A stretch of 64,000 nt of DNA, from contig NZ_NWMW01000001.1 of assembly GCF_002351485.1 (NCBI RefSeq), positions 1,736,001-1,800,000 on the forward strand. Reading direction: 5' to 3'. The DNA is from Sphingomonas spermidinifaciens (GTDB lineage Bacteria > Pseudomonadota > Alphaproteobacteria > Sphingomonadales > Sphingomonadaceae). Every line of letters starts with the position of its first letter. Positions within the stretch are counted from its first letter, which is position 1. A program made the position numbers and the translations under genes. The notes under the pieces were generated by a model. That model was not told the origin of the DNA. It made no database searches and saw only the letters and a list, made by a program, of their open reading frames with translations. Shown here one piece after another: positions 1 to 64,000 of the stretch.

Positions 1-678
1 ATCCCACTCTCGTCGGGCGGCAACCCCAACCTGCTGCCGTTCCGTTCGACCAACTATGACCTGGCGCTCGAATGGTACATCACCCGCGTCAGCTATCTGA
101 GCATCGGCGGCTTCTACAAGGACCTGTCCGACTTCCTCGAATTGCAGACGCTGCCCGTCCAGCGCTTCGGCCGCACCTTCCAGGACACGCGCACGCGCAA
201 CGGGCAGAGCGGCACGATCAAGGGTATCGAGGTCGGCGGCCAATATTCGTTCGACGCGCTCGGCGGCTTCGTCTCGGGCTTCGGCGTCACGGGCAACTAT
301 ACCTATGTCGACAGCGAGGTGCAGCGCGATCAGACGCTGTCGGATTTCGCCTGCGGCTATAACGGTCTGTCGCCGCATTCGGCGAACGGCAGCGTCTTCT
401 ACGAAAAATACGGCATCTCCGCGCGCGTTTCATACAATTGGCGCTCGGACTATCTGCGCAACTGCCGCGACAGCCAGTCGCGACCGCGTAACCGGCAGGC
501 CTATGGCCAGCTCGACTTCAATCTTTCCTATGACGTCACCGACAATTTCCAGCTCTATCTGCAGGGCGTCAACATCACCAACGAGCAGATTCAGGAGTTC
601 TCGGCGATCGAGGATCGCTTTCTGCTGCTTCAGGACACCGGTGCCCGCTACAACTTCGGCGTCCGCGCGAAGTTCTGA
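1..678 (+). CDS. TonB-dependent receptor, C-terminal part (5' truncated by window edge)
   Basis: The frame is open from base 1 and gives 225 residues of the C-terminal beta-barrel of a TonB-dependent outer-membrane receptor. The visible part begins with the conserved barrel stretch SGGNPNLLPFRSTNYDLALE, the usual 'GNPNLKPE...' segment. It continues with alternating aromatic strands and ends in phenylalanine (GVRAKF), the C-terminal signature of outer-membrane barrels read by the BAM complex. The plug domain and TonB box lie outside the window, so the substrate cannot be inferred. A strong hairpin follows the stop codon. The family call is firm; the transported compound is unknown. Confidence 0.9.
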   Translation: MPLSSGGNPNLLPFRSTNYDLALEWYITRVSYLSIGGFYKDLSDFLELQTLPVQRFGRTFQDTRTRNGQSGTIKGIEVGGQYSFDALGGFVSGFGVTGNYTYVDSEVQRDQTLSDFACGYNGLSPHSANGSVFYEKYGISARVSYNWRSDYLRNCRDSQSRPRNRQAYGQLDFNLSYDVTDNFQLYLQGVNITNEQIQEFSAIEDRFLLLQDTGARYNFGVRAKF

Positions 679-686
679 TGCCGCCA

Positions 687-720
687 CGCCCCCGCCCGAT
701 CGCCGGATCGGACGGGGGCG
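687..720 (+). terminator. Rho-independent-type terminator hairpin after the TonB receptor
   Basis: Bases 687-701 pair with 706-720 (14 of 15 pairs, 4-nt loop, GC-rich stem) just after the receptor stop codon. The hairpin is followed by a short pyrimidine stretch (ccttatc) rather than a long T run. It argues that the next gene starts at 777, not at the ATG overlapping the receptor stop. Confidence 0.7.
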
Positions 721-776
721 CCTTATCAGCGCCGCAAATCATCCGCAGCTTCGACGTTTACCGTCGAGGAGCAGCG

Positions 777-1088
777 ATGCCGGCCTGGTTGATCCTCTCG
801 CTACAGACCGTCAGCGGCCCGGCCCTGCCCCGCGACGACCTCCGCGTTCCGGTCCTGAAGCGCTGCACGCCGGGCGTCGGCGACGACATCGTCGTGTGCG
901 GCAGGACCGATCCCGATGCATACCGGCTGAAACCCCTGCCCGAACGCTACGAGGCCGTCAAAGGCCCGCCACGCGCCGAACTCGGCCTGTCGGATCGCGA
1001 GAAACTGGGCGTCGAGGTCGAGCAGGGCAGCGATGCGCAGGGCGGACCGATCAGCCGCGTGATGGCGCGCTACAAGCTGCGCTTCTGA
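777..1088 (+). CDS. Small hypothetical protein with CxP...GDDIVVCGR motif
   Basis: A 103-residue protein. The start at 777 is chosen because GAGGA lies 6 nt upstream and because a terminator hairpin sits before it; an in-frame ATG at 678 would place that hairpin inside the gene. The N-terminus is mildly hydrophobic (MPAWLILSLQTVSG) and could be a weak signal peptide. It is followed by the segment CTPGVGDDIVVCGR and a tail ending in YKLRF. Short exported proteins with a paired-cysteine GDDIVVCGR motif are common in sphingomonads, but I know no function for them. The two cysteines could form a disulfide in the periplasm, which is inference. Confidence 0.65.
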   Translation: MPAWLILSLQTVSGPALPRDDLRVPVLKRCTPGVGDDIVVCGRTDPDAYRLKPLPERYEAVKGPPRAELGLSDREKLGVEVEQGSDAQGGPISRVMARYKLRF

Positions 1089-1094
1089 CCGGGG

Positions 1095-1550
1095 TCAGAG
1101 CGCCCGCGTCATATAGCGGTTGAACTCGGTGGCCTCATAGTCGGCGAACGGGCCGCATGGCGTGAAGCCGTGCCGCAGGTACAGCGCCTCGGCCGCGGCG
1201 AAGGCTGGCCCGGTCCCCGTTTCAAGGCTCAGCCGCGTTATCCCCGCCGCCCGCGCGCGGTCGATCAAGTGGGTCAGGATCGCCGCCGCCACGCCCCGGC
1301 GCAGCGCCGCCGCGGCTGTTCGCATCGACTTGAGCTCGCCATGCCCGTCGCCCAGCGCCTTCAATGCGCCGCAGCCGAGCAGCGTCTCGCCCTCCCACGC
1401 AGTTACGAACGTCACCTCAGGTGCAGCGAGGGCTGCCAGGTCGAGGAAATGGCACGTGCCCGGCGGCGAGGCGGCGAGCATGCCGGCAAAATGCTCGCGG
1501 AGCAGCGCGACCACCGCCGGATGTTCGAGCTGGCCGTCGCGCAGGTCCAT
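1095..1550 (-). CDS. GNAT family N-acetyltransferase (YsnE-like)
   Basis: A 151-residue acyl-CoA-dependent acetyltransferase of the GNAT fold. The acetyl-CoA binding motif is visible as KSMRT followed by RRGVAAAIL. The later SLETGTG...LYLRHGF...PFADY pattern is typical of the YsnE-like subgroup. Length fits a single GNAT domain with no signal peptide, so it is cytosolic. Its ATG at 1550 overlaps the stop codon of the upstream carboxypeptidase (TGATG), so the two are probably translationally coupled in one transcript with the DUF4136 lipoprotein gene. The acceptor substrate is unknown. Confidence 0.85.
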   Translation of the reverse strand: MDLRDGQLEHPAVVALLREHFAGMLAASPPGTCHFLDLAALAAPEVTFVTAWEGETLLGCGALKALGDGHGELKSMRTAAAALRRGVAAAILTHLIDRARAAGITRLSLETGTGPAFAAAEALYLRHGFTPCGPFADYEATEFNRYMTRAL

Positions 1551-2662
1551 CAGATAACGTCCGCGAGCACCTGAAGACAGGCGTGCGCGAGTGCCTTGGA
1601 CCGGGCGGGCGACCAGCCTTCGACCGGATCTGGCGACGGGTCATGGTCCTTGAACGGCATCTCGAGCGTCATCGACACCGCGCCGAACCGCTCGGCGAGC
1701 TGGTTGGTCGACATCGACAGGTTGGCGCGCCCCGCCGGAGCCTTGTCATAGCCGAGCCGCGTCTGGAACAGCGGCGTCGCCGCGGCCAGCCGTCGCTGAT
1801 AGTCGTAGAAGCGCTCGCCATGCGCGTCGGTCCACGAGGGAATGCCCTCGTACCCCGCCAGGAAGTTCGCCGGGATCGCCTCGTCCCCATGCACGTCGAT
1901 CGCCCAATCGACACCCGTCGCGTCCATCGCGCCCCGCACGCACAGCACCTCGGGCGAGCGCTCGAGCGTCGGCGCATGCCACTCCCGATTGAGATTCACC
2001 CCCGCCGCATTGGTTCGCAGATGTCCGCGCCGCGAACCATCAGGGTTCATGTTGGGAACAAGGTGCAGCGTCGCCTTCTCGCGAAGCGCGCCTGCCACCG
2101 GGTCGTTCGCATCGGTCAGCGCCTCCAGCGCCCCCTCCATGAACCATTCGGCCATCGATTCGCCCGGATGCTGGCGCGCGTAGATCCAGACCTGCTTCCC
2201 GCCCGAACCGACATCGAGACAGTCGATCGGCTGCCCGTCGAGCGAGTGGCCGAGCGTGCGGTGCGTGACGCCCGGCGCGGCGGCGATGCGCGCGATCAGG
2301 TCGTGGTGGCGCTCCATGGAGTAGGGCGCGAAATAGGCGAACCAGACGACGTCGTGCTCCACCCTGTGGCTGAAGCTCAGCACGCCAGCCTGATAAGTCG
2401 AGCCGGCAACCATCGGCCAGTGCGCCCGGTCGCTCGACACGCGCGGGCGATAGCCGGGCCAGCCGAACGCATAGGCCGCCCCCCCTGCGTTGAGCAGGCG
2501 AAGGCTCAGCGTCCGCCCCTTCGCGCCGGCGACGCGGAAGTGGAACCACTGGTAGAAGTCCGACCCCGCGTCGCGGCGGATATTGAGGTCGATGCGATCG
2601 CCGTCGATGGCGACCAGTTCGATATTGCCGCTGTCGAAGGCGGCATTCACGTCGATGGTCAT
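1550..2662 (-). CDS. M14-family zinc carboxypeptidase (cytosolic type)
   Basis: A 370-residue metallocarboxypeptidase of the cytosolic M14 (Nna1/CCP-like) group, without a signal peptide. An N-terminal beta domain (about 1-125) precedes the peptidase domain. The zinc ligands are H165 and E168 in ARQHPGES and H258 in DVHGDE. The substrate-binding NREW motif follows NMNPDG, and the probable general base is E334 in TLEMPFK. These enzymes remove C-terminal residues; bacterial substrates are poorly known. The start overlaps the stop of the DUF4136 gene (ATGA), and the stop overlaps the start of the acetyltransferase gene, so the three are likely one operon. Confidence 0.9.
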   Translation of the reverse strand: MTIDVNAAFDSGNIELVAIDGDRIDLNIRRDAGSDFYQWFHFRVAGAKGRTLSLRLLNAGGAAYAFGWPGYRPRVSSDRAHWPMVAGSTYQAGVLSFSHRVEHDVVWFAYFAPYSMERHHDLIARIAAAPGVTHRTLGHSLDGQPIDCLDVGSGGKQVWIYARQHPGESMAEWFMEGALEALTDANDPVAGALREKATLHLVPNMNPDGSRRGHLRTNAAGVNLNREWHAPTLERSPEVLCVRGAMDATGVDWAIDVHGDEAIPANFLAGYEGIPSWTDAHGERFYDYQRRLAAATPLFQTRLGYDKAPAGRANLSMSTNQLAERFGAVSMTLEMPFKDHDPSPDPVEGWSPARSKALAHACLQVLADVI

Positions 2663-3264
2663 GGCACCGTGGTAGTGAAACCCGACTGGCCCGGAAAGTC
2701 CCTGAACAGCGCGCTGGCGACGCGCCCCGCCTCGGCCGCGGCATCGTCGGCGCTGGCGGGCGCGGTGCCGCTGGTGCGCGCGTTACCCTCCCAGACGACG
2801 CTCTGGTCGGTGCGGCGGCGGATCTTCACCGTCACCTCGTTACCGATCAGCGCGCGGGTCGAGCCGCCGAGCGCGGTCGAAACGCCGCCGCCGACCCCGC
2901 CGCCCATGCCGCCCGACACGCCGCCCAAGCCGATGCCGAAGCGCGGGCCGACGCGCGTCGTTCCGACTTGCGAGCGATTGACGCTCACCTCGACCAGATA
3001 GAGCGAGGCGGCGCCGTCGGGCACACGGGTGAAGCCCAGCCGGCCCAGCTCGTCGCCGACTGCCCCCGTCACCATGCCGTAATCGCTGGCCATCGTCGCG
3101 TTGCCGCGTGTAGCCTGACGGTCGAAGGCGAAGCTGCCCGGTGCGATCGGCGTGCCCAGATTGTAGCGAATCACCTCGACCGGCCCGCGCCGCACACCGC
3201 CCGTCGTACAGGCACTGGCGAAAAGCGCCGGAAGCAACAAAAGGACGAGCGAACGACGACGCAT
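2659..3264 (-). CDS. DUF4136 domain lipoprotein
   Basis: A 201-residue predicted lipoprotein. The N-terminus MRRRSLVLLLLPALFASAC ends in a lipobox with Cys19 as the lipidation site. The body shows the DUF4136 pattern: GSFAFDRQAT near the start, and near the end SVVWEGNARTSG followed by a helix ending in LFRDFPG. A glycine-rich insert (GIGLGGVSGGMGGGVGG) lies mid-protein, as in many members. Such proteins sit at the cell envelope; the function is unknown. It is the first gene of the operon with the M14 peptidase and the acetyltransferase. Confidence 0.85.
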   Translation of the reverse strand: MRRRSLVLLLLPALFASACTTGGVRRGPVEVIRYNLGTPIAPGSFAFDRQATRGNATMASDYGMVTGAVGDELGRLGFTRVPDGAASLYLVEVSVNRSQVGTTRVGPRFGIGLGGVSGGMGGGVGGGVSTALGGSTRALIGNEVTVKIRRRTDQSVVWEGNARTSGTAPASADDAAAEAGRVASALFRDFPGQSGFTTTVP

Positions 3265-3456
3265 GGCGAGCTTCCTTGATCACACGCCGGACGGACCCTG
3301 TCCGGCGGCAGGATCGTAACGCGCCGACAACGCTTTGGCTTCCGCCAAATTCGGGATGTCCGGCGCCCGGCGTTTCGCCTTGACGCGGCCGACCCCCGAG
3401 GCTAGGCGGCGCCTTCGCTTTTTTCCGCGCAAATCTGGATACGAATCGAGCCGGTC

Positions 3457-3582
3457 ATGAAGATCGTCAACAGCCTCAAGTCGCTCAAGGGCCGTCATCG
3501 CGACAATCGCGTGATCCGCCGCCGTGGCCGCGTCTACGTCATCAACAAGACGCAGCGCCGTTTCAAGGCACGCCAGGGCTGA
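3457..3582 (+). CDS. rpmJ: 50S ribosomal protein bL36
   Basis: A 41-residue basic protein, [20 protein letters not shown] and onward, ending RRFKARQG, which matches bacterial L36. It binds 23S rRNA in the large subunit. The zinc-binding cysteines and histidine of the C+ form are absent, so this is the zinc-independent (C-minus) paralogue type common in alphaproteobacteria. It is monocistronic, facing away from the DUF4136 operon, with 192 bp of divergent promoter region between them. Confidence 0.95.
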
Positions 3583-3608
3583 TTGCCGCGGTCGGGGATC
3601 GGCCGGTC

Positions 3609-4223
3609 GTGCGTCCGCACGCCGTCATCTTCGACATCGGCAACGTCCTGTTCCACTGGGACCCCCGGTTCCTGTATGAGCGCCTGATCGACGACGATCG
3701 GGCGCTCGATGCATTCGTGCGCGAGGTCGTGACGCACGACTGGCACTTTCAGCATGACGCCGGCCGCAACTTCGCCGACACCTCGGCCGAGTTGATCGCC
3801 GCACACCCGCATCATGCGGATCTGATCGCCGCCTGGGGGCCGCGCTTCAACGAGAGCGTCGGTGCGCCCGTGGCGGGCATGCACGCGGTGGTCGAGGCGC
3901 TCGATGAGGCGGGCGTGCCGCTCTTTGCGATCACCAACTTCAGCCACGAATTCTTCCCCCCGTTCCGCGCCGAATGGCCCGAACTTTTCGATCGCTTCCG
4001 CAACATCGTCGTCTCGGGCGAGGAGCGGATGGTGAAGCCCGATCCCGCCATCTATCATCTTGCGCTCGCCCGTTTCGGGCTTCAGCCGGGCGAGGCAGTG
4101 TTCGTCGACGACAACCCCGCCAATGTCGACGCCGCCAACGCGATCGGCATCGACGCGCATCTGTTCCGGGATGCGCCGAGCTTCCGCGCCTTTCTAGCCG
4201 AACACGAACTGCTCGCGGCCTGA
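3609..4223 (+). CDS. HAD-superfamily hydrolase (YihX-like phosphatase)
   Basis: A 204-residue HAD phosphohydrolase, beginning at a GTG codon only 26 bp after rpmJ. Motif I is FDIGNVL (nucleophile Asp9), motif II is ITNFS, motif III is the lysine in VKPDP, and motif IV is VFVDDNPANV. A helical cap follows motif I (about residues 20-90), which places it with subfamily I, close to YihX-type sugar-phosphate phosphatases. It is cytosolic. The exact substrate cannot be read from the sequence. Confidence 0.85.
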   Translation: MRPHAVIFDIGNVLFHWDPRFLYERLIDDDRALDAFVREVVTHDWHFQHDAGRNFADTSAELIAAHPHHADLIAAWGPRFNESVGAPVAGMHAVVEALDEAGVPLFAITNFSHEFFPPFRAEWPELFDRFRNIVVSGEERMVKPDPAIYHLALARFGLQPGEAVFVDDNPANVDAANAIGIDAHLFRDAPSFRAFLAEHELLAA

Positions 4224-4263
4224 CCGCCACGAAAGCGTCATGGTTCGGCGCGATGGGCGAAGG

Positions 4264-5871
4264 ATGATCCGCCGCACGCTCCTCGCCGCCGCGCTCGCGC
4301 TGTCCGCCCCCTCAATTGCGCAGAATGCCCCCCGGCCCGCGCCCAAACTGGTGGTGATGATCGCCGCGGACCAGTTCTCGACCGACCTGTTTGAACAGTA
4401 TCGGCCCTATTACCGCGCCGGCCTGAAGCGCCTGTCGCAGGGCGCGGTGTACCCCAACGGCTATCAGAGCCATGCCGCGACCGAGACGTGCCCCGGCCAC
4501 GCGACGCTGATGACCGGCGACCGGCCGGCGCGCACGGGCATCATCGCCAACAACTGGGTTTCGTTCAAAGGCCCGCGGCCGGGCGAGATCTACTGCGCCG
4601 AGGATGAAGCGCGCGGCACCTTCAAGGACTATGTGCCCAGCGACGTGCACCTGCGCGTGCCGACGCTCGGCGAGCGGCTGAAGATGCGCGATCCCAATAC
4701 GCGCACCGTTGCAATCGCGGGCAAGGACCGCGCGGCGATCATGATGGGCGGTCACCGGATGGACGCGATCTGGTTCTGGCGCGACGGCAAGGGGTTCGTT
4801 TCGACCCAGAAGGCTGCTGCCCCCGCGGCCGTGGTCGCCGCGAACGAGGCCGCGCGCGCCGCCATTACGGCGCCGGGTGCCGCGCGGCCGCTGCCTGATT
4901 TCTGCGCGCCGATCAGCCGTCCGGTGAAGGTCGGTGAGACGTCAATGGGCGACGGCCGGTTCGAACGGCCGGCGGACAAGGAAGCACTGTGGAAGGCCTC
5001 GCCGGACTTCGACACCGCGGTCGCCGACCTCGCCGTGCGAATGATCGCCGACCTGAAGCTAGGCCGCGGGCGCGGCACCGACGTGCTGACCGTCGGTCTG
5101 TCGGCGACCGATTACATCGGCCATCGCTTCGGCACCGAAGGATCGGAAATGTGCATCCAGGTCGCCGCGCTCGACGCCGCGGTAGGCACGCTGCTCGACG
5201 CGCTCGATGCGACGGGGGTCGATTATGTCGTCGCCTTCTCGTCCGATCACGGCGGTAACGACCTGCCCGAGCGTGAACGCGAGCGGGGCGTGCCCGCGGC
5301 CGCCCGCGTCGATCCCGAACTCGCGCCCGAGGCGCTGGGGAAGCGGATCGCGGGCGAACTCGGCTGGACCGGCGGGCAGCTCCTCTATGGCTCGCTCAAC
5401 GGCGACGTCTGGCTCTCGCCCGACCTCACCGGCGAGTGGCGCACGCGCGTTCGCGACGCGGCGATGGCGGCGTGGCGTGCGGCGCCGCAGGTGGCCGCAG
5501 TGCTGACCGCCGAGGAAGTGCGCGCCCTTCCCTCGCCCGGCGGCACGCCCGATACCTGGACGCTCGCCGATCGCCAGCGCGCCGCTTATGATGCCGAGCG
5601 GTCGGGCGACCTGTTCGTCTTCCTCAAGCCCGCGATCACGCCAACACAGGGCGGCGCGACCCACGGCAGCCCCTGGGATTACGACCGCCGCGTGCCGATC
5701 CTGTTCTGGCGCAAGGACCTGACCCGCTTCGAACAGCCACTGCCGGTCGAGACGGTGGACATCATGCCAAGCTTCGCGGCGCTGGTGGGCCTGCCGCTCA
5801 AGCCGGGCGAGGTGGACGGCCGTTGCCTCGACATCGATGGCGGAGCCGAGGACACGTGCGCCCCAAGATGA
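4264..5871 (+). CDS. Alkaline phosphatase, PafA/SpAP type
   Basis: A 535-residue secreted phosphomonoesterase of the alkaline-phosphatase superfamily, resembling the Sphingomonas SpAP and Flavobacterium PafA enzymes rather than E. coli PhoA. The start at 4264 gives a clean signal peptide (MIRRTLLAAALALSAPSIAQ) with GAAGG upstream. The nucleophile is Thr75 in ATETCPGHAT. N96/N97 (ANNW) and K154/R156 (AGKDRAA) correspond to the phosphate-binding Asn, Lys and Arg of this class. Metal ligands are in ADQFSTDLF, DYIGHRFG, SDHGG and THGSPWDYD. It would act in the periplasm or outside the cell to release phosphate. The family call is strong; an upstream in-frame ATG at 4240 is less likely. Confidence 0.93.
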   Translation: MIRRTLLAAALALSAPSIAQNAPRPAPKLVVMIAADQFSTDLFEQYRPYYRAGLKRLSQGAVYPNGYQSHAATETCPGHATLMTGDRPARTGIIANNWVSFKGPRPGEIYCAEDEARGTFKDYVPSDVHLRVPTLGERLKMRDPNTRTVAIAGKDRAAIMMGGHRMDAIWFWRDGKGFVSTQKAAAPAAVVAANEAARAAITAPGAARPLPDFCAPISRPVKVGETSMGDGRFERPADKEALWKASPDFDTAVADLAVRMIADLKLGRGRGTDVLTVGLSATDYIGHRFGTEGSEMCIQVAALDAAVGTLLDALDATGVDYVVAFSSDHGGNDLPERERERGVPAAARVDPELAPEALGKRIAGELGWTGGQLLYGSLNGDVWLSPDLTGEWRTRVRDAAMAAWRAAPQVAAVLTAEEVRALPSPGGTPDTWTLADRQRAAYDAERSGDLFVFLKPAITPTQGGATHGSPWDYDRRVPILFWRKDLTRFEQPLPVETVDIMPSFAALVGLPLKPGEVDGRCLDIDGGAEDTCAPR

Positions 5872-5878
5872 CCTAACT

Positions 5879-5898
5879 CCCCTCCCGGCCAGGAGGGG
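5879..5898. terminator. Hairpin after the alkaline phosphatase gene
   Basis: CCCCTCC (5879-5885) pairs with GGAGGGG (5892-5898) around a 6-nt loop, a few bases after the phosphatase stop codon. There is no T run, so termination strength is uncertain. The same kind of CCTCCC/GGGAGG palindrome recurs at 10749-10765. Confidence 0.5.
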
Positions 5899-5911
5899 GA
5901 TAGGTGCACCA

Positions 5912-6041
5912 ACCGCGTTCTTGCCGAGCCAGTCGAAAGCGCTGCCGTTCATCCGATCGGCGGAGAAAGGGCAACCCTCCTTCGACTGCCTGGCTGCGGC
6001 AGTTGGTCAGGAAAGGCTTCGACTGGCTCGGTAAACGCGGT
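5912..6041. repeat. Long imperfect inverted repeat between convergent genes
   Basis: The arm at 5912-5940 (accgcgtt..ccgagccagtcgaa) is the imperfect reverse complement of 6016-6041 (ttcgactggctcgg..aacgcggt). It fills the space between the convergent phosphatase and pyk genes. It could act as a bidirectional terminator or belong to a dispersed intergenic repeat family. Confidence 0.6.
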
Positions 6042-6058
6042 GGGACGCCAGCGGCCGC

Positions 6059-7522
6059 TCAACCCTCGTGGCTATAGTTCTTGAGCTCGTCGCCGATGAT
6101 CTGCGTCACGTGCAGCACGTTGGTCGAGCCCGGCACCCCGAACGGTACGCCCGCACACACCACCACGCGCTCGCCGCCCTTGGCGAGGCCATGGCGCAGC
6201 GCCATGCGCTTGGCCTTGGCGACCATTTCCTCGAACGAAGCGACGTCGCGTGTCTGCACCGCATGGACGCCCCAGAGCAGCCCCAGTCGCCGCGCCGTCT
6301 GCGCGCGCGGGGTGAGGACGAGGATCGGCACCGACGGACGCTCGCGCGCAATACGGCGGGCGGTCGATCCCGACAGGGTGAAGCAGATGATCGCGCTGGC
6401 GCTCGCGGTATTGGCGATCGTCTTGGCCGCCGCCGCCAGCGCGTCCGCCGTGGTCGGGTCGGGCGTCGTCACGGTGAAGTGGACGCGGTCGCCATGTGCC
6501 GGGTCGCGCTCGACCGCATTGGCGATGGCGTCCATCATCGCGACCGATTCGGCCGGCCAGGCACCCGCGGCACTCTCGGCCGACAGCATGATTGCGTCGG
6601 CGCCGTCATAGACCGCGGTGGCGACGTCGGAAACCTCGGCGCGCGTCGGCGTCGGCGCGGTAATCATCGATTCGAGCATCTGCGTCGCGACGATCACCGG
6701 GCGACCGAGGCGGCGAGCCGTCTCCACGATCCGCTTCTGCAGCGGCGGCACCGACTGCGGCGGCAGTTCGACGCCCAGGTCACCGCGCGCGACCATGACG
6801 CCGTCGCACTGCTCGACGATCTCGTCGAGGCGCGCCACCGCGCTCGGCTTCTCGATCTTGGCAAGGAGCGCAGCCTTGCCCTGAATGAGCTTGCGCGCGT
6901 CAGCGAGGTCCTCCGGGCGCTGCACGAACGACAGCGCGATCCAGTCGACGCCCTGCTCGACCGCGAAGGCGAGGTCGCTGATATCCTTTTCGGTAAGGGC
7001 CGCCATGGGCAGCACGACGTCGGGGACGTTCAGGCCCTTGGAGTTGGAGAGCGCGCCGCCGACCTCGACCACCGTCTCGATCCGGTCGTCGCTATGGTCG
7101 GTGACGCGCAGCACCAGCTTGCCATCGTCAAGGAGCAGGCGGGCATCGCGTGCGATCGCGGCGAAGATCTCGCGGTGGGGCAGTTCGACGCGCGTCGCAT
7201 CGCCGGGCTCGGGCGAGCGGTCGAGGACGAAGGTCTGGCCGGGTTCGAGGATCACGCGCCCGTCGGCGAACTTGCCGACGCGCAGCTTCGGTCCCTGAAG
7301 GTCCGCGAGGATCGTCGTCGGGCGTCGATACTCGGTCTCCATCGCGCGAATCGCCTCGATCACCGGGATCTTCGAGGCCTGGTCGCCATGGCTCATGTTG
7401 ATGCGAAAGGCGTCCGCGCCGCGCTCGAACAGCGTCGCGATCATCTCGGGCGTGCTGCTCGCCGGCCCCAGCGTGGCGAGCACGCGGACCTTTCGCGAAC
7501 GGGGCGGCATGACCCTGGTCAT
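6059..7522 (-). CDS. pyk: Pyruvate kinase
   Basis: A 487-residue pyruvate kinase, which converts phosphoenolpyruvate and ADP to pyruvate and ATP, the last step of Entner-Doudoroff/glycolytic metabolism. All family blocks are present in order: RVLATLGPAS, INMSHG, LADLQGPKLR, ALSFVQRPEDL, the active-site KIEKPSAV, GVMVARGDLGVELP, and ATQMLESM...PTRAEVSDVATAVYDGADAIMLS. The C-terminal allosteric domain (about 360-487) is complete. It is cytosolic. A second in-frame ATG at 7510 (MPPRSRK) could be the start instead. It is divergent from the DUF1244 gene and probably monocistronic. Confidence 0.97.
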   Translation of the reverse strand: MTRVMPPRSRKVRVLATLGPASSTPEMIATLFERGADAFRINMSHGDQASKIPVIEAIRAMETEYRRPTTILADLQGPKLRVGKFADGRVILEPGQTFVLDRSPEPGDATRVELPHREIFAAIARDARLLLDDGKLVLRVTDHSDDRIETVVEVGGALSNSKGLNVPDVVLPMAALTEKDISDLAFAVEQGVDWIALSFVQRPEDLADARKLIQGKAALLAKIEKPSAVARLDEIVEQCDGVMVARGDLGVELPPQSVPPLQKRIVETARRLGRPVIVATQMLESMITAPTPTRAEVSDVATAVYDGADAIMLSAESAAGAWPAESVAMMDAIANAVERDPAHGDRVHFTVTTPDPTTADALAAAAKTIANTASASAIICFTLSGSTARRIARERPSVPILVLTPRAQTARRLGLLWGVHAVQTRDVASFEEMVAKAKRMALRHGLAKGGERVVVCAGVPFGVPGSTNVLHVTQIIGDELKNYSHEG

Positions 7523-7604
7523 GGTGAAATCGGCTCCTCGGCTTGTCCGGCGCGGTTGGTAGCCGATATTGGCCCCCGATCAACCATGCATAGGATTGCG
7601 ACGA

Positions 7605-7970
7605 ATGGCAGGCATCGACGAACTCGACGACCGGGTGGCGGCGGCGGCGTTCCGGCGGCTGGTGACGCATTTGCGGCACCGCACCGACGCGCAGAATGTC
7701 GATCTGATGGGGCTGGCCGGCTTCTGCCGCAACTGCCTGGGCGACTGGGTGGCCGAGGCGGGCGGGATGACGAAGGACCAGGGGCGCGAGATCGTCTACG
7801 GTATGTTCTATGCCGACTGGAAGGCGCGCCACCAGACCGAGGCGACGCCCGAGCAGATCGCGCGCATGAACGAAAGCGTCGCGAGGAACGCGCGCGAGGA
7901 TGCGCTCGACGAGGCGCTCGAGGAAACCTTCCCGGCGAGCGATCCGCCAGCGATGACCGAGCCGAAATGA
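7605..7970 (+). CDS. DUF1244 domain protein with FPASDPPA tail
   Basis: A 121-residue protein. Residues about 5-95 match DUF1244 (SMc04008-like), a small helical alphaproteobacterial family, with the hallmark GLAGFCRNCLGDWV (a CxxC pair), and GREIVYGMFYADWK. The end carries LDEALEETFPASDPPA, a short acidic motif also seen at the ends of other unrelated small alphaproteobacterial proteins. The start at 7605 is preferred over an in-frame ATG at 7569 because the DUF1244 homology starts there. The function is unknown. It is divergent from pyk with an 82-bp shared promoter region, and convergent with glmM. Confidence 0.85.
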   Translation: MAGIDELDDRVAAAAFRRLVTHLRHRTDAQNVDLMGLAGFCRNCLGDWVAEAGGMTKDQGREIVYGMFYADWKARHQTEATPEQIARMNESVARNAREDALDEALEETFPASDPPAMTEPK

Positions 7971-7989
7971 CCCCCGCTGCTCGAGCGAA

Positions 7990-8020
7990 GCCGAGGCTGA
8001 TGGCACGCGATGGCCTCGGC
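7990..8020. terminator. Inverted repeat between DUF1244 gene and glmM
   Basis: GCCGAGGC (7990-7997) and GCCTCGGC (8013-8020) form an 8-bp stem with a 15-nt loop between two convergent stop codons. It may terminate either transcript. There is no T run. Confidence 0.4.
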
Positions 8021-8061
8021 CCCGCCTGGCAAAACCCATCGGCTTCGATCGGACAGTAAGA

Positions 8062-9402
8062 TCACGCCGCTGCGCGCACCGCGTCGCAGATGCGGTCCAC
8101 CGTCGCCTCGACTTGGCGCGCATCGTCGCCCTCGGCCATCACACGGATCACCGGCTCGGTCCCTGACGGGCGGATGAGCAGGCGGCCCTTGCCGGCAAGC
8201 TCCGCCTCGGCCACGGCGATGACGTCGATCACGGTCGCGGCCTCGAGCGGCTTTGCCGGGCGTTCGTAGCGAACGTTCTTCAGCACCTGCGGCACGCGGT
8301 CGAAATGGTGGAGCACCTCGCTCGCCGGCGCGCCCGCGCGTACCACTTCAGCGAGGATCTGAAGCGCGGCGACGAGGCCGTCGCCCGTCGTGCCATAGTC
8401 GGCGAGGATGATGTGCCCCGACTGCTCGCCGCCGACATTGTAGCCGCGCGAGCGCATCGTCTCGAGTACATAGCGGTCGCCCACCTTGGTGCGGATGAGC
8501 TCGAGCCCTTCGCTTGCCAGCCGCCGCTCGAGCCCCAGGTTCGACATGACCGTCGCGACCAGCCCGCCGCCGTTGAGCTTACCGCGCCGCGCCCAGCCAA
8601 GCGCGATCGTCGCCATCAGCTGGTCGCCATCGACGACCGCGCCTTCCTGGTCGACGACGATCAGCCGGTCAGCGTCGCCGTCGAGCGCGATGCCGAGATC
8701 CGCGCCCGCCGCCAGCACCGTTTCCTGAAGGATGCCGGGCGCCGTCGACCCCACCCCGTCATTGATGTTCTTACCATCGGGCCCGACGCCGATCGCCACC
8801 ACCTCGGCGCCCAGTTCCCACAGCGCCGAGGGCGCGACCTGATAGGCCGCCCCGTTGGCGCAATCGACGACGACCTTGAGGCCGTCGAGGCGGAGATCGT
8901 CGGGGAAGGTCGCCTTGGCGAAGTGGATGTACCGGCCGCGCGCATCCTCGATCCGCTTGGCGCGGCCGATCTCGCTCGAGGGGACCAGCGGCACTTGGCC
9001 GTCGATCAGCGCCTCGATCGCTTCCTCGTCGGCGTCGGACAGCTTGTAGCCGTCGGGGCCGAACAGCTTGATGCCGTTGTCAACATAGGGATTGTGGCTG
9101 GCCGAGATCATCACGCCGATATCGGCGCGCATCGAGCGGGTCAGCATCGCCACCGCAGGCGTCGGCATCGGCCCCACCAGCACCACGTCCATGCCGACCG
9201 CAGTGAAGCCCGCGACGAGCGCGTTCTCGAGCATATAGCCCGACAGGCGCGTGTCCTTGCCGATCACCACTCGATGCTTGTGATCGCCGCGCAGGAAGTG
9301 CGCGCCCGCCGCCATGCCGACGCGCATCGCCATCTCGGCGGTCATCGGCGACAGGTTGGTCGCGCCGCGAATGCCGTCAGTCCCGAAATATTTCCTTGCC
9401 AT
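8062..9402 (-). CDS. glmM: Phosphoglucosamine mutase
   Basis: A 446-residue enzyme that interconverts glucosamine-6-phosphate and glucosamine-1-phosphate on the way to UDP-GlcNAc, needed for peptidoglycan and LPS. It starts [13 protein letters not shown]. The phosphorylated serine is S102 in ISASHNP, the same position as in the E. coli enzyme. The metal loop is DGDADR, the sugar-binding motif is GEQSGH, and the phosphate-binding motif RPSGTEP is near the C-terminus. The ATG at 9402 is chosen; a GTG lies one codon upstream. It is cytosolic, at full family length. Confidence 0.97.
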
Positions 9403-9474
9403 CACGCGATCCCGCTACACGTTGCGCCGAATGTTCCGGCCGCTTGATAGCGCGGCCTTTTTGGAAGGGCGAGT

Positions 9475-10740
9475 ATGTCGCAGCCGATGCGAATTCTGTT
9501 GGCGCTGGTCGGGGGGATCGCTGCGGGCGTCGCGCTGGCGGCTTGGCGGCCCGATGCGGCGCTGGCGGGCACCGCGGTCGCGCAGCCGATCGGGACGATG
9601 TGGCTCAACGCGCTGCGCATGACGATCGTGCCGCTGGTGGTCGCGCTGCTCGTCACGGGCGTCGCTGCCACCGCGCGCGCGGCGCGGGCGAGCAAGCTGG
9701 CGGGCCGGGCGATCGCCGTGTTCCTCGTCTGCCTCTGGACCTCCTCGGCGCTAGGCGCGCTGTTCACGCTGACGCTGCTCGACCTCTTCCCGCTCGGCGC
9801 GGCGGCGGGCGCGGCGCTGAAGGCCAGCTTCACCAGTGCCGCGCCGGTGGGACCGGTGCCGCCCTTTTCGGACTTCCTGATCGCGATGGTCCCGACCAAC
9901 CCGGTCGCGGCCGCGGCGGAGGACGCCTTCCTGCCGCTGATCGTCTTCACCGTAACCTTCGCCTTTGCGCTCACCCGCCTGGCCGAGGAGCCGCGCGAGC
10001 TGCTGACGCGCTTCTTCCAGGCGGTCGCCGACGCGATGCTGGTGATGATTACCTGGGTGCTTTGGCTTGCCCCGCTTGGCGTGTTCGCGCTCGCCTATGT
10101 CGTCGGCGCCAAGGCGGGAACGGCGGCGTTCGGCGCGCTCGTCCACTATGTCGCAGTGGTCGCTGGGACGGGCGTGCTCGTATGGCTGCTCGCCTATCCG
10201 ACCGCGATGCTGGCGGGCCGGGTGCCGCTCCGCCGCTTCCTGCGCGCCATCGCCCCGGCGCAGGCGGTGGCGATCAGCACCCAGTCGAGCCTCGCCTCGC
10301 TGCCCGCGATGCTGCGCGGGACCGAGGCGCTGGGGCTTCCCGTCGCCGCCTCGGGCGTTGTGCTGCCGCTCGCGGTCGCGATTTTCCGCTTCACCGGGCC
10401 GGCGATGAACCTGTCGGTCGCGCTCTACGTCGCGCACGTGTTCGGCATCAGGCTGGGGCCGGAGCAGGTGGCGATCGGCATCGCTGCCGCGGCGATCACC
10501 ACGCTCGGGGCGGTGAGCCTGCCGGGGACGATCAGCTTCGTCTCCTCGATCGCGCCCATCGCGCTGGCAATGGGCGTGCCGATCGAGCCCCTGGCGCTGC
10601 TGGTGGCGGTCGAGACGCTGCCGGATATCGTGAGGACGCTCGGCAATGTGACCATGGATGTGGCGGTGACGAGCGTGGTGACGCGCGGCCAGGGCGAGGG
10701 GCTGGATCGTAGCGAGGCGGATGCGATGCTGGAGAGCTAG
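9475..10740 (+). CDS. Dicarboxylate/amino acid:cation symporter (DAACS family)
   Basis: A 421-residue inner-membrane carrier of the sodium:dicarboxylate symporter (SDF/GltP) family. About eight to ten hydrophobic segments are visible. Diagnostic stretches are WLNALRMTIVPLVVALLV near the N-terminus, the serine-containing re-entrant loop STQSSLASLPAML, and the C-terminal transport core with FTGPAMNLSVALY and SLPGTISFVSSIAPIALAMG. The family moves C4-dicarboxylates, glutamate or neutral amino acids with Na+ or H+; the specific substrate is not clear. It is divergent from glmM with 72 bp between the start codons, and convergent with the Sua5 gene across a hairpin. Confidence 0.88.
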   Translation: MSQPMRILLALVGGIAAGVALAAWRPDAALAGTAVAQPIGTMWLNALRMTIVPLVVALLVTGVAATARAARASKLAGRAIAVFLVCLWTSSALGALFTLTLLDLFPLGAAAGAALKASFTSAAPVGPVPPFSDFLIAMVPTNPVAAAAEDAFLPLIVFTVTFAFALTRLAEEPRELLTRFFQAVADAMLVMITWVLWLAPLGVFALAYVVGAKAGTAAFGALVHYVAVVAGTGVLVWLLAYPTAMLAGRVPLRRFLRAIAPAQAVAISTQSSLASLPAMLRGTEALGLPVAASGVVLPLAVAIFRFTGPAMNLSVALYVAHVFGIRLGPEQVAIGIAAAAITTLGAVSLPGTISFVSSIAPIALAMGVPIEPLALLVAVETLPDIVRTLGNVTMDVAVTSVVTRGQGEGLDRSEADAMLES

Positions 10741-10748
10741 CTAGAGCC

Positions 10749-10765
10749 CCTCCCCGACGGGGAGG
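10749..10765. terminator. Compact palindrome between convergent symporter and Sua5 genes
   Basis: CCTCCCCG (10749-10756) and CGGGGAGG (10758-10765) are perfectly complementary around one base, just after the symporter stop codon and before the convergent Sua5 stop. It is probably a bidirectional terminator or a member of a dispersed repeat. Confidence 0.55.
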
Positions 10766-10778
10766 ACCATGGGTCGAC

Positions 10779-11714
10779 CTAGAACGCCGCACGCTTCAAC
10801 CGGTCGTTGATCGCCTCGCCCAAGCCCGTGTCCGGCACCGGTGCCACCGCGATCGCCACTGCGTCGCTCGCATCGGCGCAATGGAGCGCATCGAACAGCC
10901 GCGCCGCCGCTTCGACCAGGTCGCCGCTTGCCGAAAGCGTGTCATCGCCCGCGACCGCGCCGAAGCCGATCAGCCACTCACCCGGCCGCCGATCGGTGGC
11001 ATTCAGGCGCACCGGCTTGCTAGGGGCATAATGGCTCGATAGCTGCCCCGGCGCGGTGATCGCCTCCCCCTCTCGCCCCCGCGCCAGCCCCAGCGCCTCG
11101 CCCGTGATCGGCCCCGGCCGCAGGATCAGCCCGCGCGCCGGATCGACGATCGTCGATTCAATCCCCGCCGGCGTCGGCCCGTCGTCGAGGATCAGCGCGA
11201 TCCGGCCGCCGAGGCTCGCCGCGACATGCCCGGCGCGCGTCGGGCTGATGCCACCGCTCGCATTGGCCGAAGGCGCAGCGAGCGGCTTGCCGCAGGCGCG
11301 CAGCAGCGCCTGCATCGCCCGATGCGCCGGGATCCGCACCGCCACCATCGCCAGCCCCGCCGTCGCTAGCGACGCCACCGGGCTCCCCTCGTCGAGCGGC
11401 AGCACCAGCGTCAGCGGCCCCGGCCACCACCGCTCGGCAAGCGCCAGCGCGCCCTCGTCGAAGCGCGCGATCGTTCGCGCGGCCTCCAGATCGGGGACGT
11501 GCACGATCAGCGGATTGAAGCTCGGCCGGCCCTTGGCGGCATAGATCCTCGCGACCGCCCGCGAATCGGTCGCGTCGGCGGCGAGGCCGTAGACCGTCTC
11601 CGTCGGCACCGCGACACAGCCGCCCGCCGCGATCACCGCCACCGCAGTCTCGATCGCGCCGGGCGCGCCGTAGCGTAAGGTTCGCGTTGCATGGGGCGGG
11701 TTTGTCGGCGGCAT
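10779..11714 (-). CDS. L-threonylcarbamoyladenylate synthase, Sua5 type
   Basis: A 311-residue enzyme that makes threonylcarbamoyl-AMP from threonine, bicarbonate and ATP, the first step of the t6A37 modification of ANN-decoding tRNAs. The YrdC domain (about 20-200) shows VPTETVYGLAADA, a KGRPSFNPLIVHV block, WPGPLTLVL, APSANASGGISPT and ESTIVD. The linker PGQLSSHYAP and a C-terminal Sua5 domain follow, so this is the long Sua5 form, not short TsaC. The start is placed at 11714, because the open frame beyond it would run into the divergent acyl-CoA dehydrogenase gene and encodes nothing family-like. Only 46 bp separate the two start codons. Confidence 0.93.
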   Translation of the reverse strand: MPPTNPPHATRTLRYGAPGAIETAVAVIAAGGCVAVPTETVYGLAADATDSRAVARIYAAKGRPSFNPLIVHVPDLEAARTIARFDEGALALAERWWPGPLTLVLPLDEGSPVASLATAGLAMVAVRIPAHRAMQALLRACGKPLAAPSANASGGISPTRAGHVAASLGGRIALILDDGPTPAGIESTIVDPARGLILRPGPITGEALGLARGREGEAITAPGQLSSHYAPSKPVRLNATDRRPGEWLIGFGAVAGDDTLSASGDLVEAAARLFDALHCADASDAVAIAVAPVPDTGLGEAINDRLKRAAF

Positions 11715-11760
11715 CCGAAAGCCGCTATATTGCGGGCAAAACCGCGACAAGAGAGGACCG

Positions 11761-13473
11761 ATGAGCTTCACCCCCGCCATCGCCGAGCAGCGCTTCGTGC
11801 TGACGCACATCGCCGGCATCGACGAACTCGCCGCCACCGACCGCTTTGCAGAGGCGACGCCCGACACCGTCGAGGCGGTGCTGGAGGGCGCGGGCGCCTT
11901 CGCCGCGGGCGAATGGGCGCCGCTCGACCGGGTGGGCGATACGGTCGGCGCGCGCTGGACCGAGAAGGGCGTGGTCATGCCCGAGGGGTTTGGCGATGCC
12001 TATCGCGGCTATGTCGAGGGCGGCTGGGGCACGATCGGCTCGCCCGCGGGATATGGCGGCATGGGCATGCCCTTCGTGCTGGCGAGCGCGGTGCTCGAGA
12101 CGCTGGGCACCGCGAACATGGGCCTTGCGCTCTGCCCCACGCTCAACGGCGGCGCGATCGAGGCGCTGATGCATCACGGCAGCGCCGAGCAGCAGGCGGC
12201 GTACCTCCCCCATCTCGCCACCGGAGAGTGGCCCGCGACGATGAACCTGACCGAGCCGCAGGCGGGCAGCGACGTCGGCGCGCTGCGCACCCGCGCCGAA
12301 CCGCTTGAGGGCGGGCGCTGGTCGATCACCGGCACCAAGATCTATATCAGCTATGGCGACCACGACATGGCGGAGCAGATCGTCCACCTCGTCCTCGCGC
12401 GCACGCCCGGTGCGCCAGCAGGGACGCGCGGCCTCAGCCTGTTCCTCGTCCCCAAATACCGCCTCGATGCCGAGGGTCGGCCGGGTGAGTTCAACGACAT
12501 CCGCGTGGTGTCGATCGAGCACAAGATGGGCCTCCACGCCTCGCCGACGTGCGTCCTGTCGTTCGGCGACAACGGCGACTGCGTGGGCGAGCTGATCGGC
12601 CATGAGGGCGGCGGCATCGCGGGCATGTTCACGATGATGAACAATGCCCGGCTCAATGTCGGGCTTCAGGGCGTCCAGGTCGCCGAGCGGGCAACGCAAC
12701 GCGCCGTCGCCTATGCGCTCGACCGCGTGCAGGGCGCGCGCGGCGGCGCGAACGTCGCGATCGTCGAGCATCCCGACGTGCGCCGGATGCTACTCCGCAT
12801 GAAGGCACAGACGCAGGCGGCACGCGCGCTCGTCTACCTCGCCGCCGCGGCGGGCGACCGTGCGACTTTGGGTGACGAGGCCGCGCGCAAGCAGCTCGAC
12901 CTCCTCACCCCGCTCGCCAAGGCGCACGGCACCGACATCGGCAACGAGGTCGCCAGCCTAGGCATCCAGGTGCATGGCGGCATGGGCTATGTCGAGGAAA
13001 CGGGCGCCGCACAGCATTTCCGCGACGCGCGCATCACCCCCATCTATGAGGGGACCAACGGCATCCAGGCCGCCGACCTGGTCGGGCGCAAGCTCTCGAT
13101 GGACAATGGCGGCGTCTTCCTCGCCCACATCGCGGCGATGCGCACCGAGGCAGAGGATGCGACCCTCCGTACGCTGATCGACGCCTGCGAGGAAGTCGGC
13201 AGAGGGCTGATGACCGCCGATGCCGACGATCGCCTTGCCGCCTCCTACCCGTTCCTCACGATGCTGTCGGTCGCGACCTGCGGCTGGCTGATGGAGCGGC
13301 AGGGGCGGATCGCCGGGAGGGCCGAGGGCGATCCCGCCTTCCTCGCGCAGAAGCGGGCGGCAGCGCGCTTTTATGTCGAGCAGATCGTGCCCGAGGCGCT
13401 GGGGCTCAAGGCCGCGGCGACGGCGCGCGCCGAACTCCTTTACTCGATCCCCGCGGCGGCCTTCGCGGCCTGA
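11761..13473 (+). CDS. Acyl-CoA dehydrogenase
   Basis: A 570-residue FAD enzyme of the long acyl-CoA dehydrogenase group, which oxidises an acyl-CoA to the 2,3-enoyl-CoA in fatty-acid or related beta-oxidation. Family blocks are GYGGMGMPFVLA, the FAD/substrate motif MNLTEPQAGSDVGALRT, and ITGTKIYISYGDHD. Also present are QVHGGMGYVEETGAAQHFRD and the catalytic glutamate in PIYEGTNGIQ. A C-terminal extension of about 130 residues after this motif is usual for the type. GAGAGGACCG precedes the ATG. It is cytosolic; chain-length specificity is not readable. The agmatine deiminase gene starts 45 bp downstream and may be co-transcribed. Confidence 0.93.
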   Translation: MSFTPAIAEQRFVLTHIAGIDELAATDRFAEATPDTVEAVLEGAGAFAAGEWAPLDRVGDTVGARWTEKGVVMPEGFGDAYRGYVEGGWGTIGSPAGYGGMGMPFVLASAVLETLGTANMGLALCPTLNGGAIEALMHHGSAEQQAAYLPHLATGEWPATMNLTEPQAGSDVGALRTRAEPLEGGRWSITGTKIYISYGDHDMAEQIVHLVLARTPGAPAGTRGLSLFLVPKYRLDAEGRPGEFNDIRVVSIEHKMGLHASPTCVLSFGDNGDCVGELIGHEGGGIAGMFTMMNNARLNVGLQGVQVAERATQRAVAYALDRVQGARGGANVAIVEHPDVRRMLLRMKAQTQAARALVYLAAAAGDRATLGDEAARKQLDLLTPLAKAHGTDIGNEVASLGIQVHGGMGYVEETGAAQHFRDARITPIYEGTNGIQAADLVGRKLSMDNGGVFLAHIAAMRTEAEDATLRTLIDACEEVGRGLMTADADDRLAASYPFLTMLSVATCGWLMERQGRIAGRAEGDPAFLAQKRAAARFYVEQIVPEALGLKAAATARAELLYSIPAAAFAA

Positions 13474-13518
13474 GCCGGACGGTTGCGGGCTGGCGCGCCG
13501 GGGCCTAGAGCGCCGGGC

Positions 13519-14496
13519 ATGACGCTGCCGCCGCCGCCCGAATGGGCCGATCACGAGGCCGTGCTGATCGGCTTTCCGAGCCACCCGGAAGTCTGGGGGC
13601 CACCGCTCGAGGGCGCGCGCGCCGAAACGATCGCCTTCGCCAATGCGATCGCCGACGAGGGGCGCGGCGAGCGCGTTCTCCTCGTCTGCGCCGATGACGA
13701 GGCGGCGCGCGCCGCGGTGACGCGCATCGACAGAGGCGTAGAGATCGTGACCGAGGCGTTCGGCGACGTCTGGCTGCGCGATACCGCCGCGATCGTGACG
13801 GGCGACGGCACCGCCCGCGCCTTCCGGTTCAACGGCTGGGGCGGCAAATACGACTTCCCCGGCGACGAGGATGTCGGCGCGCGCCTCGCGAAGCGGCGGC
13901 GCATCGCGTTCGAACCGTGCGACTGGGTGCTCGAGGGTGGGTCGATCGACGGCGACGGCACCGGGCTCGTCGTCACGACCGAGCAGTGCCTCCTTAACCG
14001 CAACCGCAATCCCGGCCTGTCGATGCGGACGGCGGAGGACTGGCTCTACCGCGACCTCGGCTTCGACCGGGTGCTGTGGCTCGGCGACGGCCTCGTCAAC
14101 GATCACACCGACGGCCATGTCGACAATCTCGCGCGCTTCGTCGGCCCCAATCGCCTGGCGGTACCCGCGCCCGAGGAGAACGACCCCAACTGGCTGATCT
14201 ATCAGGACGCCGCCCGCCGCGCCGAGGCGTTCGGCGTCGAGGTCGTCCGCCTGCCCTCACCCGGCCGCGTGCTGGTGGAGGAAGAGGTGGTGCCGGCAAG
14301 CTACATGAACTTCTACATCGGCAACACGGTGGTCGCGGTGCCGACCTATGGCCAGCCAAACGACGCGGCCGCGGTCGAGGCGGTGCAGGCGCTTTTCACC
14401 GGCCGCCGCGCGGTCGGCCTGCGCGCCGACCATATTCTGACCGGCGGCGGCAGCTTCCACTGCATCAGCCAGCAACTGCCGAGGATCGCCGCATGA
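13519..14496 (+). CDS. aguA: Agmatine deiminase
   Basis: A 325-residue guanidino-modifying enzyme that hydrolyses agmatine to N-carbamoylputrescine and ammonia. The pentein-fold motifs are present: GDVWLRDTAAI, FNGWGGKY, LEGGSID, NDHTDGHVDN and the catalytic Cys315 in GGGSFHCISQQ. The ATG at 13519 is preferred over one 36 bp upstream because homology starts there. The stop overlaps the start of aguB by 4 bp (ATGA), so the two successive steps of putrescine synthesis are translationally coupled. Confidence 0.95.
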   Translation: MTLPPPPEWADHEAVLIGFPSHPEVWGPPLEGARAETIAFANAIADEGRGERVLLVCADDEAARAAVTRIDRGVEIVTEAFGDVWLRDTAAIVTGDGTARAFRFNGWGGKYDFPGDEDVGARLAKRRRIAFEPCDWVLEGGSIDGDGTGLVVTTEQCLLNRNRNPGLSMRTAEDWLYRDLGFDRVLWLGDGLVNDHTDGHVDNLARFVGPNRLAVPAPEENDPNWLIYQDAARRAEAFGVEVVRLPSPGRVLVEEEVVPASYMNFYIGNTVVAVPTYGQPNDAAAVEAVQALFTGRRAVGLRADHILTGGGSFHCISQQLPRIAA

Positions 14497-15341
14497 CCGA
14501 AGTCACCGTCGCGGCGCTGCAGCTCGCCTTCACGCGCGACCTCAGCGCCAACATTGCCGCTGTCAGCGAGCTGGTGCGCGAGGCCAAGGGCAGGGGCGCG
14601 CAGGTCGTCCTGCCGCCCGAATTGTTCGAGGGCGAGTATTTCTGCCGCACCGAGGAGGAGGAATGGTTCGCCACCGCCCGGCCAGTGGACGAGCATCCCG
14701 CCGTGCTGGCCATGCAGGCGCTCGCCGACGAGCTCGGCCTCTACATCCCCACCAGCTTCTTCGAGGCGGACGGCCCGCATCATTATAACTCGCTGGCGAT
14801 GATCGCGCCCGGCGGGCGGATCGAGGGCGTCTATCGCAAAAGCCATATTCCCGACGGGCCGGGCTATGAGGAGAAATTCTATTTCCGCCCCGGCAATACC
14901 GGGTTCAAGGTCTGGGGCGGACCGGGCGCGAAGCTGGGCGTCGGCATCTGCTGGGACCAGTGGTATCCCGAAACCGCGCGCGCGATGATGCTGATGGGGG
15001 CGGAGATCCTGTTCTACCCCACCGCGATCGGGGCGGAGCCGCACGATCCCACGCTCGACACGCGGCGGATGTGGCGGCGCGCCATGCTCGGCCATGCGGT
15101 GTCGAACGTGGTACCGGTGGTGGCCTCGAACCGCATCGGCAGCGAGCATGGCCAGCTTTTCTACGGCCACAGTTTCATCTGCGACGAGTTCGGCGAGCTG
15201 CTCGCCGAGTTCGGGGCGGATGAGACGGGCGTGCTGACCGCGACGCTCGACCTCGCCCGAGTGAAGAAGAACCGCGCGGGCATGGGATTCTTCCGCGACC
15301 GGCGGCCGGAGCTGTACCGGCGCCTGATCGAGGACGTCTGA
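14493..15341 (+). CDS. aguB: N-carbamoylputrescine amidase
   Basis: A 282-residue nitrilase-superfamily amidase that converts N-carbamoylputrescine to putrescine, CO2 and ammonia, completing the agmatine route started by AguA. The catalytic triad is E43 (PPELFEG), K116 (YRKSHIP) and C153 (GICWDQW). The substrate loop DGPGYEEKFYFRPG is typical for this subfamily. It is cytosolic. The start overlaps the aguA stop (ATGA at 14493). The gene is convergent with holA with only 3 bp between the stop codons and no room for a separate terminator. Confidence 0.95.
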   Translation: MTEVTVAALQLAFTRDLSANIAAVSELVREAKGRGAQVVLPPELFEGEYFCRTEEEEWFATARPVDEHPAVLAMQALADELGLYIPTSFFEADGPHHYNSLAMIAPGGRIEGVYRKSHIPDGPGYEEKFYFRPGNTGFKVWGGPGAKLGVGICWDQWYPETARAMMLMGAEILFYPTAIGAEPHDPTLDTRRMWRRAMLGHAVSNVVPVVASNRIGSEHGQLFYGHSFICDEFGELLAEFGADETGVLTATLDLARVKKNRAGMGFFRDRRPELYRRLIEDV

Positions 15342-15344
15342 GCC

Positions 15345-16361
15345 TCAGCCCAAGCGCTGCCCCATCCGCGCGATCGCCAGCCCCTCGGCCTCGGCCAGGA
15401 TCGCACCCGCATTGCCCCGCGCGACGATCGCGCGTTCGGCGGTCCGCACTCGCTCGACCGCGCGGGCGAGCTGCGCGGCATTCCAGCGGTTGAGCGCGCG
15501 GATCGTCGCGGCTTCCTCCTTCCAGAAGACGCGGTGGCGCTTGACCACGACCGCCGCTGCGTCGCCGCTCTCGACCTCACGGCGCATGTCGGCGAGCGCG
15601 ATGAGCCGCTTGGCGAGTTGCCGCAGCGTCGGGATGGCCAAATTGTCCTCGGCGATCGCGGCCAGTTCGACACCCGCGGTCACGGGGTCGCCGCCCACCA
15701 CCGCCTCGATCGCCGCCCCCATCGCGCTTTCGTCGAGCACTGCGCCGACCGCGTCGAATACCTCGGCGCCGCAATCGGCGGGCCTCTCGGGCGCAGCGTC
15801 GAGATAGAGGGCGAGCTTCTCGACCTCGCGCACGATCACCGCGCGGTCGCCGCCCGTCGCCGCGACCAGCCGCTCGGCACAGCCCCCGCCGAGCCGCAGC
15901 CCGTGCTCGCGCGCGATCTGTGCGGCGAGGCGCACGGCGTCGGCACCCTCGGGGACATAGAAAGCGGCAGCGGCGGCATTGCTCGCGCTCTCGACCAGCT
16001 TCACCAGCTTGCCCGTCTTGCGCAGCGACGGCGCGATCGCGACGACCGGATTGCCCGCGCGCTCGGCATTGAGGAGCAGCGTCACCGCCTCCAGGCTCTC
16101 CTCGCCCATGCCGGTCACGCGGATGAACCGCTTGTCGCCGAACAGCGACATCGACGCCGCTTCGTCGGCCAGCCGGCCCGGGTTCGCCTTGAGCATCGCC
16201 CCGTCCATGTCGACGCGCTCGACCCCCTCGCCCAGCGCGCGCTGGAGCACCGCCGCCAGCTCGCCCGTCCCCGATTCGTCGGGACCGTAGAGGAGGTAGA
16301 GGCGCGTCCCCTCGTCGGGCTTCTCGAGCCGCGCGCGCATCTGCGCGGGCTTGAGGTTCAT
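15345..16361 (-). CDS. holA: DNA polymerase III subunit delta
   Basis: A 338-residue clamp-loader delta subunit, which opens the beta sliding clamp in the gamma complex. The N-terminal domain includes YLLYGPDESG and the FGDKRFIRVTGMG beta-interaction region, and the C-terminal collar domain follows at about 215-338. The start overlaps the lptE stop (16358-16361, ATGA). The order leuS-lptE-holA is the conserved arrangement seen across many proteobacteria and supports both names. Confidence 0.93.
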   Translation of the reverse strand: MNLKPAQMRARLEKPDEGTRLYLLYGPDESGTGELAAVLQRALGEGVERVDMDGAMLKANPGRLADEAASMSLFGDKRFIRVTGMGEESLEAVTLLLNAERAGNPVVAIAPSLRKTGKLVKLVESASNAAAAAFYVPEGADAVRLAAQIAREHGLRLGGGCAERLVAATGGDRAVIVREVEKLALYLDAAPERPADCGAEVFDAVGAVLDESAMGAAIEAVVGGDPVTAGVELAAIAEDNLAIPTLRQLAKRLIALADMRREVESGDAAAVVVKRHRVFWKEEAATIRALNRWNAAQLARAVERVRTAERAIVARGNAGAILAEAEGLAIARMGQRLG

Positions 16362-16864
16362 TCGGTCGGCCGGGTGCGCTGCGCGTAGAGCGCGATGCGC
16401 GCGACGATGCGGTCCGCGACGATCCCCGACAGCCGTTCGAGCGCCGACTGCTCGGCGGCGATCGTCGCATATTCGCTGCTGACGACGTCGATCCCCGCGT
16501 CCGACCCCGCGGTCGCGTCGAGCACCACCCCGCCCGTCGCCACATCGACCAGCTGATAGCGCGCGCGCAGCGTCCGCCGCTCGCGCGTGATCGTGTCGTT
16601 GCGCCGCACGCCAAGCCCGATGATGTCGTCGTCGAGCGCGACCTGAAGCCGGTAGCGCGCCGTTCCCACCCCATCGGCTCCCGCTAGCCGGTCGCGGAGC
16701 GCATTGGCGACCAGCCAGCCATTCTGCCCGGCGATCGGCGCGACCTCGACCGCGGCGAGCGTCTGACGCACCGCCCCCTGCGGGCCGCCGCCATAGAGCG
16801 GGCGCAGGCCACAGCCGCCGAGCATCAAGGCCGACGCGGCGAGAAAGGCGGCGGCGCGGATCAC
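16358..16864 (-). CDS. lptE: LPS-assembly lipoprotein LptE
   Basis: A 168-residue outer-membrane lipoprotein that plugs the LptD barrel and delivers LPS to the outer leaflet. The lipobox is ALMLGGC, followed by GLRPLYGGG, the conserved mature N-terminus of LptE proteins. It starts at GTG (16864), overlapping the leuS stop codon (GTGA), and its stop overlaps the holA start. Sequence conservation of LptE is low in general, so the call rests on the lipobox, the LRPLYG motif and the leuS-holA context. Confidence 0.88.
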
Positions 16865-19419
16865 GCGACGAGGTTCACGAGTCGGTCGGGCACGACGATC
16901 ACCTTTCTGGGGGTCCTGCCCTCCAGCATGCGCACCACATTCTCGGATGCAAGCGCCGCGGCCTCCACATCCTCACGCGGGGCGCCCTTGGGCATGGTCA
17001 GCGTGTCGCGCAGCTTGCCGTTGACCTGGATCGCGATTGTCACCTTGTCCTCGACCAGCATGGCGGGGTCGACCTCGGGCCAGGGCGCATCGGCGATCAG
17101 GCCTTCTTCTCCCCATGCTGCCCATGCCTCTTCGGCGATGTGCGGGCACATCGGCGCGACGATGCGGGCAAGCGCGCGGATCGCGGCGATGCGGTCGGCG
17201 GACGGGGCCGCCTTCTCGATCGCGCCGACGAGTTCGTAGAGCTTGGCCACCGACTTGTTGAAGGCCAGCGCCTCAACATCCTCGGCGACGCCGGCGATCG
17301 TCTTGTGCAGCTTGCGGCGCAGCACCACGTCCTCGCCCTCACCCGCCGCCTCGGCGGTGAACAGCCGCCACAGCCGCTGGACGAAGCGCCATGCGCCCTC
17401 GATCCCCGCTTCCGACCATTGCAGGTCGCGCTCGGGCGGGCTGTCGGACAGCATGAACCAGCGCACGGCGTCTGCGCCATACTGGTCGACGATCGGGCCG
17501 GGATCGACGGTGTTCTTCTTCGACTTCGACATCTTCTCGACGCGGCCGACAGTCACTTCGAGTTCGGATCCCTTCAGATAGACCCGGCCGTCGCGTCGCT
17601 CGATCTCTTCCGGTGAGACGAATTGGGTTCGATTGATAGCCTGATGTTCGACCCCGTCGATGATTTTGGTGGGCATCTCTGCTTGATAAACTTCATGCGT
17701 CACCATGCCCTGCGTGAAGAGACCGGCGAACGGTTCCTTCACGTCGATCAGGCCGATATGAGAGAGAGCGCGGGTCCAGAAGCGGGCGTAGAGCAGGTGG
17801 AGGATCGCATGCTCGACCCCGCCGATATACTGCTGGACGGGCAGCCACTGCTCGGCGACCGCGCGGTCGAAGGGCTTGTCGCCGGGCTGGCTGGCGAAGC
17901 GGATGAAATACCAGCTCGAATCGACGAAGGTGTCGAGCGTGTCCGTTTCTCGACGAGCAGGCGCTCCGCAGGACGGGCAATCGACATGCCGCCAGGTCGG
18001 ATGCCGGTCGAGCGGATTGCCGGGCACGTCGAAGCTGACGTCCTCGGGCAGCTTCACCGGCAGCTGGTCGTGCGGGACCGGGACGGCGCCGCACGCCTCG
18101 CAATGGATGATCGGGATCGGCGTGCCCCAGTAACGCTGCCGGCTGACGCCCCAGTCGCGCAGTCGCCAGACGGTGGTCCCGCGGCCCCAGCCCTCGCCCT
18201 CGGCGCGAGCAATCACTGCGGCCTTGGCGGCCTCCACGTCCATCCCGTCGAGGAAGGCGGAGTTCACCAGCGCGCCGGGACCGGTATAGGCCTCGTCGCC
18301 CTCGAACAACGGGTCGACCTTGTCGCCCTCGGCAACGACGCGCGGCACGGGCAGGCCGTACTTGCGCGCGAAATCGAGGTCGCGCTGGTCGTGCGCCGGC
18401 ACGCCCATCACCGCGCCGGTGCCATAGTCCATCAGCACGAAATTGGCGATGTAGACGGGCAGCTCCCGCCCCGCATCGAACGGATGCGCGACGCGCCAGC
18501 CGGTATCGAAGCCCAGCTTCTCCGCCGTCTCCAGCTCGGCCGCGGTCGTCCCGCCCTGCTTGCACTTTTCGATGAAGGCGGCGGCTTCGGCGCTCGTCGC
18601 CCCCAAGGCCTGCGCAACCGGATGATCGGCGGCGACCGCGACGAAGCTCGCGCCGAAGATCGTGTCGGGCCGCGTCGAGTAGACCTCGATCTCGGTGTCG
18701 AACGGAGCGACCGGACGGAAGCGAAACTGCAGGCCGACCGACTTGCCGATCCAGTTCTCCTGCATCAGCCGCACCTTGTCGGGCCAGTGCTCGAGGGCGC
18801 CGAGGCCATCGAGCAGCTCGTCGGCGAACTGGGTGATCTTGAGGAACCACTGGTTGAGCTTGCGCTTCTCGACCAGCGCGCCCGATCGCCAGCCGCGGCC
18901 GTCGATGACCTGCTCGTTGGCGAGCACCGTCATGTCGACCGGATCCCAGTTCACCGACGATTCGCGGCGATAGACGAGGCCTGCGGCGTAGAGGTCGAGG
19001 AACAGCGCCTGCTCGTGCCCGTAGTAATCGGGGTCGCAGGTCGCGAACTCGCGCGTCCAGTCGAGCGCGAAGCCCAGGCGCTTCAACTGCGCCTTCATCG
19101 CGGCGATGTTGTCATAGGTCCAGGCGCCGGGATGCACCTTGCGCTCCATCGCCGCATTCTCGGCCGGCATGCCGAACGCGTCCCAGCCCATGGGGTGGAG
19201 CACTTCCATGCCCTGCATCCGCCTGAACCGCGCGAGCACGTCGCCCATCGTATAGTTGCGGACGTGCCCCATGTGGATCTTCCCCGACGGATAGGGGAAC
19301 ATCTCCAGCACATAGCTCTTGGGCTTGGGGCTCGAATCGTCGGCGGCGAAGGTCGCGCGCTCGTCCCACACGGCCTGCCAATGGGCATCGGCCTTCAGCG
19401 CGTTGAAACGCTGGCTCAT
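16861..19419 (-). CDS. leuS: Leucine--tRNA ligase
   Basis: An 852-residue class I aminoacyl-tRNA synthetase that charges tRNA-Leu. The HIGH-type signature is [14 protein letters not shown] (near residue 45), the editing domain (CP1) with [11 protein letters not shown] and [15 protein letters not shown] lies at about 225-425, and the KMSKS loop is [13 protein letters not shown]. The anticodon-binding and C-terminal domains are complete. It is the second gene of the operon DUF3576-leuS-lptE-holA, 54 bp downstream of the DUF3576 stop codon. Confidence 0.98.
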
Positions 19420-19473
19420 CTTCTCAACTCCGTCGAAAGCCGGCGCGCGACCGGCGCCGACTGGACTCTCAAA

Positions 19474-19899
19474 TCAGCCGACCACCGCGCCGCGGCGCAT
19501 GTCGCGGGCGCGGGTCAGGATGATGTCCTCGAGCTTCTGGACCGTCGCGGCCTGCACGGGCGCCGCGACCCACTGGCCGTTGGTATTGACCTCGCGCAGC
19601 GCCGCGACGCGCAGGGCATCGGCACGCAGGTCCTGGTCGAGGATCGTCACGGTGACCTTCATCCGCTCGCCGGGCGTGTTGGGGTTCACATACCAGTCGG
19701 TCACAATCACCCCGCCGTTCGAATCGGTCTGGAGGAGCGGCATGAAGCTCAGCGTCTCGAGGCTGGCGCGCCAGAGGTAGCTGTTGACGCCGATCGTCGT
19801 GATCTGGCTGGCGGCGAGGTCGCGCGGGCGATCACCCTTGCCGCCGCAGGCAGCGAGCGCGAACACGAGCGGAAGGGCTAGGGCCAGGCGGCGCGACAT
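19474..19899 (-). CDS. DUF3576 domain lipoprotein
   Basis: A 141-residue exported protein with a lipobox (LVFALAAC), then ITTIGVNSYLWRASLETLSFMPL and DSNGGVIVTDWYVNP, which match DUF3576. This is a small alphaproteobacterial family that typically sits just upstream of leuS, as here. The envelope location and linkage to lptE suggest an outer-membrane role, which is inference. The function is unknown. Confidence 0.88.
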   Translation of the reverse strand: MSRRLALALPLVFALAACGGKGDRPRDLAASQITTIGVNSYLWRASLETLSFMPLLQTDSNGGVIVTDWYVNPNTPGERMKVTVTILDQDLRADALRVAALREVNTNGQWVAAPVQAATVQKLEDIILTRARDMRRGAVVG

Positions 19900-20080
19900 C
19901 GGCGAAGTCCTCGAGATAAGCTTGTACCGGCTCTCTATAGGCGCTCGCGTGGAGGCCGCAAGCAGCGCGGCGCGAGGGCCGATTGTGGACGCCGTGCAAC
20001 ACTCAGTCTAAATCGCCGCAACCGGTGGAACGGCGGGCCCGGAACATGGTACTGGCAAGACAGGAACAGAGGGGATTCGC

Positions 20081-20812
20081 GTGAGGTTGCGGGTGGCCAT
20101 GATCGGGCTGGGTGCAGGGGTGGTCGCCACCACTGCGCTGGCGCTCGTGCCCGCCGCCGGCGCGCCGCGCCCCGACGAGCTGCGTCTTGCGCGAAAGGCG
20201 CCCGCCGCCGCCCGGTCGGGCATCGGATCCTTCACCCCAGCCGCCGCCGACCCGCGCCTTGCCGCGGCGCTGTCGCGCAGCGGGCTGTCGGCCACCGGCT
20301 TTCGCTTCACGCCGTCGGAGCAGCAGAGCAAGCGGCAGGACGTGACCGTCGCGGTCCGCGCCCGGACCGCCCGTGGGGGCGAGGCGCTGCGCACCGCCAG
20401 CGTGACGATCCCCACCGCGGCGGCCGCCAGCATGCAGCCGATCGCTTATAACCTCGGCATGTCGGTGGGCTGGAAGCGCTTCGCCCTGTCGGGCGACGTA
20501 TCGCGCGTCGATCTTGGCGCGCTGCCCGGCAGCCGCGAATCGGTCGATCTCGGCGTCAGCTATACCGGCAAGCGGCTGAGCGGCCGGGTTCAGGCGCGTG
20601 CCGACAAGCCCGCGGGCAGCGAGCCGCGCATGGTCGCCGACACGCCGAGCTATTCGGTCGATCTCGGTACGTCCTACTCCCTCACGCGCAACTTCGACGT
20701 GACCGCTGGCGTTCGCTATCGCACCGACGAGGAACGGCTACGCCTGCCGCAGCTGACCGATACCCGTCGCGACAGCCAGGCGGTCTATGTGGGCACCGCC
20801 TTCCGCTTCTGA
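20081..20812 (+). CDS. Hypothetical exported protein, probable small outer-membrane beta barrel
   Basis: A 243-residue protein, not recognised as a named family. It begins at GTG (20081), after a purine-rich stretch (GGAACAGAGGGG), with a signal peptide (MIGLGAGVVATTALALVPAAGA). Residues about 30-120 are Ala/Arg-rich and of low complexity. From about 120 on there are amphipathic strands with alternating polar and non-polar residues (VGWKRFALSGDVSRVDLG, YTGKRLSGRVQAR, YSVDLGTSYSLTRNFDVTAG). It ends in AVYVGTAFRF, an outer-membrane C-terminal signature. About six to eight strands suggest a small barrel. It is convergent with the large TonB receptor gene, 62 bp apart. Confidence 0.65.
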   Translation: MRLRVAMIGLGAGVVATTALALVPAAGAPRPDELRLARKAPAAARSGIGSFTPAAADPRLAAALSRSGLSATGFRFTPSEQQSKRQDVTVAVRARTARGGEALRTASVTIPTAAAASMQPIAYNLGMSVGWKRFALSGDVSRVDLGALPGSRESVDLGVSYTGKRLSGRVQARADKPAGSEPRMVADTPSYSVDLGTSYSLTRNFDVTAGVRYRTDEERLRLPQLTDTRRDSQAVYVGTAFRF

Positions 20813-20874
20813 TCGGCGCATGAATGCGCGCCGCAGCGACGCCTGCCGACGATCGGCAGGCGCCCGTGCGCGGT

Positions 20875-23856
20875 TCAGAAGGTGAAGTTCACCGCCAGCG
20901 CGAAGGTGCGCCCGAAATAGGCGGTATAGAGCGGATCCTGCCGCACCGAATCGGCGGTGAGCCGGTTGGTCTCGTTGGTGATGTTCGACGCCTCGGCGAT
21001 CAGCTTGATATTGTCGGTGAGGTTGTACGAGGCCGAGGCATCGACGAAGATCGAGCTTGAGTTCGACAGCGAGTCGGCATCGACCGAGCCCCCGCCGGGC
21101 ACGCTCGTCAGGAAGGACGAGCGATAATTGACCGTCGAGCGGATGCTGAACTTTGCATCCTCGTAATAGAGCGTCCCGCTCGCCGTTTCGGGCGACAGGC
21201 CGGTCAGCGAGGCGGTCGTCGAAAGCGTCGGCGAGATGATGTAGTTGATCGTCGAACGCACACGCGTGAAGTTCGCCAGCACGCCGAAATTGCTGAGGAA
21301 GCCCGGCAGGAAGCGGAACGGCACCTGCGCGTTGACCTCGATCCCGCTCAGCGGCCCGCCCGGTGTGTTGTTGTTGCGGGTGACGGTGAACAGATTGTCG
21401 GGCGTGACGCCGGTGCCGGTGTTCTCGAGCAGCGACAGCGGCAGACCGAGGTCGCGGAACGGCACGAGGTCGCGCGTCGACTGGATGAACGTCTCGATGT
21501 CCTTGTAGAAATAGGCGATCGAGATCAGCGATCCCGGCGCGAAATACCATTCGAGCGAGGCGTCGAGCGTGTTGGCGCGGATCGGGTCGAGGAACGGGTT
21601 GGTGATCGACGCCGTCTGGATGTTGATGTTCGCCGATCCGCTGGGGATGAGCTGGCCATAGGCCGGCCGCGACATCACCCGCGCGGCCGAGAAGCGCGCG
21701 ACGAGATCCGAGGTGACGTCGAGCGCGAGGTTGAGCGACGGCAGCCAGTCCTCATAGCTGCGATCGACTTCCGACACGATATAGCGCGACGGGAAGGGCG
21801 AACCGGCGGGCGCCGCCGCCGGGATCGCGCCATAGGTTTCGAGCTCGGTGCGGACATAGCGGACGCCCGCATCGCCGCGCAGCGCGAAGGGCAGGACGTC
21901 GGCGGTGTTGAACTTCACCATCAGATAGCCCGACTTGTACGTCTCCTTGACGCCGCCATAGGCACCCTTGGCGCATTCGAGGTTGCAATAGCCGTAGCTG
22001 TCGAGGCCGACCGCATTGCGGAACTTGTCGGGATCGATCGACACGAAATCCTGAAGCTGGCCGTTGAGGTTGTTGCCCACGCCCTCGGTCACGAAGGCGA
22101 AGTCGGCGATCGTCACGCCGGCGGGAAGTGCCAGCGGCGTGTTGGTCTGCAACTGACGCTCGCGCGCGGTATATTCGTTGGTGCGGTACTGGCCTCCGAG
22201 CTGGACGGTGAAGCCTTGGTCGGCTTCCCACTCGCCATTGAGCTCGAACGTCTTGCTGACGATCGTATTGCGGCGGATGAAGTTCGACAGCTGCCCGCGC
22301 TGGGCGCCGTTCGAGACGGGCGGGCCGTAGAGGAAGCTCGCAGGATTGGTCGGATCGATGCCATAGCCGATCGCCGGGATGTCGGGATTGTCGCGGAAGT
22401 CGATCGAGAAGTTCCGCGTGTCGTTCGAATCGATCGCCACCTGCAGCCGGTCGACGTCGAGCCGCGATTCGCTGATGCCCGCCAGGCCGAACATGCGGAA
22501 GCTGTCGGAAAAGCGGTGGTCGAGATTGAAGTTGGCCTGCCTGAACTCCGACGTGAACGCCTCGTCCTGCATCTCGGAACGCAGGTCCACACCGTCGAAC
22601 AGGCCGTAGACGAGCGAGCCGTTCTCATCGACCTCGATCTCGCGCACCGAGGTCATCGGCTGGCCCTGGTTCGAGGCGGCGCGGCCGAACGAGCGTGCGT
22701 CGAAATAGGTGTCGATGCGATCAACCTTGAAGCGAGAATAGAGGCCGTCGATCGAGATGTCGGTGTTGTCGCTCGGCTTCCACTGCACCGTCAGCGTGCC
22801 GGCGAGGCGCTCCTGCTCCTGGCTCGACTTGACCGGCCGGGGGAGGCGCGGGAGAAAGACGCCGCCGCCCGGCCGCCCCGACACCCCGGTGCGGCTCATG
22901 ATATAATCATAGGCCGCGGCCGTCCCGGTGCGCGGATTGTTGGTCGAGCAATTGTTCGCGTCGGCTCCGACCGAGTTACCGCTGTTGGTAAAGCCCGGGA
23001 CCGGGCTGGTCGTCGGCGCGCCGTTATAGACATAGCCGACCGGCGTGCAGAACGGGAACACGACGCCGGCATTCGGCGTGCCGGCGGGCTGCGCCTGACC
23101 AAAGGCATAGGTGGGCACCAGATCGACCGCCGAATAGGCGTATTCGTCGATGTGCCGCCGCGAATAGGCAATGCTGCCGAGGATGCCAAAGCTGTCGGCG
23201 AACTGCTTCGAGACGAGCGCCGACAGCCGCGGATCGACCTGTTTCGCGATATCGTTGTAGATGCCGCGCGCGGTCGCCGAGAAGTTGAAGTCCTTCTTCG
23301 AATCGAACGGCTTGGGCGCACGCAGGTCGACCGTGGCGCCCAGCGACCCTTCCTCGACATCGGCCGAGGTCGTCTTGCGGACGGCGAGCGACGAGAAAAT
23401 CTCGGTCGGGAACGTCACGAAATCGAACGATCGGCCGCTGGCGACGCCGCCGCGGATGTCGGTGCCGCTCACTTGGCTGACACCCTCCATCCCGTTGATG
23501 CGCACACGCGTGAACTGCGCGCCGAGGCCGCGGACCGAGATGTTGCGCCCCTCGCCGCCGTCGCCGCGCGACAAGGCGACGCCCGGGATGCGCTGCATCG
23601 ATTCGGCAAGGTTCGAATCGGGGAACTTGCCGATATCCTCGGCGACGATGCTGTCGATCGCCGCGGTCTCCTCGCGCTTCTGGATCAGCGCTTCGTTCAG
23701 CGACGCGCGAAAGCCGGTGACGACGATATCCTCGGCGCTCTCGCCCTCCTGCGGGGCGGCTGGCGCCGTCTGCGCCGCCGCCGGCAGCGCGATCAGCAGC
23801 GCCGCGAGGCTGGTGGATGCACGGATGCTGCGCTTCAGATGCAGTGACACGCTCAT
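20875..23856 (-). CDS. TonB-dependent receptor, carbohydrate-type
   Basis: A 993-residue outer-membrane active transporter. The start at 23856 gives a signal peptide (LAALLIALPAAAQ) and follows a strong GGGAGGGG ribosome site; an in-frame upstream start is unlikely. The TonB box EDIVVTGFRASL is followed by the plug domain (AAIDSIVAEDIGKFPDSNLA, IPGVALSRGDGGEGRNISVR), the type found in Caulobacter, Xanthomonas and Sphingomonas receptors for plant sugars. The 22-strand barrel ends in FALAVNFTF. It stands at the edge of a locus for a FadR-type regulator, secreted sugar enzymes and uxuA, so it is probably the glycoside import gate of that locus. The ligand is inference. Confidence 0.93.
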   Translation of the reverse strand: MSVSLHLKRSIRASTSLAALLIALPAAAQTAPAAPQEGESAEDIVVTGFRASLNEALIQKREETAAIDSIVAEDIGKFPDSNLAESMQRIPGVALSRGDGGEGRNISVRGLGAQFTRVRINGMEGVSQVSGTDIRGGVASGRSFDFVTFPTEIFSSLAVRKTTSADVEEGSLGATVDLRAPKPFDSKKDFNFSATARGIYNDIAKQVDPRLSALVSKQFADSFGILGSIAYSRRHIDEYAYSAVDLVPTYAFGQAQPAGTPNAGVVFPFCTPVGYVYNGAPTTSPVPGFTNSGNSVGADANNCSTNNPRTGTAAAYDYIMSRTGVSGRPGGGVFLPRLPRPVKSSQEQERLAGTLTVQWKPSDNTDISIDGLYSRFKVDRIDTYFDARSFGRAASNQGQPMTSVREIEVDENGSLVYGLFDGVDLRSEMQDEAFTSEFRQANFNLDHRFSDSFRMFGLAGISESRLDVDRLQVAIDSNDTRNFSIDFRDNPDIPAIGYGIDPTNPASFLYGPPVSNGAQRGQLSNFIRRNTIVSKTFELNGEWEADQGFTVQLGGQYRTNEYTARERQLQTNTPLALPAGVTIADFAFVTEGVGNNLNGQLQDFVSIDPDKFRNAVGLDSYGYCNLECAKGAYGGVKETYKSGYLMVKFNTADVLPFALRGDAGVRYVRTELETYGAIPAAAPAGSPFPSRYIVSEVDRSYEDWLPSLNLALDVTSDLVARFSAARVMSRPAYGQLIPSGSANINIQTASITNPFLDPIRANTLDASLEWYFAPGSLISIAYFYKDIETFIQSTRDLVPFRDLGLPLSLLENTGTGVTPDNLFTVTRNNNTPGGPLSGIEVNAQVPFRFLPGFLSNFGVLANFTRVRSTINYIISPTLSTTASLTGLSPETASGTLYYEDAKFSIRSTVNYRSSFLTSVPGGGSVDADSLSNSSSIFVDASASYNLTDNIKLIAEASNITNETNRLTADSVRQDPLYTAYFGRTFALAVNFTF

Positions 23857-23960
23857 GTCCCCTCCCGATCGCGGTTCGCGAAGGCGAACCGACTTGATCC
23901 GGGCCGACATGCTGACGACGCCGTGCCCGACAGGAACCCTCATACGCCCGGCAATGCTGC

Positions 23961-23989
23961 CTGACAATATGATCTTACAACTTTGTCAG
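23961..23989. promoter_or_regulatory. Inverted repeat upstream of the TonB receptor gene, candidate operator
   Basis: CTGACAA (23961-23967) and TTGTCAG (23983-23989) form a perfect 7-bp inverted repeat with a 15-bp spacer, 105-133 bp upstream of the receptor start and just after the GntR gene's stop codon. The half-site core TGTCAGA reappears (as TCTGACA) at 24843-24849, upstream of the divergent DUF1080/GntR pair. This suggests one regulator controls both, probably the GntR protein encoded between them. Confidence 0.4.
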
Positions 23990-24006
23990 ATCGGTGCGAT
24001 CGCTTT

Positions 24007-24762
24007 CTACACGGCTCGGCGGGCCAGGGCTCGCCGGCGCTGCGCGGTTTCGGCACGCGCGCGCTCGACCGCTTCGGTTTCGGTGACGTCGAGCAAATGG
24101 GTGATGACGCGGTTGAGATGGTCACGCATCGCCGCGCGCGCCTCGACGGGCGAGCGCGCCTCGAGCGCGCGCAGGATGCGGCCATGCTCGTCAAGTCGGC
24201 TTTGCGTGCCGAGGCTTCCCGCCTTGCGCAGCACCTCGCGCGCGAGCGGCGAACGGAAGCGCATGTCCCAGAAATCGGTCACTGCGGCGATGATGACGGC
24301 ATTGCCCGTCGCCTCGGCGATGCAGATGTGAAAGCGGCGGTCGGCGGCCTCGGCGGCAGCAGCATCGTCATCGTCCATCTGGGCCATCAATACGCGCAAT
24401 TCCGCTAGATGCGCCTCGTCGATCTCGGTCGCGGCGACCGCCGCCACCTCGCCCTCGAGCAGGCGCCGCGCCTCGATGATCTCGAACGCACCGATGTCCA
24501 GCTCCGCCTCGCCCGCCGCCGCGGCGACGCTCGAATCGAGCACGAACACCCCCGATCCCTTGCGCGCCTCGACCAGGCCGAGCATCTCGAGCGCAATCAT
24601 TGCCTCGCGGATCGTCGGTCGGCTGACGCCGAACCGTTCGGTCAGGTCGCGCTCGGCAGGCAGGCGCGATCCCGGGACGTAGATGCCGCTGGCAATGTCG
24701 GCGCGGATCGCCTCGACGATCCCGCGATAGAGCTTGCCGCCCTGTTCCCCAGTCTGCATCAT
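24007..24762 (-). CDS. GntR family regulator, FadR subfamily (FCD domain)
   Basis: A 251-residue DNA-binding regulator. The winged helix (about residues 12-75) has the family pattern SRLPAERDLTERFGVSRPTIREAMIALEMLGLVEARKGSGVFV. The C-terminal FCD ligand domain (about 95-240) keeps the metal/ligand residues in DRRFHICIAEATGN and DHLNRVITHLL. FadR-type GntR regulators of the UxuR/ExuR kind respond to uronates or sugar acids. The position between the TonB receptor gene and the DUF1080 gene, in a locus with uxuA, fits such a role. Two adjacent ATGs (24762, 24759) are possible starts. Confidence 0.9.
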   Translation of the reverse strand: MMQTGEQGGKLYRGIVEAIRADIASGIYVPGSRLPAERDLTERFGVSRPTIREAMIALEMLGLVEARKGSGVFVLDSSVAAAAGEAELDIGAFEIIEARRLLEGEVAAVAATEIDEAHLAELRVLMAQMDDDDAAAAEAADRRFHICIAEATGNAVIIAAVTDFWDMRFRSPLAREVLRKAGSLGTQSRLDEHGRILRALEARSPVEARAAMRDHLNRVITHLLDVTETEAVERARAETAQRRRALARRAV

Positions 24763-24861
24763 GTCCTCGTCATTGGATCGACGATCGTCCTCCGCTGCCG
24801 GAGCGGCACCGTCAAGTGCAGCAGCCCGACCTTCATCAAAATGTCTGACAGCACACTTGCT

Positions 24862-24876
24862 TGTGGTCTAGCCACA
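24862..24876. promoter_or_regulatory. Palindrome in GntR/DUF1080 divergent promoter, candidate operator
   Basis: TGTGG (24862-24866) and CCACA (24872-24876) flank TCTAG in the 170-bp region between the divergent GntR gene (start 24762) and the DUF1080 gene (start 24933). FadR-type GntR proteins bind short palindromes of this size, so this is a plausible site. No footprint or alignment supports it yet. Confidence 0.35.
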
Positions 24877-24932
24877 TTCTAGAACGCGGCAAACCGGCCC
24901 GCCTGAAGGCCGGCTTGTCGAGGGGATTGTCG

Positions 24933-26309
24933 ATGCGAGTGGCCCTTGTTTCCGCCGTCGCCGCGTGCGCGATCGCCGCACCCGCCGCCGCCCAGGCGCC
25001 GTGGCGCGACATCACGCCTCGCGCGGGCCTCGCCGGCTGGACGATCGCGGGCGGCAACGCCCCCTACCGTGTCGAGAATGGCGAGCTGGTCGGGCGCGCG
25101 GCAGCGAACACGCCCAACAGCTGGCTCGTCTCGAACCAGCAATATGGCGACTTCATCGTCGAGTTCGAGGCGAAGACCGATCCCATCCTAAATTCGGGCA
25201 TGATGATCCGCGGCCAGCGCCGCGCCGATTACCGGAACGGCGTTGTCCACGGCTATCAGGCGGAGATCGACCCGTCGAAGCGCGGGTGGAGCGGCGGCCT
25301 CTATGACGAGCAGCGGCGGCAATGGCTCTACACGCTCGGCCGCAATCCGGCGGCGCGCGCGGCATTCAGGTCCGGCGACTGGAATCGCTATCGGGTGGAG
25401 GCGATCGGCAACCGTATCCGCACCTGGATCAATGGCGTGCCCGCTGCCGACCTGGTCGACGACACCGACGCGCGCGGCTTCATCGCGCTGCAGGTCCATT
25501 CGGTATCGGACGAGGTTGCCGCGAAGCAGCCCGAGGTCCGGTTCCGCAAGATTCGCGTCATCACCGATCGCCCGGGGCGCTACGTCCTGCCCGAAACAAA
25601 GCTCGAGCAGCAGGGCTGGCTCAACAACCGCCTGAGCCCCGGCGAACAGCGCGCAGGGTGGAAGCTGCTCTGGGACGGGCGCACCACCAATGGCTGGCGC
25701 AGCGCCAAGGGGGCTACCTTCCCCACCAAGGGCTGGGCGATCAAGGACGGCATCCTGTCGGTCGAACCCTCGGGCGGCGGCGAGTCGACCAATGGCGGCG
25801 ACATCATCACCACGCGCGACTATTCCGATTTCGAGCTGTCGGTCGACTTCCGCCTGACTCCCGGCGCCAACAGCGGGATCAAGTATTTCGTCGATCCCAA
25901 TCTGCTCAAGGGCGAGGGATCGGCGATCGGGCTCGAATATCAGCTGCTCGACGATGCGCGGCATCCCGATGCGAAGATGGGGCGCGACGGCAACCGCACG
26001 CTCGGCTCGCTCTACGACCTCATCACCGCGCGCAACCTGTCGGATCCCGACAGCCCGGGCAAGCGCATCAATCCGCCCGGCGAATGGAATCGCGCGCTGC
26101 TGGTCGTGCGCGGCAATCATGTCGAGCATTGGCTCAACGGCTTCAAGGTGGTCGAGTACGAGCGCGGATCGCCCGAGTTCCGGCGGCTCGTCGCGATCAG
26201 CAAATACGCCGAATGGCCGCGCTTCGGCGAATGGGCGACGGGTCCGATCCTCCTCCAGGATCATGGCGACCGCGTCGATTTCCGTTCGATCAAGCTGCGC
26301 GAATTTTGA
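24933..26309 (+). CDS. Secreted two-domain DUF1080 (3-keto-disaccharide hydrolase-like) protein
   Basis: A 458-residue exported protein with a signal peptide (MRVALVSAVAACAIAAPAAAQ); the start at 24933 has GAGGGG upstream. Two concanavalin-like DUF1080 domains follow. The first spans about 25-225 (WRDITPRAGLAGWTIAGGN, GVVHGYQAEIDPSKRGWSGG, WNRYRVEAIGNRIRTWINGV). The second spans about 245-458 (GWKLLWDGRTTNGWRS, DFELSVDFRLTPGANSGIKY, GEWNRALLVVRGNHVEHWLN). DUF1080 proteins act on glycosides oxidised at C3, or bind such sugars. It is the first of four closely spaced genes shared with two exported oxidoreductases and an ApbE-like protein. The exact substrate is unknown. Confidence 0.88.
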   Translation: MRVALVSAVAACAIAAPAAAQAPWRDITPRAGLAGWTIAGGNAPYRVENGELVGRAAANTPNSWLVSNQQYGDFIVEFEAKTDPILNSGMMIRGQRRADYRNGVVHGYQAEIDPSKRGWSGGLYDEQRRQWLYTLGRNPAARAAFRSGDWNRYRVEAIGNRIRTWINGVPAADLVDDTDARGFIALQVHSVSDEVAAKQPEVRFRKIRVITDRPGRYVLPETKLEQQGWLNNRLSPGEQRAGWKLLWDGRTTNGWRSAKGATFPTKGWAIKDGILSVEPSGGGESTNGGDIITTRDYSDFELSVDFRLTPGANSGIKYFVDPNLLKGEGSAIGLEYQLLDDARHPDAKMGRDGNRTLGSLYDLITARNLSDPDSPGKRINPPGEWNRALLVVRGNHVEHWLNGFKVVEYERGSPEFRRLVAISKYAEWPRFGEWATGPILLQDHGDRVDFRSIKLREF

Positions 26310-26320
26310 GGGGACGAGGG

Positions 26321-27631
26321 ATGGACCGCCGAACGATCCTGAAGGGCGCGGGCGCAACCGCCGGGCTGGCGATGACCGCCAGAAGCTATGCACGCATCCA
26401 GGGTGCGAACGATCGCCTCCGCGTCGCGGTGGTCGGCATCAACGGCCGCGGTCAGGCGCATATGAGCGCCTTCACCAAGGTGCCGGGGTGCGAGATCACC
26501 CATTTGGTCGATGTCGATTCGGACGTGCTCGCCAAGCGCGCCGACGCCTTCGCCGGGAAGGGCAATCGGCGACCGGCGCTCGAGCGCGACTATCGCCGGC
26601 TGCTCGCCCGCAAGGACGTCGATATCGTTACCGTCGCGACGCCCGATCATTCGCATGCCAAGATCGGCGTCGATGCGATGCGGGCCGGCGCGCACGTCTA
26701 TCTCGAGAAGCCGATCGGCATCGCGCCCGCCGAGGGCGAGGCGCTGATCGCCGCGCAGCAGCGCACCGGCCGCGTTCTTCAGGTCGGCAATCAGCAGCGG
26801 TCGAGCATCGAGACGCGTCAGCTCCTCGAACTCGTCCGCGACGGCACGCTGGGCGACGTTTACGAGGCGCAGACCTGGTACGCCAACAACCGCAAGTCGA
26901 TCGGCAAGGGCAAGGTCACGGCACCCCCCGCCAATCTCGACTGGGAGCTGTGGCAGGGGCCGCGCCCGCGCGGAGCCTACCGCGACAACCTCGTCCATTA
27001 TAACTGGCACTGGTTCTGGAAATACGGGACGGGCGAGATCTGCAACAATGCGATGCACGAGCTCGACATCGCCCGCTGGCTGATGGGCGTCACCTACCCG
27101 ACGGCCGTGTCGGCGAAGGGCGCGCGCAACTTCTGGAAGGGCGACGACTGGGAGATGTACGATTCGCTCGCCCTTGCGCTCGACTATGAGGGCGGGCGGA
27201 CGATCCGCTGGAACGGGCAGAGCTGCAACGGCATCCAGACCTTCGGGCGCGGGCGCGGCGTGCTGCTGCTCGGGACCAAGGGATCGGCGATCGTCGACCG
27301 CAACGGGTTCGAGCATTACGGTCTCGACGGCAAGCTGATCCGCGAGGTCAAGGCGCCGACCGAATCCGAGACCACGGGCACCGTCGGCGAGGGCGCGCTT
27401 GACGTCTATCACGCGCAGAACTTCATCGACGTGATCCGCGGCAAATCGCGGGCGCTCAACTCGCCGATCGCGGAAGGGCATATCAGCACGACGCTTTGCC
27501 ACCTCGGCAACATGGCCTATCGCACCGATGCCGACCTCAAGGTCGATCCGCGCACGGGCCGCCCGGCGAGCGCGGCGGCGATGAAGCTCTGGGCAGTCGA
27601 CTATGCGCCCGGCTGGGGGCTGAACGCCTGA
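26321..27631 (+). CDS. Tat-exported Gfo/Idh/MocA oxidoreductase (1 of 4 in window)
   Basis: A 436-residue NAD(P)-dependent sugar oxidoreductase. The N-terminus MDRRTILKGAGATAGLAM is a twin-arginine signal, so the protein is folded with its cofactor before export to the periplasm. The Rossmann part starts RVAVVGINGRGQAHM. The catalytic lysine is in VYLEKPIGIAP. The C-terminal half has GEICNNAMHELDIARWLMG, with the histidine typical of the family. It lies 11 bp after the DUF1080 stop codon (GGGACGAGGG ribosome site). The likely reaction is oxidation of a glycoside hydroxyl, probably to a 3-keto sugar, before DUF1080 action. This is inferred from context. Confidence 0.9.
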   Translation: MDRRTILKGAGATAGLAMTARSYARIQGANDRLRVAVVGINGRGQAHMSAFTKVPGCEITHLVDVDSDVLAKRADAFAGKGNRRPALERDYRRLLARKDVDIVTVATPDHSHAKIGVDAMRAGAHVYLEKPIGIAPAEGEALIAAQQRTGRVLQVGNQQRSSIETRQLLELVRDGTLGDVYEAQTWYANNRKSIGKGKVTAPPANLDWELWQGPRPRGAYRDNLVHYNWHWFWKYGTGEICNNAMHELDIARWLMGVTYPTAVSAKGARNFWKGDDWEMYDSLALALDYEGGRTIRWNGQSCNGIQTFGRGRGVLLLGTKGSAIVDRNGFEHYGLDGKLIREVKAPTESETTGTVGEGALDVYHAQNFIDVIRGKSRALNSPIAEGHISTTLCHLGNMAYRTDADLKVDPRTGRPASAAAMKLWAVDYAPGWGLNA

Positions 27632-27660
27632 CCGAGACGCGCATCGAGCGGTTCGCCGCG

Positions 27661-28464
27661 ATGGGAACGCGCGTCGAGCTGCATGTCTTCGGCGCGGTGG
27701 ATGCCGACTGCCTTACCGCCGCGCGGCGCGCGATCGAGGCGGTGGACGATGCGCTGACGATCCACCGCCCCTCGCCCACGACGGCGCTCAACGAGGTGCT
27801 GGCGGATGGCGGGACCGCCGCCATCGACGATCCGATCCTGCTCGATGCGCTGGGACGCGCGGCCCACGCGGTCGCGGCAACCGGCGGCCTGTTCGACCCG
27901 ACCGCCGCCGTCGGCGTGCCGGGACGCTGGCCCGCGCTGTCGATCGACCTTGTGGCTGCGCGGATCGAGGCCAGGGTGCCGGCGGCGTTAGACTTTGGCG
28001 GGTTCGGCAAGGGCTATGCGCTTGATCGCGCGGCCGATATCCTGCGCGCCGGCGGGGCGGCGAGCGCACTCCTGTCGGCGGGGGAAAGCTCGATCGCGGT
28101 GATCGGGTCGCACCCGCTCGGCGGGGGCTGGCCGCTCGCGATACCCGATCCGGTCGAGGTTGGGGCGACGCTGACGGTGATCGAGGTCGAGGACGCCGCG
28201 CTGTCGATCTCGGCCACGGCCGGAGCGGGGATGCTCGCACCGAACCGCGCCGCCACGGTCCGCCCACGCGACGGGTGTGCCGTGACGGATGCCCGGACCG
28301 CGGTGGCGGTCGAGACGAACGGCGCGCTGGCCGAGGCGATCAGCACCGCGCTGATCGTCGCCGATGCGGACGAGGCGGCGGCGCTGATCGCGGCGAGCCC
28401 CGGCGGTCGCGGCCTTTATCATCATGCCGCGGCAACGACCGCGGCGCGAGAGGATGTTGTATGA
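27661..28464 (+). CDS. ApbE-like FAD:protein FMN transferase, diverged
   Basis: A 267-residue protein if it starts at ATG 27661. The family motif RFAAMGTRVEL begins upstream of that ATG, so translation may start at a non-standard codon near 27628 (CTG, overlapping the previous stop). Family features are DFGGFGKGYALD (about 110-125), LLSAGESSIAVIG and SISATAGAG. ApbE normally attaches FMN to a threonine of exported flavoproteins. Here the usual H-I-I-D-P-x-T-G stretch reads ATVRPRDG, and the metal-binding Asp of ADALSTA is Glu (AEAISTAL). No lipoprotein signal and no FMN-bind target are seen nearby. Either catalysis is altered or this is a specialised subgroup. Confidence 0.8.
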   Translation: MGTRVELHVFGAVDADCLTAARRAIEAVDDALTIHRPSPTTALNEVLADGGTAAIDDPILLDALGRAAHAVAATGGLFDPTAAVGVPGRWPALSIDLVAARIEARVPAALDFGGFGKGYALDRAADILRAGGAASALLSAGESSIAVIGSHPLGGGWPLAIPDPVEVGATLTVIEVEDAALSISATAGAGMLAPNRAATVRPRDGCAVTDARTAVAVETNGALAEAISTALIVADADEAAALIAASPGGRGLYHHAAATTAAREDVV

Positions 28465-29720
28465 ACGAGCGTGACTTCGACCTGACCCGCCGCGGCTTTC
28501 TCGACCGCGTGCTCGCCGCCTCGACCGGCGTCGGCATGGCGGCGGCAGCTCCCTGGGCGAGTGCGGCGGCGGCAGGCATTCAGCGCGGCGACCGGGTGAG
28601 ACTGGGCGTCGTCGGTACCGGCGATCGCGGTCGGGCGCTGATCCAGAACATCCTCAAGACAAAGAATTGCACCGTTGCGGCGATCTGCGACAGCTATGCC
28701 CCGCATCTGGCGCGCGGCCGGGCGCTGGTGCCCGCAGGAACGCCGAGCTTCGCCGACTATCGCGCGATGCTTGATGCGAGGGGCATCGATGCGGTGGTGA
28801 TCGCGACGCCGCTCGATCTGCATGCCAGCCAGACCTTCATGGCGCTCGATGCCGGGCTGCACGTCTGGTGCGAGAAGGCGATGGCGCGCACGATCGCCGA
28901 TTGCGGCGGGATGGTGTCCCGCGCCCGCGCCGCCCGAAAGGTGCTCCAGATCGGCCACCAGCGCATGTTCCACCCGACCTATCTCAATGCTCGCAAGCGC
29001 GCCGCAGCGGGGGAGATCGGCACGATCACGCAGGTGCGCGCCAGCTGGCACCGCAACAAGAGCTGGCGCCGCCCGGTGGCGGCGGACGCCACCGACCGGC
29101 AAATCAACTGGCGCCTCTATCGCGATCGCTCCGCCGGGCTGATGACCGAGCTCGCGACGCACCAGCTTCAGGTCGCCAACTGGTTCATGGACGCGCTGCC
29201 GACACGGGTAATGGGGTCGGGCAGCATCTGCTTCTGGAAGGACGGGCGAGAGGTCTATGACCATGTCGCGCTGGTCTTCGACTATCCGGGCGGGCGGAAG
29301 ACGATCTACACGTCGCTGCTCAACAACGCCCGCTATGGCTGCGAGGAGCAGATCCAGGGGAGCAAGGGGACGATCGAGCCCGAGCTCGGCCGCATCTATT
29401 CGGAGGACCCGGCCGCCGTCCCCGCTCTCGCGCAGATGCAGTGCGACGTCGCCGAGGGCAAGAAGCGCGCAGTGCCGATCGGCGGCGCGACCTGGTTTCC
29501 CGAACTCCCTGTCCGTACGCCGGGCAGTCCGCTCGGCTGGGGCGAGTATGACGAGACGATGCTCCAGTTCGAGGGGTTCGGCGAGGCGGTGCGCAAGGGG
29601 CGCGAGCTGCCGGGGCTGCTGAAAGAGGCGTATTATGCCAGCGTCGCGTCGTTGCTCGGGGAACAGGCGATGGACAGCGGGCGGGCGCTGGAGTGGCCGC
29701 GGGATCTGGTGAGCGTCTAG
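28461..29720 (+). CDS. Tat-exported Gfo/Idh/MocA oxidoreductase (2 of 4)
   Basis: A 419-residue protein whose ATG overlaps the ApbE-like stop codon (ATGA). A long twin-arginine signal, DLTRRGFLDRVLAASTGVGM, ends near AASAGI. The Rossmann fold starts RLGVVGTGDRGRALIQN. The usual EKP motif is changed to EKA (VWCEKAMARTIADC), keeping the catalytic lysine. The substrate domain has GLMTELATHQLQVANWFMDALP. A short inverted-repeat element follows the gene. Together with the preceding three genes it forms an exported glycoside-processing set. Specific chemistry is not known. Confidence 0.9.
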   Translation: MNERDFDLTRRGFLDRVLAASTGVGMAAAAPWASAAAAGIQRGDRVRLGVVGTGDRGRALIQNILKTKNCTVAAICDSYAPHLARGRALVPAGTPSFADYRAMLDARGIDAVVIATPLDLHASQTFMALDAGLHVWCEKAMARTIADCGGMVSRARAARKVLQIGHQRMFHPTYLNARKRAAAGEIGTITQVRASWHRNKSWRRPVAADATDRQINWRLYRDRSAGLMTELATHQLQVANWFMDALPTRVMGSGSICFWKDGREVYDHVALVFDYPGGRKTIYTSLLNNARYGCEEQIQGSKGTIEPELGRIYSEDPAAVPALAQMQCDVAEGKKRAVPIGGATWFPELPVRTPGSPLGWGEYDETMLQFEGFGEAVRKGRELPGLLKEAYYASVASLLGEQAMDSGRALEWPRDLVSV

Positions 29721-29733
29721 CCTCCCCCCGTTT

Positions 29734-29829
29734 GTCCCGAGCGAAGTCGAGGGACTTATTCGAGCGCAGCGAGAAGGCGGCAGGGTGCCTCGGCTTCGCT
29801 CGGCAAGCTCCCTCGACTTCGCTCGGGAC
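29734..29829. repeat. 21-bp perfect inverted repeat between convergent genes
   Basis: Bases 29734-29754 are the exact reverse complement of 29809-29829 (core CCCGAGCGAAGTCGAGGGA), with a 54-bp spacer that holds further related fragments (cctcggcttcgctcgg at 29789-29804). The element separates the convergent oxidoreductase and MFS genes. The related string CGAGCGAAGCCGAGG is seen at 7982-7996, so it is probably a dispersed repeat that may double as a terminator. Confidence 0.7.
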
Positions 29830-29844
29830 GAGCGGGAAGTAGGG

Positions 29845-31119
29845 TCACGCCCCTGCCTTCACCTCCAGCCGCGGCACCAGCAGGTGGATGATCGCCAGCG
29901 CCACGAGATACGCGCTCCCCGCCCAGACGAACACCGGCGCGTAGCTGCCCACCGTCTCGAGCACCTGCCCGACATATGTGGACATGAGCATGCCGCCGAC
30001 CGCCCCCGCCGCGCCGCCGATCCCCATCACCGACGCGACCGAAGAGCGTGGGAAGGTGTCGCTGACCATCGTGTAGAGGTTCGACGACCAGCCCTGATGC
30101 GCCGCGGCGGCAAGGCCGATGATCGCAACCGCGGTCCACAGCCCCGACACGCTGCTGGCAAAGAAGATCGGCAGGACGCAGAGCGCGCAGACAAGCAGCG
30201 CCGCCTTGCGCCCGGCATTGACGCTCATCCCCCGCTTGATGAGTGCCGAGGACAGCCAGCCGCCGCCGATGCTCCCCACGTCGGCGAGCAGATAAACGGC
30301 GATCAGCGGGGGGCCAAACGTCTTGAGGTCGAGGCCGTGGCGCTTGGCGAAGAAGTCGGGCAACCAGAACAGGAACAGATACCAGACCGGATCGGTCAGG
30401 AACTTGCCCGCGATGAACGCCCAGGTGCCGCGGCGGCGGAACAGCGCGGACCAGGGGATCTTCGGCGCGTCCTCCGCCGGGGCGACGTCCGAATTGATAA
30501 AGGCGAGCTCGGAGGGCGAGACGCGCGGATGCTCAGCGGGCTTGCGATAGAAGGCGAGCCACGCGACCAGCCAGACGAAGCCGAGCAGACCGGTGATGAT
30601 GAAGGCCGCCTCCCATCCCAGCTGGATCGCAAGGACGGGAACGATAATCGGCGTCGCGATCGCGCCGACATTGGCCCCGGCGTTGAGGATGCCCGCAGCA
30701 AGCGCGCGCTCCTTCTTTGGAAACCACTCGGCGACCGACTTGATCGCCGCAGGAAAGTTCGCCGCCTCGCCCAGCCCCAGCGCGAACCGCGCCGCCGCAA
30801 AGCCGCCCGGCGTGCGGGCGAGCGCATGGACCATCGCCGCCAGGCTCCAGATCGCGATCGCGCCGGCATAGCCGAGCTTCGAGCCGATCCGGTCGATGAT
30901 CGGCCCGCACGCAAGCAGGCCGATCCCGTAGGCGGCCTGGAACCAGAAGACGATGTTGCCGTAGTCGACCTCGCTCCAGCCCAGTTCGGCCTGAAGCGTG
31001 GGTTTCAGGATGCCGATGATCTGGCGGTCGATATAGTTGATCGTCGTCGCGAAGAAGAGCAGCGCGCAGATGATCCAGCGCACATTGCTGGCGGGCCGTG
31101 TCGGTCCGTTGGGTGTCAC
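29845..31119 (-). CDS. MFS transporter, ACS family, hexuronate-type
   Basis: A 424-residue, 12-helix inner-membrane carrier of the anion:cation symporter (ACS) family, resembling ExuT-like hexuronate transporters. The start is GTG 31119, preceded by GAGGGAGAGAAG; a longer open frame upstream overlaps uxuA. Family motifs are TTINYIDRQIIGILKPTLQ in helix 1, and GLGEAANFPAAIKSVAEWFPKKERALAAG, the ACS signature between helices 4 and 5. It lies 37 bp downstream of uxuA on the same strand. Uptake of a uronate or aldonate feeding UxuA is the natural inference. Confidence 0.9.
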   Translation of the reverse strand: MTPNGPTRPASNVRWIICALLFFATTINYIDRQIIGILKPTLQAELGWSEVDYGNIVFWFQAAYGIGLLACGPIIDRIGSKLGYAGAIAIWSLAAMVHALARTPGGFAAARFALGLGEAANFPAAIKSVAEWFPKKERALAAGILNAGANVGAIATPIIVPVLAIQLGWEAAFIITGLLGFVWLVAWLAFYRKPAEHPRVSPSELAFINSDVAPAEDAPKIPWSALFRRRGTWAFIAGKFLTDPVWYLFLFWLPDFFAKRHGLDLKTFGPPLIAVYLLADVGSIGGGWLSSALIKRGMSVNAGRKAALLVCALCVLPIFFASSVSGLWTAVAIIGLAAAAHQGWSSNLYTMVSDTFPRSSVASVMGIGGAAGAVGGMLMSTYVGQVLETVGSYAPVFVWAGSAYLVALAIIHLLVPRLEVKAGA

Positions 31120-31156
31120 GCTCTTCTCTCCCTCGTCGCGGGCGTTCCCGCTTCTG

Positions 31157-32320
31157 TCAGTTGGCGCGGGCGTGGGCGATGCCGCGTTCGAGACCGCGCA
31201 GTTCGGCAAGGCCCCGCATCCGCCCGAGCAGTGAATAGCCCGGCAGCGTGCGCTTGTTGAGGTCGTCGAGCATCTGGTGGCCGTGGTCGGGCCGCATCGG
31301 GATCGAGCGACCCTCGCGCATTTGCAGGTCATGGACCGCGGCGACGATGCGCGGCATCTCGGCGTCGCCCTCCAGATGCGCAGCCTCGTGGAACGTGCCC
31401 CCGCCCTCTCGACGGACCGAGCGGAGGTGAAGGAAGCCGATCCGGCTGCCAAGCCGCTCGACCATGCCGGGCAGGTCGTTGTCCGCGCGTGCGCCGAACG
31501 AGCCCGAGCAGAAGCAAAGTCCGTTGGCGGCGCTCGGCACGGCCTCGAACAGTTGGGTCACATCGGCCTCGGTACTGACGACGCGCGGCAGGCCGAACAG
31601 CGGAAAGGGCGGGTCGTCGGGATGGACGACCAGGCGGATGCCGAGCGATTCGGCATGCGGGCAGACCGCCTCCAAGAAGGCGATCAGGTTGGCACGCAGC
31701 GCGTCGGCGCCGAGCTCGGCATAGCGCGCCAGCGCCTCGCGGAAGCCGTTGCGGGTGAAGCCCTCCTCGCTGCCCGGCAGGCCGGCGATGATCGTCGCCT
31801 CGAGCGCGGCGCACGCGCCCTCGTCCATCGCCGCATGCCGCCGCGCCGCGCGCTCGAGCAGGTCGGGCGCATAGTCCGCTTCCGCCCCCGGCCGGCGGAG
31901 GATGAAGCAGTCGTAGAGCGCCGCCATCTCATGCTCGAACCGCAGCGCCCTCGCGCCGTCGGGCAGTTCCCAGCCAAGGTCGGTGCGCGTCCAGTCGAGC
32001 ACGGGCATGAAGTTGTAGGTGACGACGTCGATGCCCGCCGCGGCAAGGTTCGTCAGCGTCCGGCAATAGGCGTCGAGAAAGCGAGCGGGATCGCCCGTGC
32101 CGGTCTTGATATCATCATGGACGGGCACGCTTTCGACGACGCGCCAGCGAAGGCCAGCCGCCTCGATCCGGTCGCGATAGGCTGCGATCGTCTCGGCCGG
32201 CCAGACTGCGCCATTGGGCAGATCGTGGAGCGCGCTCACGATATCGGTCGCGCCCGATTGCCGAATATCCCGAAGCGATACCGGGTCGGATGCCCCGAAC
32301 CATCGCATCGCCTGCGTCAT
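31157..32320 (-). CDS. uxuA: Mannonate dehydratase
   Basis: A 387-residue enzyme that dehydrates D-mannonate to 2-keto-3-deoxygluconate in hexuronate catabolism. It starts MTQAMRWFGASDPVSLRDIR, the canonical UxuA N-terminus; a GTG two codons upstream is less likely. The metal-binding residues are in VVHPDDPP (His/Asp), LCFCSGSFG (Cys), FLHLRSV (His) and RPDHGHQM (Asp/His). It is cytosolic. It is expressed with the MFS carrier downstream. No uxuB, uxaC or KDG kinase gene is in this window, so the rest of the route must be elsewhere. Confidence 0.95.
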   Translation of the reverse strand: MTQAMRWFGASDPVSLRDIRQSGATDIVSALHDLPNGAVWPAETIAAYRDRIEAAGLRWRVVESVPVHDDIKTGTGDPARFLDAYCRTLTNLAAAGIDVVTYNFMPVLDWTRTDLGWELPDGARALRFEHEMAALYDCFILRRPGAEADYAPDLLERAARRHAAMDEGACAALEATIIAGLPGSEEGFTRNGFREALARYAELGADALRANLIAFLEAVCPHAESLGIRLVVHPDDPPFPLFGLPRVVSTEADVTQLFEAVPSAANGLCFCSGSFGARADNDLPGMVERLGSRIGFLHLRSVRREGGGTFHEAAHLEGDAEMPRIVAAVHDLQMREGRSIPMRPDHGHQMLDDLNKRTLPGYSLLGRMRGLAELRGLERGIAHARAN

Positions 32321-32373
32321 CCACACGCCAACTGCCCCCGCTCTCGTACAGCGTCTTCGCCGCTTTACGATCT

Positions 32374-32384
32374 GCTATCATAGC
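32374..32384. promoter_or_regulatory. Short palindrome in uxuA/oxidoreductase divergent promoter
   Basis: GCTATCATAGC is a perfect 5-bp inverted repeat around one base, placed 54 bp upstream of the uxuA start and 54 bp upstream of the divergent oxidoreductase start at 32438. The position suits a regulator acting on both transcripts. It is a sequence observation only. Confidence 0.3.
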
Positions 32385-32437
32385 GGATATGACAGGCCAA
32401 TATTAAAATCGGTAAGACATCTTTTCGGAGGGGTATC

Positions 32438-33646
32438 ATGCAGCAGGTCGATCGGCGCGCATTGCTGGCAGGATTGGGCATCAGCAGCGCTGCAATGGCG
32501 ATGAGCGGTGCACATGCCCAGTCCACGGCGCAGGGCAATGCCGCGCCCGAGCGCGGCCCGCCGCGCGGTCCCGACCCGTCGGCGCGCGACCGCATCCGCT
32601 TCGCGGTGATCGGCCTCGACCATCCGCACATCTATGCAATGACCGACGCGCTGATCCGCGGCGGCGGCACGCTGGCGATGGTGCATGCGCCGGATGCCAA
32701 GCAGCGCGCGGCATTCCTCGACCGCTATGGCGACGTCCGCCTTGCGCGCAGCGAGGCCGAGGTGCTCGAGGCGCGCGATATCCAGCTCGTCGCAAGCGCC
32801 GCGATCCCCGACCTGCGCGCGCCGCTCGGCATCCGGGTGATGCGGGCCGGCAAGGACTTCCTGTCGGACAAGCCCGGCATCACCAGCCTCGCCCAGCTCG
32901 CCGCCGTCCGCCGCACCATCACCGAGACGCGGCGGAAGTTCGCGATCCTCTATTCCGAACGCTACGAGGTGCGCGCCGCGGTGCGCGCGGGCGAACTGGT
33001 GAAGGCCGGCGCGATCGGGAAGGTCGTGCAGACCGTCAACCTCGCGCCGCACCGGATGAGCCCGGCGAGCCGCCCCGACTGGTTCTGGGACACCGCGCGA
33101 TATGGCGGCATCCTGACCGATATCGGCAGCCATCAGGCCGACCAGTTCCTGTTCTATACCGGCTCGACCCGCGCCGAGGTGGTTTCGGCACAGGCGGGCA
33201 ATGTCGGCACGCCCCAGCATCCGCGCTTCCAGGATTTTGGCGACATGACGCTGAGGGGCGACGGCGGCACCGGCTATGTCCGTGTCGACTGGTTCACGCC
33301 CGACGGGCTGTCGACCTGGGGCGATGGACGGCTGTTCATCCTCGGCACGCAAGGCTTCATCGAACTGCGCAAATATATCGACGTGGCCGGGCGGCCTGGC
33401 GGCGACCACCTCTTCATCACCGACGCCAAGGGGTCACGCCATGAGGATTGCAGCCGCGTCCCCCTGCCCTTCGGCCCGCAGTTCGTCAGCGATGTCGTCG
33501 AGCGAACCGCGGTTGCGCAGGACCAGCGCCAGGCGCTGCTTGCCGCCGAACTCGTGCTGAGGGCACAGGCGAAGGCGACGCCGCCCGTCATGGACAGCGC
33601 CGCCGTTCAGTCCGCCGCCGATCGATCCGCGCGGCGGCGCAGATAG
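32438..33646 (+). CDS. Tat-exported Gfo/Idh/MocA oxidoreductase (3 of 4)
   Basis: A 402-residue protein with a strong ribosome site (GGAGGGG). The signal DRRALLAGLGISSAAMAMSG is of the twin-arginine type and is followed by a proline-rich linker (ERGPPRGPDP). The Rossmann fold starts RFAVIGLDHPHIYAM. The EKP motif is replaced by DKP (DFLSDKPGITS), keeping the lysine. The second domain has YGGILTDIGSHQADQFLFY. It is divergent from uxuA. The last 13 codons overlap the convergent Hpt gene by 40 bp. The oxidised sugar is unknown; the context suggests glycoside or uronate breakdown. Confidence 0.9.
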   Translation: MQQVDRRALLAGLGISSAAMAMSGAHAQSTAQGNAAPERGPPRGPDPSARDRIRFAVIGLDHPHIYAMTDALIRGGGTLAMVHAPDAKQRAAFLDRYGDVRLARSEAEVLEARDIQLVASAAIPDLRAPLGIRVMRAGKDFLSDKPGITSLAQLAAVRRTITETRRKFAILYSERYEVRAAVRAGELVKAGAIGKVVQTVNLAPHRMSPASRPDWFWDTARYGGILTDIGSHQADQFLFYTGSTRAEVVSAQAGNVGTPQHPRFQDFGDMTLRGDGGTGYVRVDWFTPDGLSTWGDGRLFILGTQGFIELRKYIDVAGRPGGDHLFITDAKGSRHEDCSRVPLPFGPQFVSDVVERTAVAQDQRQALLAAELVLRAQAKATPPVMDSAAVQSAADRSARRRR

Positions 33647-34236
33647 TCGTTCAGGGCGGCAATCGCCCAGCCGGCCTCGCGCCGTGCCGCGGCTGTAAAC
33701 GCGGCAGGATCCTGCGACAGGCGCTCGGCACAATGCGCGAGCCGGCGAAACCCGAGCGTCCCGGCAAAGCCCCCCAGCCGGTGCGCCTCGAACGGATCAA
33801 GTGCCGGGGCGACGAGAAAGCGTTCGAGCTCCTCGGCCAGCCGGGCGGCCATCGGTCCGATCGCCGCGTCGCCGAACTGCTTGACCGTGCCGTTGAGCGC
33901 TTCCCCGCGATCGAGCCACGGCGCCAGCGCCGCACCGAACGCGGTGACGTCGTCGGGCATGGGAAGCTCGGGACGCCAGCTTCGCGCGGCCGGCGCGCCA
34001 TAGGTCAGGATCGGCACCCCGCTCGAACGGGTCTTGGCATCGGGCGCACGCAGGACGACGACGGCACCCGCGTCGTCGGCGTGCCGGGTCACACGGGCAT
34101 GGAGGCCGCGCACGATCGCGCTGACAATCCGCCGGCGGGCACGATCACGATCGGCGATCGCCACGACAAGCGGCCGCGGATCGAGCGGCGAGGCGCCGGA
34201 ACGCGCGCGCTTTTCGGCGTAACATATGATCTTCAT
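33607..34236 (-). CDS. Hpt-domain phosphotransfer protein
   Basis: A 209-residue cytosolic protein. The C-terminal Hpt domain (about 110-205) carries the phospho-accepting His152 in AHRLGGFAGTLGF. The N-terminal part (about 20-85) looks like a decayed receiver domain (PLVVAIADRDRARRRIVSAIV) with no clear phospho-aspartate. It would pass phosphate between the hybrid kinase encoded divergently (34427) and a response regulator, most simply the stand-alone receiver at 36869. The ATG at 34236 is used; a TTG lies one codon upstream. The 3' end overlaps the convergent oxidoreductase gene by 40 bp. Confidence 0.8.
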   Translation of the reverse strand: MKIICYAEKRARSGASPLDPRPLVVAIADRDRARRRIVSAIVRGLHARVTRHADDAGAVVVLRAPDAKTRSSGVPILTYGAPAARSWRPELPMPDDVTAFGAALAPWLDRGEALNGTVKQFGDAAIGPMAARLAEELERFLVAPALDPFEAHRLGGFAGTLGFRRLAHCAERLSQDPAAFTAAARREAGWAIAALNDYLRRRADRSAAD

Positions 34237-34426
34237 CAAGGCACGACAGGTAGGTTATTTGTCAGAGGAGTACCGATGAATGCGCGAAGGGGGCAAGTGA
34301 GCGTGAGCGGCCGGGTCGCTGTCGACAATGGCCGTTTGGCCAGGCGGGAGGTGCCGTGCCCGCAACACCGTCGATAATCTCCGTCCACCGGACGCCTCCG
34401 TGCGATCCGCACCGGCAGGCGAGCCG

Positions 34427-36868
34427 ATGACAGGGGGCGCAACCCTTCGCCCCCCGTCGCCGGTGCAGTTCGTGGCGCTGGCGATCCTCGTGCCGGCGAT
34501 CCTCGTCGTCTTCGCATTGTTCCTCGGCGGCGAATATTCGCGGGTCCAGGAGGCGCGCCGCGTTGCCAGAACCAGCGCCGAGGTGACGAAGACCGCGCTC
34601 GAACTTCGCGCCGCGCTGCGCCAGGCCGAAACCGCGCAGCGCGGCTACGTCCTGACGCGGAATCCGCGCTTCCTCGCACCCTATCGACCGGCGCAGCGCA
34701 TCGCCGAGGCGCGCCTTGCGCGCTATCGGACGCTGACCGGCGACGCGGCGGTCGAAGAGGTGGTCGCGGCCAAGTTCGCGGAGATGGATCAGGTGCTGTC
34801 GCTGGGTTCGGCCGGGCGATGGGACCGCGCCGCGACGCGCATCGCCGATGGCGAGGGTCTGGCGCTGATGGGCCGGATCGAGCGGCTGATGCAGGCCCAG
34901 ATCGACCGCAGCGATCGACAGACGAAGGAAGCGGGCGATCGGTTCGAGGCGCGCAGCCGATCGGTCCAGCGCCGTGCCTGGGCATTGGTCGCGATCATTA
35001 CTGTCGCGCTCGTGCTCGGCCTCGCCGTGCTATGGCGGCTGCGTGCGCAGCGCTGGGCGGCGGCGGTCGCCGCTCAGGACGCCTCGACGCGGCACCGCGC
35101 GATCCTCGACAGCACCAGCGACGCGATCGTCATTTTCAACCCCAGCGGTTCGATCGAACAGGCCAATGCCGCCGCCTTCCGCCTGCTCGGCTATCGGCCG
35201 GGCGAGCTCGAGCGGCGGGACGTCGCCTGCATCCTCGACATCGCCCCCGGCGAGGGCACGTTCCACGAACGCGTCGGCGTTCGCGAGGATGGCATCGCCG
35301 CGCCGATGCGCGTCGACCGGACCGCGCGCGCCAGCGACGGCCGCGAGGTGCCCGTCGACGTCTCGCTCGGCCTGATGCCGCTGCCCGACGGCCTCCACGT
35401 CGTCGCCTCGCTGCGCGACGTGTCCGAGCGTCAAGCCGTCGAGCGGATGAAGAGCGACTTCATCGCGACCGTCAGCCACGAGCTGCGCACCCCGCTAACC
35501 TCGGTCATCGGCGCGCTCGGCCTGTTGCGCGCGGGCTCTGCCGGCGAACTGCCCGGCCCGGCCCACAATCTGGTCGCGATCGCGGAGAACAATGCGCGGC
35601 GGCTCATCCGGCTGACCAACGACATTCTCGATCTCGACAAGCTGAGCTCGGGTGCGATGCAGCTCGAGATGGCCGAGATCGACCTTGCCGAGGTCGCGGC
35701 CGACACCGCCGAAAGCTATCGCGCCGCCGCCGAGGCGCGCGGCATCCGCATCGCAGTGGAGGCGGACGACGGACCGCTCACCGTCAGTGGCGACCGGCAG
35801 CGGCTGATCCAGGCGGCGGGCAACCTCCTCTCCAACGCGATCCGCCATACTCCCGACGGTTCGCGAATCACTATCGCCACCCGGTCGCAGGACGGCCGCG
35901 CGTTGCTCGCCATCTCCGACGAGGGTGCGGGCGTGCCGATGGAGTTTCGCGACCGCATCTTCGACCGCTTCGCACAGGCGCCCTCCGACCAGGGGGGCGG
36001 CACCGGCCTCGGTCTCGCGATCGTGCGCGAAATCGTCGGCGGGCACGATGGGTCGGTCTGGTACGAGGAAGCGCCCGGCGGCGGCGCAAGCTTCGTCATC
36101 GCGCTTGACCGGGTGCGCCGCGTGGCCCGGGACCGCATCATGCTGCTGTCTGAGGATGCCAAGACGATCGCGCGCATCGCCGCGATGGTCGAGGCGGACG
36201 GCGCCGTGCTCGAACCCGTCTCTACGATCGCGGCGGTCGAGGCGGCCGCACGATCGGCGACGCCACCGGCGCTGTTCCTGTTCGACCTCGATCTGGCGGC
36301 CGAGCGGCACGCTGACCTGCGGACGTGGCTCGAGCGCGATCCGGACCTCGGCGAGGTGCCGCGCGCGATCGTCTCGCAAGCGCTGGCCCAGTGCGAGGCG
36401 GCGCTGCCGTTCGACGTTGTCGGCTGGTTCGCCAAGCCGATCGACGAGGCGGCGGTGCGGTCGGCGCTGCATGAAAGCCGGACGCGCCGACAGCGGGCCG
36501 GCGGCCCCGTCATCCTCAATGTCGAGGACGACCGCGATCTGGGCACTGTCATGGCCGCAGCGATGGCGGGCGAGGGAGAGCTGCTGACGGCGCCCGACCT
36601 GGCCACCGCACGCCGCCTGCTCAAGGAGCGGACCCCCGATATCGTCATCCTCGACCTCGCCCTACCCGACGGCAACGGCATCGAGCTGCTGCCCCACCTG
36701 ATCGACGCAGATGGCTGTCCCATTCCCGTCGTCGTCCACTCGGCGCAGGCGGTGTCGCAGGCGCTGGTCGATCGCGCCGCCGCCGTCGTCACCAAGTCCC
36801 GCACCACCCTGCCCGATCTGCGCTCGATCGTGCGCGCGATCGCCGATGGCCGAACGCCGGAGAGCTGA
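34427..36868 (+). CDS. Hybrid sensor histidine kinase (CHASE3-PAS-HisKA-HATPase-REC-REC)
   Basis: An 813-residue membrane kinase. Order: TM1 (about 13-33), a CHASE3-like extracytoplasmic domain (ALRQAETAQRGYVLTRNPRFL), TM2 (about 186-204), PAS (about 220-335), and HisKA with His351 in FIATVSHELRTPL. Then come HATPase (NLLSNAIRHTP, DEGAGVP, GGTGLGLAIV) and two receivers. The first receiver (about 550-665) is degenerate and lacks the acidic pocket. The second has NVEDDRD and the phospho-Asp in VILDLALPDGNG. The start codon at 34427 is one of several options. It abuts the receiver gene at 36869 and is divergent from the Hpt gene, so the three form a phosphorelay. The signal is unknown. Confidence 0.9.
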   Translation: MTGGATLRPPSPVQFVALAILVPAILVVFALFLGGEYSRVQEARRVARTSAEVTKTALELRAALRQAETAQRGYVLTRNPRFLAPYRPAQRIAEARLARYRTLTGDAAVEEVVAAKFAEMDQVLSLGSAGRWDRAATRIADGEGLALMGRIERLMQAQIDRSDRQTKEAGDRFEARSRSVQRRAWALVAIITVALVLGLAVLWRLRAQRWAAAVAAQDASTRHRAILDSTSDAIVIFNPSGSIEQANAAAFRLLGYRPGELERRDVACILDIAPGEGTFHERVGVREDGIAAPMRVDRTARASDGREVPVDVSLGLMPLPDGLHVVASLRDVSERQAVERMKSDFIATVSHELRTPLTSVIGALGLLRAGSAGELPGPAHNLVAIAENNARRLIRLTNDILDLDKLSSGAMQLEMAEIDLAEVAADTAESYRAAAEARGIRIAVEADDGPLTVSGDRQRLIQAAGNLLSNAIRHTPDGSRITIATRSQDGRALLAISDEGAGVPMEFRDRIFDRFAQAPSDQGGGTGLGLAIVREIVGGHDGSVWYEEAPGGGASFVIALDRVRRVARDRIMLLSEDAKTIARIAAMVEADGAVLEPVSTIAAVEAAARSATPPALFLFDLDLAAERHADLRTWLERDPDLGEVPRAIVSQALAQCEAALPFDVVGWFAKPIDEAAVRSALHESRTRRQRAGGPVILNVEDDRDLGTVMAAAMAGEGELLTAPDLATARRLLKERTPDIVILDLALPDGNGIELLPHLIDADGCPIPVVVHSAQAVSQALVDRAAAVVTKSRTTLPDLRSIVRAIADGRTPES

Positions 36869-37258
36869 ATGTCCGACCCGCTTCGCATCCTTTATGTCGA
36901 CGACGACGACGACGTGCGCCAGATCGCGACGCTGTCACTGCGGCTCGATCCGTCGCTGCACGTCGTCGATGCTGCATCGGCGCAGCAGGCGCTGACGCTG
37001 GTCGATGCCGATCCGACTGCGTTCGATGCCTTCGTCTTCGACGTGATGATGCCGGGCATGGGCGGCATCGAGCTGATGCAGCGGATGGCCGGTCGTGGCG
37101 ATCGGGCCGCCACCGTCCCCGTCATCCTGATGACCGCGCGCGCGCAGGCATCGGATATCGAGGGCTATCTCGCGGCGGGCGCGCGGGGCGTGATCGTCAA
37201 GCCGTTCGATCCGATGCGCCTCGCCGCCGACCTCCGCGCGATCGTCGCCGAGGGGTAG
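36869..37258 (+). CDS. Single-domain response regulator (CheY-like)
   Basis: A 129-residue receiver domain without an output domain. The acidic pocket is D11-D14 (YVDDDDD), the phospho-acceptor is Asp58 (FVFDVMMPG), and the conserved Thr and Lys are in LMTARA and IVKPFDP. It starts directly after the stop codon of the hybrid kinase gene (TGAATG), so the two are co-translated. It can be the end of the relay, acting by protein contact, or a phosphate sink. Confidence 0.93.
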   Translation: MSDPLRILYVDDDDDVRQIATLSLRLDPSLHVVDAASAQQALTLVDADPTAFDAFVFDVMMPGMGGIELMQRMAGRGDRAATVPVILMTARAQASDIEGYLAAGARGVIVKPFDPMRLAADLRAIVAEG

Positions 37259-37298
37259 CGCAAAGGCGGTTGGCGCGGCGGGCCTTGCCGACCGCCCC

Positions 37299-37505
37299 TC
37301 ATTCGTACCGCAGCGCCTTGACCGGGCTCGTCCGCGCGACGCGCCAGGCATGGCCGGCGACGGTCGCCACCGCGATGCCGAGCGCGAGGCCGCCGGCCAG
37401 CAGGAACGGCACCGGCGTCAGCGCGATGCGCTGGTCGAAGCCGTTGAGCCAGTCGCGCATCAGCCACCAGGCGATCAGGTTGGCAACCAGCACCGCCCCG
37501 GCTGA
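37299..37505 (-). pseudogene. 3' remnant of an FtsX-like ABC transporter permease gene
   Basis: About 65 codons of the C-terminal end of a MacB/FtsX-type permease remain: AVLVANLIAWWLMRDWLNGF, a last membrane helix (FLLAGGLALGIAVATVAGHAW), and the family ending ARTSPVKALRYE. Everything upstream is gone. Homology stops near 37505, where another gene remnant begins on the opposite strand. The residual open frame can be read from an internal ATG (37550), but its first 17 codons are not permease-like. This is a deletion scar, not a functional permease. Confidence 0.75.
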
Positions 37506-37506
37506 A

Positions 37507-38022
37507 CCGCCAGACGAGCAGCCGGAGGATGAATCGACCCGGCGCTTCATCGACAGCTATCGCGAAGTCGCCCGCCCGTTCGTAGCGCGCCGCCGCCGCT
37601 TCGCGGCGCGCGCGTTCGCCGACGAGCTCGCCCGGCTGTTCGCGGTCGAATGGGTCGAACACCGGCTAGAATGCGCGATCGACGGGGCGCTGACGATCGA
37701 CGCCGACCCCGATCTGCTGGCGCAGGCGCTGCTCAACCTGCTGCGTAACGCCGCCCAGGCAAGCGACATGCCCGGCCGACGTCGCGTCTGGCTGAGGATG
37801 ACAACGACCACGGAGGGCCTCTTGATTGAGGTCGAGGACGATGGTCCCGGCATCGCCGAAGCGCTGCGCCAGGATGTCCTCCTACCCTTCTTCACGACCA
37901 AGCCCGACGGGTCCGGAATCGGCCTTCACCTCGTACGGCAAGTCGCGATCGCGCATGACGGTCGTGTCGAAGTCGCCACCGGGGCGGCGGGCGGGGCGCT
38001 GATCCGGCTGGCGAGCCTCTGA
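37507..38022 (+). pseudogene. 3' remnant of a sensor histidine kinase gene
   Basis: About 170 codons survive from the C-terminal half of a NtrB/NtrY-like kinase. They run from TRRFIDSYREVARP through the ATPase domain (LLAQALLNLLRNAAQAS, VEDDGPGIAEAL, LPFFTTKPDGSGIGLHLVRQ) to the normal C-terminus (GGALIRLASL). The phospho-histidine and any sensor part are missing. The remnant starts where the permease remnant ends. Its ATP-binding residues look intact, so a fragment could fold if translated, but no credible start or ribosome site is seen. Confidence 0.75.
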
Positions 38023-38271
38023 CCGGATCCTGCCGCCCGTCCATGCCGTAGCCGACCTGGTTACCGATGATCGTATCGCCCCGCCGCGGAACCCACGCCC
38101 GACGCGAGGGCACCGCTCGCCAAACCACCTAAGGCAGCTTCGTGCGGCATCGCCGGGGCCGGTTTCTATCGAGGATCATGTTCGCGCAATCTTCGGCTGC
38201 TTCTTGCGAGGGGCACCGTCGGCGCCACGGATGTCGGTGCTGTTTTTCAGCGGATCAGAAGGACCGAGTTC

Positions 38272-38604
38272 ATGCGTCAACGTTCAATGAAAATCCGATC
38301 GGCGCCCATCGTCGCCGCGCTGCTGGGAGTGTCTCTCTCGGCATGCATGTCGGGCGCCGAGCAACGGCAGGTCAATTTCCTGAACGACAGCGGAACCTGC
38401 GACCAGTTCGGCGCACGTCGCGGCTCGCCCGCCTATAGCGACTGCATGCTCGCGCAGCAGCGCCGGCGGGACGACAAGCGGCTCCGGTCACTCGAAGAGG
38501 CGCGCACGGCATCCGAGCTCGCGCGCAACGGACAGATCATGGCCGAGCGCGCGAGGCGTGACCGCTGCCGTCGCAATCCGGATCGCAAGGAATGCGGACG
38601 TTGA
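38272..38604 (+). CDS. Small hypothetical lipoprotein
   Basis: A 110-residue protein with AGAAGG upstream of the ATG. The signal ends in a lipobox (LLGVSLSAC). The mature part is short and highly charged, with a central helix rich in Arg, Glu and Gln (QQRRRDDKRLRSLEEARTAS). It has four further cysteines (SGTCDQF, SDCMLAQ, DRCRR, KECGR) that could form two disulfides in the periplasm. No family was recognised. It lies between the deletion scar and a long gene-free stretch and is probably monocistronic. Confidence 0.6.
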   Translation: MRQRSMKIRSAPIVAALLGVSLSACMSGAEQRQVNFLNDSGTCDQFGARRGSPAYSDCMLAQQRRRDDKRLRSLEEARTASELARNGQIMAERARRDRCRRNPDRKECGR

Positions 38605-39053
38605 GCGCGCTGTCCGTCGCAGCCGGCGAGGTCGGCGACGACCAGCGTTCGGGCGCCTCGGGGACGCTCGGGTCGCGCGGTGTCCATCTCCTTCGGGCTT
38701 GACGAGTGCGATGCCGTCCTCGCGGGCGTGACGGCCGCCGAGCCCGACAGCATCGCCGCCCGCCGTCGCGACCGAGCGAGCAGGGCGACCGGGCCAGGTT
38801 CGGCGCGCCGGCGCGCGATATGCCCGCTTCGACCATGAACAGCTGATGCGGGCGCGGATCCGGCCTTCGCGCTCCTTCCCGTCCGCTGCGCATCCTTGGA
38901 AGCCCAGAGCCGCCGTTAATCGATGGGTGCAGTCGTTGGCCGCGCAGGGCAGACGCGCCGGCGTTGCGGGCGGACAAGTTGTGAGGCGCGACCACTTTTT
39001 CTGGCCGGATCGCTGCTTCGCGGGCATAGGCACCTCAAAATGGAGGAGCGGAC
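38605..39053. other. Gene-free stretch, 449 bp
   Basis: I see no convincing gene here. Open frames exist on both strands but they are arginine-rich, lack ribosome sites and resemble nothing I recognise. The right end holds the ribosome site (GGAGGA) of the MFS gene at 39054. It could be decayed coding sequence linked to the nearby scar. Confidence 0.5.
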
Positions 39054-40355
39054 ATGCGCGATGGGCGATCCCCGACCGACGGTTCGACCGCCGCGGACAT
39101 GGGCGAGCAAACGCTGCGGCGGATCAGCCGGCGGCTGATGCCGCTGCTCTTCGTCCTGTACCTTTTGGCCTATATCGACCGCCAGAACGTCTCCTATGCC
39201 AAGCTCGAGATGGTCGATGCACTCGGTCTGTCTGAGGCGGCCTATGGGCTGGGCGCCAGCCTGTTCTTCCTCGGCTATTTCCTGTTCGAGGCCCCGTCGA
39301 ACGTCATTCTCGCGCGGGTCGGGGCGCGAGTGTGGTTCGCGCGCATCCTGGGCACCTGGGGCCTGATCACCGTCGCGCTCGGCTTCACGCGCGATGCGAC
39401 CATGTTCTACGTGCTGCGCTTCCTTCTGGGTGCGGCCGAGGCGGGGTTCTTTCCGGGCGTCCTGTACGTCCTGACGCTCTGGTATCCGCAGGCACGGCGT
39501 GCACGGATGGTCGGATGGTTCATGATCGCGAGTGCGGTCGCCAACGCAGTCGGGTCGCTGATCGGCGGCGCGCTGCTGGAGATGGGCGGGCTCTGGGGCC
39601 TCGCCGGCTGGCAGTGGATCTTCGTCGCGACGGGCATCCCCGCGGTGCTGATGACGCCGGTGGTGCTGCTCGCCCTGCCCAGCCGGCCGGCCGACGCTCG
39701 GTTCCTGAGTGCGACGGAAAAGGCGTGGCTGGCCGACACCCTCGCGGCCGAGCCCAAGCAGGTGGCGGACGGATCGGCGTGGCGCGCGATGATCGATCCC
39801 GACGTGCTCCGGCTGGCGGCGCTCTATTTCGCCATGCCGCTCGGCGCGTACGGCCTCAGCTACTGGCTGCCGACGATCGTGCGCGGTTTCGGGGCATCGG
39901 ATTTGCAGAACGGCCTGCTCAACATCGTGCCGTGGATGTGCGTCGCGTTCGCCTTGTGGGCGGTGCCGCGGCATGCCGCCCGACACGGCGCAAACCGGTG
40001 GCATATCGTCGCGCCGATGCTGGTGGCGGCGGCGGCACTGATCGGGAGCGTCGTGTTGCCCGGCGCGGCGGTAAAGTTCGCATGCCTGTGCCTGGCGGCC
40101 GCGGCGGTGTTCGCGGGGCAACCCATGTTCTGGAGCGTGCCGCAGCGCCTGCTGACCGGAGCACATGCCGCCGCGGGGCTGGCCGCGATCAACTCGATCG
40201 GCAATCTTGGCGGCTTCGTCGCGCAGAACGCGGTGCCGGCGGTGCGCGACGCGACGGGCAGCAATCTGACGCCGATGGCACTGCTTTCGGCCGCCCTGGC
40301 GATTTCGGCCGCTGGGTTCTTCCTGTTGCTGCCTCGGATTGAACGCACGCGGTAG
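39054..40355 (+). CDS. MFS transporter, ACS family
   Basis: A 433-residue, 12-helix inner-membrane carrier. The ATG at 39054 follows GGAGGA. Helix 1 has LLFVLYLLAYIDRQNVSYAK, and helices 4-5 have LRFLLGAAEAGFFPGVLYVL followed by WYPQARRARMVGWFM. This is the ACS signature of phthalate, tartrate or 4-hydroxyphenylacetate-type carriers. No catabolic gene is adjacent, so the substrate is open. It is monocistronic, with an inverted-repeat-rich 250-bp region after it. Confidence 0.88.
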   Translation: MRDGRSPTDGSTAADMGEQTLRRISRRLMPLLFVLYLLAYIDRQNVSYAKLEMVDALGLSEAAYGLGASLFFLGYFLFEAPSNVILARVGARVWFARILGTWGLITVALGFTRDATMFYVLRFLLGAAEAGFFPGVLYVLTLWYPQARRARMVGWFMIASAVANAVGSLIGGALLEMGGLWGLAGWQWIFVATGIPAVLMTPVVLLALPSRPADARFLSATEKAWLADTLAAEPKQVADGSAWRAMIDPDVLRLAALYFAMPLGAYGLSYWLPTIVRGFGASDLQNGLLNIVPWMCVAFALWAVPRHAARHGANRWHIVAPMLVAAAALIGSVVLPGAAVKFACLCLAAAAVFAGQPMFWSVPQRLLTGAHAAAGLAAINSIGNLGGFVAQNAVPAVRDATGSNLTPMALLSAALAISAAGFFLLLPRIERTR

Positions 40356-40501
40356 CGAACCGCGTGACGCCGCCCGCGACGGGCGCGAGCACGTTGATCG
40401 ACTAGCCACCAGCATGAACGACGCTGTCGCGCTCTGCGCTAGCAAGAGAGGCGCCTGCGCGCCCCACCGATCCGCCTTCGCCAATTGAGTGACCCCCCAC
40501 G

Positions 40502-40549
40502 AAAATGAGCACCGTTCATTTTCTATTAATTGAGCAGTGTTTATTTCCT
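40502..40549. promoter_or_regulatory. Tandem operator-like repeats upstream of a TetR-containing operon
   Basis: AAAATGA (40503-40509) and TCATTTT (40517-40523) form a perfect inverted repeat with a 7-bp centre. A second copy follows 25 bp on: TGAGCACCGTTCATTTTCT (40506-40524) and TGAGCAGTGTTTATTTCCT (40531-40549) agree at 15 of 19 positions. The half-site pattern TGAxC...GTTCA is like many TetR-family operators. It lies 60-105 bp before the first gene (40608) of an operon that encodes a TetR regulator (41548), so autoregulation is likely. Confidence 0.5.
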
Positions 40550-40607
40550 CTGCCTGAGGCCGACATGGTTTCGCCGCCCTGCTGTTAGGGTCGCAAGGAG
40601 AAGGACG

Positions 40608-41003
40608 ATGAACGCCAAGCACCTGATCGCCGCCGCCGCGCTTGCCGCCGCGACCGTCACCGGTAGCCAGCCGGCCGCCGCCTACCCGCTAAAGATCACC
40701 GGCCGGAGCCTCGCGAGCGCGCAGCTCAAGGTCGACGTGCTCCGACAGATCGCAGAATATTCGAGCCGGACCGGCGGCTGTCGCTTTCTGCATTCGGCGC
40801 ATATGGACGTGATGCCGCGCAGCTATGTGCCGCGTCAGCCGACTCGCCCCGCCCTGACGCTCGGTGGCCACTTCGAGGTGTGGACCGTCAACGCCTGTGC
40901 AGCGAAGCAGCGCTTCCAGATCGCGATGTGGCCCTCGCGCCGAGGCGGTGCCAATTTCGCCGTCACGCCGCTGACCGGTCGAATGTCGCTCGCGACCTCG
41001 TGA
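40608..41003 (+). CDS. Hypothetical secreted protein
   Basis: A 131-residue protein with a strong ribosome site (AAGGAGAAGG) and a signal peptide (MNAKHLIAAAALAAATVTGSQPAAA). The mature part has two cysteines (GGCRFLHS and VNACAAKQRF), likely a periplasmic disulfide, and GGHFEVWTVNAC. No family was recognised. It is the first gene of a five-gene set (to 43464) behind the tandem operator. The next gene starts 65 bp downstream. Confidence 0.7.
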   Translation: MNAKHLIAAAALAAATVTGSQPAAAYPLKITGRSLASAQLKVDVLRQIAEYSSRTGGCRFLHSAHMDVMPRSYVPRQPTRPALTLGGHFEVWTVNACAAKQRFQIAMWPSRRGGANFAVTPLTGRMSLATS

Positions 41004-41067
41004 AGCGCAGCGTCGTTTCAAACGTTGCACTGCCGTACTATCCCCGCACCCCACAAGGAGAAGCATC

Positions 41068-41544
41068 GTGAACACGACCTTCCTTGGCGCAAGATCGGTT
41101 GCCCTCACCATTGCGGCCGCGACTGCTGCCGCGTCCCTGCCCACCGCCGCCGCCGCGCAGGTCGCGGGCTGGCACGGCCGCTATGTCTGGGAGGAGGATG
41201 TCGGCCGCCGCGGCGGAACCGATCCTGGGGACAGCATCGCTGCCTTCATCACCTATCGGCTTCAGGTCGGCCCCAATGCGGGATCGACCGGGTGCCGCCT
41301 GGAGGGTCAGGGATTGCAGACCAACAAGCGGATCTTGTGCACCATTACCCCGCAGCGCGGATCCGCGATCGTCAAATTCTATGGCTATGGTCCCGACAAC
41401 ATGTTCGATGACGGCTATCGCCGCGGCCAGACGCTGTTCACCCTGACGCGGGGTCCGCGCGGCATCACCACCACGCTGCAGGCGCTCAAGCCGTCGAATC
41501 GTGCCACGCCGCGCAGCGGCACGCTGTTCCGGCGCGCGGGATAA
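41068..41544 (+). CDS. Secreted DUF5991-like protein
   Basis: A 158-residue exported protein starting at GTG (41068) after AAGGAG, with a signal peptide ending near AAAAQ. The mature part, WHGRYVWEEDVGRRGGTDPG, TGCRLEGQGLQTNKRILCT and IVKFYGYGPDN, matches what I recall of DUF5991, a small family of unknown function. The two cysteines could be bridged. The stop is 3 bp before the TetR gene, so the two are in one transcript. Confidence 0.72.
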   Translation: MNTTFLGARSVALTIAAATAAASLPTAAAAQVAGWHGRYVWEEDVGRRGGTDPGDSIAAFITYRLQVGPNAGSTGCRLEGQGLQTNKRILCTITPQRGSAIVKFYGYGPDNMFDDGYRRGQTLFTLTRGPRGITTTLQALKPSNRATPRSGTLFRRAG

Positions 41545-41547
41545 GCG

Positions 41548-42141
41548 ATGGGCCGGCGATCCGATCACAGCCGCGAAGAGCTGCACGCGCTGATCCTTCA
41601 GGCCGGCGAGGCGCTGATGGCGGAAACCGGCCTCGCGGGCTTTTCCGCACGCGAAGTCGCCAAGCGCGTCGGCTACACCATCGGCACCGTTCACAATGTC
41701 TTCGGCAACGTGGACGGGCTGGTGATGGCCATCAATACGCAGACCTTCGCAATCTGGGCGGAGGCGCTGCGGGCGCGACTGGCCGATGCGGAAAGCGATC
41801 GGATCGCCGCGCTGGTGCGCGCCTATTTCGCCTTCGCCCGCGCCAATCCGCTGCGCTGGTCGGCAATCTACGAGCACCGCGTCGCAGCCGACGCGATCCC
41901 CGCCGATCAGGCCGCGGTGCGCGGAGAGCTGACCGGCATCGTCGTCGGCGAGGTCGCGGCGGCGCTCGGCCGGGTGCCGGACGAGGCGGTCGGCACGCTC
42001 GCGCGATCGTTGGTGGCAACCGTCCACGGGCACTGCACCTTCGACGCCGATGGGTCATGGGCGGCAATGGGCCAGCGCGACGCGGAAGCGGCCGCGCTGG
42101 CTCGGGTCCGCGAGAGCATTGCGGCAGCGCTGGCGCGCTGA
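41548..42141 (+). CDS. TetR/AcrR family transcriptional regulator
   Basis: A 197-residue repressor-type regulator. The helix-turn-helix (about 28-60) reads GFSAREVAKRVGYTIGTVHN, followed by VFGNVDGLVMAI. The C-terminal ligand domain resembles the WHG/TetR_C_13 type (AYFAFARANPLRWSAIYEHR). It is translated 3 bp after the DUF5991-like gene and 22 bp before a membrane protein gene. It probably controls its own operon through the tandem repeats at 40502-40549. The ligand is unknown. Confidence 0.9.
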   Translation: MGRRSDHSREELHALILQAGEALMAETGLAGFSAREVAKRVGYTIGTVHNVFGNVDGLVMAINTQTFAIWAEALRARLADAESDRIAALVRAYFAFARANPLRWSAIYEHRVAADAIPADQAAVRGELTGIVVGEVAAALGRVPDEAVGTLARSLVATVHGHCTFDADGSWAAMGQRDAEAAALARVRESIAAALAR

Positions 42142-42163
42142 CCGCCGATCGGGAGAGATCGTC

Positions 42164-42793
42164 ATGGGTATGATCGACCTCTTCGGCGCCTTTATGGACA
42201 AGCAGTTCCAGAAGACGCCGGACGGCTACATCTATCGCTTCAATGCCAAGGGACCACCGATCCGCGTCTCGGAAAGCGACCATGCCCGATACGTCCGTCG
42301 CGGCGGGTGGAGCTTCCTGTTCCATGTCGCCGGGCTGATGCTGTCGATCATCGCCGCAGCGATGGTGACCGCGCACTGGTTCCCGGCGGGCGGCGAGGCG
42401 GGCGGCATGGTGCTGATGGGCGCGCTGCTCATCGGCATCGGCGTCGCGCTGTACAAGTCGCTCGCCTGGTCGATGCGGGCGCCGGAGCGCGAGCTCGGCA
42501 CCGCACCTGTCGATGTTTCTACCCTGACCCCGCAGCGGGTGCTCCGCACCGAACCCCGTGCCACGCCGGCACGCAAGGCATCCGGCCTCGTCCTTTTTGG
42601 CTATTTCGTCGCCGAGATGGTCGCCGGGATCGCGGGCGCGCTGCTGCTCTATCGCCTGCTCGAGCCCTTAAACGAGAATGCCGCGATCGTCGGTGCGCTC
42701 GTCGGGTTCGCCGCTGCCGCCTGGGCGATCGACCGCCTGTGCGTTCGCCGGACGGGCGAGAGCGTGCTCGAAAGCCTGCCATTCATCCCCTGA
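42164..42793 (+). CDS. Hypothetical inner-membrane protein, four predicted helices
   Basis: A 209-residue protein with GGGAGAG upstream of the start. A soluble N-terminal segment (MGMIDLFGAFMDKQFQKTPD, about 1-45) precedes two helices (SFLFHVAGLMLSIIAAAMVTA and MVLMGALLIGIGVALY). A cytosolic loop (about 100-140) and two more helices near the C-terminus follow (VAGIAGALLLY, IVGALVGFAAAAWAI). No family was recognised. It is placed between the TetR gene and a zinc-ribbon protein gene on the same strand, 22-23 bp gaps on each side. Confidence 0.7.
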   Translation: MGMIDLFGAFMDKQFQKTPDGYIYRFNAKGPPIRVSESDHARYVRRGGWSFLFHVAGLMLSIIAAAMVTAHWFPAGGEAGGMVLMGALLIGIGVALYKSLAWSMRAPERELGTAPVDVSTLTPQRVLRTEPRATPARKASGLVLFGYFVAEMVAGIAGALLLYRLLEPLNENAAIVGALVGFAAAAWAIDRLCVRRTGESVLESLPFIP

Positions 42794-42816
42794 CCCTCTT
42801 CCAGCGGAGCAACGTC

Positions 42817-43464
42817 ATGGCCTTTTGCACTGATTGCGGCACCGAACTGCCCGCCGGCGCCCGCTTCTGCCCGTCCTGCGGCAAGCCTGCGGGTGTATCT
42901 GCCGCGGCCGCCGCACCGGTCGGCGCCGCGCCACAGCCGGTAAGCCACCCGGCGCCACCGCCGCCAGCGGCGCGCAGCCGCGGAGGCCGCGGCGGCGCGA
43001 GGCTGATCCTGCCGGTGATGATCGTCGTCGCGCTGTTCGTCATCGGCTATATGCTGCTGGTCCAGCGCGACGGTGCCCGACCGATCGCCGAAACCGGACG
43101 CAGCCGCACCGAGGCGCCATCCGACGACACCCGGACGGAAGTCGCCGAAGCCGCGGACGCCGCCGATGACCCGACCCGCACTACCGTCCCCAGCCTCGAC
43201 GCTGCGTTCAAGGCCGATCCAAGCGGCGCGCGCGCACGCTATGACGGATCCGTCACCGTCAGCGGCACCGTCGCCGCCGTTACGCTCGGCGGCACGCCGT
43301 CGCTGTCGCTCGAGGGAAGTAAACCCTTCAACTACGTCATCGCCAATGTCTCCGACGCCTCGGAAATCGGGGACGCGGCGAAAGGCAGCCGCATCAACCT
43401 CACCTGCGATCGCGTGACCGCACTTGCGGGCACGACGATGCTACAAGGTTGTGTGCGCGACTGA
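42817..43464 (+). CDS. Zinc-ribbon membrane protein with OB-fold-like C-terminal domain
   Basis: A 215-residue protein. The N-terminus is a zinc ribbon with C4/C7 (CTDC) and C18/C21 (CPSC). A Pro/Ala-rich linker, one transmembrane helix (about 66-87, LPVMIVVALFVIGYMLLV) and an acidic linker follow. The C-terminal domain (about 125-215) has YDGSVTVSGTVAAVTLGG and INLTCDRVTALAGTTMLQGC, as in small tRNA_anti-like/OB-fold domains of envelope proteins. The domain order suggests a cytosolic zinc ribbon with the OB-like part outside. It is the last gene of the TetR operon. The function is unknown. Confidence 0.78.
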   Translation: MAFCTDCGTELPAGARFCPSCGKPAGVSAAAAAPVGAAPQPVSHPAPPPPAARSRGGRGGARLILPVMIVVALFVIGYMLLVQRDGARPIAETGRSRTEAPSDDTRTEVAEAADAADDPTRTTVPSLDAAFKADPSGARARYDGSVTVSGTVAAVTLGGTPSLSLEGSKPFNYVIANVSDASEIGDAAKGSRINLTCDRVTALAGTTMLQGCVRD

Positions 43465-43495
43465 GCGAACGGCCGGCGCGAGCGGGAGACGAAGG

Positions 43496-43591
43496 ATGAG
43501 AGTCGATCACAGCCTGCTCCCGTGGTTCACGCCATGGCCCGCCGGCCGCGACCGCCTTGCCGCGTCGTTCAACAGCGCGTTCGTCGGCTGA
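43496..43591 (+). CDS. Possible 31-residue peptide upstream of the cytochrome gene
   Basis: A short frame, MRVDHSLLPWFTPWPAGRDR then LAASFNSAFVG, with a good ribosome site (GGGAGACGAAGG) directly before its ATG. Its stop (TGA, 43589-43591) is one base before the ATG of the dihaem cytochrome gene. This spacing suggests translational coupling. It could instead be chance, as it has no known homologue to my knowledge. Confidence 0.35.
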   Translation: MRVDHSLLPWFTPWPAGRDRLAASFNSAFVG

Positions 43592-43592
43592 C

Positions 43593-45236
43593 ATGACGGG
43601 CCGGTCGCTCAAGCGGCTCGCGCTCGGCGGTTCGGCGGTGCTGCTGGCGGGCGCCGCACTCTGGGCCGGTGCGCGACCGGTCGGCGAAGCCATGACCCGG
43701 CCGCCCGTCGCACCTGGCGCCGGCACGGTGGCGGCAGGCGCAGCCGCTTTTGAGGGCGCAGGCTTTGGCGGCATCAGCATGGCCGCGCTGGAGCGGAACG
43801 CCCTGCCCTGGCGCGTGGTAGCCGCCGCCCTCGTCCTCGAAGAGCAGGCGCGCGACCCGGCGGCGCGGGTCGACAAGGCGACGCTGTCGCGGGTACTCGA
43901 ACGGTTCGGCTTTCTTACCCGAGCCACCGTCATCAACCGACCGGCGGGCGTCGGCGCGCGGCCGGGCGGCATGGCGCTCGGCCTGACGACAGGCGACGTC
44001 GCGCCGGTGGGTGGGAGCGTCGTGCGCGTCGCCAATCTCGGCTGCGCTGCGTGCCACGCCGGCATCGGCTATCACGCCGATGGCAGTCCGGACCCGAGCC
44101 GGGCGGTGCTCGGCATGCCGAACACGTCGCTCGACCTCGAAGCGTATACAATGGCGGTGTTCGCGGCGCTGCGCCGACACGCCGACAGCGATCGCCTGCT
44201 CCCCGCCGCAGCCGCGCTGTTCCCCGAGATGAGCTGGCGCGAGCGGGCGAGCCTGCGCCTCCTCGTGCTGCCGCTCGTCAGGCAACGACTGGCCGACCTG
44301 CAAGGGCGCGACCGCCCGCTGCCCTTCCCGAACGGCACGCCCGGCAGCACCAACGGTGTCGCTGCGCTCAAGGCGGCGCTCGGCCTGCCACTGATTGGCG
44401 GCGGCAGCGGCGATGTCGGAACGGTATCCATCCCGGAGCTGGGCGAGCGGGTCTGGCGGACGCGCCTGCTTGCCGACGGTGCATACGGTGTTCCGGGCGG
44501 TGGGGCGCACGCCATGACCGAAGCCGACCTGACGCCTGCGCACCTCTCGGCGCTGGGCGCGATCACCACCTTCTTCACGGTGCCCAGCATGGGCGTCCAT
44601 CCCGATGCGGCCATTGATGCGCTTGGGGACGCGGATGCAGTCGTCGACTTCCTGAAGGCGTACCGCCCCGCGCCGTTTCCCGGCGCCGTCGATCCGGCGT
44701 CCGCGCGAGCCGGTGCCGCGATCTACGCCGGCCGTTGCGCCGCGTGTCACGGCGACTATCGCCTGGACGGACGGCGCGCGCGGCTGGTCCGGTTTCCCAA
44801 CTGGGTCGGACCGGTCGGCACCGATCCGCTACGCGCCGCGGCCTTCGACCCGGGACTGGTCGCGGCGGTTGGTCGAAGTGCCTATGCCTCGCGGATTCGC
44901 GTGACACTCGGCCCCGGTTACGCCGCGCCGCCGCTCGCGGGACTTTGGGCCTCGGCACCCTATCTGCACAACGGATCGGTGCCGACGCTGGCGGCGCTGC
45001 TTTGGCCGCAGACGCGGCCCTCCCGCTTCCAAACAGGGGGCCACGCGCTCGACTTCGACAAAGTCGGCCTGCGGCTGACGGATCGCGGCGCCTATCCCCC
45101 GGGCTATCGCCCCTTTGCGCAACCGGTGTTGCTGGACGCGCGCCGGCCCGGACGCGGCAATGGCGGGCACCTTTTTGGCATGGACCTGCCGGATCCCGAC
45201 AAGCGGGCCCTGATCGAGTTCATGAAGCTGCTCTAG
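43593..45236 (+). CDS. Dihaem c-type cytochrome, exported
   Basis: A 547-residue protein with an N-terminal signal or anchor (SLKRLALGGSAVLLAGAALW). Two haem-c sites, CAACH, lie at residues 151-155 (LGCAACHAGIGYHADG) and 382-386 (GRCAACHGDYRLDG). The C-terminal half resembles single cytochrome c domains (PPLAGLWASAPYLHNGSVPT). The central 200 residues match no domain I recognise. It would carry electrons in the periplasm, perhaps in an oxidase or dehydrogenase. The stop codon TAG shares CTA with the stop of the convergent nitroreductase-like gene, a 4-bp overlap (CTAG). Confidence 0.85.
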   Translation: MTGRSLKRLALGGSAVLLAGAALWAGARPVGEAMTRPPVAPGAGTVAAGAAAFEGAGFGGISMAALERNALPWRVVAAALVLEEQARDPAARVDKATLSRVLERFGFLTRATVINRPAGVGARPGGMALGLTTGDVAPVGGSVVRVANLGCAACHAGIGYHADGSPDPSRAVLGMPNTSLDLEAYTMAVFAALRRHADSDRLLPAAAALFPEMSWRERASLRLLVLPLVRQRLADLQGRDRPLPFPNGTPGSTNGVAALKAALGLPLIGGGSGDVGTVSIPELGERVWRTRLLADGAYGVPGGGAHAMTEADLTPAHLSALGAITTFFTVPSMGVHPDAAIDALGDADAVVDFLKAYRPAPFPGAVDPASARAGAAIYAGRCAACHGDYRLDGRRARLVRFPNWVGPVGTDPLRAAAFDPGLVAAVGRSAYASRIRVTLGPGYAAPPLAGLWASAPYLHNGSVPTLAALLWPQTRPSRFQTGGHALDFDKVGLRLTDRGAYPPGYRPFAQPVLLDARRPGRGNGGHLFGMDLPDPDKRALIEFMKLL

Positions 45237-46210
45237 ACGAGCACTTCCTCGATCGGCCGGCGCGCGCGGGGCGGCTGCTCGCCGGGCGGGCGGCGGCCGA
45301 TCCGGAATGCGCTGACCACCCGGCGATCCGCACCGATGCCCGCCGCGCGCGCGATCTCGGCCGCGGCGCCGGGATCGTCGGCAAGCGCGGCGAGCACTGC
45401 GGCGCCGAAACCCGCTGCCTCGATCCGCAGCCACAAGCGGTAGAAGCGGGCGCCGCTGTCGAACGGCGCTTCGTTGCGCGGCCGGTGGAACACGACGAGC
45501 CCCGCCCCGCGCGCCACCTTGGCGCCCTCGGCCAGGAGCGGCCGCGCGAGCCCGATGCGCGCGAGCAGCCTGAACGCGGGCCCCAGCACCAGCGCTGCGC
45601 CGCGCGCCTCGATCCCGCTCATCGCCATCGCGTCGGCATTGAGCCCGTCAACTGCCCAGCGAGGATGGCGGCGGTCCAGGCGCATCCAGCCGCGCAGCTC
45701 GGCACGGAATGCATCGTCGCGCATGAAGCGGTAGCTCGCCGCGTCATATCGCCCGGCCAGTTGCTTCAGTATCGCGGGATCGGTGACCACCGCGGCATCG
45801 TCGGCAACCAGCGCCTCGGCCGCCCGGCGATCTGCGGCCGTCGGCTTCGCGAACGCGGCGCGCCACGACTGTCGCGCCTCGACGACGCCGACAAGCGGAT
45901 CGGGCTCGCCATCGTCCACCAAGCGCCATCCGGCGACGCCGCGCAAGTCCGGCTCGTCGGCGGGCGTCGCGGTCGGCACAAGCGCCAGACCGCGCCGGCC
46001 GGCCGCCAGCCGCATCCCCTCTGCCGCGGCACCCAGACTGATTGCGGCATCGTTGCCGCGCGGGTCGCCCGTCGCCAGTCGAGATCGCAGGCCCTCGAAT
46101 AGCGAGATCCCGTCGTCGCCGACCAGCCGCCATCGTGCCGGCTGCACATTGTGCACGCTCGGCGCCAGCGCTGCCTCGGCGACGAGGGCGATGCGGTCGA
46201 TCGCGCTCAC
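45233..46210 (-). CDS. Nitroreductase-fold protein, Acg-like
   Basis: A 325-residue protein resembling the Acg/nitroreductase-like FMN family: LVAEAALAPSVHNVQPARW at the N-terminus is the typical flavin-phosphate segment of this fold. NDAAISLGAAAEGMRLAAG follows, and the C-terminal half has FDSGARFYRLWLRIEAAGFG. It starts at GTG (46210), overlapping the stop of the GNAT gene by 4 bp. It is the last gene of the five-gene overlapping operon. Acg-type proteins bind FMN without classic nitroreductase activity. A link with an E1-like protein recalls, from memory, mycobacterial Rv1355c, where both domains are fused. Confidence 0.8.
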   Translation of the reverse strand: MSAIDRIALVAEAALAPSVHNVQPARWRLVGDDGISLFEGLRSRLATGDPRGNDAAISLGAAAEGMRLAAGRRGLALVPTATPADEPDLRGVAGWRLVDDGEPDPLVGVVEARQSWRAAFAKPTAADRRAAEALVADDAAVVTDPAILKQLAGRYDAASYRFMRDDAFRAELRGWMRLDRRHPRWAVDGLNADAMAMSGIEARGAALVLGPAFRLLARIGLARPLLAEGAKVARGAGLVVFHRPRNEAPFDSGARFYRLWLRIEAAGFGAAVLAALADDPGAAAEIARAAGIGADRRVVSAFRIGRRPPGEQPPRARRPIEEVLV

Positions 46211-47304
46211 GCCAGCTCCTTTCTGAACAGGTGCAGATGGTGAAGCGGCCGGGCGCCGAGCTTCTCCATCTGCCGCAGGCTCGCCGCGTTGACGTCGGCG
46301 ATCCAGGTGATCCCGAGCTGGCGGTAGCCGGCGTCGCGGAGCGAGGTGACCGTGCGGGCGAGCATGCCGCCCATCACTCCCTGACCGTGCATCGCCCGAG
46401 CGACCGAATAGAAGATGATGACCGCCCGCTGCCGTCCGAGCCGGTATCGCAGATAATGGAATGGCGTCGTCAAGCCGATCCGGGAGCCGGTCGCCGCGAG
46501 CAGGCCGTTGAGATCGGGAATGCAGATCACCGTCCCGACCGGCTGCCCGTCCTTGAGCAGCACGGACGAGAGACGCGGGTCGAGGATCGACATCATCTCG
46601 CCCGCCTGAAAGCGGAACTCCGCCGCCGTCAGCGGCACGAACATCGGATTGTCGGCGAAGCCGTCGTTGAGGACAATGCGCGCTTCCTCCATCCGCTCGG
46701 CGAAGCTCGCCTTTGCGACCGGCGCGAAGCTGAATCCCTCGCCGGGCTCGAGCGTGCGCAATCCCTCGGTCCGCGCCGCAGCAAGGTCGAGCTCGAAGGT
46801 ACGCATGGGAAAGAAACGTGCGAAGCCGTTCGCCTCAAGCAGCCGGGGGACATGCGCGGCGTTGACGACCATGTCGGTATAGGCGCGCGCACCGTATCCA
46901 CCGGTCATGACACCGCACTGCTGCATGGCGGTCAGGTTGAAGTTGCCGACGAGGTCCGCCTGACCTTGCTCCCGCGCGAACCGCTCGGCAGCGCCGAGCA
47001 ACACCGCGGCGGCATCCGCATCGTCGGCGCAGTCGAAGAAGCCGAACTGCGCGCGGGCGGTGCCATGGGCGCTGTTCGATTGGCGATGCACATGGGCGAT
47101 GATCCGACCGACAGGTCGGCCGGCCCGGTGTGCTGTCCAGAAAGCGAACGGGTTCCCCGCCGTCCAGAGCGGGTTCGCGCGCGCGTCGAGCATGCGCCGG
47201 ACGTCGCCCTTGAGCGGCGAGACATAGCCGACATCGGGGGCATAGGCGTTGAAAGGGGCAGCGAAGAACGCATCGACGTCGCCGGAACGAAGCTCGACCG
47301 TCAT
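46207..47304 (-). CDS. GNAT family N-acyltransferase-like protein
   Basis: A 365-residue cytosolic protein, about twice the size of a single GNAT domain. The C-terminal part has the acyl-CoA motif VARAMHGQGVMGGMLARTV followed by LGITWIADVNAASLRQMEKLGA, which is typical of GNAT motif A/B. The N-terminal half (VGRIIAHVHRQSNSAHG, AQFGFFDCADDADAA, GNFNLTAMQQCGVMTGGYG) resembles the other half of a tandem-GNAT fold. The start overlaps the preceding membrane protein's stop codon (ATGA), and its stop overlaps the nitroreductase-like start (GTGA). The acceptor is unknown; an aminoacyl or peptide intermediate of this operon is possible. Confidence 0.82.
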   Translation of the reverse strand: MTVELRSGDVDAFFAAPFNAYAPDVGYVSPLKGDVRRMLDARANPLWTAGNPFAFWTAHRAGRPVGRIIAHVHRQSNSAHGTARAQFGFFDCADDADAAAVLLGAAERFAREQGQADLVGNFNLTAMQQCGVMTGGYGARAYTDMVVNAAHVPRLLEANGFARFFPMRTFELDLAAARTEGLRTLEPGEGFSFAPVAKASFAERMEEARIVLNDGFADNPMFVPLTAAEFRFQAGEMMSILDPRLSSVLLKDGQPVGTVICIPDLNGLLAATGSRIGLTTPFHYLRYRLGRQRAVIIFYSVARAMHGQGVMGGMLARTVTSLRDAGYRQLGITWIADVNAASLRQMEKLGARPLHHLHLFRKELA

Positions 47305-48431
47305 GCCGCCGCCTCGATCAAGCGTGCCGCCACTGCGATCTCGTCGTCGAGCTCGGCACCCGCCAGCCCGCCGGCCGCGATCGCGAGGAACTGCGGCGGG
47401 CTACGCGACACGCGGATCAGATGGGTCGCCTGCGCGGCCTGCAACAGGTCGCGCGCGGCGTCGCCCGCCTCGTCGTCCAGATCTGCGTCGACGACACGGT
47501 GGGCCAGCAGCGGCTCGAGGCTGGCAGGCGGATAGGCGGCAAGCGCCTCGCCGTCGATCAACTGTCCCCCTTCGAGCAGCGGATGCGCCGACAGGATCGC
47601 GGTCAATCCGGCCCCGGGGGTTCGGGCTAGGGCGGCGACCAGCCCGGCGCCCTGCGGGCCGCGGCCCTGCGTCCGCTCGATGAGGAGCAAGAGCGCGCCG
47701 ACCGCAAAGCCGCCCGCCGCCAGCCGGACCGCGGCAGCGGCATCGAGCGCAGCGACGCCGATCCAACCGACGAGCGTCATCAGGGCGGCCGCCCCGGCAT
47801 TCACCGCAAGGTCGGCGAGCAGCCCGCCCGGCGTCCCGCGATCGTCGACCAGACGCGACGAACCGAGCACGATCACCAATACCGCCACTGCGCCGCCCCG
47901 AACCGGCAGGTCGGGGAAGATCGCGTGAAAGTCGGTGAGGGCGAGCGGGATCGTCAGCACCAGCGCAAGCAGGAAGGTGTCAAGCGTCCGCCGCTCGGCT
48001 GACCGCAGGTCGCCCCGCTCACGCGCCAGCATCCCGATCGTCAGCGCGAGCATGACCGACTGATAAGCGGCGAGCGCCACCGCCGCGCCCTCGCTCCACG
48101 CCACGCCGAGCGTCAGCGCAAGGGCGGTGAAGGTGATCCCGCCCCCCAGCCCCAGCAGCTTGACCGCGCGCGGCGCATGGCGCCGGCAGAGCTGTTCGGC
48201 GAGGCGAAGCCCGGCGAGCGGCAACCACGCCGCGGCGATCATCAGCGCGACGATCAACGGGAGCGATCCGGTGGCGAACACGGCGAGCCGCAACGCCAGC
48301 AGCAGGCCGGTGAGGGCATAGAGCGCGCGCAGGCGAGCTGCCACCGGCGAACGCGACGCCGCCTCGCCCGCCGCGCGCCAGGCGAACGCCAGCGCGGCGA
48401 GCGCGATCGCGGTGATGAGGCTGTCGATCAC
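47301..48431 (-). CDS. Hypothetical polytopic membrane protein
   Basis: A 376-residue protein starting at GTG (48431) that overlaps the E1-like stop codon. Residues about 1-255 hold around eight hydrophobic helices (SLITAIALAALAFAW, LYALTGLLLALRLAVFA, LPLIVALMIAAAWLP and others), then a cytosolic C-terminal region of about 110 residues with acidic patches (DADLDDEAGDAARDLLQ). No transporter or enzyme motif was recognised. It is the third gene of the operon and could export or anchor the product. This is inferred from position only. Confidence 0.7.
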   Translation of the reverse strand: MIDSLITAIALAALAFAWRAAGEAASRSPVAARLRALYALTGLLLALRLAVFATGSLPLIVALMIAAAWLPLAGLRLAEQLCRRHAPRAVKLLGLGGGITFTALALTLGVAWSEGAAVALAAYQSVMLALTIGMLARERGDLRSAERRTLDTFLLALVLTIPLALTDFHAIFPDLPVRGGAVAVLVIVLGSSRLVDDRGTPGGLLADLAVNAGAAALMTLVGWIGVAALDAAAAVRLAAGGFAVGALLLLIERTQGRGPQGAGLVAALARTPGAGLTAILSAHPLLEGGQLIDGEALAAYPPASLEPLLAHRVVDADLDDEAGDAARDLLQAAQATHLIRVSRSPPQFLAIAAGGLAGAELDDEIAVAARLIEAAA

Positions 48432-49300
48432 GCCATCATCTTCTGCATGAAGCGCCGCACCGCAAAGCAGCGCACTGCCGCGATCGGGGCAGCGAGCGGG
48501 CGCTCGATGCGAACCTTGTGCGGGTTGAAGAAATAGCCGCGGTGATCGGTCCCGCCCCCGCGGCCCAGGATCACGCGGATCGCCTCCTCGGCCATCATCG
48601 TCCCCGCCATCGTCACCATCGTGGCGAAGGAGAAGCGCGACCGCTTGCCCGCGGCGACCTCGGCCGCGATGTCCAGATCGACATGCGCGTGGCTGCTGCT
48701 GTGGGTCAGCACATATTCGATCTCGCGTTGGAGGCATTCGGTCCGCATCGCCGCGGTCACCACCGTCCACTCGACGCCGACCGTCGGATAGCCGAGGCGA
48801 GCCTCCGGCCGCGGCGCGTCCGGCTTCACCACCGTGACCGAGGGAAGCGGTGACGCATAGGCGTCGATCACGGTGCGGCCATGCGCCTCCGCCCGGCGGT
48901 ATAGGTGAACGCCCGCGGCCGCGTCGTCCATGCCGTTGACTATCACGTCGCACGCGGGGATCAGCCGTTCGAGCTCCCCCGTCCACGCCGCGCCGAGCAG
49001 TTCGATCTCGGCTTCCGGGTTGATACGAAGCGCACCCGCGCGGGCCGCCGCCGCCTTGTCCGCGCCCACCGTGTCCAACGTCGCGAACAGCTGCCGGTTG
49101 AGGTTCGACACTTCGAAGGTGTCGATGTCGGCGATCGTGAACCGCCCGACGCCGGCGCGCACCAGCGCCATGAACGCCGCGCCGCCCATGCCGCCGACGC
49201 CGGGTATCAGCACATGCGCCGCGCGCAGGCGGTCTTGCTCCTCGGCGGTCACAAACCCGCGATTGCGCGTCGTCATCTCGTCATAGTCGAACCCGGTCAT
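48428..49300 (-). CDS. ThiF/E1-like adenylyltransferase
   Basis: A 290-residue protein of the E1/ThiF/MoeB superfamily. The nucleotide loop is G34-V-G-G-M-G-G40. D58/D60 come next, then NLNRQ (residues 66-70, the adenylating arginine at 69), K82, and the metal-binding NGMDD (122-126). The prefix MTTRNRGFVTAEEQDRLR is typical of the bacterial ThiF branch. Two usual parts are absent: the structural zinc CxxC pairs, and an obvious catalytic-cysteine motif (C189 in RTECLQRE is the best candidate). The enzyme should adenylate a C-terminal carboxylate. No ubiquitin-like or carrier protein is encoded nearby. Confidence 0.88.
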   Translation of the reverse strand: MTGFDYDEMTTRNRGFVTAEEQDRLRAAHVLIPGVGGMGGAAFMALVRAGVGRFTIADIDTFEVSNLNRQLFATLDTVGADKAAAARAGALRINPEAEIELLGAAWTGELERLIPACDVIVNGMDDAAAGVHLYRRAEAHGRTVIDAYASPLPSVTVVKPDAPRPEARLGYPTVGVEWTVVTAAMRTECLQREIEYVLTHSSSHAHVDLDIAAEVAAGKRSRFSFATMVTMAGTMMAEEAIRVILGRGGGTDHRGYFFNPHKVRIERPLAAPIAAVRCFAVRRFMQKMMA

Positions 49301-50412
49301 CGCGCGGCCCTCAATCTGCCCAGCGGCTTGTCGGCGGAAAGCCATTGCACCAGCGGCGCCACGACCGCCTGAACGGCGAGGACGATCCCCTGCACGGCCA
49401 GCTGCGGCACGGCGCTGCGCGGCACACTTCTCGCCAGAAAACGGCGAGCGGTGCCGACATCCAGCCGACCGATCTGAAGCACATCGTCGCCTCGCTCGTA
49501 ATCGAGCGTTTCGGCGCAAAAGCGGTTGTAACGATCGTCGCGGTGTTTCGCGGCCACCGCAAAGCTCTTCTTCAGATTGTCCGAACCGCCGGTATAGGCG
49601 TTGGTGATCACCTGCATGACCGGGTCGAACCCGGCATCCGCTCCGACGCCGAACGCCGCCCGCTGTCCCTGCATGATCTGGTGCGCGAGGTGCTGGTGCG
49701 CGAAGCTTGCCCGCGTGCCGGCCTGGGCGGGATAGACGTCGTCGAAAATCTCGGCGACCATGCCGACCACGGCGGGCACCTGCGTCACGCTGCTGATCCA
49801 AAGCGGTCGCAGACCGCGGCGGACAAACAGCGCGAAGCAGGTGAGCCCATAGAGGATCCACGACAGTCCCCCGCTCCGCTCGGCCGGATCGACCATCACC
49901 AGGCCAAGGTGCAGCACCTCGTCCGGCAATCCGCCGCGCCGGACGGAAAGGAGCGGCATCGCGTTGAAGGCGATCGGACAACCGTCCGCGGCCCGGCGGA
50001 CGAGCGTGACGACACTGCGCTCCCACGCCGACCCGTCGGGTGCGAAAAGGCCGTAGTCGAGCTGGCGCCCGTCCAGGCACGCGGCGACGACCGTACGGCA
50101 GGCCTGTTGAAGCTTTTTGAACTCGGCCGACGGCAGGGTACGGGCGGGGCGCTCGACGATCTCGACCACGTGCTCACGGCCCGATCGAAAACGCAGCAGC
50201 AGATAGGTGCCCGTAAACGCCCTGAAGATCGCCGATGGTCGCATCGCTCTCCCGATTGCGCGCACCATGCCAACGAACCCTTGCCACGGCAAATAGGCCG
50301 TGCCGAGCGTATGTTGCCGGTGGCCGATCATGTGCCGAACCGGCACCGCCGGACGCCGAACGAGAGAACGAATCGCCCCGCTTGCGCCAGGTAAACAAAC
50401 CACTCGCTTCAT
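49297..50412 (-). CDS. Uncharacterised protein with GNAT-like core, first gene of E1-like operon
   Basis: A 371-residue protein with no family I can name. The middle part, LPDEVLHLGLVMVDPAERSG then GLSWILYGLTCFALFVRRG, resembles GNAT motif A (a strand, V-x-P-x-x-R-x-G, then a helix). It is preceded by PIAFNAMPLLSVRRG. Later, HQHLAHQIMQGQRAAFGVG and FDPVMQVITNAYTGGSDNLK are conserved-looking but unassigned. The C-terminal region is hydrophobic (VPQLAVQGIVLAVQAVVAPL) and may associate with the membrane. Its stop overlaps the E1-like start (ATGA). As an acyltransferase it could make the substrate that the E1-like enzyme then activates, which is inference. Confidence 0.6.
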   Translation of the reverse strand: MKRVVCLPGASGAIRSLVRRPAVPVRHMIGHRQHTLGTAYLPWQGFVGMVRAIGRAMRPSAIFRAFTGTYLLLRFRSGREHVVEIVERPARTLPSAEFKKLQQACRTVVAACLDGRQLDYGLFAPDGSAWERSVVTLVRRAADGCPIAFNAMPLLSVRRGGLPDEVLHLGLVMVDPAERSGGLSWILYGLTCFALFVRRGLRPLWISSVTQVPAVVGMVAEIFDDVYPAQAGTRASFAHQHLAHQIMQGQRAAFGVGADAGFDPVMQVITNAYTGGSDNLKKSFAVAAKHRDDRYNRFCAETLDYERGDDVLQIGRLDVGTARRFLARSVPRSAVPQLAVQGIVLAVQAVVAPLVQWLSADKPLGRLRAAR

Positions 50413-50860
50413 CGTGAACAGGCGAAAGCGTCGGCAGATTGAAGGCAGGATGCGCGGAAAGATCGGGGCCGGTGCCGCGACTTTCGCATCGCGCCGTCAT
50501 GTCACCGAGGTGTTTTCGACTGGAGGCAATTGGCCGCACCTCCATCAACACCTCGGAAGACTCCAGGTCGTCGACGCAATGAAGGCGACCGGCCGATGGT
50601 CTTCCGGCCGCGCGTCAGGACCATGGTTGCAGCCGGCGATGCCGGGGCGCGGCTGATGATCCTCCGCGGCGCGGTGCTCGGCAGCGAGCGTCACACATCT
50701 GATGGAATTTCGTCACATGGAAGCGGCTAACGGTGATTCGCGTGCAGCCTATGGGCTTGGGCCGCTTCGACCTGACGGTGAACGGCCGGGACGGGTATAT
50801 CTCGTTGTCAGCGCGAGTCGGCGCGGCACCGCGCGAGAGAAGCAGAGTGGAGAATTCGCC
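50413..50860. other. Divergent promoter region, 448 bp, with nested hairpin
   Basis: This region lies between the E1-like operon (minus) and the DUF5996-GNAT gene (plus). It contains the hairpin at 50505-50556 and otherwise no gene I can support. Open frames in it lack ribosome sites and homology. I looked for a short precursor peptide for the operon on both strands and found no convincing one. Confidence 0.5.
50505..50556. promoter_or_regulatory. Nested hairpin in the leader of the E1-like operon
   Basis: CCGAGGTGTT (50505-50514) pairs with AACACCTCGG (50547-50556), 10 perfect bp. Inside, TGGAGG (50521-50526) pairs with CCTCCA (50539-50544). The structure lies 93-144 bp upstream of the operon start on the minus strand. 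It could be a cis-regulatory RNA element or a large operator palindrome. Confidence 0.45.
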
Positions 50861-52111
50861 ATGACGATCAACTGGCCGCAGCTCGATTACCTCGGCTGGC
50901 GGGACACCTGCTCCGCGCTGCACCTATATCTGCAGGTCGCCGGCAAATACCGCCTGGCGCACAGCCCTTGGCTGAACCATTCCTGGAACGCGACCTTCTA
51001 CGTCACGCCCATCGGACTGGCCTCCTCGCCGATCCCCGACGGTCCCGGCATCGAACTGCTGTTCGACCTGCGAAAGCATGAGGTGGTGGGCACCAACGGC
51101 GATGGCAGCCGGGCCTCGTTCGCGCTCGGGCCGACGACCGTCGCGGCCTTTCATGGCGCGTTTGTGAAGCTCATCTCGGATCTCGGCGGCACGCCCAGCT
51201 TCCACGACACGCCCAATGAGGTCCCGCACCCTCTGCCCTTCCCCGAGGACCATCGCGATCGTCCTTACGACCGCGAGGCCGTGCAGCGTTTCCACCAGGC
51301 GCTGGTCGCGACCGACCGGGTGTTCAACCGCTTCCGCACCGCATTTCTGGGCAAGTCGAGTCCCGTCCACCTTTTCTGGGGCGCGCTCGACCTCGCGGTG
51401 ACCCGCTTTTCGGGGCGACGCGCGCCGCTCCACCCCGGCAACATTCCCGCGCTGCCGAACGACGTGGCGCAGGAAGCCTATGACCGAGAGGTCGCATCGG
51501 TGGGCTTCTGGCCGGGCGGCGGGGGCATCGATTACCCCGCCTTTTATGCCTATGCCTATCCGTCGCCCGCCGGCTTTCGTGCCGCGCCGGTCGAGCCCGA
51601 TGCCGCCTTCTGGCACGAGCAATTGGGAGAATTCGTCCTGCCCTATGAGGCCGTCCAAGCGGCCGGCGATCCCGACGCGACGCTGCTTGCGTTCCTCACT
51701 TCGACCTATGACGCAACGGCCGATCTGGGCGGATGGGACCGCGACCTGCTGGAGTGCGCGGTGGGCCGGCCGCGCCAGGTGCGTCCGGCAGACCCGCATG
51801 TCGAGGCACCGGCCGACCAACCGGCGACAGGCACGGTGGAGCGCGAGGACGGCGAGACGAAGGGTCGCTACTGGATGTCGGTCGACGCGGTCGAAGCCGA
51901 GATGACCTATAGCCGGGCCAGCCCTTCGCTCATCATCATCGATCACACCGAGGTGCCCACGGCGCTGCGCGGACGCAAGGTCGGCGAGCAGCTCGTCCGC
52001 CGGGCCGTCGAGGACGCAAGGCGCGAGGGGGTGGCGATCATTCCACTTTGTCCCTTTGCAAAGGCGCAGATCGACCGTCATCCCGAGTGGCAGGACGTGC
52101 TACACGGCTAG
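50861..52111 (+). CDS. DUF5996 protein fused to a YjdJ-type GNAT domain
   Basis: A 416-residue two-domain protein. The start at 50861 follows AGTGGAG and begins the DUF5996 homology (MTINWPQLDYLGWRDTCSAL). DUF5996 covers about 1-300 (KYRLAHSPWLNHSWNATFYV, PVHLFWGALDLAVTRFSGR, GFWPGGGGIDYPAFYAYAYP). After an Ala/Pro linker, residues about 325-416 are a small GNAT of the YjdJ type: HTEVPTALRGRKVGEQLVRR followed by IPLCPFAKAQIDRHPEW. Both parts are usually separate proteins, so this looks like a fusion. It is cytosolic. It is divergent from the E1-like operon. The substrate is unknown. Confidence 0.85.
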   Translation: MTINWPQLDYLGWRDTCSALHLYLQVAGKYRLAHSPWLNHSWNATFYVTPIGLASSPIPDGPGIELLFDLRKHEVVGTNGDGSRASFALGPTTVAAFHGAFVKLISDLGGTPSFHDTPNEVPHPLPFPEDHRDRPYDREAVQRFHQALVATDRVFNRFRTAFLGKSSPVHLFWGALDLAVTRFSGRRAPLHPGNIPALPNDVAQEAYDREVASVGFWPGGGGIDYPAFYAYAYPSPAGFRAAPVEPDAAFWHEQLGEFVLPYEAVQAAGDPDATLLAFLTSTYDATADLGGWDRDLLECAVGRPRQVRPADPHVEAPADQPATGTVEREDGETKGRYWMSVDAVEAEMTYSRASPSLIIIDHTEVPTALRGRKVGEQLVRRAVEDARREGVAIIPLCPFAKAQIDRHPEWQDVLHG

Positions 52112-52441
52112 CCCAAGAGGTGATCTTGGCGAAGGGCGAGTTGGCATTCTTCGAAGGAAGTCCTCGCGGATGCTTGGACATCGCTGGTGGTCAACAGCCA
52201 CGCGGCAACGCCTCGCATCGAAGGGACGGCGTCCACCGACGCCGCCATATCAATCATCGCCCGCAGCGCGGCCGATCGATCGGTGCCGAGAGAAGGACCG
52301 CGACCCTGCCGGAAATGCGAGAGCAGCCGGCCTTCGATCTGGCGTAACGCCCCTCTCCCCACCGAGCTTAGACCGACTGTAAACAACTGAAATTTGCGCT
52401 ATGGTTCGCCCGGGGCCGAAGATCGAAACCGGAGAGCACTG
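52112..52441. other. Gene-free stretch, 330 bp
   Basis: I see no supported gene or structured element here. A weak minus-strand frame (52108-52386) needs a TTG start without a ribosome site and matches nothing known to me. The right end holds the ribosome site (GGAGAG) of the gene at 52442. Confidence 0.5.
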
Positions 52442-53662
52442 ATGATCGATCACATGATGCCCCGCCGAGGGTTTATCGAGGTCGGTGGACTGGCGGCTGC
52501 ATCGCTCGCAGCGCCGGCGACACTGGCGGCGTCCTTTGCACAGGCAGGCGACGCCCGGACAGAGGGCCGGCCGTTGCCGGAGGGCGTGAAGCTCCCAAGC
52601 AGTCCACCGCGGCGACGGCGTGCGGACAGCATCGGCTTCGCGATCGTCGGTCTCGGCGGCTACGCCCTCAATCAGATGATGCCACGCATCGATCAGGCGG
52701 AGCGCGCCCATGTCGCCGCGCTGGTCTCGGGCAATCCCGACAAGCTGCGTCAGGTCGGCGACGCCTATGGCGTCCCGGAAGACGCTCGCTATTCTTACGA
52801 GGATTTTGCGCGGATTGCCGCGGACGACCGCGTCGATGCGGTCTATATCGTTTTGCCGACCGGCCTGCACGCCGAATGGACGATCCGCGCGTTCGCAGCT
52901 GGCAAGCATGTCCTCTGCGAAAAACCGATGGCGATCTCTAGCGTGGAATGTGAGCGGATGATCGCCGCCGCACGCCGTGCCGATCGCAAGCTGATGATCG
53001 CCTATCGATCGCATTTCGAGCCGTACAATCTCGAAGCCATGAAACTCATGCGGCAAAAGGCGGTCGGCGATATCCGGCTCGTCAGGACCGAACAGTCCTA
53101 TCGCATGGGACCGACCAGCCCGAGCCAGAATTGGCGCGTCAATCGCGCGCTGGCGGGCGGCGGCCCGCTGGAGGATTATGGTCTCTACGGCCTGCAATCG
53201 GCCCTCTATCTGACCGGCGAAATGCCCGAGAGCATCAGCGCCACCACCTTCCGGCCGACGGGCGATCCCCGCTTTGCTGAGATTTTCGCACATGTCTCCG
53301 CACAGCTGCAGTTTCCGTCGGGCGCGGTTGCGCAGCTGGTGACCTCTTATGACTCGGCCGGGGGGAATATCGCCCTCGTCCGCGGCACCGGCGGCAGCCT
53401 GATCATGGATCCGGCGACCAGCTATGCCGGCCAGAAAATGCGCATCGAGGGGCCGAACGGTGCCGAGTTCAACCCCGGCGACCCGACCGTGCAGTTCGCG
53501 CGCCAGCTCGATCACCTTGCAAGCGCAATCCGCGAGGGCACCCCGATAAGGACACCCGGCGAAATGGGCCTGCGCGACCTGCGACTGATCGAAGCGATTT
53601 ATGCGTCGGCAAAGGCGGGGCGAACCGAGAAGGTCGCGCCAGACGGACGTTTGCGGCGCTGA
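52442..53662 (+). CDS. Tat-exported glucose-fructose-oxidoreductase-like protein (Gfo/Idh/MocA, 4 of 4)
   Basis: A 406-residue protein with a twin-arginine signal (MPRRGFIEVGGLAAASLAAP). The Rossmann fold begins GFAIVGLGGYALNQMMP. The catalytic lysine is in HVLCEKPMAISS. YRSHFEPYNLEAM and GGGPLEDYGLYGLQSALYLTG are close to the glucose-fructose oxidoreductase group typified by the Zymomonas periplasmic enzyme. That enzyme keeps tightly bound NADP and couples oxidation of one sugar to reduction of another. A similar role in the periplasm is likely. The ribosome site is GGAGAG. It stands apart from the other three family members and is convergent with an MFS gene. Confidence 0.9.
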   Translation: MIDHMMPRRGFIEVGGLAAASLAAPATLAASFAQAGDARTEGRPLPEGVKLPSSPPRRRRADSIGFAIVGLGGYALNQMMPRIDQAERAHVAALVSGNPDKLRQVGDAYGVPEDARYSYEDFARIAADDRVDAVYIVLPTGLHAEWTIRAFAAGKHVLCEKPMAISSVECERMIAAARRADRKLMIAYRSHFEPYNLEAMKLMRQKAVGDIRLVRTEQSYRMGPTSPSQNWRVNRALAGGGPLEDYGLYGLQSALYLTGEMPESISATTFRPTGDPRFAEIFAHVSAQLQFPSGAVAQLVTSYDSAGGNIALVRGTGGSLIMDPATSYAGQKMRIEGPNGAEFNPGDPTVQFARQLDHLASAIREGTPIRTPGEMGLRDLRLIEAIYASAKAGRTEKVAPDGRLRR

Positions 53663-53778
53663 TAGGCCACCTAATGGCTTTGTCAGTCGAGATGCTGGCG
53701 CCGCAAGGTCGCTGGCATCATCCGAAAGACTGCGCAGCAGCGCTCTGATGGGCGGGATCGGTGCTTTCCGGGTCGCCG

Positions 53779-55125
53779 CTATCCAGCACGGAGCGTAGAG
53801 GCTGTGACGAGGTCCGGAGGCCCATCGTCAAGGATCGATCGCGGCGGCGCGGTGGCCATGCGCCGATTTGCGATCCGGCACGCGATCACCGTCGCAGCAC
53901 AGGCGGCGGGCACGACAAGCAAGCCAAAGGCCAGGCCGTTCCGTGCCCCCGCCGCCGCCGCCGCCGCGCCGTCGCTTAAGACGCCGACGATCAACGGCCC
54001 GAGCGCCGGTCCGACCAGCCCCGAGGCAATCATGGCCAGGCTCGACGCCATTCCCTCGCGCCCGACGCCGGCGACGCGATGCGCGGCACCGAAGGCAAAG
54101 GGGAGCATGAATGCGAAGGCGAACATCGCCGGCATCATCAATGCCACGCACAGCCGGGCGTCAGCGACAAACAGCGCCGCCGCCGTGCACAGGCCGGCGA
54201 CGGCGAAGGCGATCATCGGCGCGCGCAGCAGCGCGGCGCGGCCCGCGCGCACGGAAGCATCGAACCGGCGCCCGCCGGCCAGCGTGCCGATCGCGCCGAG
54301 CAGCCCCTGTGACAGCCCAAAGGCGACCCCGGCCTGCGTGGTGCTGAACCCATGCGCGCGGATCAGGAAGGTCGCAGCGAACGCATAGAAGGGGGTCGCC
54401 GCGAAGCCGATGCAGACCGCGACGACCAGCAGCGCACGAAAGGCCGGGATGGCAAGCAGTGCGCGGCTCTCCTGCCAGAACGAGGCATCGCTTGCCGCGC
54501 GGCGGATCGGCGGCGTCGGCCCTGCCGCGATCGCCGCCAGGATGCCGACGACCGCGCCGAACAGACCCGCTGCGACAAGCGCCGCCCGCCAGCCATATTG
54601 CTCGCCGATCGCCCCACCCAGGCCGAAGCCCACCATCGTGCCGATCGGAATGCCGGTCGAGAAGATGCCGAGCGCGATTCCCCGGCGCGTGGGGCCAATC
54701 CGGCGCGCGATGATCGAATGGCTCGACGGCACCGCCCCCGCCTCGCCAAGCGCGACGCCGAAGCGGGACGCGGCGAGACTGGCGAATCCCGTCGCCAACC
54801 CGCCCAACGCGGTCATGACGCTCCACGTCAGCGTGCACGCCAAGAGGACAAGGCGCGGCGACCCGTGGTCGCACAGTCGCGCCATCGGCAAGGACAACAG
54901 CGCATAGCAAGCGGCGAACGCAAGCCCCGTCACCAGCCCGATCTGCGTGTCGCTCAGGGCCAGTTCGGCCTTGATCGCCTCGGCCAGGATGAAGGGCAGA
55001 ATGCGATCGACCTGCGCGAACACGCTGACCAGGAACAGCGACCCCAGCAGCAGCGCCGCCCGCCGCCCCCGAAGGAACGGCGCGGCGGTCGATGGAGTCA
55101 CAGTGGACGGATCGTCACTCGGCAT
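53779..55125 (-). CDS. MFS transporter
   Basis: A 448-residue carrier with 12 predicted helices. The start at ATG 55125 has GGGGGA 7 nt upstream; a TTG further up is less likely. Helix 1 carries VSVFAQVDRILPFILAEAIK, the loop between helices 2 and 3 has LPMARLCDHGSPR (the MFS D-x-x-G-R-K-like motif), and VALGEAGAVPSSHSIIARRI is in helices 4-5. The type resembles the broad spinster/hexuronate-like MFS branch common in sphingomonads. The substrate is unknown. The neighbouring sugar oxidoreductase (52442) hints at a sugar acid. Confidence 0.88.
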   Translation of the reverse strand: MPSDDPSTVTPSTAAPFLRGRRAALLLGSLFLVSVFAQVDRILPFILAEAIKAELALSDTQIGLVTGLAFAACYALLSLPMARLCDHGSPRLVLLACTLTWSVMTALGGLATGFASLAASRFGVALGEAGAVPSSHSIIARRIGPTRRGIALGIFSTGIPIGTMVGFGLGGAIGEQYGWRAALVAAGLFGAVVGILAAIAAGPTPPIRRAASDASFWQESRALLAIPAFRALLVVAVCIGFAATPFYAFAATFLIRAHGFSTTQAGVAFGLSQGLLGAIGTLAGGRRFDASVRAGRAALLRAPMIAFAVAGLCTAAALFVADARLCVALMMPAMFAFAFMLPFAFGAAHRVAGVGREGMASSLAMIASGLVGPALGPLIVGVLSDGAAAAAAGARNGLAFGLLVVPAACAATVIACRIANRRMATAPPRSILDDGPPDLVTASTLRAG

Positions 55126-55157
55126 TCGCACATCCCCCAACGACCGGTCCGCTCCGC

Positions 55158-55622
55158 TCAGCCCGGCACCCGCCGGAAGACGAGCGTCCGCCCCAGCATC
55201 GGCGACCCCATATAGCCGCGCATCTCCAGCTTGCCCTGAACCAGCCGCATATGCGCCGAAAGCGACCGACCCGACGTCCCGTCATACAGGCTGCCGCCCT
55301 CCCATCGCGCATCCTTCGCATCCCATTTCAGGTTCTGAAGGATCGTGATCCGCTCCAGCGAGCGGCCGCGCAGTGTGGGATCGGGGTTGTGCACGTCGCG
55401 CTTGAACGTCCGGCCGTCTGCCTCGACCGCGCGCCGGCCCCAGAGCAGGCGACCGGAATAGCTGCCACCGGCCTCGAACATCTCGATCTTCATCCGCCCA
55501 TCCTCCGCCTCCCACACCCCGGCAATCGAGGGGGGCGCCCCCGCCTGAGCGGCAGCGGGCAGGATAGCCGCCGGCGCAGGCGCGGCAGAGAGCATTATCA
55601 GGGCCGTGGTCATCAGGGGCAT
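55158..55622 (-). CDS. DUF2147 domain exported protein
   Basis: A 154-residue protein with a signal peptide (TTALIMLSAAPAPAAILPAA). The mature part matches DUF2147: SIAGVWEAEDGRMKIEMFEA, YSGRLLWGRRAVEAD, and NLKWDAKDARWEGGSLYDGT. The domain is a small lipocalin-like barrel in the periplasm. Its function is unknown. It is 32 bp before the MFS start on the same strand and 42 bp after the SDR gene, so co-transcription is possible. Confidence 0.88.
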   Translation of the reverse strand: MPLMTTALIMLSAAPAPAAILPAAAQAGAPPSIAGVWEAEDGRMKIEMFEAGGSYSGRLLWGRRAVEADGRTFKRDVHNPDPTLRGRSLERITILQNLKWDAKDARWEGGSLYDGTSGRSLSAHMRLVQGKLEMRGYMGSPMLGRTLVFRRVPG

Positions 55623-55664
55623 GGTTCGTCCTTCCTCGAAAGATAAGGTGGCGTGCGCCGCCGG

Positions 55665-56615
55665 TCAGGCCGCGGCACTGGTTTCGGGCTGCGCCGCGGC
55701 GGCGCCGAACCGAACCCCGCACAGCCGCTCGGACGCCTCCCAAAGCCGCGCAGCGATCTCTTCGTCGAGCGCTCGGGGCGGCACCGCCGACAGCGTGGGA
55801 TAGCCGCGCAGGCCGCCCATCCCGTCCGGTCCGTAATAGGCGCCGCCCCGTGCGCCAGGCGCGGTCGCGGCAAAAAGGGTCGGCAAAGCACCCTGCGCGG
55901 CCGGCTGGAACAGAAATGGCAGCACCGAACGCACCATGCCGGGCAGGCTGCGCCGGCCGGCGCCGTTGTGGATCAGGTCGGTCCGCGACACGCCGGGATG
56001 CGCGGCGATGCTGGTGACGCCCCACGCCATCGCGTCACTGCGGCGCTGAAACTCGAGGGCGAACATCAGGCAGGCGAGCTTCGATTGGGCATAGGCCGGC
56101 ATCGGTTGATACCCGCGCTCGAACTGGAGATCGTCGAGCCGGATCGCGCCGCGCGGCGCCGCCACGCTCGACAGCGACACCACGCGCGCTCCGGGGGTGG
56201 CGCGCAACAGCGGCAGCAAATGCCCCGTCAGCGCGAAATGGCCAAGATAGTTCGTCGCGAACTGAAGCTCGAAACCGTCCGCCGTCACCTGCCGCGCCGG
56301 CGGGACCATCACCGCGGCATTGTTGATGAGGATGTCGATCCTGCCGAGCCGCTGAGCCAGCCGCTCCGCCCCGGCAGCGACCGAGCCGAGATCGGCAAGG
56401 TCGAGCAGTTCGAAACCTACCTTTGCGCCGCCGGCCGCGCGCAGGATGCGATCGACGGCCTGTGCGCCCTTGGCCGGGTTGCGACCGGCGACGATCGTGG
56501 TGGCCCCTGCGCGGGCGAGCGCCAGCGCATCCTCCAAGCCGATCCCGCCGGTGCCCGTGACCACGGCGACGCGGCCGGCAAGATCGGGCATGTCGGCCGT
56601 TGTCCAGCGTGCCAT
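55665..56615 (-). CDS. Short-chain dehydrogenase/reductase (retinol-dehydrogenase-like)
   Basis: A 316-residue NAD(P)-dependent oxidoreductase. The dinucleotide motif is VAVVTGTGGIGLEDAL (TGxxxIG), followed by VAGRNPAKG, the structural NNAAVM, and the catalytic YxxxK in MPAYAQSKLACL. The extended C-terminus and FATNYLGHFALTGHL place it with the retinol-dehydrogenase/WWOX-like SDR branch. It is cytosolic. The gene is downstream of and on the same strand as an AraC-type regulator gene, the common AraC-SDR arrangement, so it is probably activated by that protein. The substrate is unknown. Confidence 0.9.
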   Translation of the reverse strand: MARWTTADMPDLAGRVAVVTGTGGIGLEDALALARAGATTIVAGRNPAKGAQAVDRILRAAGGAKVGFELLDLADLGSVAAGAERLAQRLGRIDILINNAAVMVPPARQVTADGFELQFATNYLGHFALTGHLLPLLRATPGARVVSLSSVAAPRGAIRLDDLQFERGYQPMPAYAQSKLACLMFALEFQRRSDAMAWGVTSIAAHPGVSRTDLIHNGAGRRSLPGMVRSVLPFLFQPAAQGALPTLFAATAPGARGGAYYGPDGMGGLRGYPTLSAVPPRALDEEIAARLWEASERLCGVRFGAAAAQPETSAAA

Positions 56616-56734
56616 GATAGCGTCTCCTTCGTCGAAAAAGCCTGTTCGGCCTGTTCGACAAAGCTACGCGACGGGCGTCGGAGCACCATGCCGGAACCGG
56701 GAACTTCCTTGCCCGATCCTATCAAAGCGGAGCC

Positions 56735-57712
56735 TCAGCGCGGCACGGCCTGCGCCAGCAACGCCTTGAAGTTCATGACGTCGCGCTTTGGCGCTACGCC
56801 GAACGATCGCGTATATTCGCGGCTGAACTGGGACGCGCTTTCATAACCCACCTGATAGGCCGCCTCTGACACGTTGGCCGCATCGGACAGCATCAGCCGC
56901 CGCGCTTCCAGCAGCCGCAGCTGTTTCTGATACTGGACCGGCGTCATCGACGTCATCGTCTTGAAATGTGCATGGAACGACGACGGGCTCATCCGCGCGA
57001 TCTCGGCCAGCTGCTCGACGCGCAGCGGCTGGCTGTAATTATCGCGGACATAGGTGATCGCGCGGGCAACCCGTTCGGCGTGGGTGTCCGGCACCGCCAG
57101 CTTGGCCAGTTCACCGCCATATGGACCCGTGAGGAGCCAATAGTAGAGCTCGCGCATGATCGTCGGGTACAGCACCGGGACTGCAGCGACGTTGCTCATC
57201 AGGCGGACGAGGCGGACCAGGCATTCGGCCAGCGGCTCGTCGACCTTGCCAACGAAAACGCAGGCGCTCGACTGCACCCCGGGCATGGGCGGGGTCGGCA
57301 GCTGCTGAAGCACCTCGCGCAGGATCGCGGTGTCGAATTCGATTGTGATGCCCAAATACGGGTCCTCGGGCGTCGCGCCGACCATGCGGCCGATCGCGGG
57401 AACTTCGACGCTGACCACCAGGCACTCCATCTCGGTGTAGTGCAACGACGTCTCGCCGAACAGAATCTCCTTTGCGCCCTTCAGCACCACGCACAGCGAC
57501 GGACGGTACATGTTGGGGATGGGCATGATCGTCTGAAACGACCGGACAAGGTTCACGCCCGTCATCCCGGTCTCGAACCGCCCCTGCCCACCGCCCCGCG
57601 CCTCGATCAACTCCATGACCGCGCCCATCAGCGCCAGCGGCGTCGCCCCGCGGCCTTCCAAATGCCTTGGAGGAAAGGGCAAGATTTCCGCGGTATTCGG
57701 CATTCTGATCAT
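56735..57712 (-). CDS. AraC family transcriptional regulator
   Basis: A 325-residue regulator. The N-terminal AraC_N ligand domain (about 20-200) has SLCVVLKGAKEILFGE followed by YTEMECLVVSVEVPAIG. The C-terminal double helix-turn-helix (about 215-315) includes LRVEQLAEIARMSPSSFHAH and VSEAAYQVGYESASQFSREY. The start at 57712 has AGAAGGA 7 nt upstream. It likely controls the SDR gene 119 bp downstream. A perfect palindrome lies 54-68 bp upstream of its start. Confidence 0.92.
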   Translation of the reverse strand: MIRMPNTAEILPFPPRHLEGRGATPLALMGAVMELIEARGGGQGRFETGMTGVNLVRSFQTIMPIPNMYRPSLCVVLKGAKEILFGETSLHYTEMECLVVSVEVPAIGRMVGATPEDPYLGITIEFDTAILREVLQQLPTPPMPGVQSSACVFVGKVDEPLAECLVRLVRLMSNVAAVPVLYPTIMRELYYWLLTGPYGGELAKLAVPDTHAERVARAITYVRDNYSQPLRVEQLAEIARMSPSSFHAHFKTMTSMTPVQYQKQLRLLEARRLMLSDAANVSEAAYQVGYESASQFSREYTRSFGVAPKRDVMNFKALLAQAVPR

Positions 57713-58236
57713 CAACCGATCCTTCTAGCTTGAGCATGCCAGAACAAGCCAGGTGTTGAAGATATGACAGACAATCTGTCGCCGTCAAGCGAACAAAGAA
57801 TCGGCGAAATGCAGATTCCAAGAAACACTATGGGCGGAAAAATTGCTCCGTGGCGACTGATATTCGTTTATCCGAGCTTCTTTCTATTGTCTCCATTATT
57901 TGATAACACCTCACTTTCATCGCAAGACCGATTTTTTCGGCCGCAAAGCGAGTGGGAAGCGGAAGAGATCAAGAGCGTACCTAGTATATTTTTGAGCGAC
58001 CGCGCGGCGCCGCTTTCTACGAGTGACGCCGCCGAATAGGTCGGCCTGCATCGAATAGGCTCGATTTCCAACGCAAGCGGTATCGCACCGCTCCAGCGTC
58101 GCCCCCCACACAACCGGGGGTGATCGGGTGGCTGAGCGCCAACGATCTGGTCGGCGACACGGCGGACAACCCGGTGACGGACGCGGGCAACCGCTGGGCG
58201 GCCACACCCTCTCCCATCGCTTCTGAAGGAACGATC
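57713..58236. other. Intergenic region, 524 bp, with AT-richer patch
   Basis: The region holds the promoter side of the AraC gene and an AT-richer stretch at about 57760-58030, clearly different in composition from its neighbours. A 91-codon plus-strand frame (57764-58039) lies in it, but its codon use is atypical and no homology or strong ribosome site is seen, so I do not call it a gene. It may be horizontally acquired or decayed DNA. Confidence 0.5.
57766..57780. promoter_or_regulatory. Perfect palindrome upstream of the AraC gene
   Basis: GACAGA (57766-57771) and TCTGTC (57775-57780) form a perfect 6-bp inverted repeat with a CAA centre, 54-68 bp upstream of the AraC-type start codon. 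It may be an operator for autoregulation, or a promoter-proximal hairpin. Confidence 0.35.
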
Positions 58237-58554
58237 ATGATCGTCCTGCCCCGCCCCCTGATCGCTGCCGCCATCGCCATCGCCATCGCCATCGGGCGGA
58301 TGCCGGGCGAGCCGCCGAAAATCTTGCCCGCCATGCAGCGCGTGTCGCTCATTGCGTGGCTCGCCGGGACGCGGTCACGCCGGCCGCTCGCCGATCCGCA
58401 GCTCGAGGTGGTGCGCGCGATCAGCGCTTCGCTGGCTCGGGGTGCGTCGGCGATCCGACACGACTTGCTCACAGCCGTGCTTCTCGCAGGCTGGACCATC
58501 GAGGATCTGCGCCTCGCTTTTCCCGATGTGCCTGTATCGCGTGGAAAGGGCTGA
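58237..58554 (+). CDS. Hypothetical protein with N-terminal hydrophobic repeat
   Basis: A 105-residue protein starting at 58237 with GAAGGA upstream. The N-terminus (IVLPRPLIAAAIAIAIAIGR) is encoded in part by four tandem copies of GCCATC (58270-58293), giving Ala-Ile repeats and a probable membrane segment. The C-terminal part (VVRAISASLARGASAIRHDL, LAGWTIEDLRLAF) is helical. No family was recognised. The stop is 1 bp before the methyltransferase start, so the two are translationally coupled. Confidence 0.6.
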   Translation: MIVLPRPLIAAAIAIAIAIGRMPGEPPKILPAMQRVSLIAWLAGTRSRRPLADPQLEVVRAISASLARGASAIRHDLLTAVLLAGWTIEDLRLAFPDVPVSRGKG

Positions 58555-58555
58555 C

Positions 58556-59197
58556 ATGGCGATCCAGTCTCTCGCGCCAGGCGTTTGCCAGTTCGGCGCC
58601 TTCGGACGGAAGCTGACGGACGGTCTGATATTCTTCGGCCGGTGGCTTCGGGACCCGGCGGGGATGGCGTCGATAGCGCCATCGGGTCAGGCGCTCGCCG
58701 AGCTCATCACGCGCGACATCGGCGAGGGCTCTGCACCGGTGCTCGAACTGGGCAGCGGGACAGGCGCCTTCGTTCCGGCGCTGCTGGCGCGCGGCTTGCG
58801 GGAGGCCGACCTGGTGCTGGTCGAGCGCGACGCCTGCCTCGCCCGGCGGCTTGCCATACGCTATCCGGGTGCCACCGTGCTGGCCTGCGACGCGGCGGCG
58901 ATCCCGGCCGGCGACCTCGCCCCGCCATTTGCAGCGGCGGTCTGCGGCCTCGGGCTGCTCAACCTGCGCGCGGAGGCGCTCGAAGCGATCCTGCTCGCCG
59001 TGTTTGCCCGGATGGCGCCGGGGGCTGCAATGTATCTGTTTACCTATGGTCGGCGATGCTCGGTTCCCGACGTGATCCTCGACCGGCTCAGCCTCGTCGC
59101 GGATCGTCGTGGTCGGACGTGGCGGAATCTGCCGCCGGCGACGGTCTACCGCTTGCGGCGACGGCTCGAGCCCACCGCATCGCGGGTTGCGGCGTGA
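58556..59197 (+). CDS. Class I SAM-dependent methyltransferase (PmtA-like)
   Basis: A 213-residue protein with the AdoMet-binding motif [19 protein letters not shown] and the acidic loop [13 protein letters not shown]. The N-terminus ([30 protein letters not shown]) resembles phospholipid N-methyltransferases, which methylate phosphatidylethanolamine at the membrane surface. That assignment is suggestive only. It begins 1 bp after the preceding stop codon and overlaps the next gene by 4 bp (GTGA), so the three genes are one coupled unit. Confidence 0.78.
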
Positions 59198-59466
59198 ATG
59201 CCGGGCTGCCCGACCTGTGGACTGCCAACCTGCTGGCCGCTGCGGTGCCCGCGTTACTGCTGGGCAGCAGCAGCGTCGGCTTTGCCGCCTATTTGGGCGG
59301 CGCGGGGGCGGCCGGGGTCGCGATGATGCTGGTCGAGGAACCGGGCGACGCCCGCGCACTGCTTCACCGGCGCGATGTGCGCGCACATGCGGCAGCTCGC
59401 GCCGCGCTGTCTGTGGTGGTGGGGTCGGTGCCTTATCTGATCGGGCGGCTTGCCGCGCCGCTCTAG
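59194..59466 (+). CDS. Small hypothetical membrane protein
   Basis: A 90-residue protein starting at GTG 59194 within the stop codon of the methyltransferase gene. Two hydrophobic segments ([20 protein letters not shown] and [19 protein letters not shown]) flank a short charged loop ([14 protein letters not shown]). No family was recognised. Translational coupling with the methyltransferase suggests a shared membrane role. Confidence 0.6.
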
Positions 59467-59573
59467 CGCCCGGGACTGCGAGCATTGGGCAAGTCTTCCG
59501 AAGGATCGGGCGTTCACCGCCCGGCCACCGACTGACACCATCGCCGTCGCCCGCAGCAACCAGGGATATTGCC

Positions 59574-60041
59574 ATGCCCATCGACCTGAGTGTCAACGGA
59601 CGGACCCGGCGGGTCGATGACGATGCGGAGACGCCGCTGCTGTGGGTCCTGCGCGACACGCTGGGGCTAAGGGGCACGCGATATGGCTGCGGAATTGCGC
59701 AGTGCGGCGCGTGCACCGTTCATGTCGATGGCCAGCCGGTGCGGTCCTGCACGCTGCCCGTCGGCGTGGTGGAGAGCGCGGCGATCACCACGATCGAGGG
59801 AGTGGCCGGGCCCGAGGTGGAAGCGGTCCGCGCCGCTTGGACCGCGCGCGATGTGCCGCAATGCGGCTTCTGCCAGTCGGGGCAGGTGATGAGCGCGGTC
59901 GCGCTGTTGCGCACGATCCCCATACCCAGCGATGCCGACATCGACCTGGCGATGAGCGGCAATTTGTGTCGTTGCGCCACGTACAACCGCATCCGCGCCG
60001 CGATTCACGATGCCGCGCGCGCAGGATCGACCCCGGCATGA
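59574..60041 (+). CDS. iorA: (2Fe-2S) subunit of an isoquinoline 1-oxidoreductase-type enzyme
   Basis: A 155-residue iron-sulfur subunit of the xanthine-oxidase family. The first [2Fe-2S] site is [20 protein letters not shown] followed by SC; the second is [11 protein letters not shown] with GNLCRCATY. It has no signal peptide, so it would be exported together with the Tat-targeted large subunit. It passes electrons from the molybdenum site of the large subunit (60732) to a carrier, plausibly the dihaem protein encoded in between. Family members hydroxylate N-heterocycles or oxidise aldehydes. The stop overlaps the next start (ATGA). Confidence 0.9.
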
Positions 60042-60706
60042 GCACGCGTCGCCGGCGCCGGCCTCGGATCGGCTGCCTGTCCCTGATAGCGATCGTCGGC
60101 GCGGCGCTGCTGCTCGCACTGGCGGTCTTGCTGCGCCCGCGCAGCTTGCCCCAGCCGACCGCGCTTGCCGTCGGAGCGCCCGCTGCGGCTCCGCGCACAG
60201 CGTTGCGCTCCCCCGCCTCGTTCATGGCGATCGCCGATCCGCGCGCCCGCTCAATCGCTTTGTTTCGCGAGGCGGGGCGCGTCATCCAGCACCCGCGCTG
60301 CCTGAACTGTCACCCGCGCACCGATCGGCCGACCCAGACCGATGCGATGCGCCCGCACATGCCATGGGTCTCGCGCGGCGCGGGAGAGGCGGTGCTGCCC
60401 TGCGCCACGTGTCACCACGATCGCAACGTCGAGGCGGCCGGCGTGCCCGGCAACCCAGGGTGGCAACTCGCCCCGTCCGAAATGGCCTGGCAGGGCCAGT
60501 CGCTGGGTGACATTTGCCGCCAGCTTATCGACCCGGCCCGCTCGCACATGACGCGCGCCGAACTGCTCGATCACATGGCCACGGACGACCTGGTCGGCTG
60601 GGCCTGGCATCCCGGCGGCGAGCGGACGCCCGCGCCCGGTACCCAAGCACAGTTCGGCGCGCTCATCGACGCCTGGTTGTCGACCGGCGCGCAATGCCCC
60701 GCCTGA
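60038..60706 (+). CDS. Exported dihaem c-type cytochrome encoded between IorA- and IorB-like subunits
   Basis: A 222-residue protein with a positively charged N-terminus and one membrane segment (about 12-32, [20 protein letters not shown]). Two CxxCH sites are at residues 88-92 (CLNCH) and 122-126 (CATCH). The rest resembles no named domain I recognise. The start overlaps the iron-sulfur subunit stop codon by 4 bp. Placed between the two subunit genes, it most likely takes electrons from the enzyme on the periplasmic side of the membrane. Confidence 0.82.
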
Positions 60707-60731
60707 TCCACCCCGACGAATGGAGATGCGC

Positions 60732-62924
60732 ATGATCGAAGCTCCCCGCACCGCGCGCCTTGCGCTGACGCGCCGGCGCATGATCCTGGGCGGCGCGTTG
60801 GCCGGCGGCGCGCTGCTCGTCGGCTACGGCGTCACCCACCCGATGGCGGTCGGCGGCGCGCTGCTGAGCGGGGGCGGCACCGATCCCGAACCCAGCGCCT
60901 TTGGCTCGTTCATCCGCATCGCCCCCGACGGCTGGGTGACGGTGGTCAACCGTCAGCAGGAACTGGGCCAGGGCATCCATGCGGGGTTGGCCGCGCTGAT
61001 CGCAGAGGAACTCGATGCCAACTGGGATCGGGTGCGCGTGGTCGATGCGCACAGCAATTTTCGCGCTTACGGGCCGCAGATCACCGCCGGCTCGCGCTCG
61101 ATAGCGTCGAACTGGGAACCGATGCGGATCGCAGGTGCTGCCGCACGGGCGATGTTCGTGGAGGCGGCGGCGCTGCGCTGGCAGGTCCCGCGCGCGCAGA
61201 TCACCGTACGCGACGGCGTCGTCGCCCACCCCGCCTCGCGCCGCAGCGCGCCGTTCGCCGAGCTGCTGGCAGACGCCGCCCGGCGCACGCCGCCGCAATC
61301 GCCCGCGCTCAAGCAGGCGAACGACTATCGCCTGATCGGCACCGATCGCGTCCGGCGCAAGGATGTGGCGCCCAAGATCACCGGCGCCCCCATCTATACG
61401 CAGGATGTGGCCAAGCCGGGCATGCTGGTCGCGATGGTCGCGCACAGCCCCCGCTTCGGCGGGCGGCTGGCCCGGTTCGACTCCACCGATGCGCTCAAGG
61501 TGAAGGGCGTGGTCGACGCTTTCGCGATCGACACCGGCGTGGCCGTGGTGGCGGAGACGAGCTGGGCCGCGCGGCGGGGCCGCGACGCGCTGCGCATCGA
61601 GTGGGACGATCGCGCGGCCGAGATGCGCTCGACCGCGCAGATCGTGCGCGACTATCACGACATCGCCGCCGGTCGCACCGACCTGTCCCCCAGCGACTTC
61701 GCGACGAAGGGCCAGGATGCCGACGCGCCGCTGACCGGCGACGTCGCCGAATTCACCTTCGACTTTCCGTATCTGGTCCATGCGCCGATGGAGCCGCTCG
61801 ATTGCGTGGCGTCGGTCGATGGCTGGAACGTCGCGATCACGTCGGGCGCCCATCTGCCGACCGTAGACCAGGTCCAGGCCGCGCGCGTCGCGCTGACGAT
61901 CCCCGGCAAGGTGGATGTCGAGGTGGTGCCCGCCGGCGGATCGTTCGGGCGCCGCGGCCTCGCGGCATCGGACTATGTGATCGAGGCGGTGCGCATCGCC
62001 CGGCACACCGCCAGACGCCCGGTCAAGCTGATGTGGACACGCGAGGACGAGATGACCGGCGGCTATTATCGGCCGATGTCGCATCACCGGATCGCGGTGC
62101 AGGTCGGCGCCGACGGCCTGCCGGCACGCTGGCGCCTGCGCAGCGTGTGCCAGCCGCTCCTTCCGTTCGGGTCCAACGAACAGGCGGTCGAGGGGATGGG
62201 CAACTCGCCCTATCTGGCCAGCGCGACGAGCGTCGACGGCAAGCTCTACAGCCCGCGCTTTCCCGTACCGGTGTCGTTCTGGCGATCGGTCGGCCACTCG
62301 TACACCGCGATGATGATGGAGCATCTGATCGATCAGCTCGCACGCCGCGCCGGGCAGGATCCGGCAGCCTATCGCCGGACGCTCTATCGCAAAGCGCGCG
62401 CGGCGCGGCACCTGAAGGTGCTGGACGAGTTGTGCCGCCGGGCCGACTGGGGATGTGCGGTCGATGTCGGTTTTGCGCGCGGTCTTGCCGTGCACGAGGC
62501 GATGGGCAGCGTCGTCGGCCAGATGGCAGAGGTGCGACTGGACGGAAACCGCCCGATCGTGCGCCGCGTGGTCGCCATCGTCGATTGTGGCATCGCCGTC
62601 TCGCCCGACCAGATAGCGGCGCAAATCGAGGGCGGGATCGGCTTCGGCCTGTCCGCCGCGCTCTACGGCGCGACGACGCTGGACAAAGGGATCGTGCAGC
62701 AGACCAATTTCGATACCCAGCCGATGCTGCGGCTGAACGAGATGCCCGCGGTCGAGACTTATATTCTGCCATCGACCGCCCCGCCGACGGGCGTAGGCGA
62801 ACCCGGCGTGCCGCCGATCGCGCCCGCGGTCGCCAACGCACTGCTGGCGTTGACCGGCCGGCCGACGAACAGCCTGCCCTTCCTGAAGGGGCCGGGCGCC
62901 AGCAACCTCGGCCCGATGGCCTGA
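60732..62924 (+). CDS. iorB: Molybdopterin-binding large subunit, isoquinoline 1-oxidoreductase type
   Basis: A 730-residue protein of the xanthine dehydrogenase family. The ATG at 60732 has GGAG upstream and gives a twin-arginine signal (LALTRRRMILGGALAGGALL), so it acts in the periplasm. Molybdenum-cofactor motifs seen are RQQELGQGIHAGLAALIAEE, PMEPLDC, GGSFGRRG and the catalytic-loop region GVGEPGVPPIAPAVANALLA, with the likely base glutamate in GEPG. It lacks FAD and [2Fe-2S] domains, so it needs the small subunit. The likely reaction is hydroxylation of an N-heterocycle or oxidation of an aldehyde. Confidence 0.92.
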   Translation: MIEAPRTARLALTRRRMILGGALAGGALLVGYGVTHPMAVGGALLSGGGTDPEPSAFGSFIRIAPDGWVTVVNRQQELGQGIHAGLAALIAEELDANWDRVRVVDAHSNFRAYGPQITAGSRSIASNWEPMRIAGAAARAMFVEAAALRWQVPRAQITVRDGVVAHPASRRSAPFAELLADAARRTPPQSPALKQANDYRLIGTDRVRRKDVAPKITGAPIYTQDVAKPGMLVAMVAHSPRFGGRLARFDSTDALKVKGVVDAFAIDTGVAVVAETSWAARRGRDALRIEWDDRAAEMRSTAQIVRDYHDIAAGRTDLSPSDFATKGQDADAPLTGDVAEFTFDFPYLVHAPMEPLDCVASVDGWNVAITSGAHLPTVDQVQAARVALTIPGKVDVEVVPAGGSFGRRGLAASDYVIEAVRIARHTARRPVKLMWTREDEMTGGYYRPMSHHRIAVQVGADGLPARWRLRSVCQPLLPFGSNEQAVEGMGNSPYLASATSVDGKLYSPRFPVPVSFWRSVGHSYTAMMMEHLIDQLARRAGQDPAAYRRTLYRKARAARHLKVLDELCRRADWGCAVDVGFARGLAVHEAMGSVVGQMAEVRLDGNRPIVRRVVAIVDCGIAVSPDQIAAQIEGGIGFGLSAALYGATTLDKGIVQQTNFDTQPMLRLNEMPAVETYILPSTAPPTGVGEPGVPPIAPAVANALLALTGRPTNSLPFLKGPGASNLGPMA

Positions 62925-62979
62925 GAACGGCGCCCGCTCGACGATCCCAGCGCGATCACCATCAGGACTGGAGCGTATT

Positions 62980-64000
62980 TTGATTAGCGGACCCACGCAC
63001 GCCGGGTGGTCGGACGGCTATGTCACCGATCTGGACTATACCTATGGCTATTATCGCGAGCTCAATCCGGCGATGCTTCGGCTCGCCTGTCTGGCGGCGA
63101 ACGTCCAGCCCCCGGCTATCGACGACTGCACCTATCTGGAGCTGGGTTTCGGTCAGGGGGTGTCGATCAACATGCACGCGGCCGCCGCGCCGGGCCGCTT
63201 CTGGGGGATCGATTTCAACCCCGCCCATGCGCTTCACGCGCGAACGCTTGCCGCGATCTCGGAAGCGGATGCGGCGCTATCCGACGACAGCTTCGCCAGT
63301 TTTACGGCGCGTAGCGATCTGCCCGCGTTCGACATCATCGTCCTGCACGGTGTCTGGAGCTGGATCTCGGCCGCGAACCGCGCTGCCATCCTCGACATCA
63401 TCGACCGCCGGCTGAAGCCGGGCGGCATCGTTTTTGTCAGCTACAACTGCCAGCCCGGCTGGGCAGGGCCTATGCCGCTGCGCCACCTGATGGCGCGGCA
63501 TGTCGAGTTTGCTGCGACCCGGTCGACCGACATGCCGACGCGGATCGACAAGGCGATCACCTTCGCACGCGAGTTGGCCGCCGCCGGAGGGCGCTATTTC
63601 GTGGAGAATCCGGGTGCCGAACCCTGGCTGGCGCAGCTGTCGGGCAGCAACCGACATTATCTGGCACATGAATATTTCAACGCTCACTGGCAGGTCGATT
63701 ATTTCTCGGACGTCAGTAATGCGCTCGGTACGGCGAAGCTGACCTACGCCGCCTCGGCCCGCCTGCTCGACCATCTCCCCGATTATGCGCTCCGGCCTAG
63801 CGAGGCGCAGATGCTCGGTTCCATTGCCCATCCGGTGATGCGCGAAAGCGTGCGCGACTTTCTGGTCAACCAGAAGTTCCGCATGGATATCTTCGTCAGG
63901 GGCGCGCGCCCGCTTGGCAGTGTCGATGCGCAGCGCAGCTGGCAGGAAACCGCCTTCGCCCTCGTCCTGCCCGAAGCGACGATCGGCTATCGGCATCCCA
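62980..64000 (+). CDS. Class I SAM-dependent methyltransferase with regulatory domain (3' truncated by window edge)
   Basis: The frame is open from 62980 to the end of the window (about 340 residues). The likely start is TTG 62980, with GGAG 6 nt upstream and no ATG before the conserved block. WSDGYVTDLDYTYGYYRELN is the hallmark N-terminus of methyltransferases with a MethyTransf_Reg domain. The AdoMet motif is YLELGFGQGVSINM. Later parts (VFVSYNCQPGW, HYLAHEYFNAHWQVDYFSD) fit the regulatory region. The substrate is unknown, with sugars or proteins proposed for this group. The C-terminus lies outside the window. It is 55 bp after iorB on the same strand. Confidence 0.85.
   Translation, partial: MISGPTHAGWSDGYVTDLDYTYGYYRELNPAMLRLACLAANVQPPAIDDCTYLELGFGQGVSINMHAAAAPGRFWGIDFNPAHALHARTLAAISEADAALSDDSFASFTARSDLPAFDIIVLHGVWSWISAANRAAILDIIDRRLKPGGIVFVSYNCQPGWAGPMPLRHLMARHVEFAATRSTDMPTRIDKAITFARELAAAGGRYFVENPGAEPWLAQLSGSNRHYLAHEYFNAHWQVDYFSDVSNALGTAKLTYAASARLLDHLPDYALRPSEAQMLGSIAHPVMRESVRDFLVNQKFRMDIFVRGARPLGSVDAQRSWQETAFALVLPEATIGYRHP

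Follow-up and report, generated by a model that had tools for sequence, protein, structure and literature searches.

The window analysed here, a 64,000-nucleotide stretch of the Sphingomonas spermidinifaciens genome, carries five consecutive genes on the minus strand, designated A to E, together with a plus-strand gene, K (Table 1). The five ORFs were confirmed, with frames and order upheld by homology, and every junction is a 4-bp overlap: ATGA at 49297 (A/B), GTGA at 48428 (B/C), ATGA at 47301 (C/D) and GTGA at 46207 (D/E). An earlier note, made from the sequence alone, had described exactly this arrangement. Among relatives, 4-bp overlaps recur at 36 of 52 AB, 36 of 51 BC, 27 of 35 CD (excluding one broken CD junction, at locus L108) and 31 of 36 DE junctions, and 13 loci have all four together. 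The note had limited the locus to these five genes, overlooking the convergent gene K, which lies tail to tail with gene E, their stop codons overlapping in CTAG at 45233-45236. A promoter scan returned none, and a terminator scan three against 3.2 expected.

Table 1. Genes of the cassette and the convergent cytochrome gene, in window coordinates.
Gene	Position	Strand	Description
A	49297..50244	-	Predicted GNAT-fold acyltransferase, 315 aa; likely start given, ORF extends to 50412
B	48428..49300	-	ThiF/E1-like adenylyltransferase, 290 aa; proposed cyclase
C	47301..48431	-	Predicted polytopic membrane protein, 376 aa, GTG start
D	46207..47304	-	GNAT, 365 aa; kin of the serine-palmitoyltransferase-locus GNAT
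E	45233..46210	-	Acg/Rv3131-type FMN protein of the nitroreductase superfamily, 325 aa, GTG start; proposed desaturase
K	43593..45236 (about)	+	Di-haem cytochrome, convergent with E; ORF from 43557

All five genes proposed in the note are real, with one coordinate corrected. Its first gene started at 50412; since the alignments of relatives begin at residues 54-71 of this long ORF, the start was moved to the ATG at 50244 (residue 57), behind GGGAGAGCG, which is the likely one. For gene K, the ATG at 43593 is likewise the likely start.

Classes of the encoded proteins

The protein classes assigned in the note also stand: B is a ThiF protein, D a GNAT and E an Acg-type protein (under the cut-off of its family), while A is a GNAT-fold acyltransferase according to its predicted structure and C a membrane protein according to its model. 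Gene A alone matches no family (Pfam; NCBIfam at E <= 1), and a PDB sequence search with its profile gave nothing convincing. Its AF2 model (pLDDT 81.9) has SpNatD as the best Foldseek match (1.1e-4), with VIA Z values of 10-12 to GCN5 and Naa50, 10.6 to RpaI and 10.5 to LasI; FeeM (2G0B) is absent among the structural matches listed. GNAT Pfam models are touched by 10 of 47 members of the gene A family, the best at 0.0037. The AF2 model of gene C (pLDDT 89.9) shows nine long helices and, at the C-terminus, a small alpha/beta part. It has no PDB match at E <= 0.001, the GPCR-like Foldseek rows being non-significant, and the best-supported Pfam model among 41 members is 7TMR-DISM, in only 3 of them (E 0.0012).

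Gene D matches the GNAT family PF00583 (7.6e-6) and no NCBIfam model at E <= 1, and its profile found nothing convincing in a PDB sequence search. A paralogue (L190:8348-9490) sits in a serine palmitoyltransferase (SPT)/ACP locus of the same genome, where we infer that it acts as a ceramide synthase. The two proteins align by BLASTP with 25% identity over 377 columns (3e-25) and by hhalign at 100% over 358 columns (3.7e-49). Neither A nor D has detectable kinship to the known N-acyl amino acid synthases of TIGR03694, whether by NCBIfam at E <= 1 or by hhalign against seven such proteins (1.0% and 0.2%, respectively), and no TIGR03694 synthase was found in this genome.

Gene B matches ThiF (PF00899, 5.6e-38), with PRK08223 as its best family (2.3e-36, residues 2-248) and MoeB of E. 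coli as its best PDB match. All 15 B rows compared retain the GxGGxG motif and D58, D60, N66, R69, Q70, K82 and D125. None of these rows has a CxxC, two of which occur in 8 of 11 MoeB-like rows (the remaining three include the doubtful reads L012 and L135), and no Cys is invariant in 10 aligned B proteins. The genome holds a separate MoeB-like gene with two CxxC (G000:C3:198291).

In the ThiF tree, B forms a clade of its own (100/99). A first tree of 39 rows, noisy ones included, placed B apart from the oxazolone-type rows (p-AU 0.125 when the two were constrained together). The later tree left out L135_x, L138_fus, L142_x and L127_223, which were long, doubtful or mixed, and resolved three clean groups; L006_fus and L012 had been excluded earlier as wrongly read. 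Because three groups cannot reveal which two are sisters, TcdA rows were added, and B then grouped with the oxazolone-type (OxzB-type) rows at 94/90, with the TcdA or MoeB alternatives not rejected (p 0.286 and 0.39). In the scanned loci, PRK08223 proteins adjoin TIGR03694 synthases twice (L123, L125) and PRK14851-type fusions do so in five loci.

Gene E scores 131.8 bits against the Acg-type family NF047509 (3.6e-38; cut-off 199), compared with 27.2 and 21.8 bits for the fusion families, and lies slightly below the cut-off of PF00881. Its profile finds Acg in the PDB (2ymv, 2.8e-11). In an unrooted oxidase tree built without TyzC, E forms its own clade (100/100), apart from five PRK14851-type fusion oxidases (100/100). 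The product of gene K has a hydrophobic N-terminus and two CxxCH motifs, and it matches the RoxA-like family PF21419 (2.3e-19) and, under the cut-off, NF040606 (1.9e-36).

Distribution of the cassette

The note had proposed a real functional system and suggested looking for all five genes in distant genomes, and they do occur together well beyond close relatives. Genes A-E stand in the same order in six further genomes of the family and on all four Rhizobiaceae plasmids that were read. Among 80 loci holding a gene A relative, 36 show this order, one of them gammaproteobacterial; this last set overlaps in part with the family genomes and plasmid loci. The cassette is thus conserved in scattered Alphaproteobacteria. 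We found no literature on this gene set in the one open-access library searched.

Of the 80 A-bearing loci, 79 have C with A, the remaining one being cut by a contig end. The pairing persists when B, D and E are missing, as in the 27 loci that hold A and C alone. B and E occur together in 50 loci and are both missing from 27; E without B was seen once (L119), and two more loci end within the cassette. D is present in 36 loci, always alongside B and E, and is missing from 14 of the 50 loci with both (types ABCE and ABCEX), where acylation would fall to A. K is linked in 24 of the 80 loci; among the family loci the figure is 5 of 6, among the plasmid loci 1 of 4. A relative of acyl-ACP--phospholipid O-acyltransferase lies beside the cassette in 14 loci, and a PspA-type gene nearby in 19.

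When co-inheritance was counted with L119 included, B changed 8 times and E 7 times; in six independent pairs E followed B in five and was unchanged in one (sign test p 0.0625, not significant). An earlier count had excluded L119 and three loci cut by contig ends.

A is found in 7 of 396 genomes of the order. A profile of B was run against the phylum (349 genomes), and 20 passed E <= 1e-25; the 19 other than the genome itself are all partial matches, at 1.1e-31 or weaker, and of eight of these genomes scanned, five hold PRK08223-type or fusion-like proteins, the others being MoeB-type or unsettled. A core gene of the genus was ruled out, as the best match of B in 24 other same-genus genomes reaches only 1.2e-16.

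Proposed product and its alternatives

The leading candidate, which we hold tentatively and a little short of probable, is that the cassette yields a fatty N-acyl amino acid with a head that has been cyclised to an oxazolone (azlactone) and desaturated, in the manner of OxzAB, TyzACB and TrzAS. A would acylate an amino acid with a fatty chain taken from acyl-ACP or acyl-CoA, the acyl-ACP--phospholipid O-acyltransferase relative being a possible source of acyl-ACP, and D, where present, would perform a second acyl transfer. Judging from its kinship and intact residues, B would adenylate the free carboxylate with ATP so that the amide oxygen closes the ring, a step needing neither thioester nor carrier protein. 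E, as an FMN enzyme, would then install the alpha-beta double bond using O2, while C may hold, sense or move the lipid at the membrane and K, probably exported, may serve as redox partner.

Several observations support an acyl-oxazolone-like pathway. ThiF cyclase, flavin oxidase and acyltransferase are paired in published clusters (PMC12856293, PMC10404671), and all three kinds are present in the operon. The link that the note drew to M. tuberculosis Rv1355c, a ThiF-nitroreductase fusion, was sound, this protein being the published TrzS, which combines ThiF cyclase and flavin oxidase in one fusion (PMC12856293). The joint presence or absence of B and E, the invariably intact adenylation residues, the PRK08223 and PRK14851-type proteins beside TIGR03694 synthases and the grouping of B with oxazolone-type rows point the same way. 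Counting against it are the lack of TIGR03694 kinship in A and D, the scores of E, far higher with Acg/Rv3131 than with the fusion families, the first ThiF tree, the sister place of B, which is not firm (p 0.29 and 0.39), and E without B at L119. PMC10404671 places the FDO-B (Acg-type) genes of M. tuberculosis away from its oxazolone genes. The loci with A and C alone also count against it, suggesting that this core pair is useful without ring closure.

It is possible, if doubtful, that A and C are the core of a membrane lipo-amino-acid system not described before. B and E, often joined by D, would then be an addition that arose independently of the known oxazolone pathways, bringing together a ThiF protein of a distinct clade, an Acg-type oxidase and an acyltransferase resembling ceramide synthase. 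This addition would convert the head of the lipid, at the membrane, to a reactive azlactone, to be used or removed by an exported di-haem cytochrome, either the RoxA-like K or, in other lineages, a MauG-like protein. If true, azlactone lipid chemistry would have originated a second time by convergence, and an Acg-type enzyme would for the first time have a role in it.

The end product might instead be an open-chain N-acyl dehydroamino acid like the thalassotalic and kyonggic acids or the stieleriacines; equally, a nucleophile could open the azlactone to give an amide or ester, and D could be what uses the activated ring. According to PMC12479983, synthase, ThiF and nitroreductase genes are also present in the clusters for the thalassotalic, kyonggic and stieleriacine compounds, whose makers showed no oxazolone. 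D, as an extra acyltransferase found only beside B and E, would fit, but 14 loci with B and E lack it; no result separates ring from open chain, and we consider the open-chain product unlikely. Slightly less likely still is a structural membrane aminolipid of the ornithine-lipid or ceramide kind, made or remodelled by A and D adding two acyl chains while B and E alter the head group otherwise, for instance by amide formation. The kinship of D, the loci with A and C alone and the nearby phospholipid acyltransferase and PspA-type genes agree with such a lipid, which however leaves the pairing of ThiF and flavin oxidase, as in known oxazolone pathways, unexplained.

The note had guessed at a modified acyl-amino-acid or peptide product; the former agrees with the oxazolone proposal, and the latter has lost ground. 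B does have the fold and residues of MccB- or PaaA-like enzymes, which activate the C-terminus of a precursor peptide, but the 4-bp overlaps leave no space for a precursor within the operon, and none of the window's small ORFs within 600 bp upstream of A has relatives at the corresponding place in 77 other loci. Among the eight largest small-ORF groups listed, none spans B-bearing loci of several families. A RiPP precursor next to A was rejected, the window belonging to no small-ORF group across the 78 loci, and a RiPP-like pathway is very improbable. Finally, that B is an ordinary MoeB/ThiF-type activator of a sulfur carrier, a clustering the note had asked about and one that intact adenylation residues and the E. 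coli MoeB match could suggest, is scarcely conceivable and was ruled out by the missing CxxC pairs and invariant Cys, the separate MoeB-like gene and the clade of its own.

Oxazolone lipids were discovered only recently, and PMC12856293 describes their physiological role as open; according to that source, their ring does not survive acid or methanol. If the oxazolone proposal is right, scattered Alphaproteobacteria have this chemistry too, encoded by genes that carry the annotation "hypothetical protein," and desaturation of amino-acid lipids may be a task of Acg-type flavin enzymes. Among the hosts are culturable bacteria from soil and plants, some carrying the cassette on a plasmid, and natural loci with A and C alone offer a ready comparison for the contribution of B, D and E.

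Comparison with known systems

Bacterial ceramide synthase resembles the cassette through D, whose alignment with the GNAT from the genome's SPT/ACP locus spans the full length. However, D lies outside any such locus and is only 25% identical to that GNAT, the reference here being the genome's own protein and not Caulobacter CCNA_01212. The stieleriacine, thalassotalic and kyonggic clusters combine synthase, ThiF and nitroreductase genes in operon-like order with short or overlapping junctions; they have a recognisable N-acyl amino acid synthase, and the account consulted mentions no C, D or K (PMC12479983).

TyzACB of M. tuberculosis, which makes N-acyl tyrazolones, similarly encodes its acyltransferase, its ThiF cyclase and a single-domain flavin oxidase in separate genes at one locus (PMC10404671), a likeness of description, not of sequence, and TyzA is also divergent. 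TyzC, likewise compared by description, belongs to the FDO-A23 subcluster, whereas E is Acg/Rv3131-type by score, and the account consulted describes no counterpart of C, D or K in the tyz set. OxzAB and TrzAS share a ThiF protein and a nitroreductase-superfamily oxidase beside an acyltransferase (PMC12856293; PMC10404671). They are ThiF-oxidase fusions, whereas B and E are two separate proteins; moreover, E stands apart from the five PRK14851-type fusion oxidases compared, and A and D match no TIGR03694.

In acyl-oxazolone clusters, ThiF is adjacent or fused to the flavin oxidase and an acyltransferase lies in the locus. The cassette likewise holds B and E in one operon, with C and D between them, and acyltransferases recognised by fold (A) and by Pfam (D). 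Judged by its sequences, the cassette appears as a variant of the acyl-oxazolone pathways, built from differing parts.

Layout and distribution of the cassette

The window spans G000:C1:1736001-1800000 of a 3.64-Mb genome, and its minus-strand genes A to E form a unit. The 4-bp overlaps that the earlier note reported at the four junctions were confirmed, and its reading of the genes held with one correction, namely that A had been started too early: alignments with relatives start at residues 54-71 of the long ORF, so A is shorter than given, and the ATG at 50244 has a good ribosome-binding site.

Features of the window discussed in the text
Feature	Position	Strand	Remark
Genes A (GNAT-fold), B (ThiF/E1-like), C (membrane protein), D (GNAT) and E (Acg-type flavin protein)	50244-45233	-	Five genes
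Gene K (di-haem cytochrome)	about 43593-45236	+	Tail to tail with E, CTAG common to both
TetR-type regulator	41548-42138	+	Upstream of K
DUF5996 with short GCN5-related acetyltransferase domain	50702-52108	+	Divergent neighbour of A; unmatched in loci searched with it
tRNA, anticodon unreadable	15295-15382	-	ARAGORN; possibly spurious

A search of 396 genomes of the order turned up gene A in seven, this genome among them; all six others carry A-B-C-D-E in order, five of them with K. Ten plasmid records hold gene A, and the four plasmid regions fetched (Rhizobium WL3, Shinella and two Ensifer) contain all five genes, with K on one. At class level, A occurs in 3 of 385 genomes, own genome counted; the remaining two contain A and C, while B, D and E were unmatched within the 18 kb read. 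A pattern scan of a genome collection with one genome per species (84,980 species) returned 261 relatives of A. The nearest named relatives belong to Sphingomonas. The five-gene form is carried by, among others, Sphingomonas, Porphyrobacter, Rhizobium, Shinella, Ensifer, Mesorhizobium and Roseibium, as well as the gammaproteobacterium Lysobacter (L072). When 30 loci were compared with the window, several genes beyond K were common to only two close Sphingomonas loci, while two further loci matched the TetR gene at about 30%. From this comparison, the cassette seems to have moved.

Gene sets and recurring neighbours

The following locus counts rest on the best 80 of the 261 relatives of A; these loci overlap the order, plasmid and class sets (e.g., L045, L059 and L108), and the counts are not additive. 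With X denoting a relative of an acyl-ACP--phospholipid O-acyltransferase, tblastn assigned the sets ABCDEK (24 loci), AC (24), ABCE (12), ABCDEX (8), ABCDE (3), ACX (3), ABCEX (2), and XABCDE, ACE, ABC and AB (1 each, the contig ending inside the cassette in the last two). Frames are broken at a few loci (L097, L108), and the ABCDEX count includes a Mesorhizobium locus (L111:8992-15296) where A and C are complete but only short remnants of B, D and E survive, these add-on genes decaying around the A+C pair.

Gene C is present in 79 of the 80 loci. B and E occur jointly in 50 and are both missing in 27, L119 having E without B; D, found in 36, never appears without B and E. Across a 78-row tree of A, built without three contig-end loci, B requires eight changes and E seven. 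Among six independent pairs differing in B, E follows in five and is unchanged in one (sign test, p 0.0625).

K is linked in 24 of the 80 loci. In 17 others, with sets AC, ABCE or ACE, there is a MauG/CCP-type di-haem gene (L060:12995-14326 and its counterparts in 16 further loci), and in Rhodobacteraceae-type loci it is this gene that stands in the convergent position by the cassette. It lies downstream and convergent in 14 of the 17, and one further gene precedes it in the AC example read (L061). No similarity between this gene and K was found at the cut-off used, and the two never share a locus. Since one or the other recurs in this way, a di-haem partner is a recurring neighbour of the cassette. 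X, a possible acyl-ACP source, adjoins the cassette in 14 of the 80 loci (one of the 14 was scanned). Twenty of the 80 loci have a relative of the TetR gene at about 29-35%, and one has a relative at 82%; TetR genes being common, this recurrence may be chance.

Protein families

Structural matches of the GNAT-fold protein A include GCN5, N-terminal acetyltransferases and two acyl-homoserine-lactone synthases, and because they span these kinds, the predicted fold leaves its finer family undecided. For protein C, no known relative was found. Protein D is a GNAT, and a D-like GNAT exists in 25 of 25 genomes searched, in this genome as a second gene apart from D. That paralogue sits in a sphingolipid-type locus (L190:193-9490, corresponding to G000:C1:1320192-1329489 of the same genome) with an epimerase, acyl carrier protein, serine palmitoyltransferase (NF047603, 788 bits, cut-off 670), LptF and fatty acid desaturase. 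From this locus, and from CCNA_01212 being named in passages of PMC10865984 and PMC12633290, we infer that the paralogue is a ceramide synthase.

Protein B is ThiF-family; its best family, PRK08223, matches nearly full length, below cut-off, at 125 bits versus 91.5 for the MoeB model. Adenylation residues are kept, and the B proteins compared have no CxxC and share no invariant cysteine. TIGR03694 acyltransferases adjoin PRK08223-type genes in two loci and PRK14851-type fusions in five. Protein E is Acg/Rv3131-type and falls in its own clade, from which the oxidase portion of the fusions stands apart. ThiF-oxidase fusions from other families in the order lie beside TIGR03694 synthases at L030, L031, L032 and L035, and near one at L034; these are likely ordinary OxzB-type clusters.

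Comparison with N-acyl oxazolone pathways

As described in passages of PMC10404671, PMC12856293, PMC12479983 and PMC12250964, an acyltransferase N-acylates an amino acid, a ThiF protein cyclises it using ATP, and a flavin oxidase desaturates it with O2 to give N-acyl oxazolones; open-chain dehydro forms are linked to related clusters. By analogy, A would make an N-acyl amino acid, B would close its ring, E would desaturate it and D would perform a second acyl transfer, with C keeping the process at the membrane. That A and C occur alone in some loci suggests a separate use for the acylated product.

The earlier note's idea of a peptide product is not supported. A and D differ from the known pathways in failing the synthase-family (TIGR03694) test, and the trees give B and E no firm place in the clades of those pathways, so we file the cassette as a variant. 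The acyltransferase, ThiF and flavin oxidase kinds all lie within the window's single operon. The earlier note's proposal of a system that makes a modified acyl-amino acid is supported, and the cassette most likely works like an oxazolone pathway.
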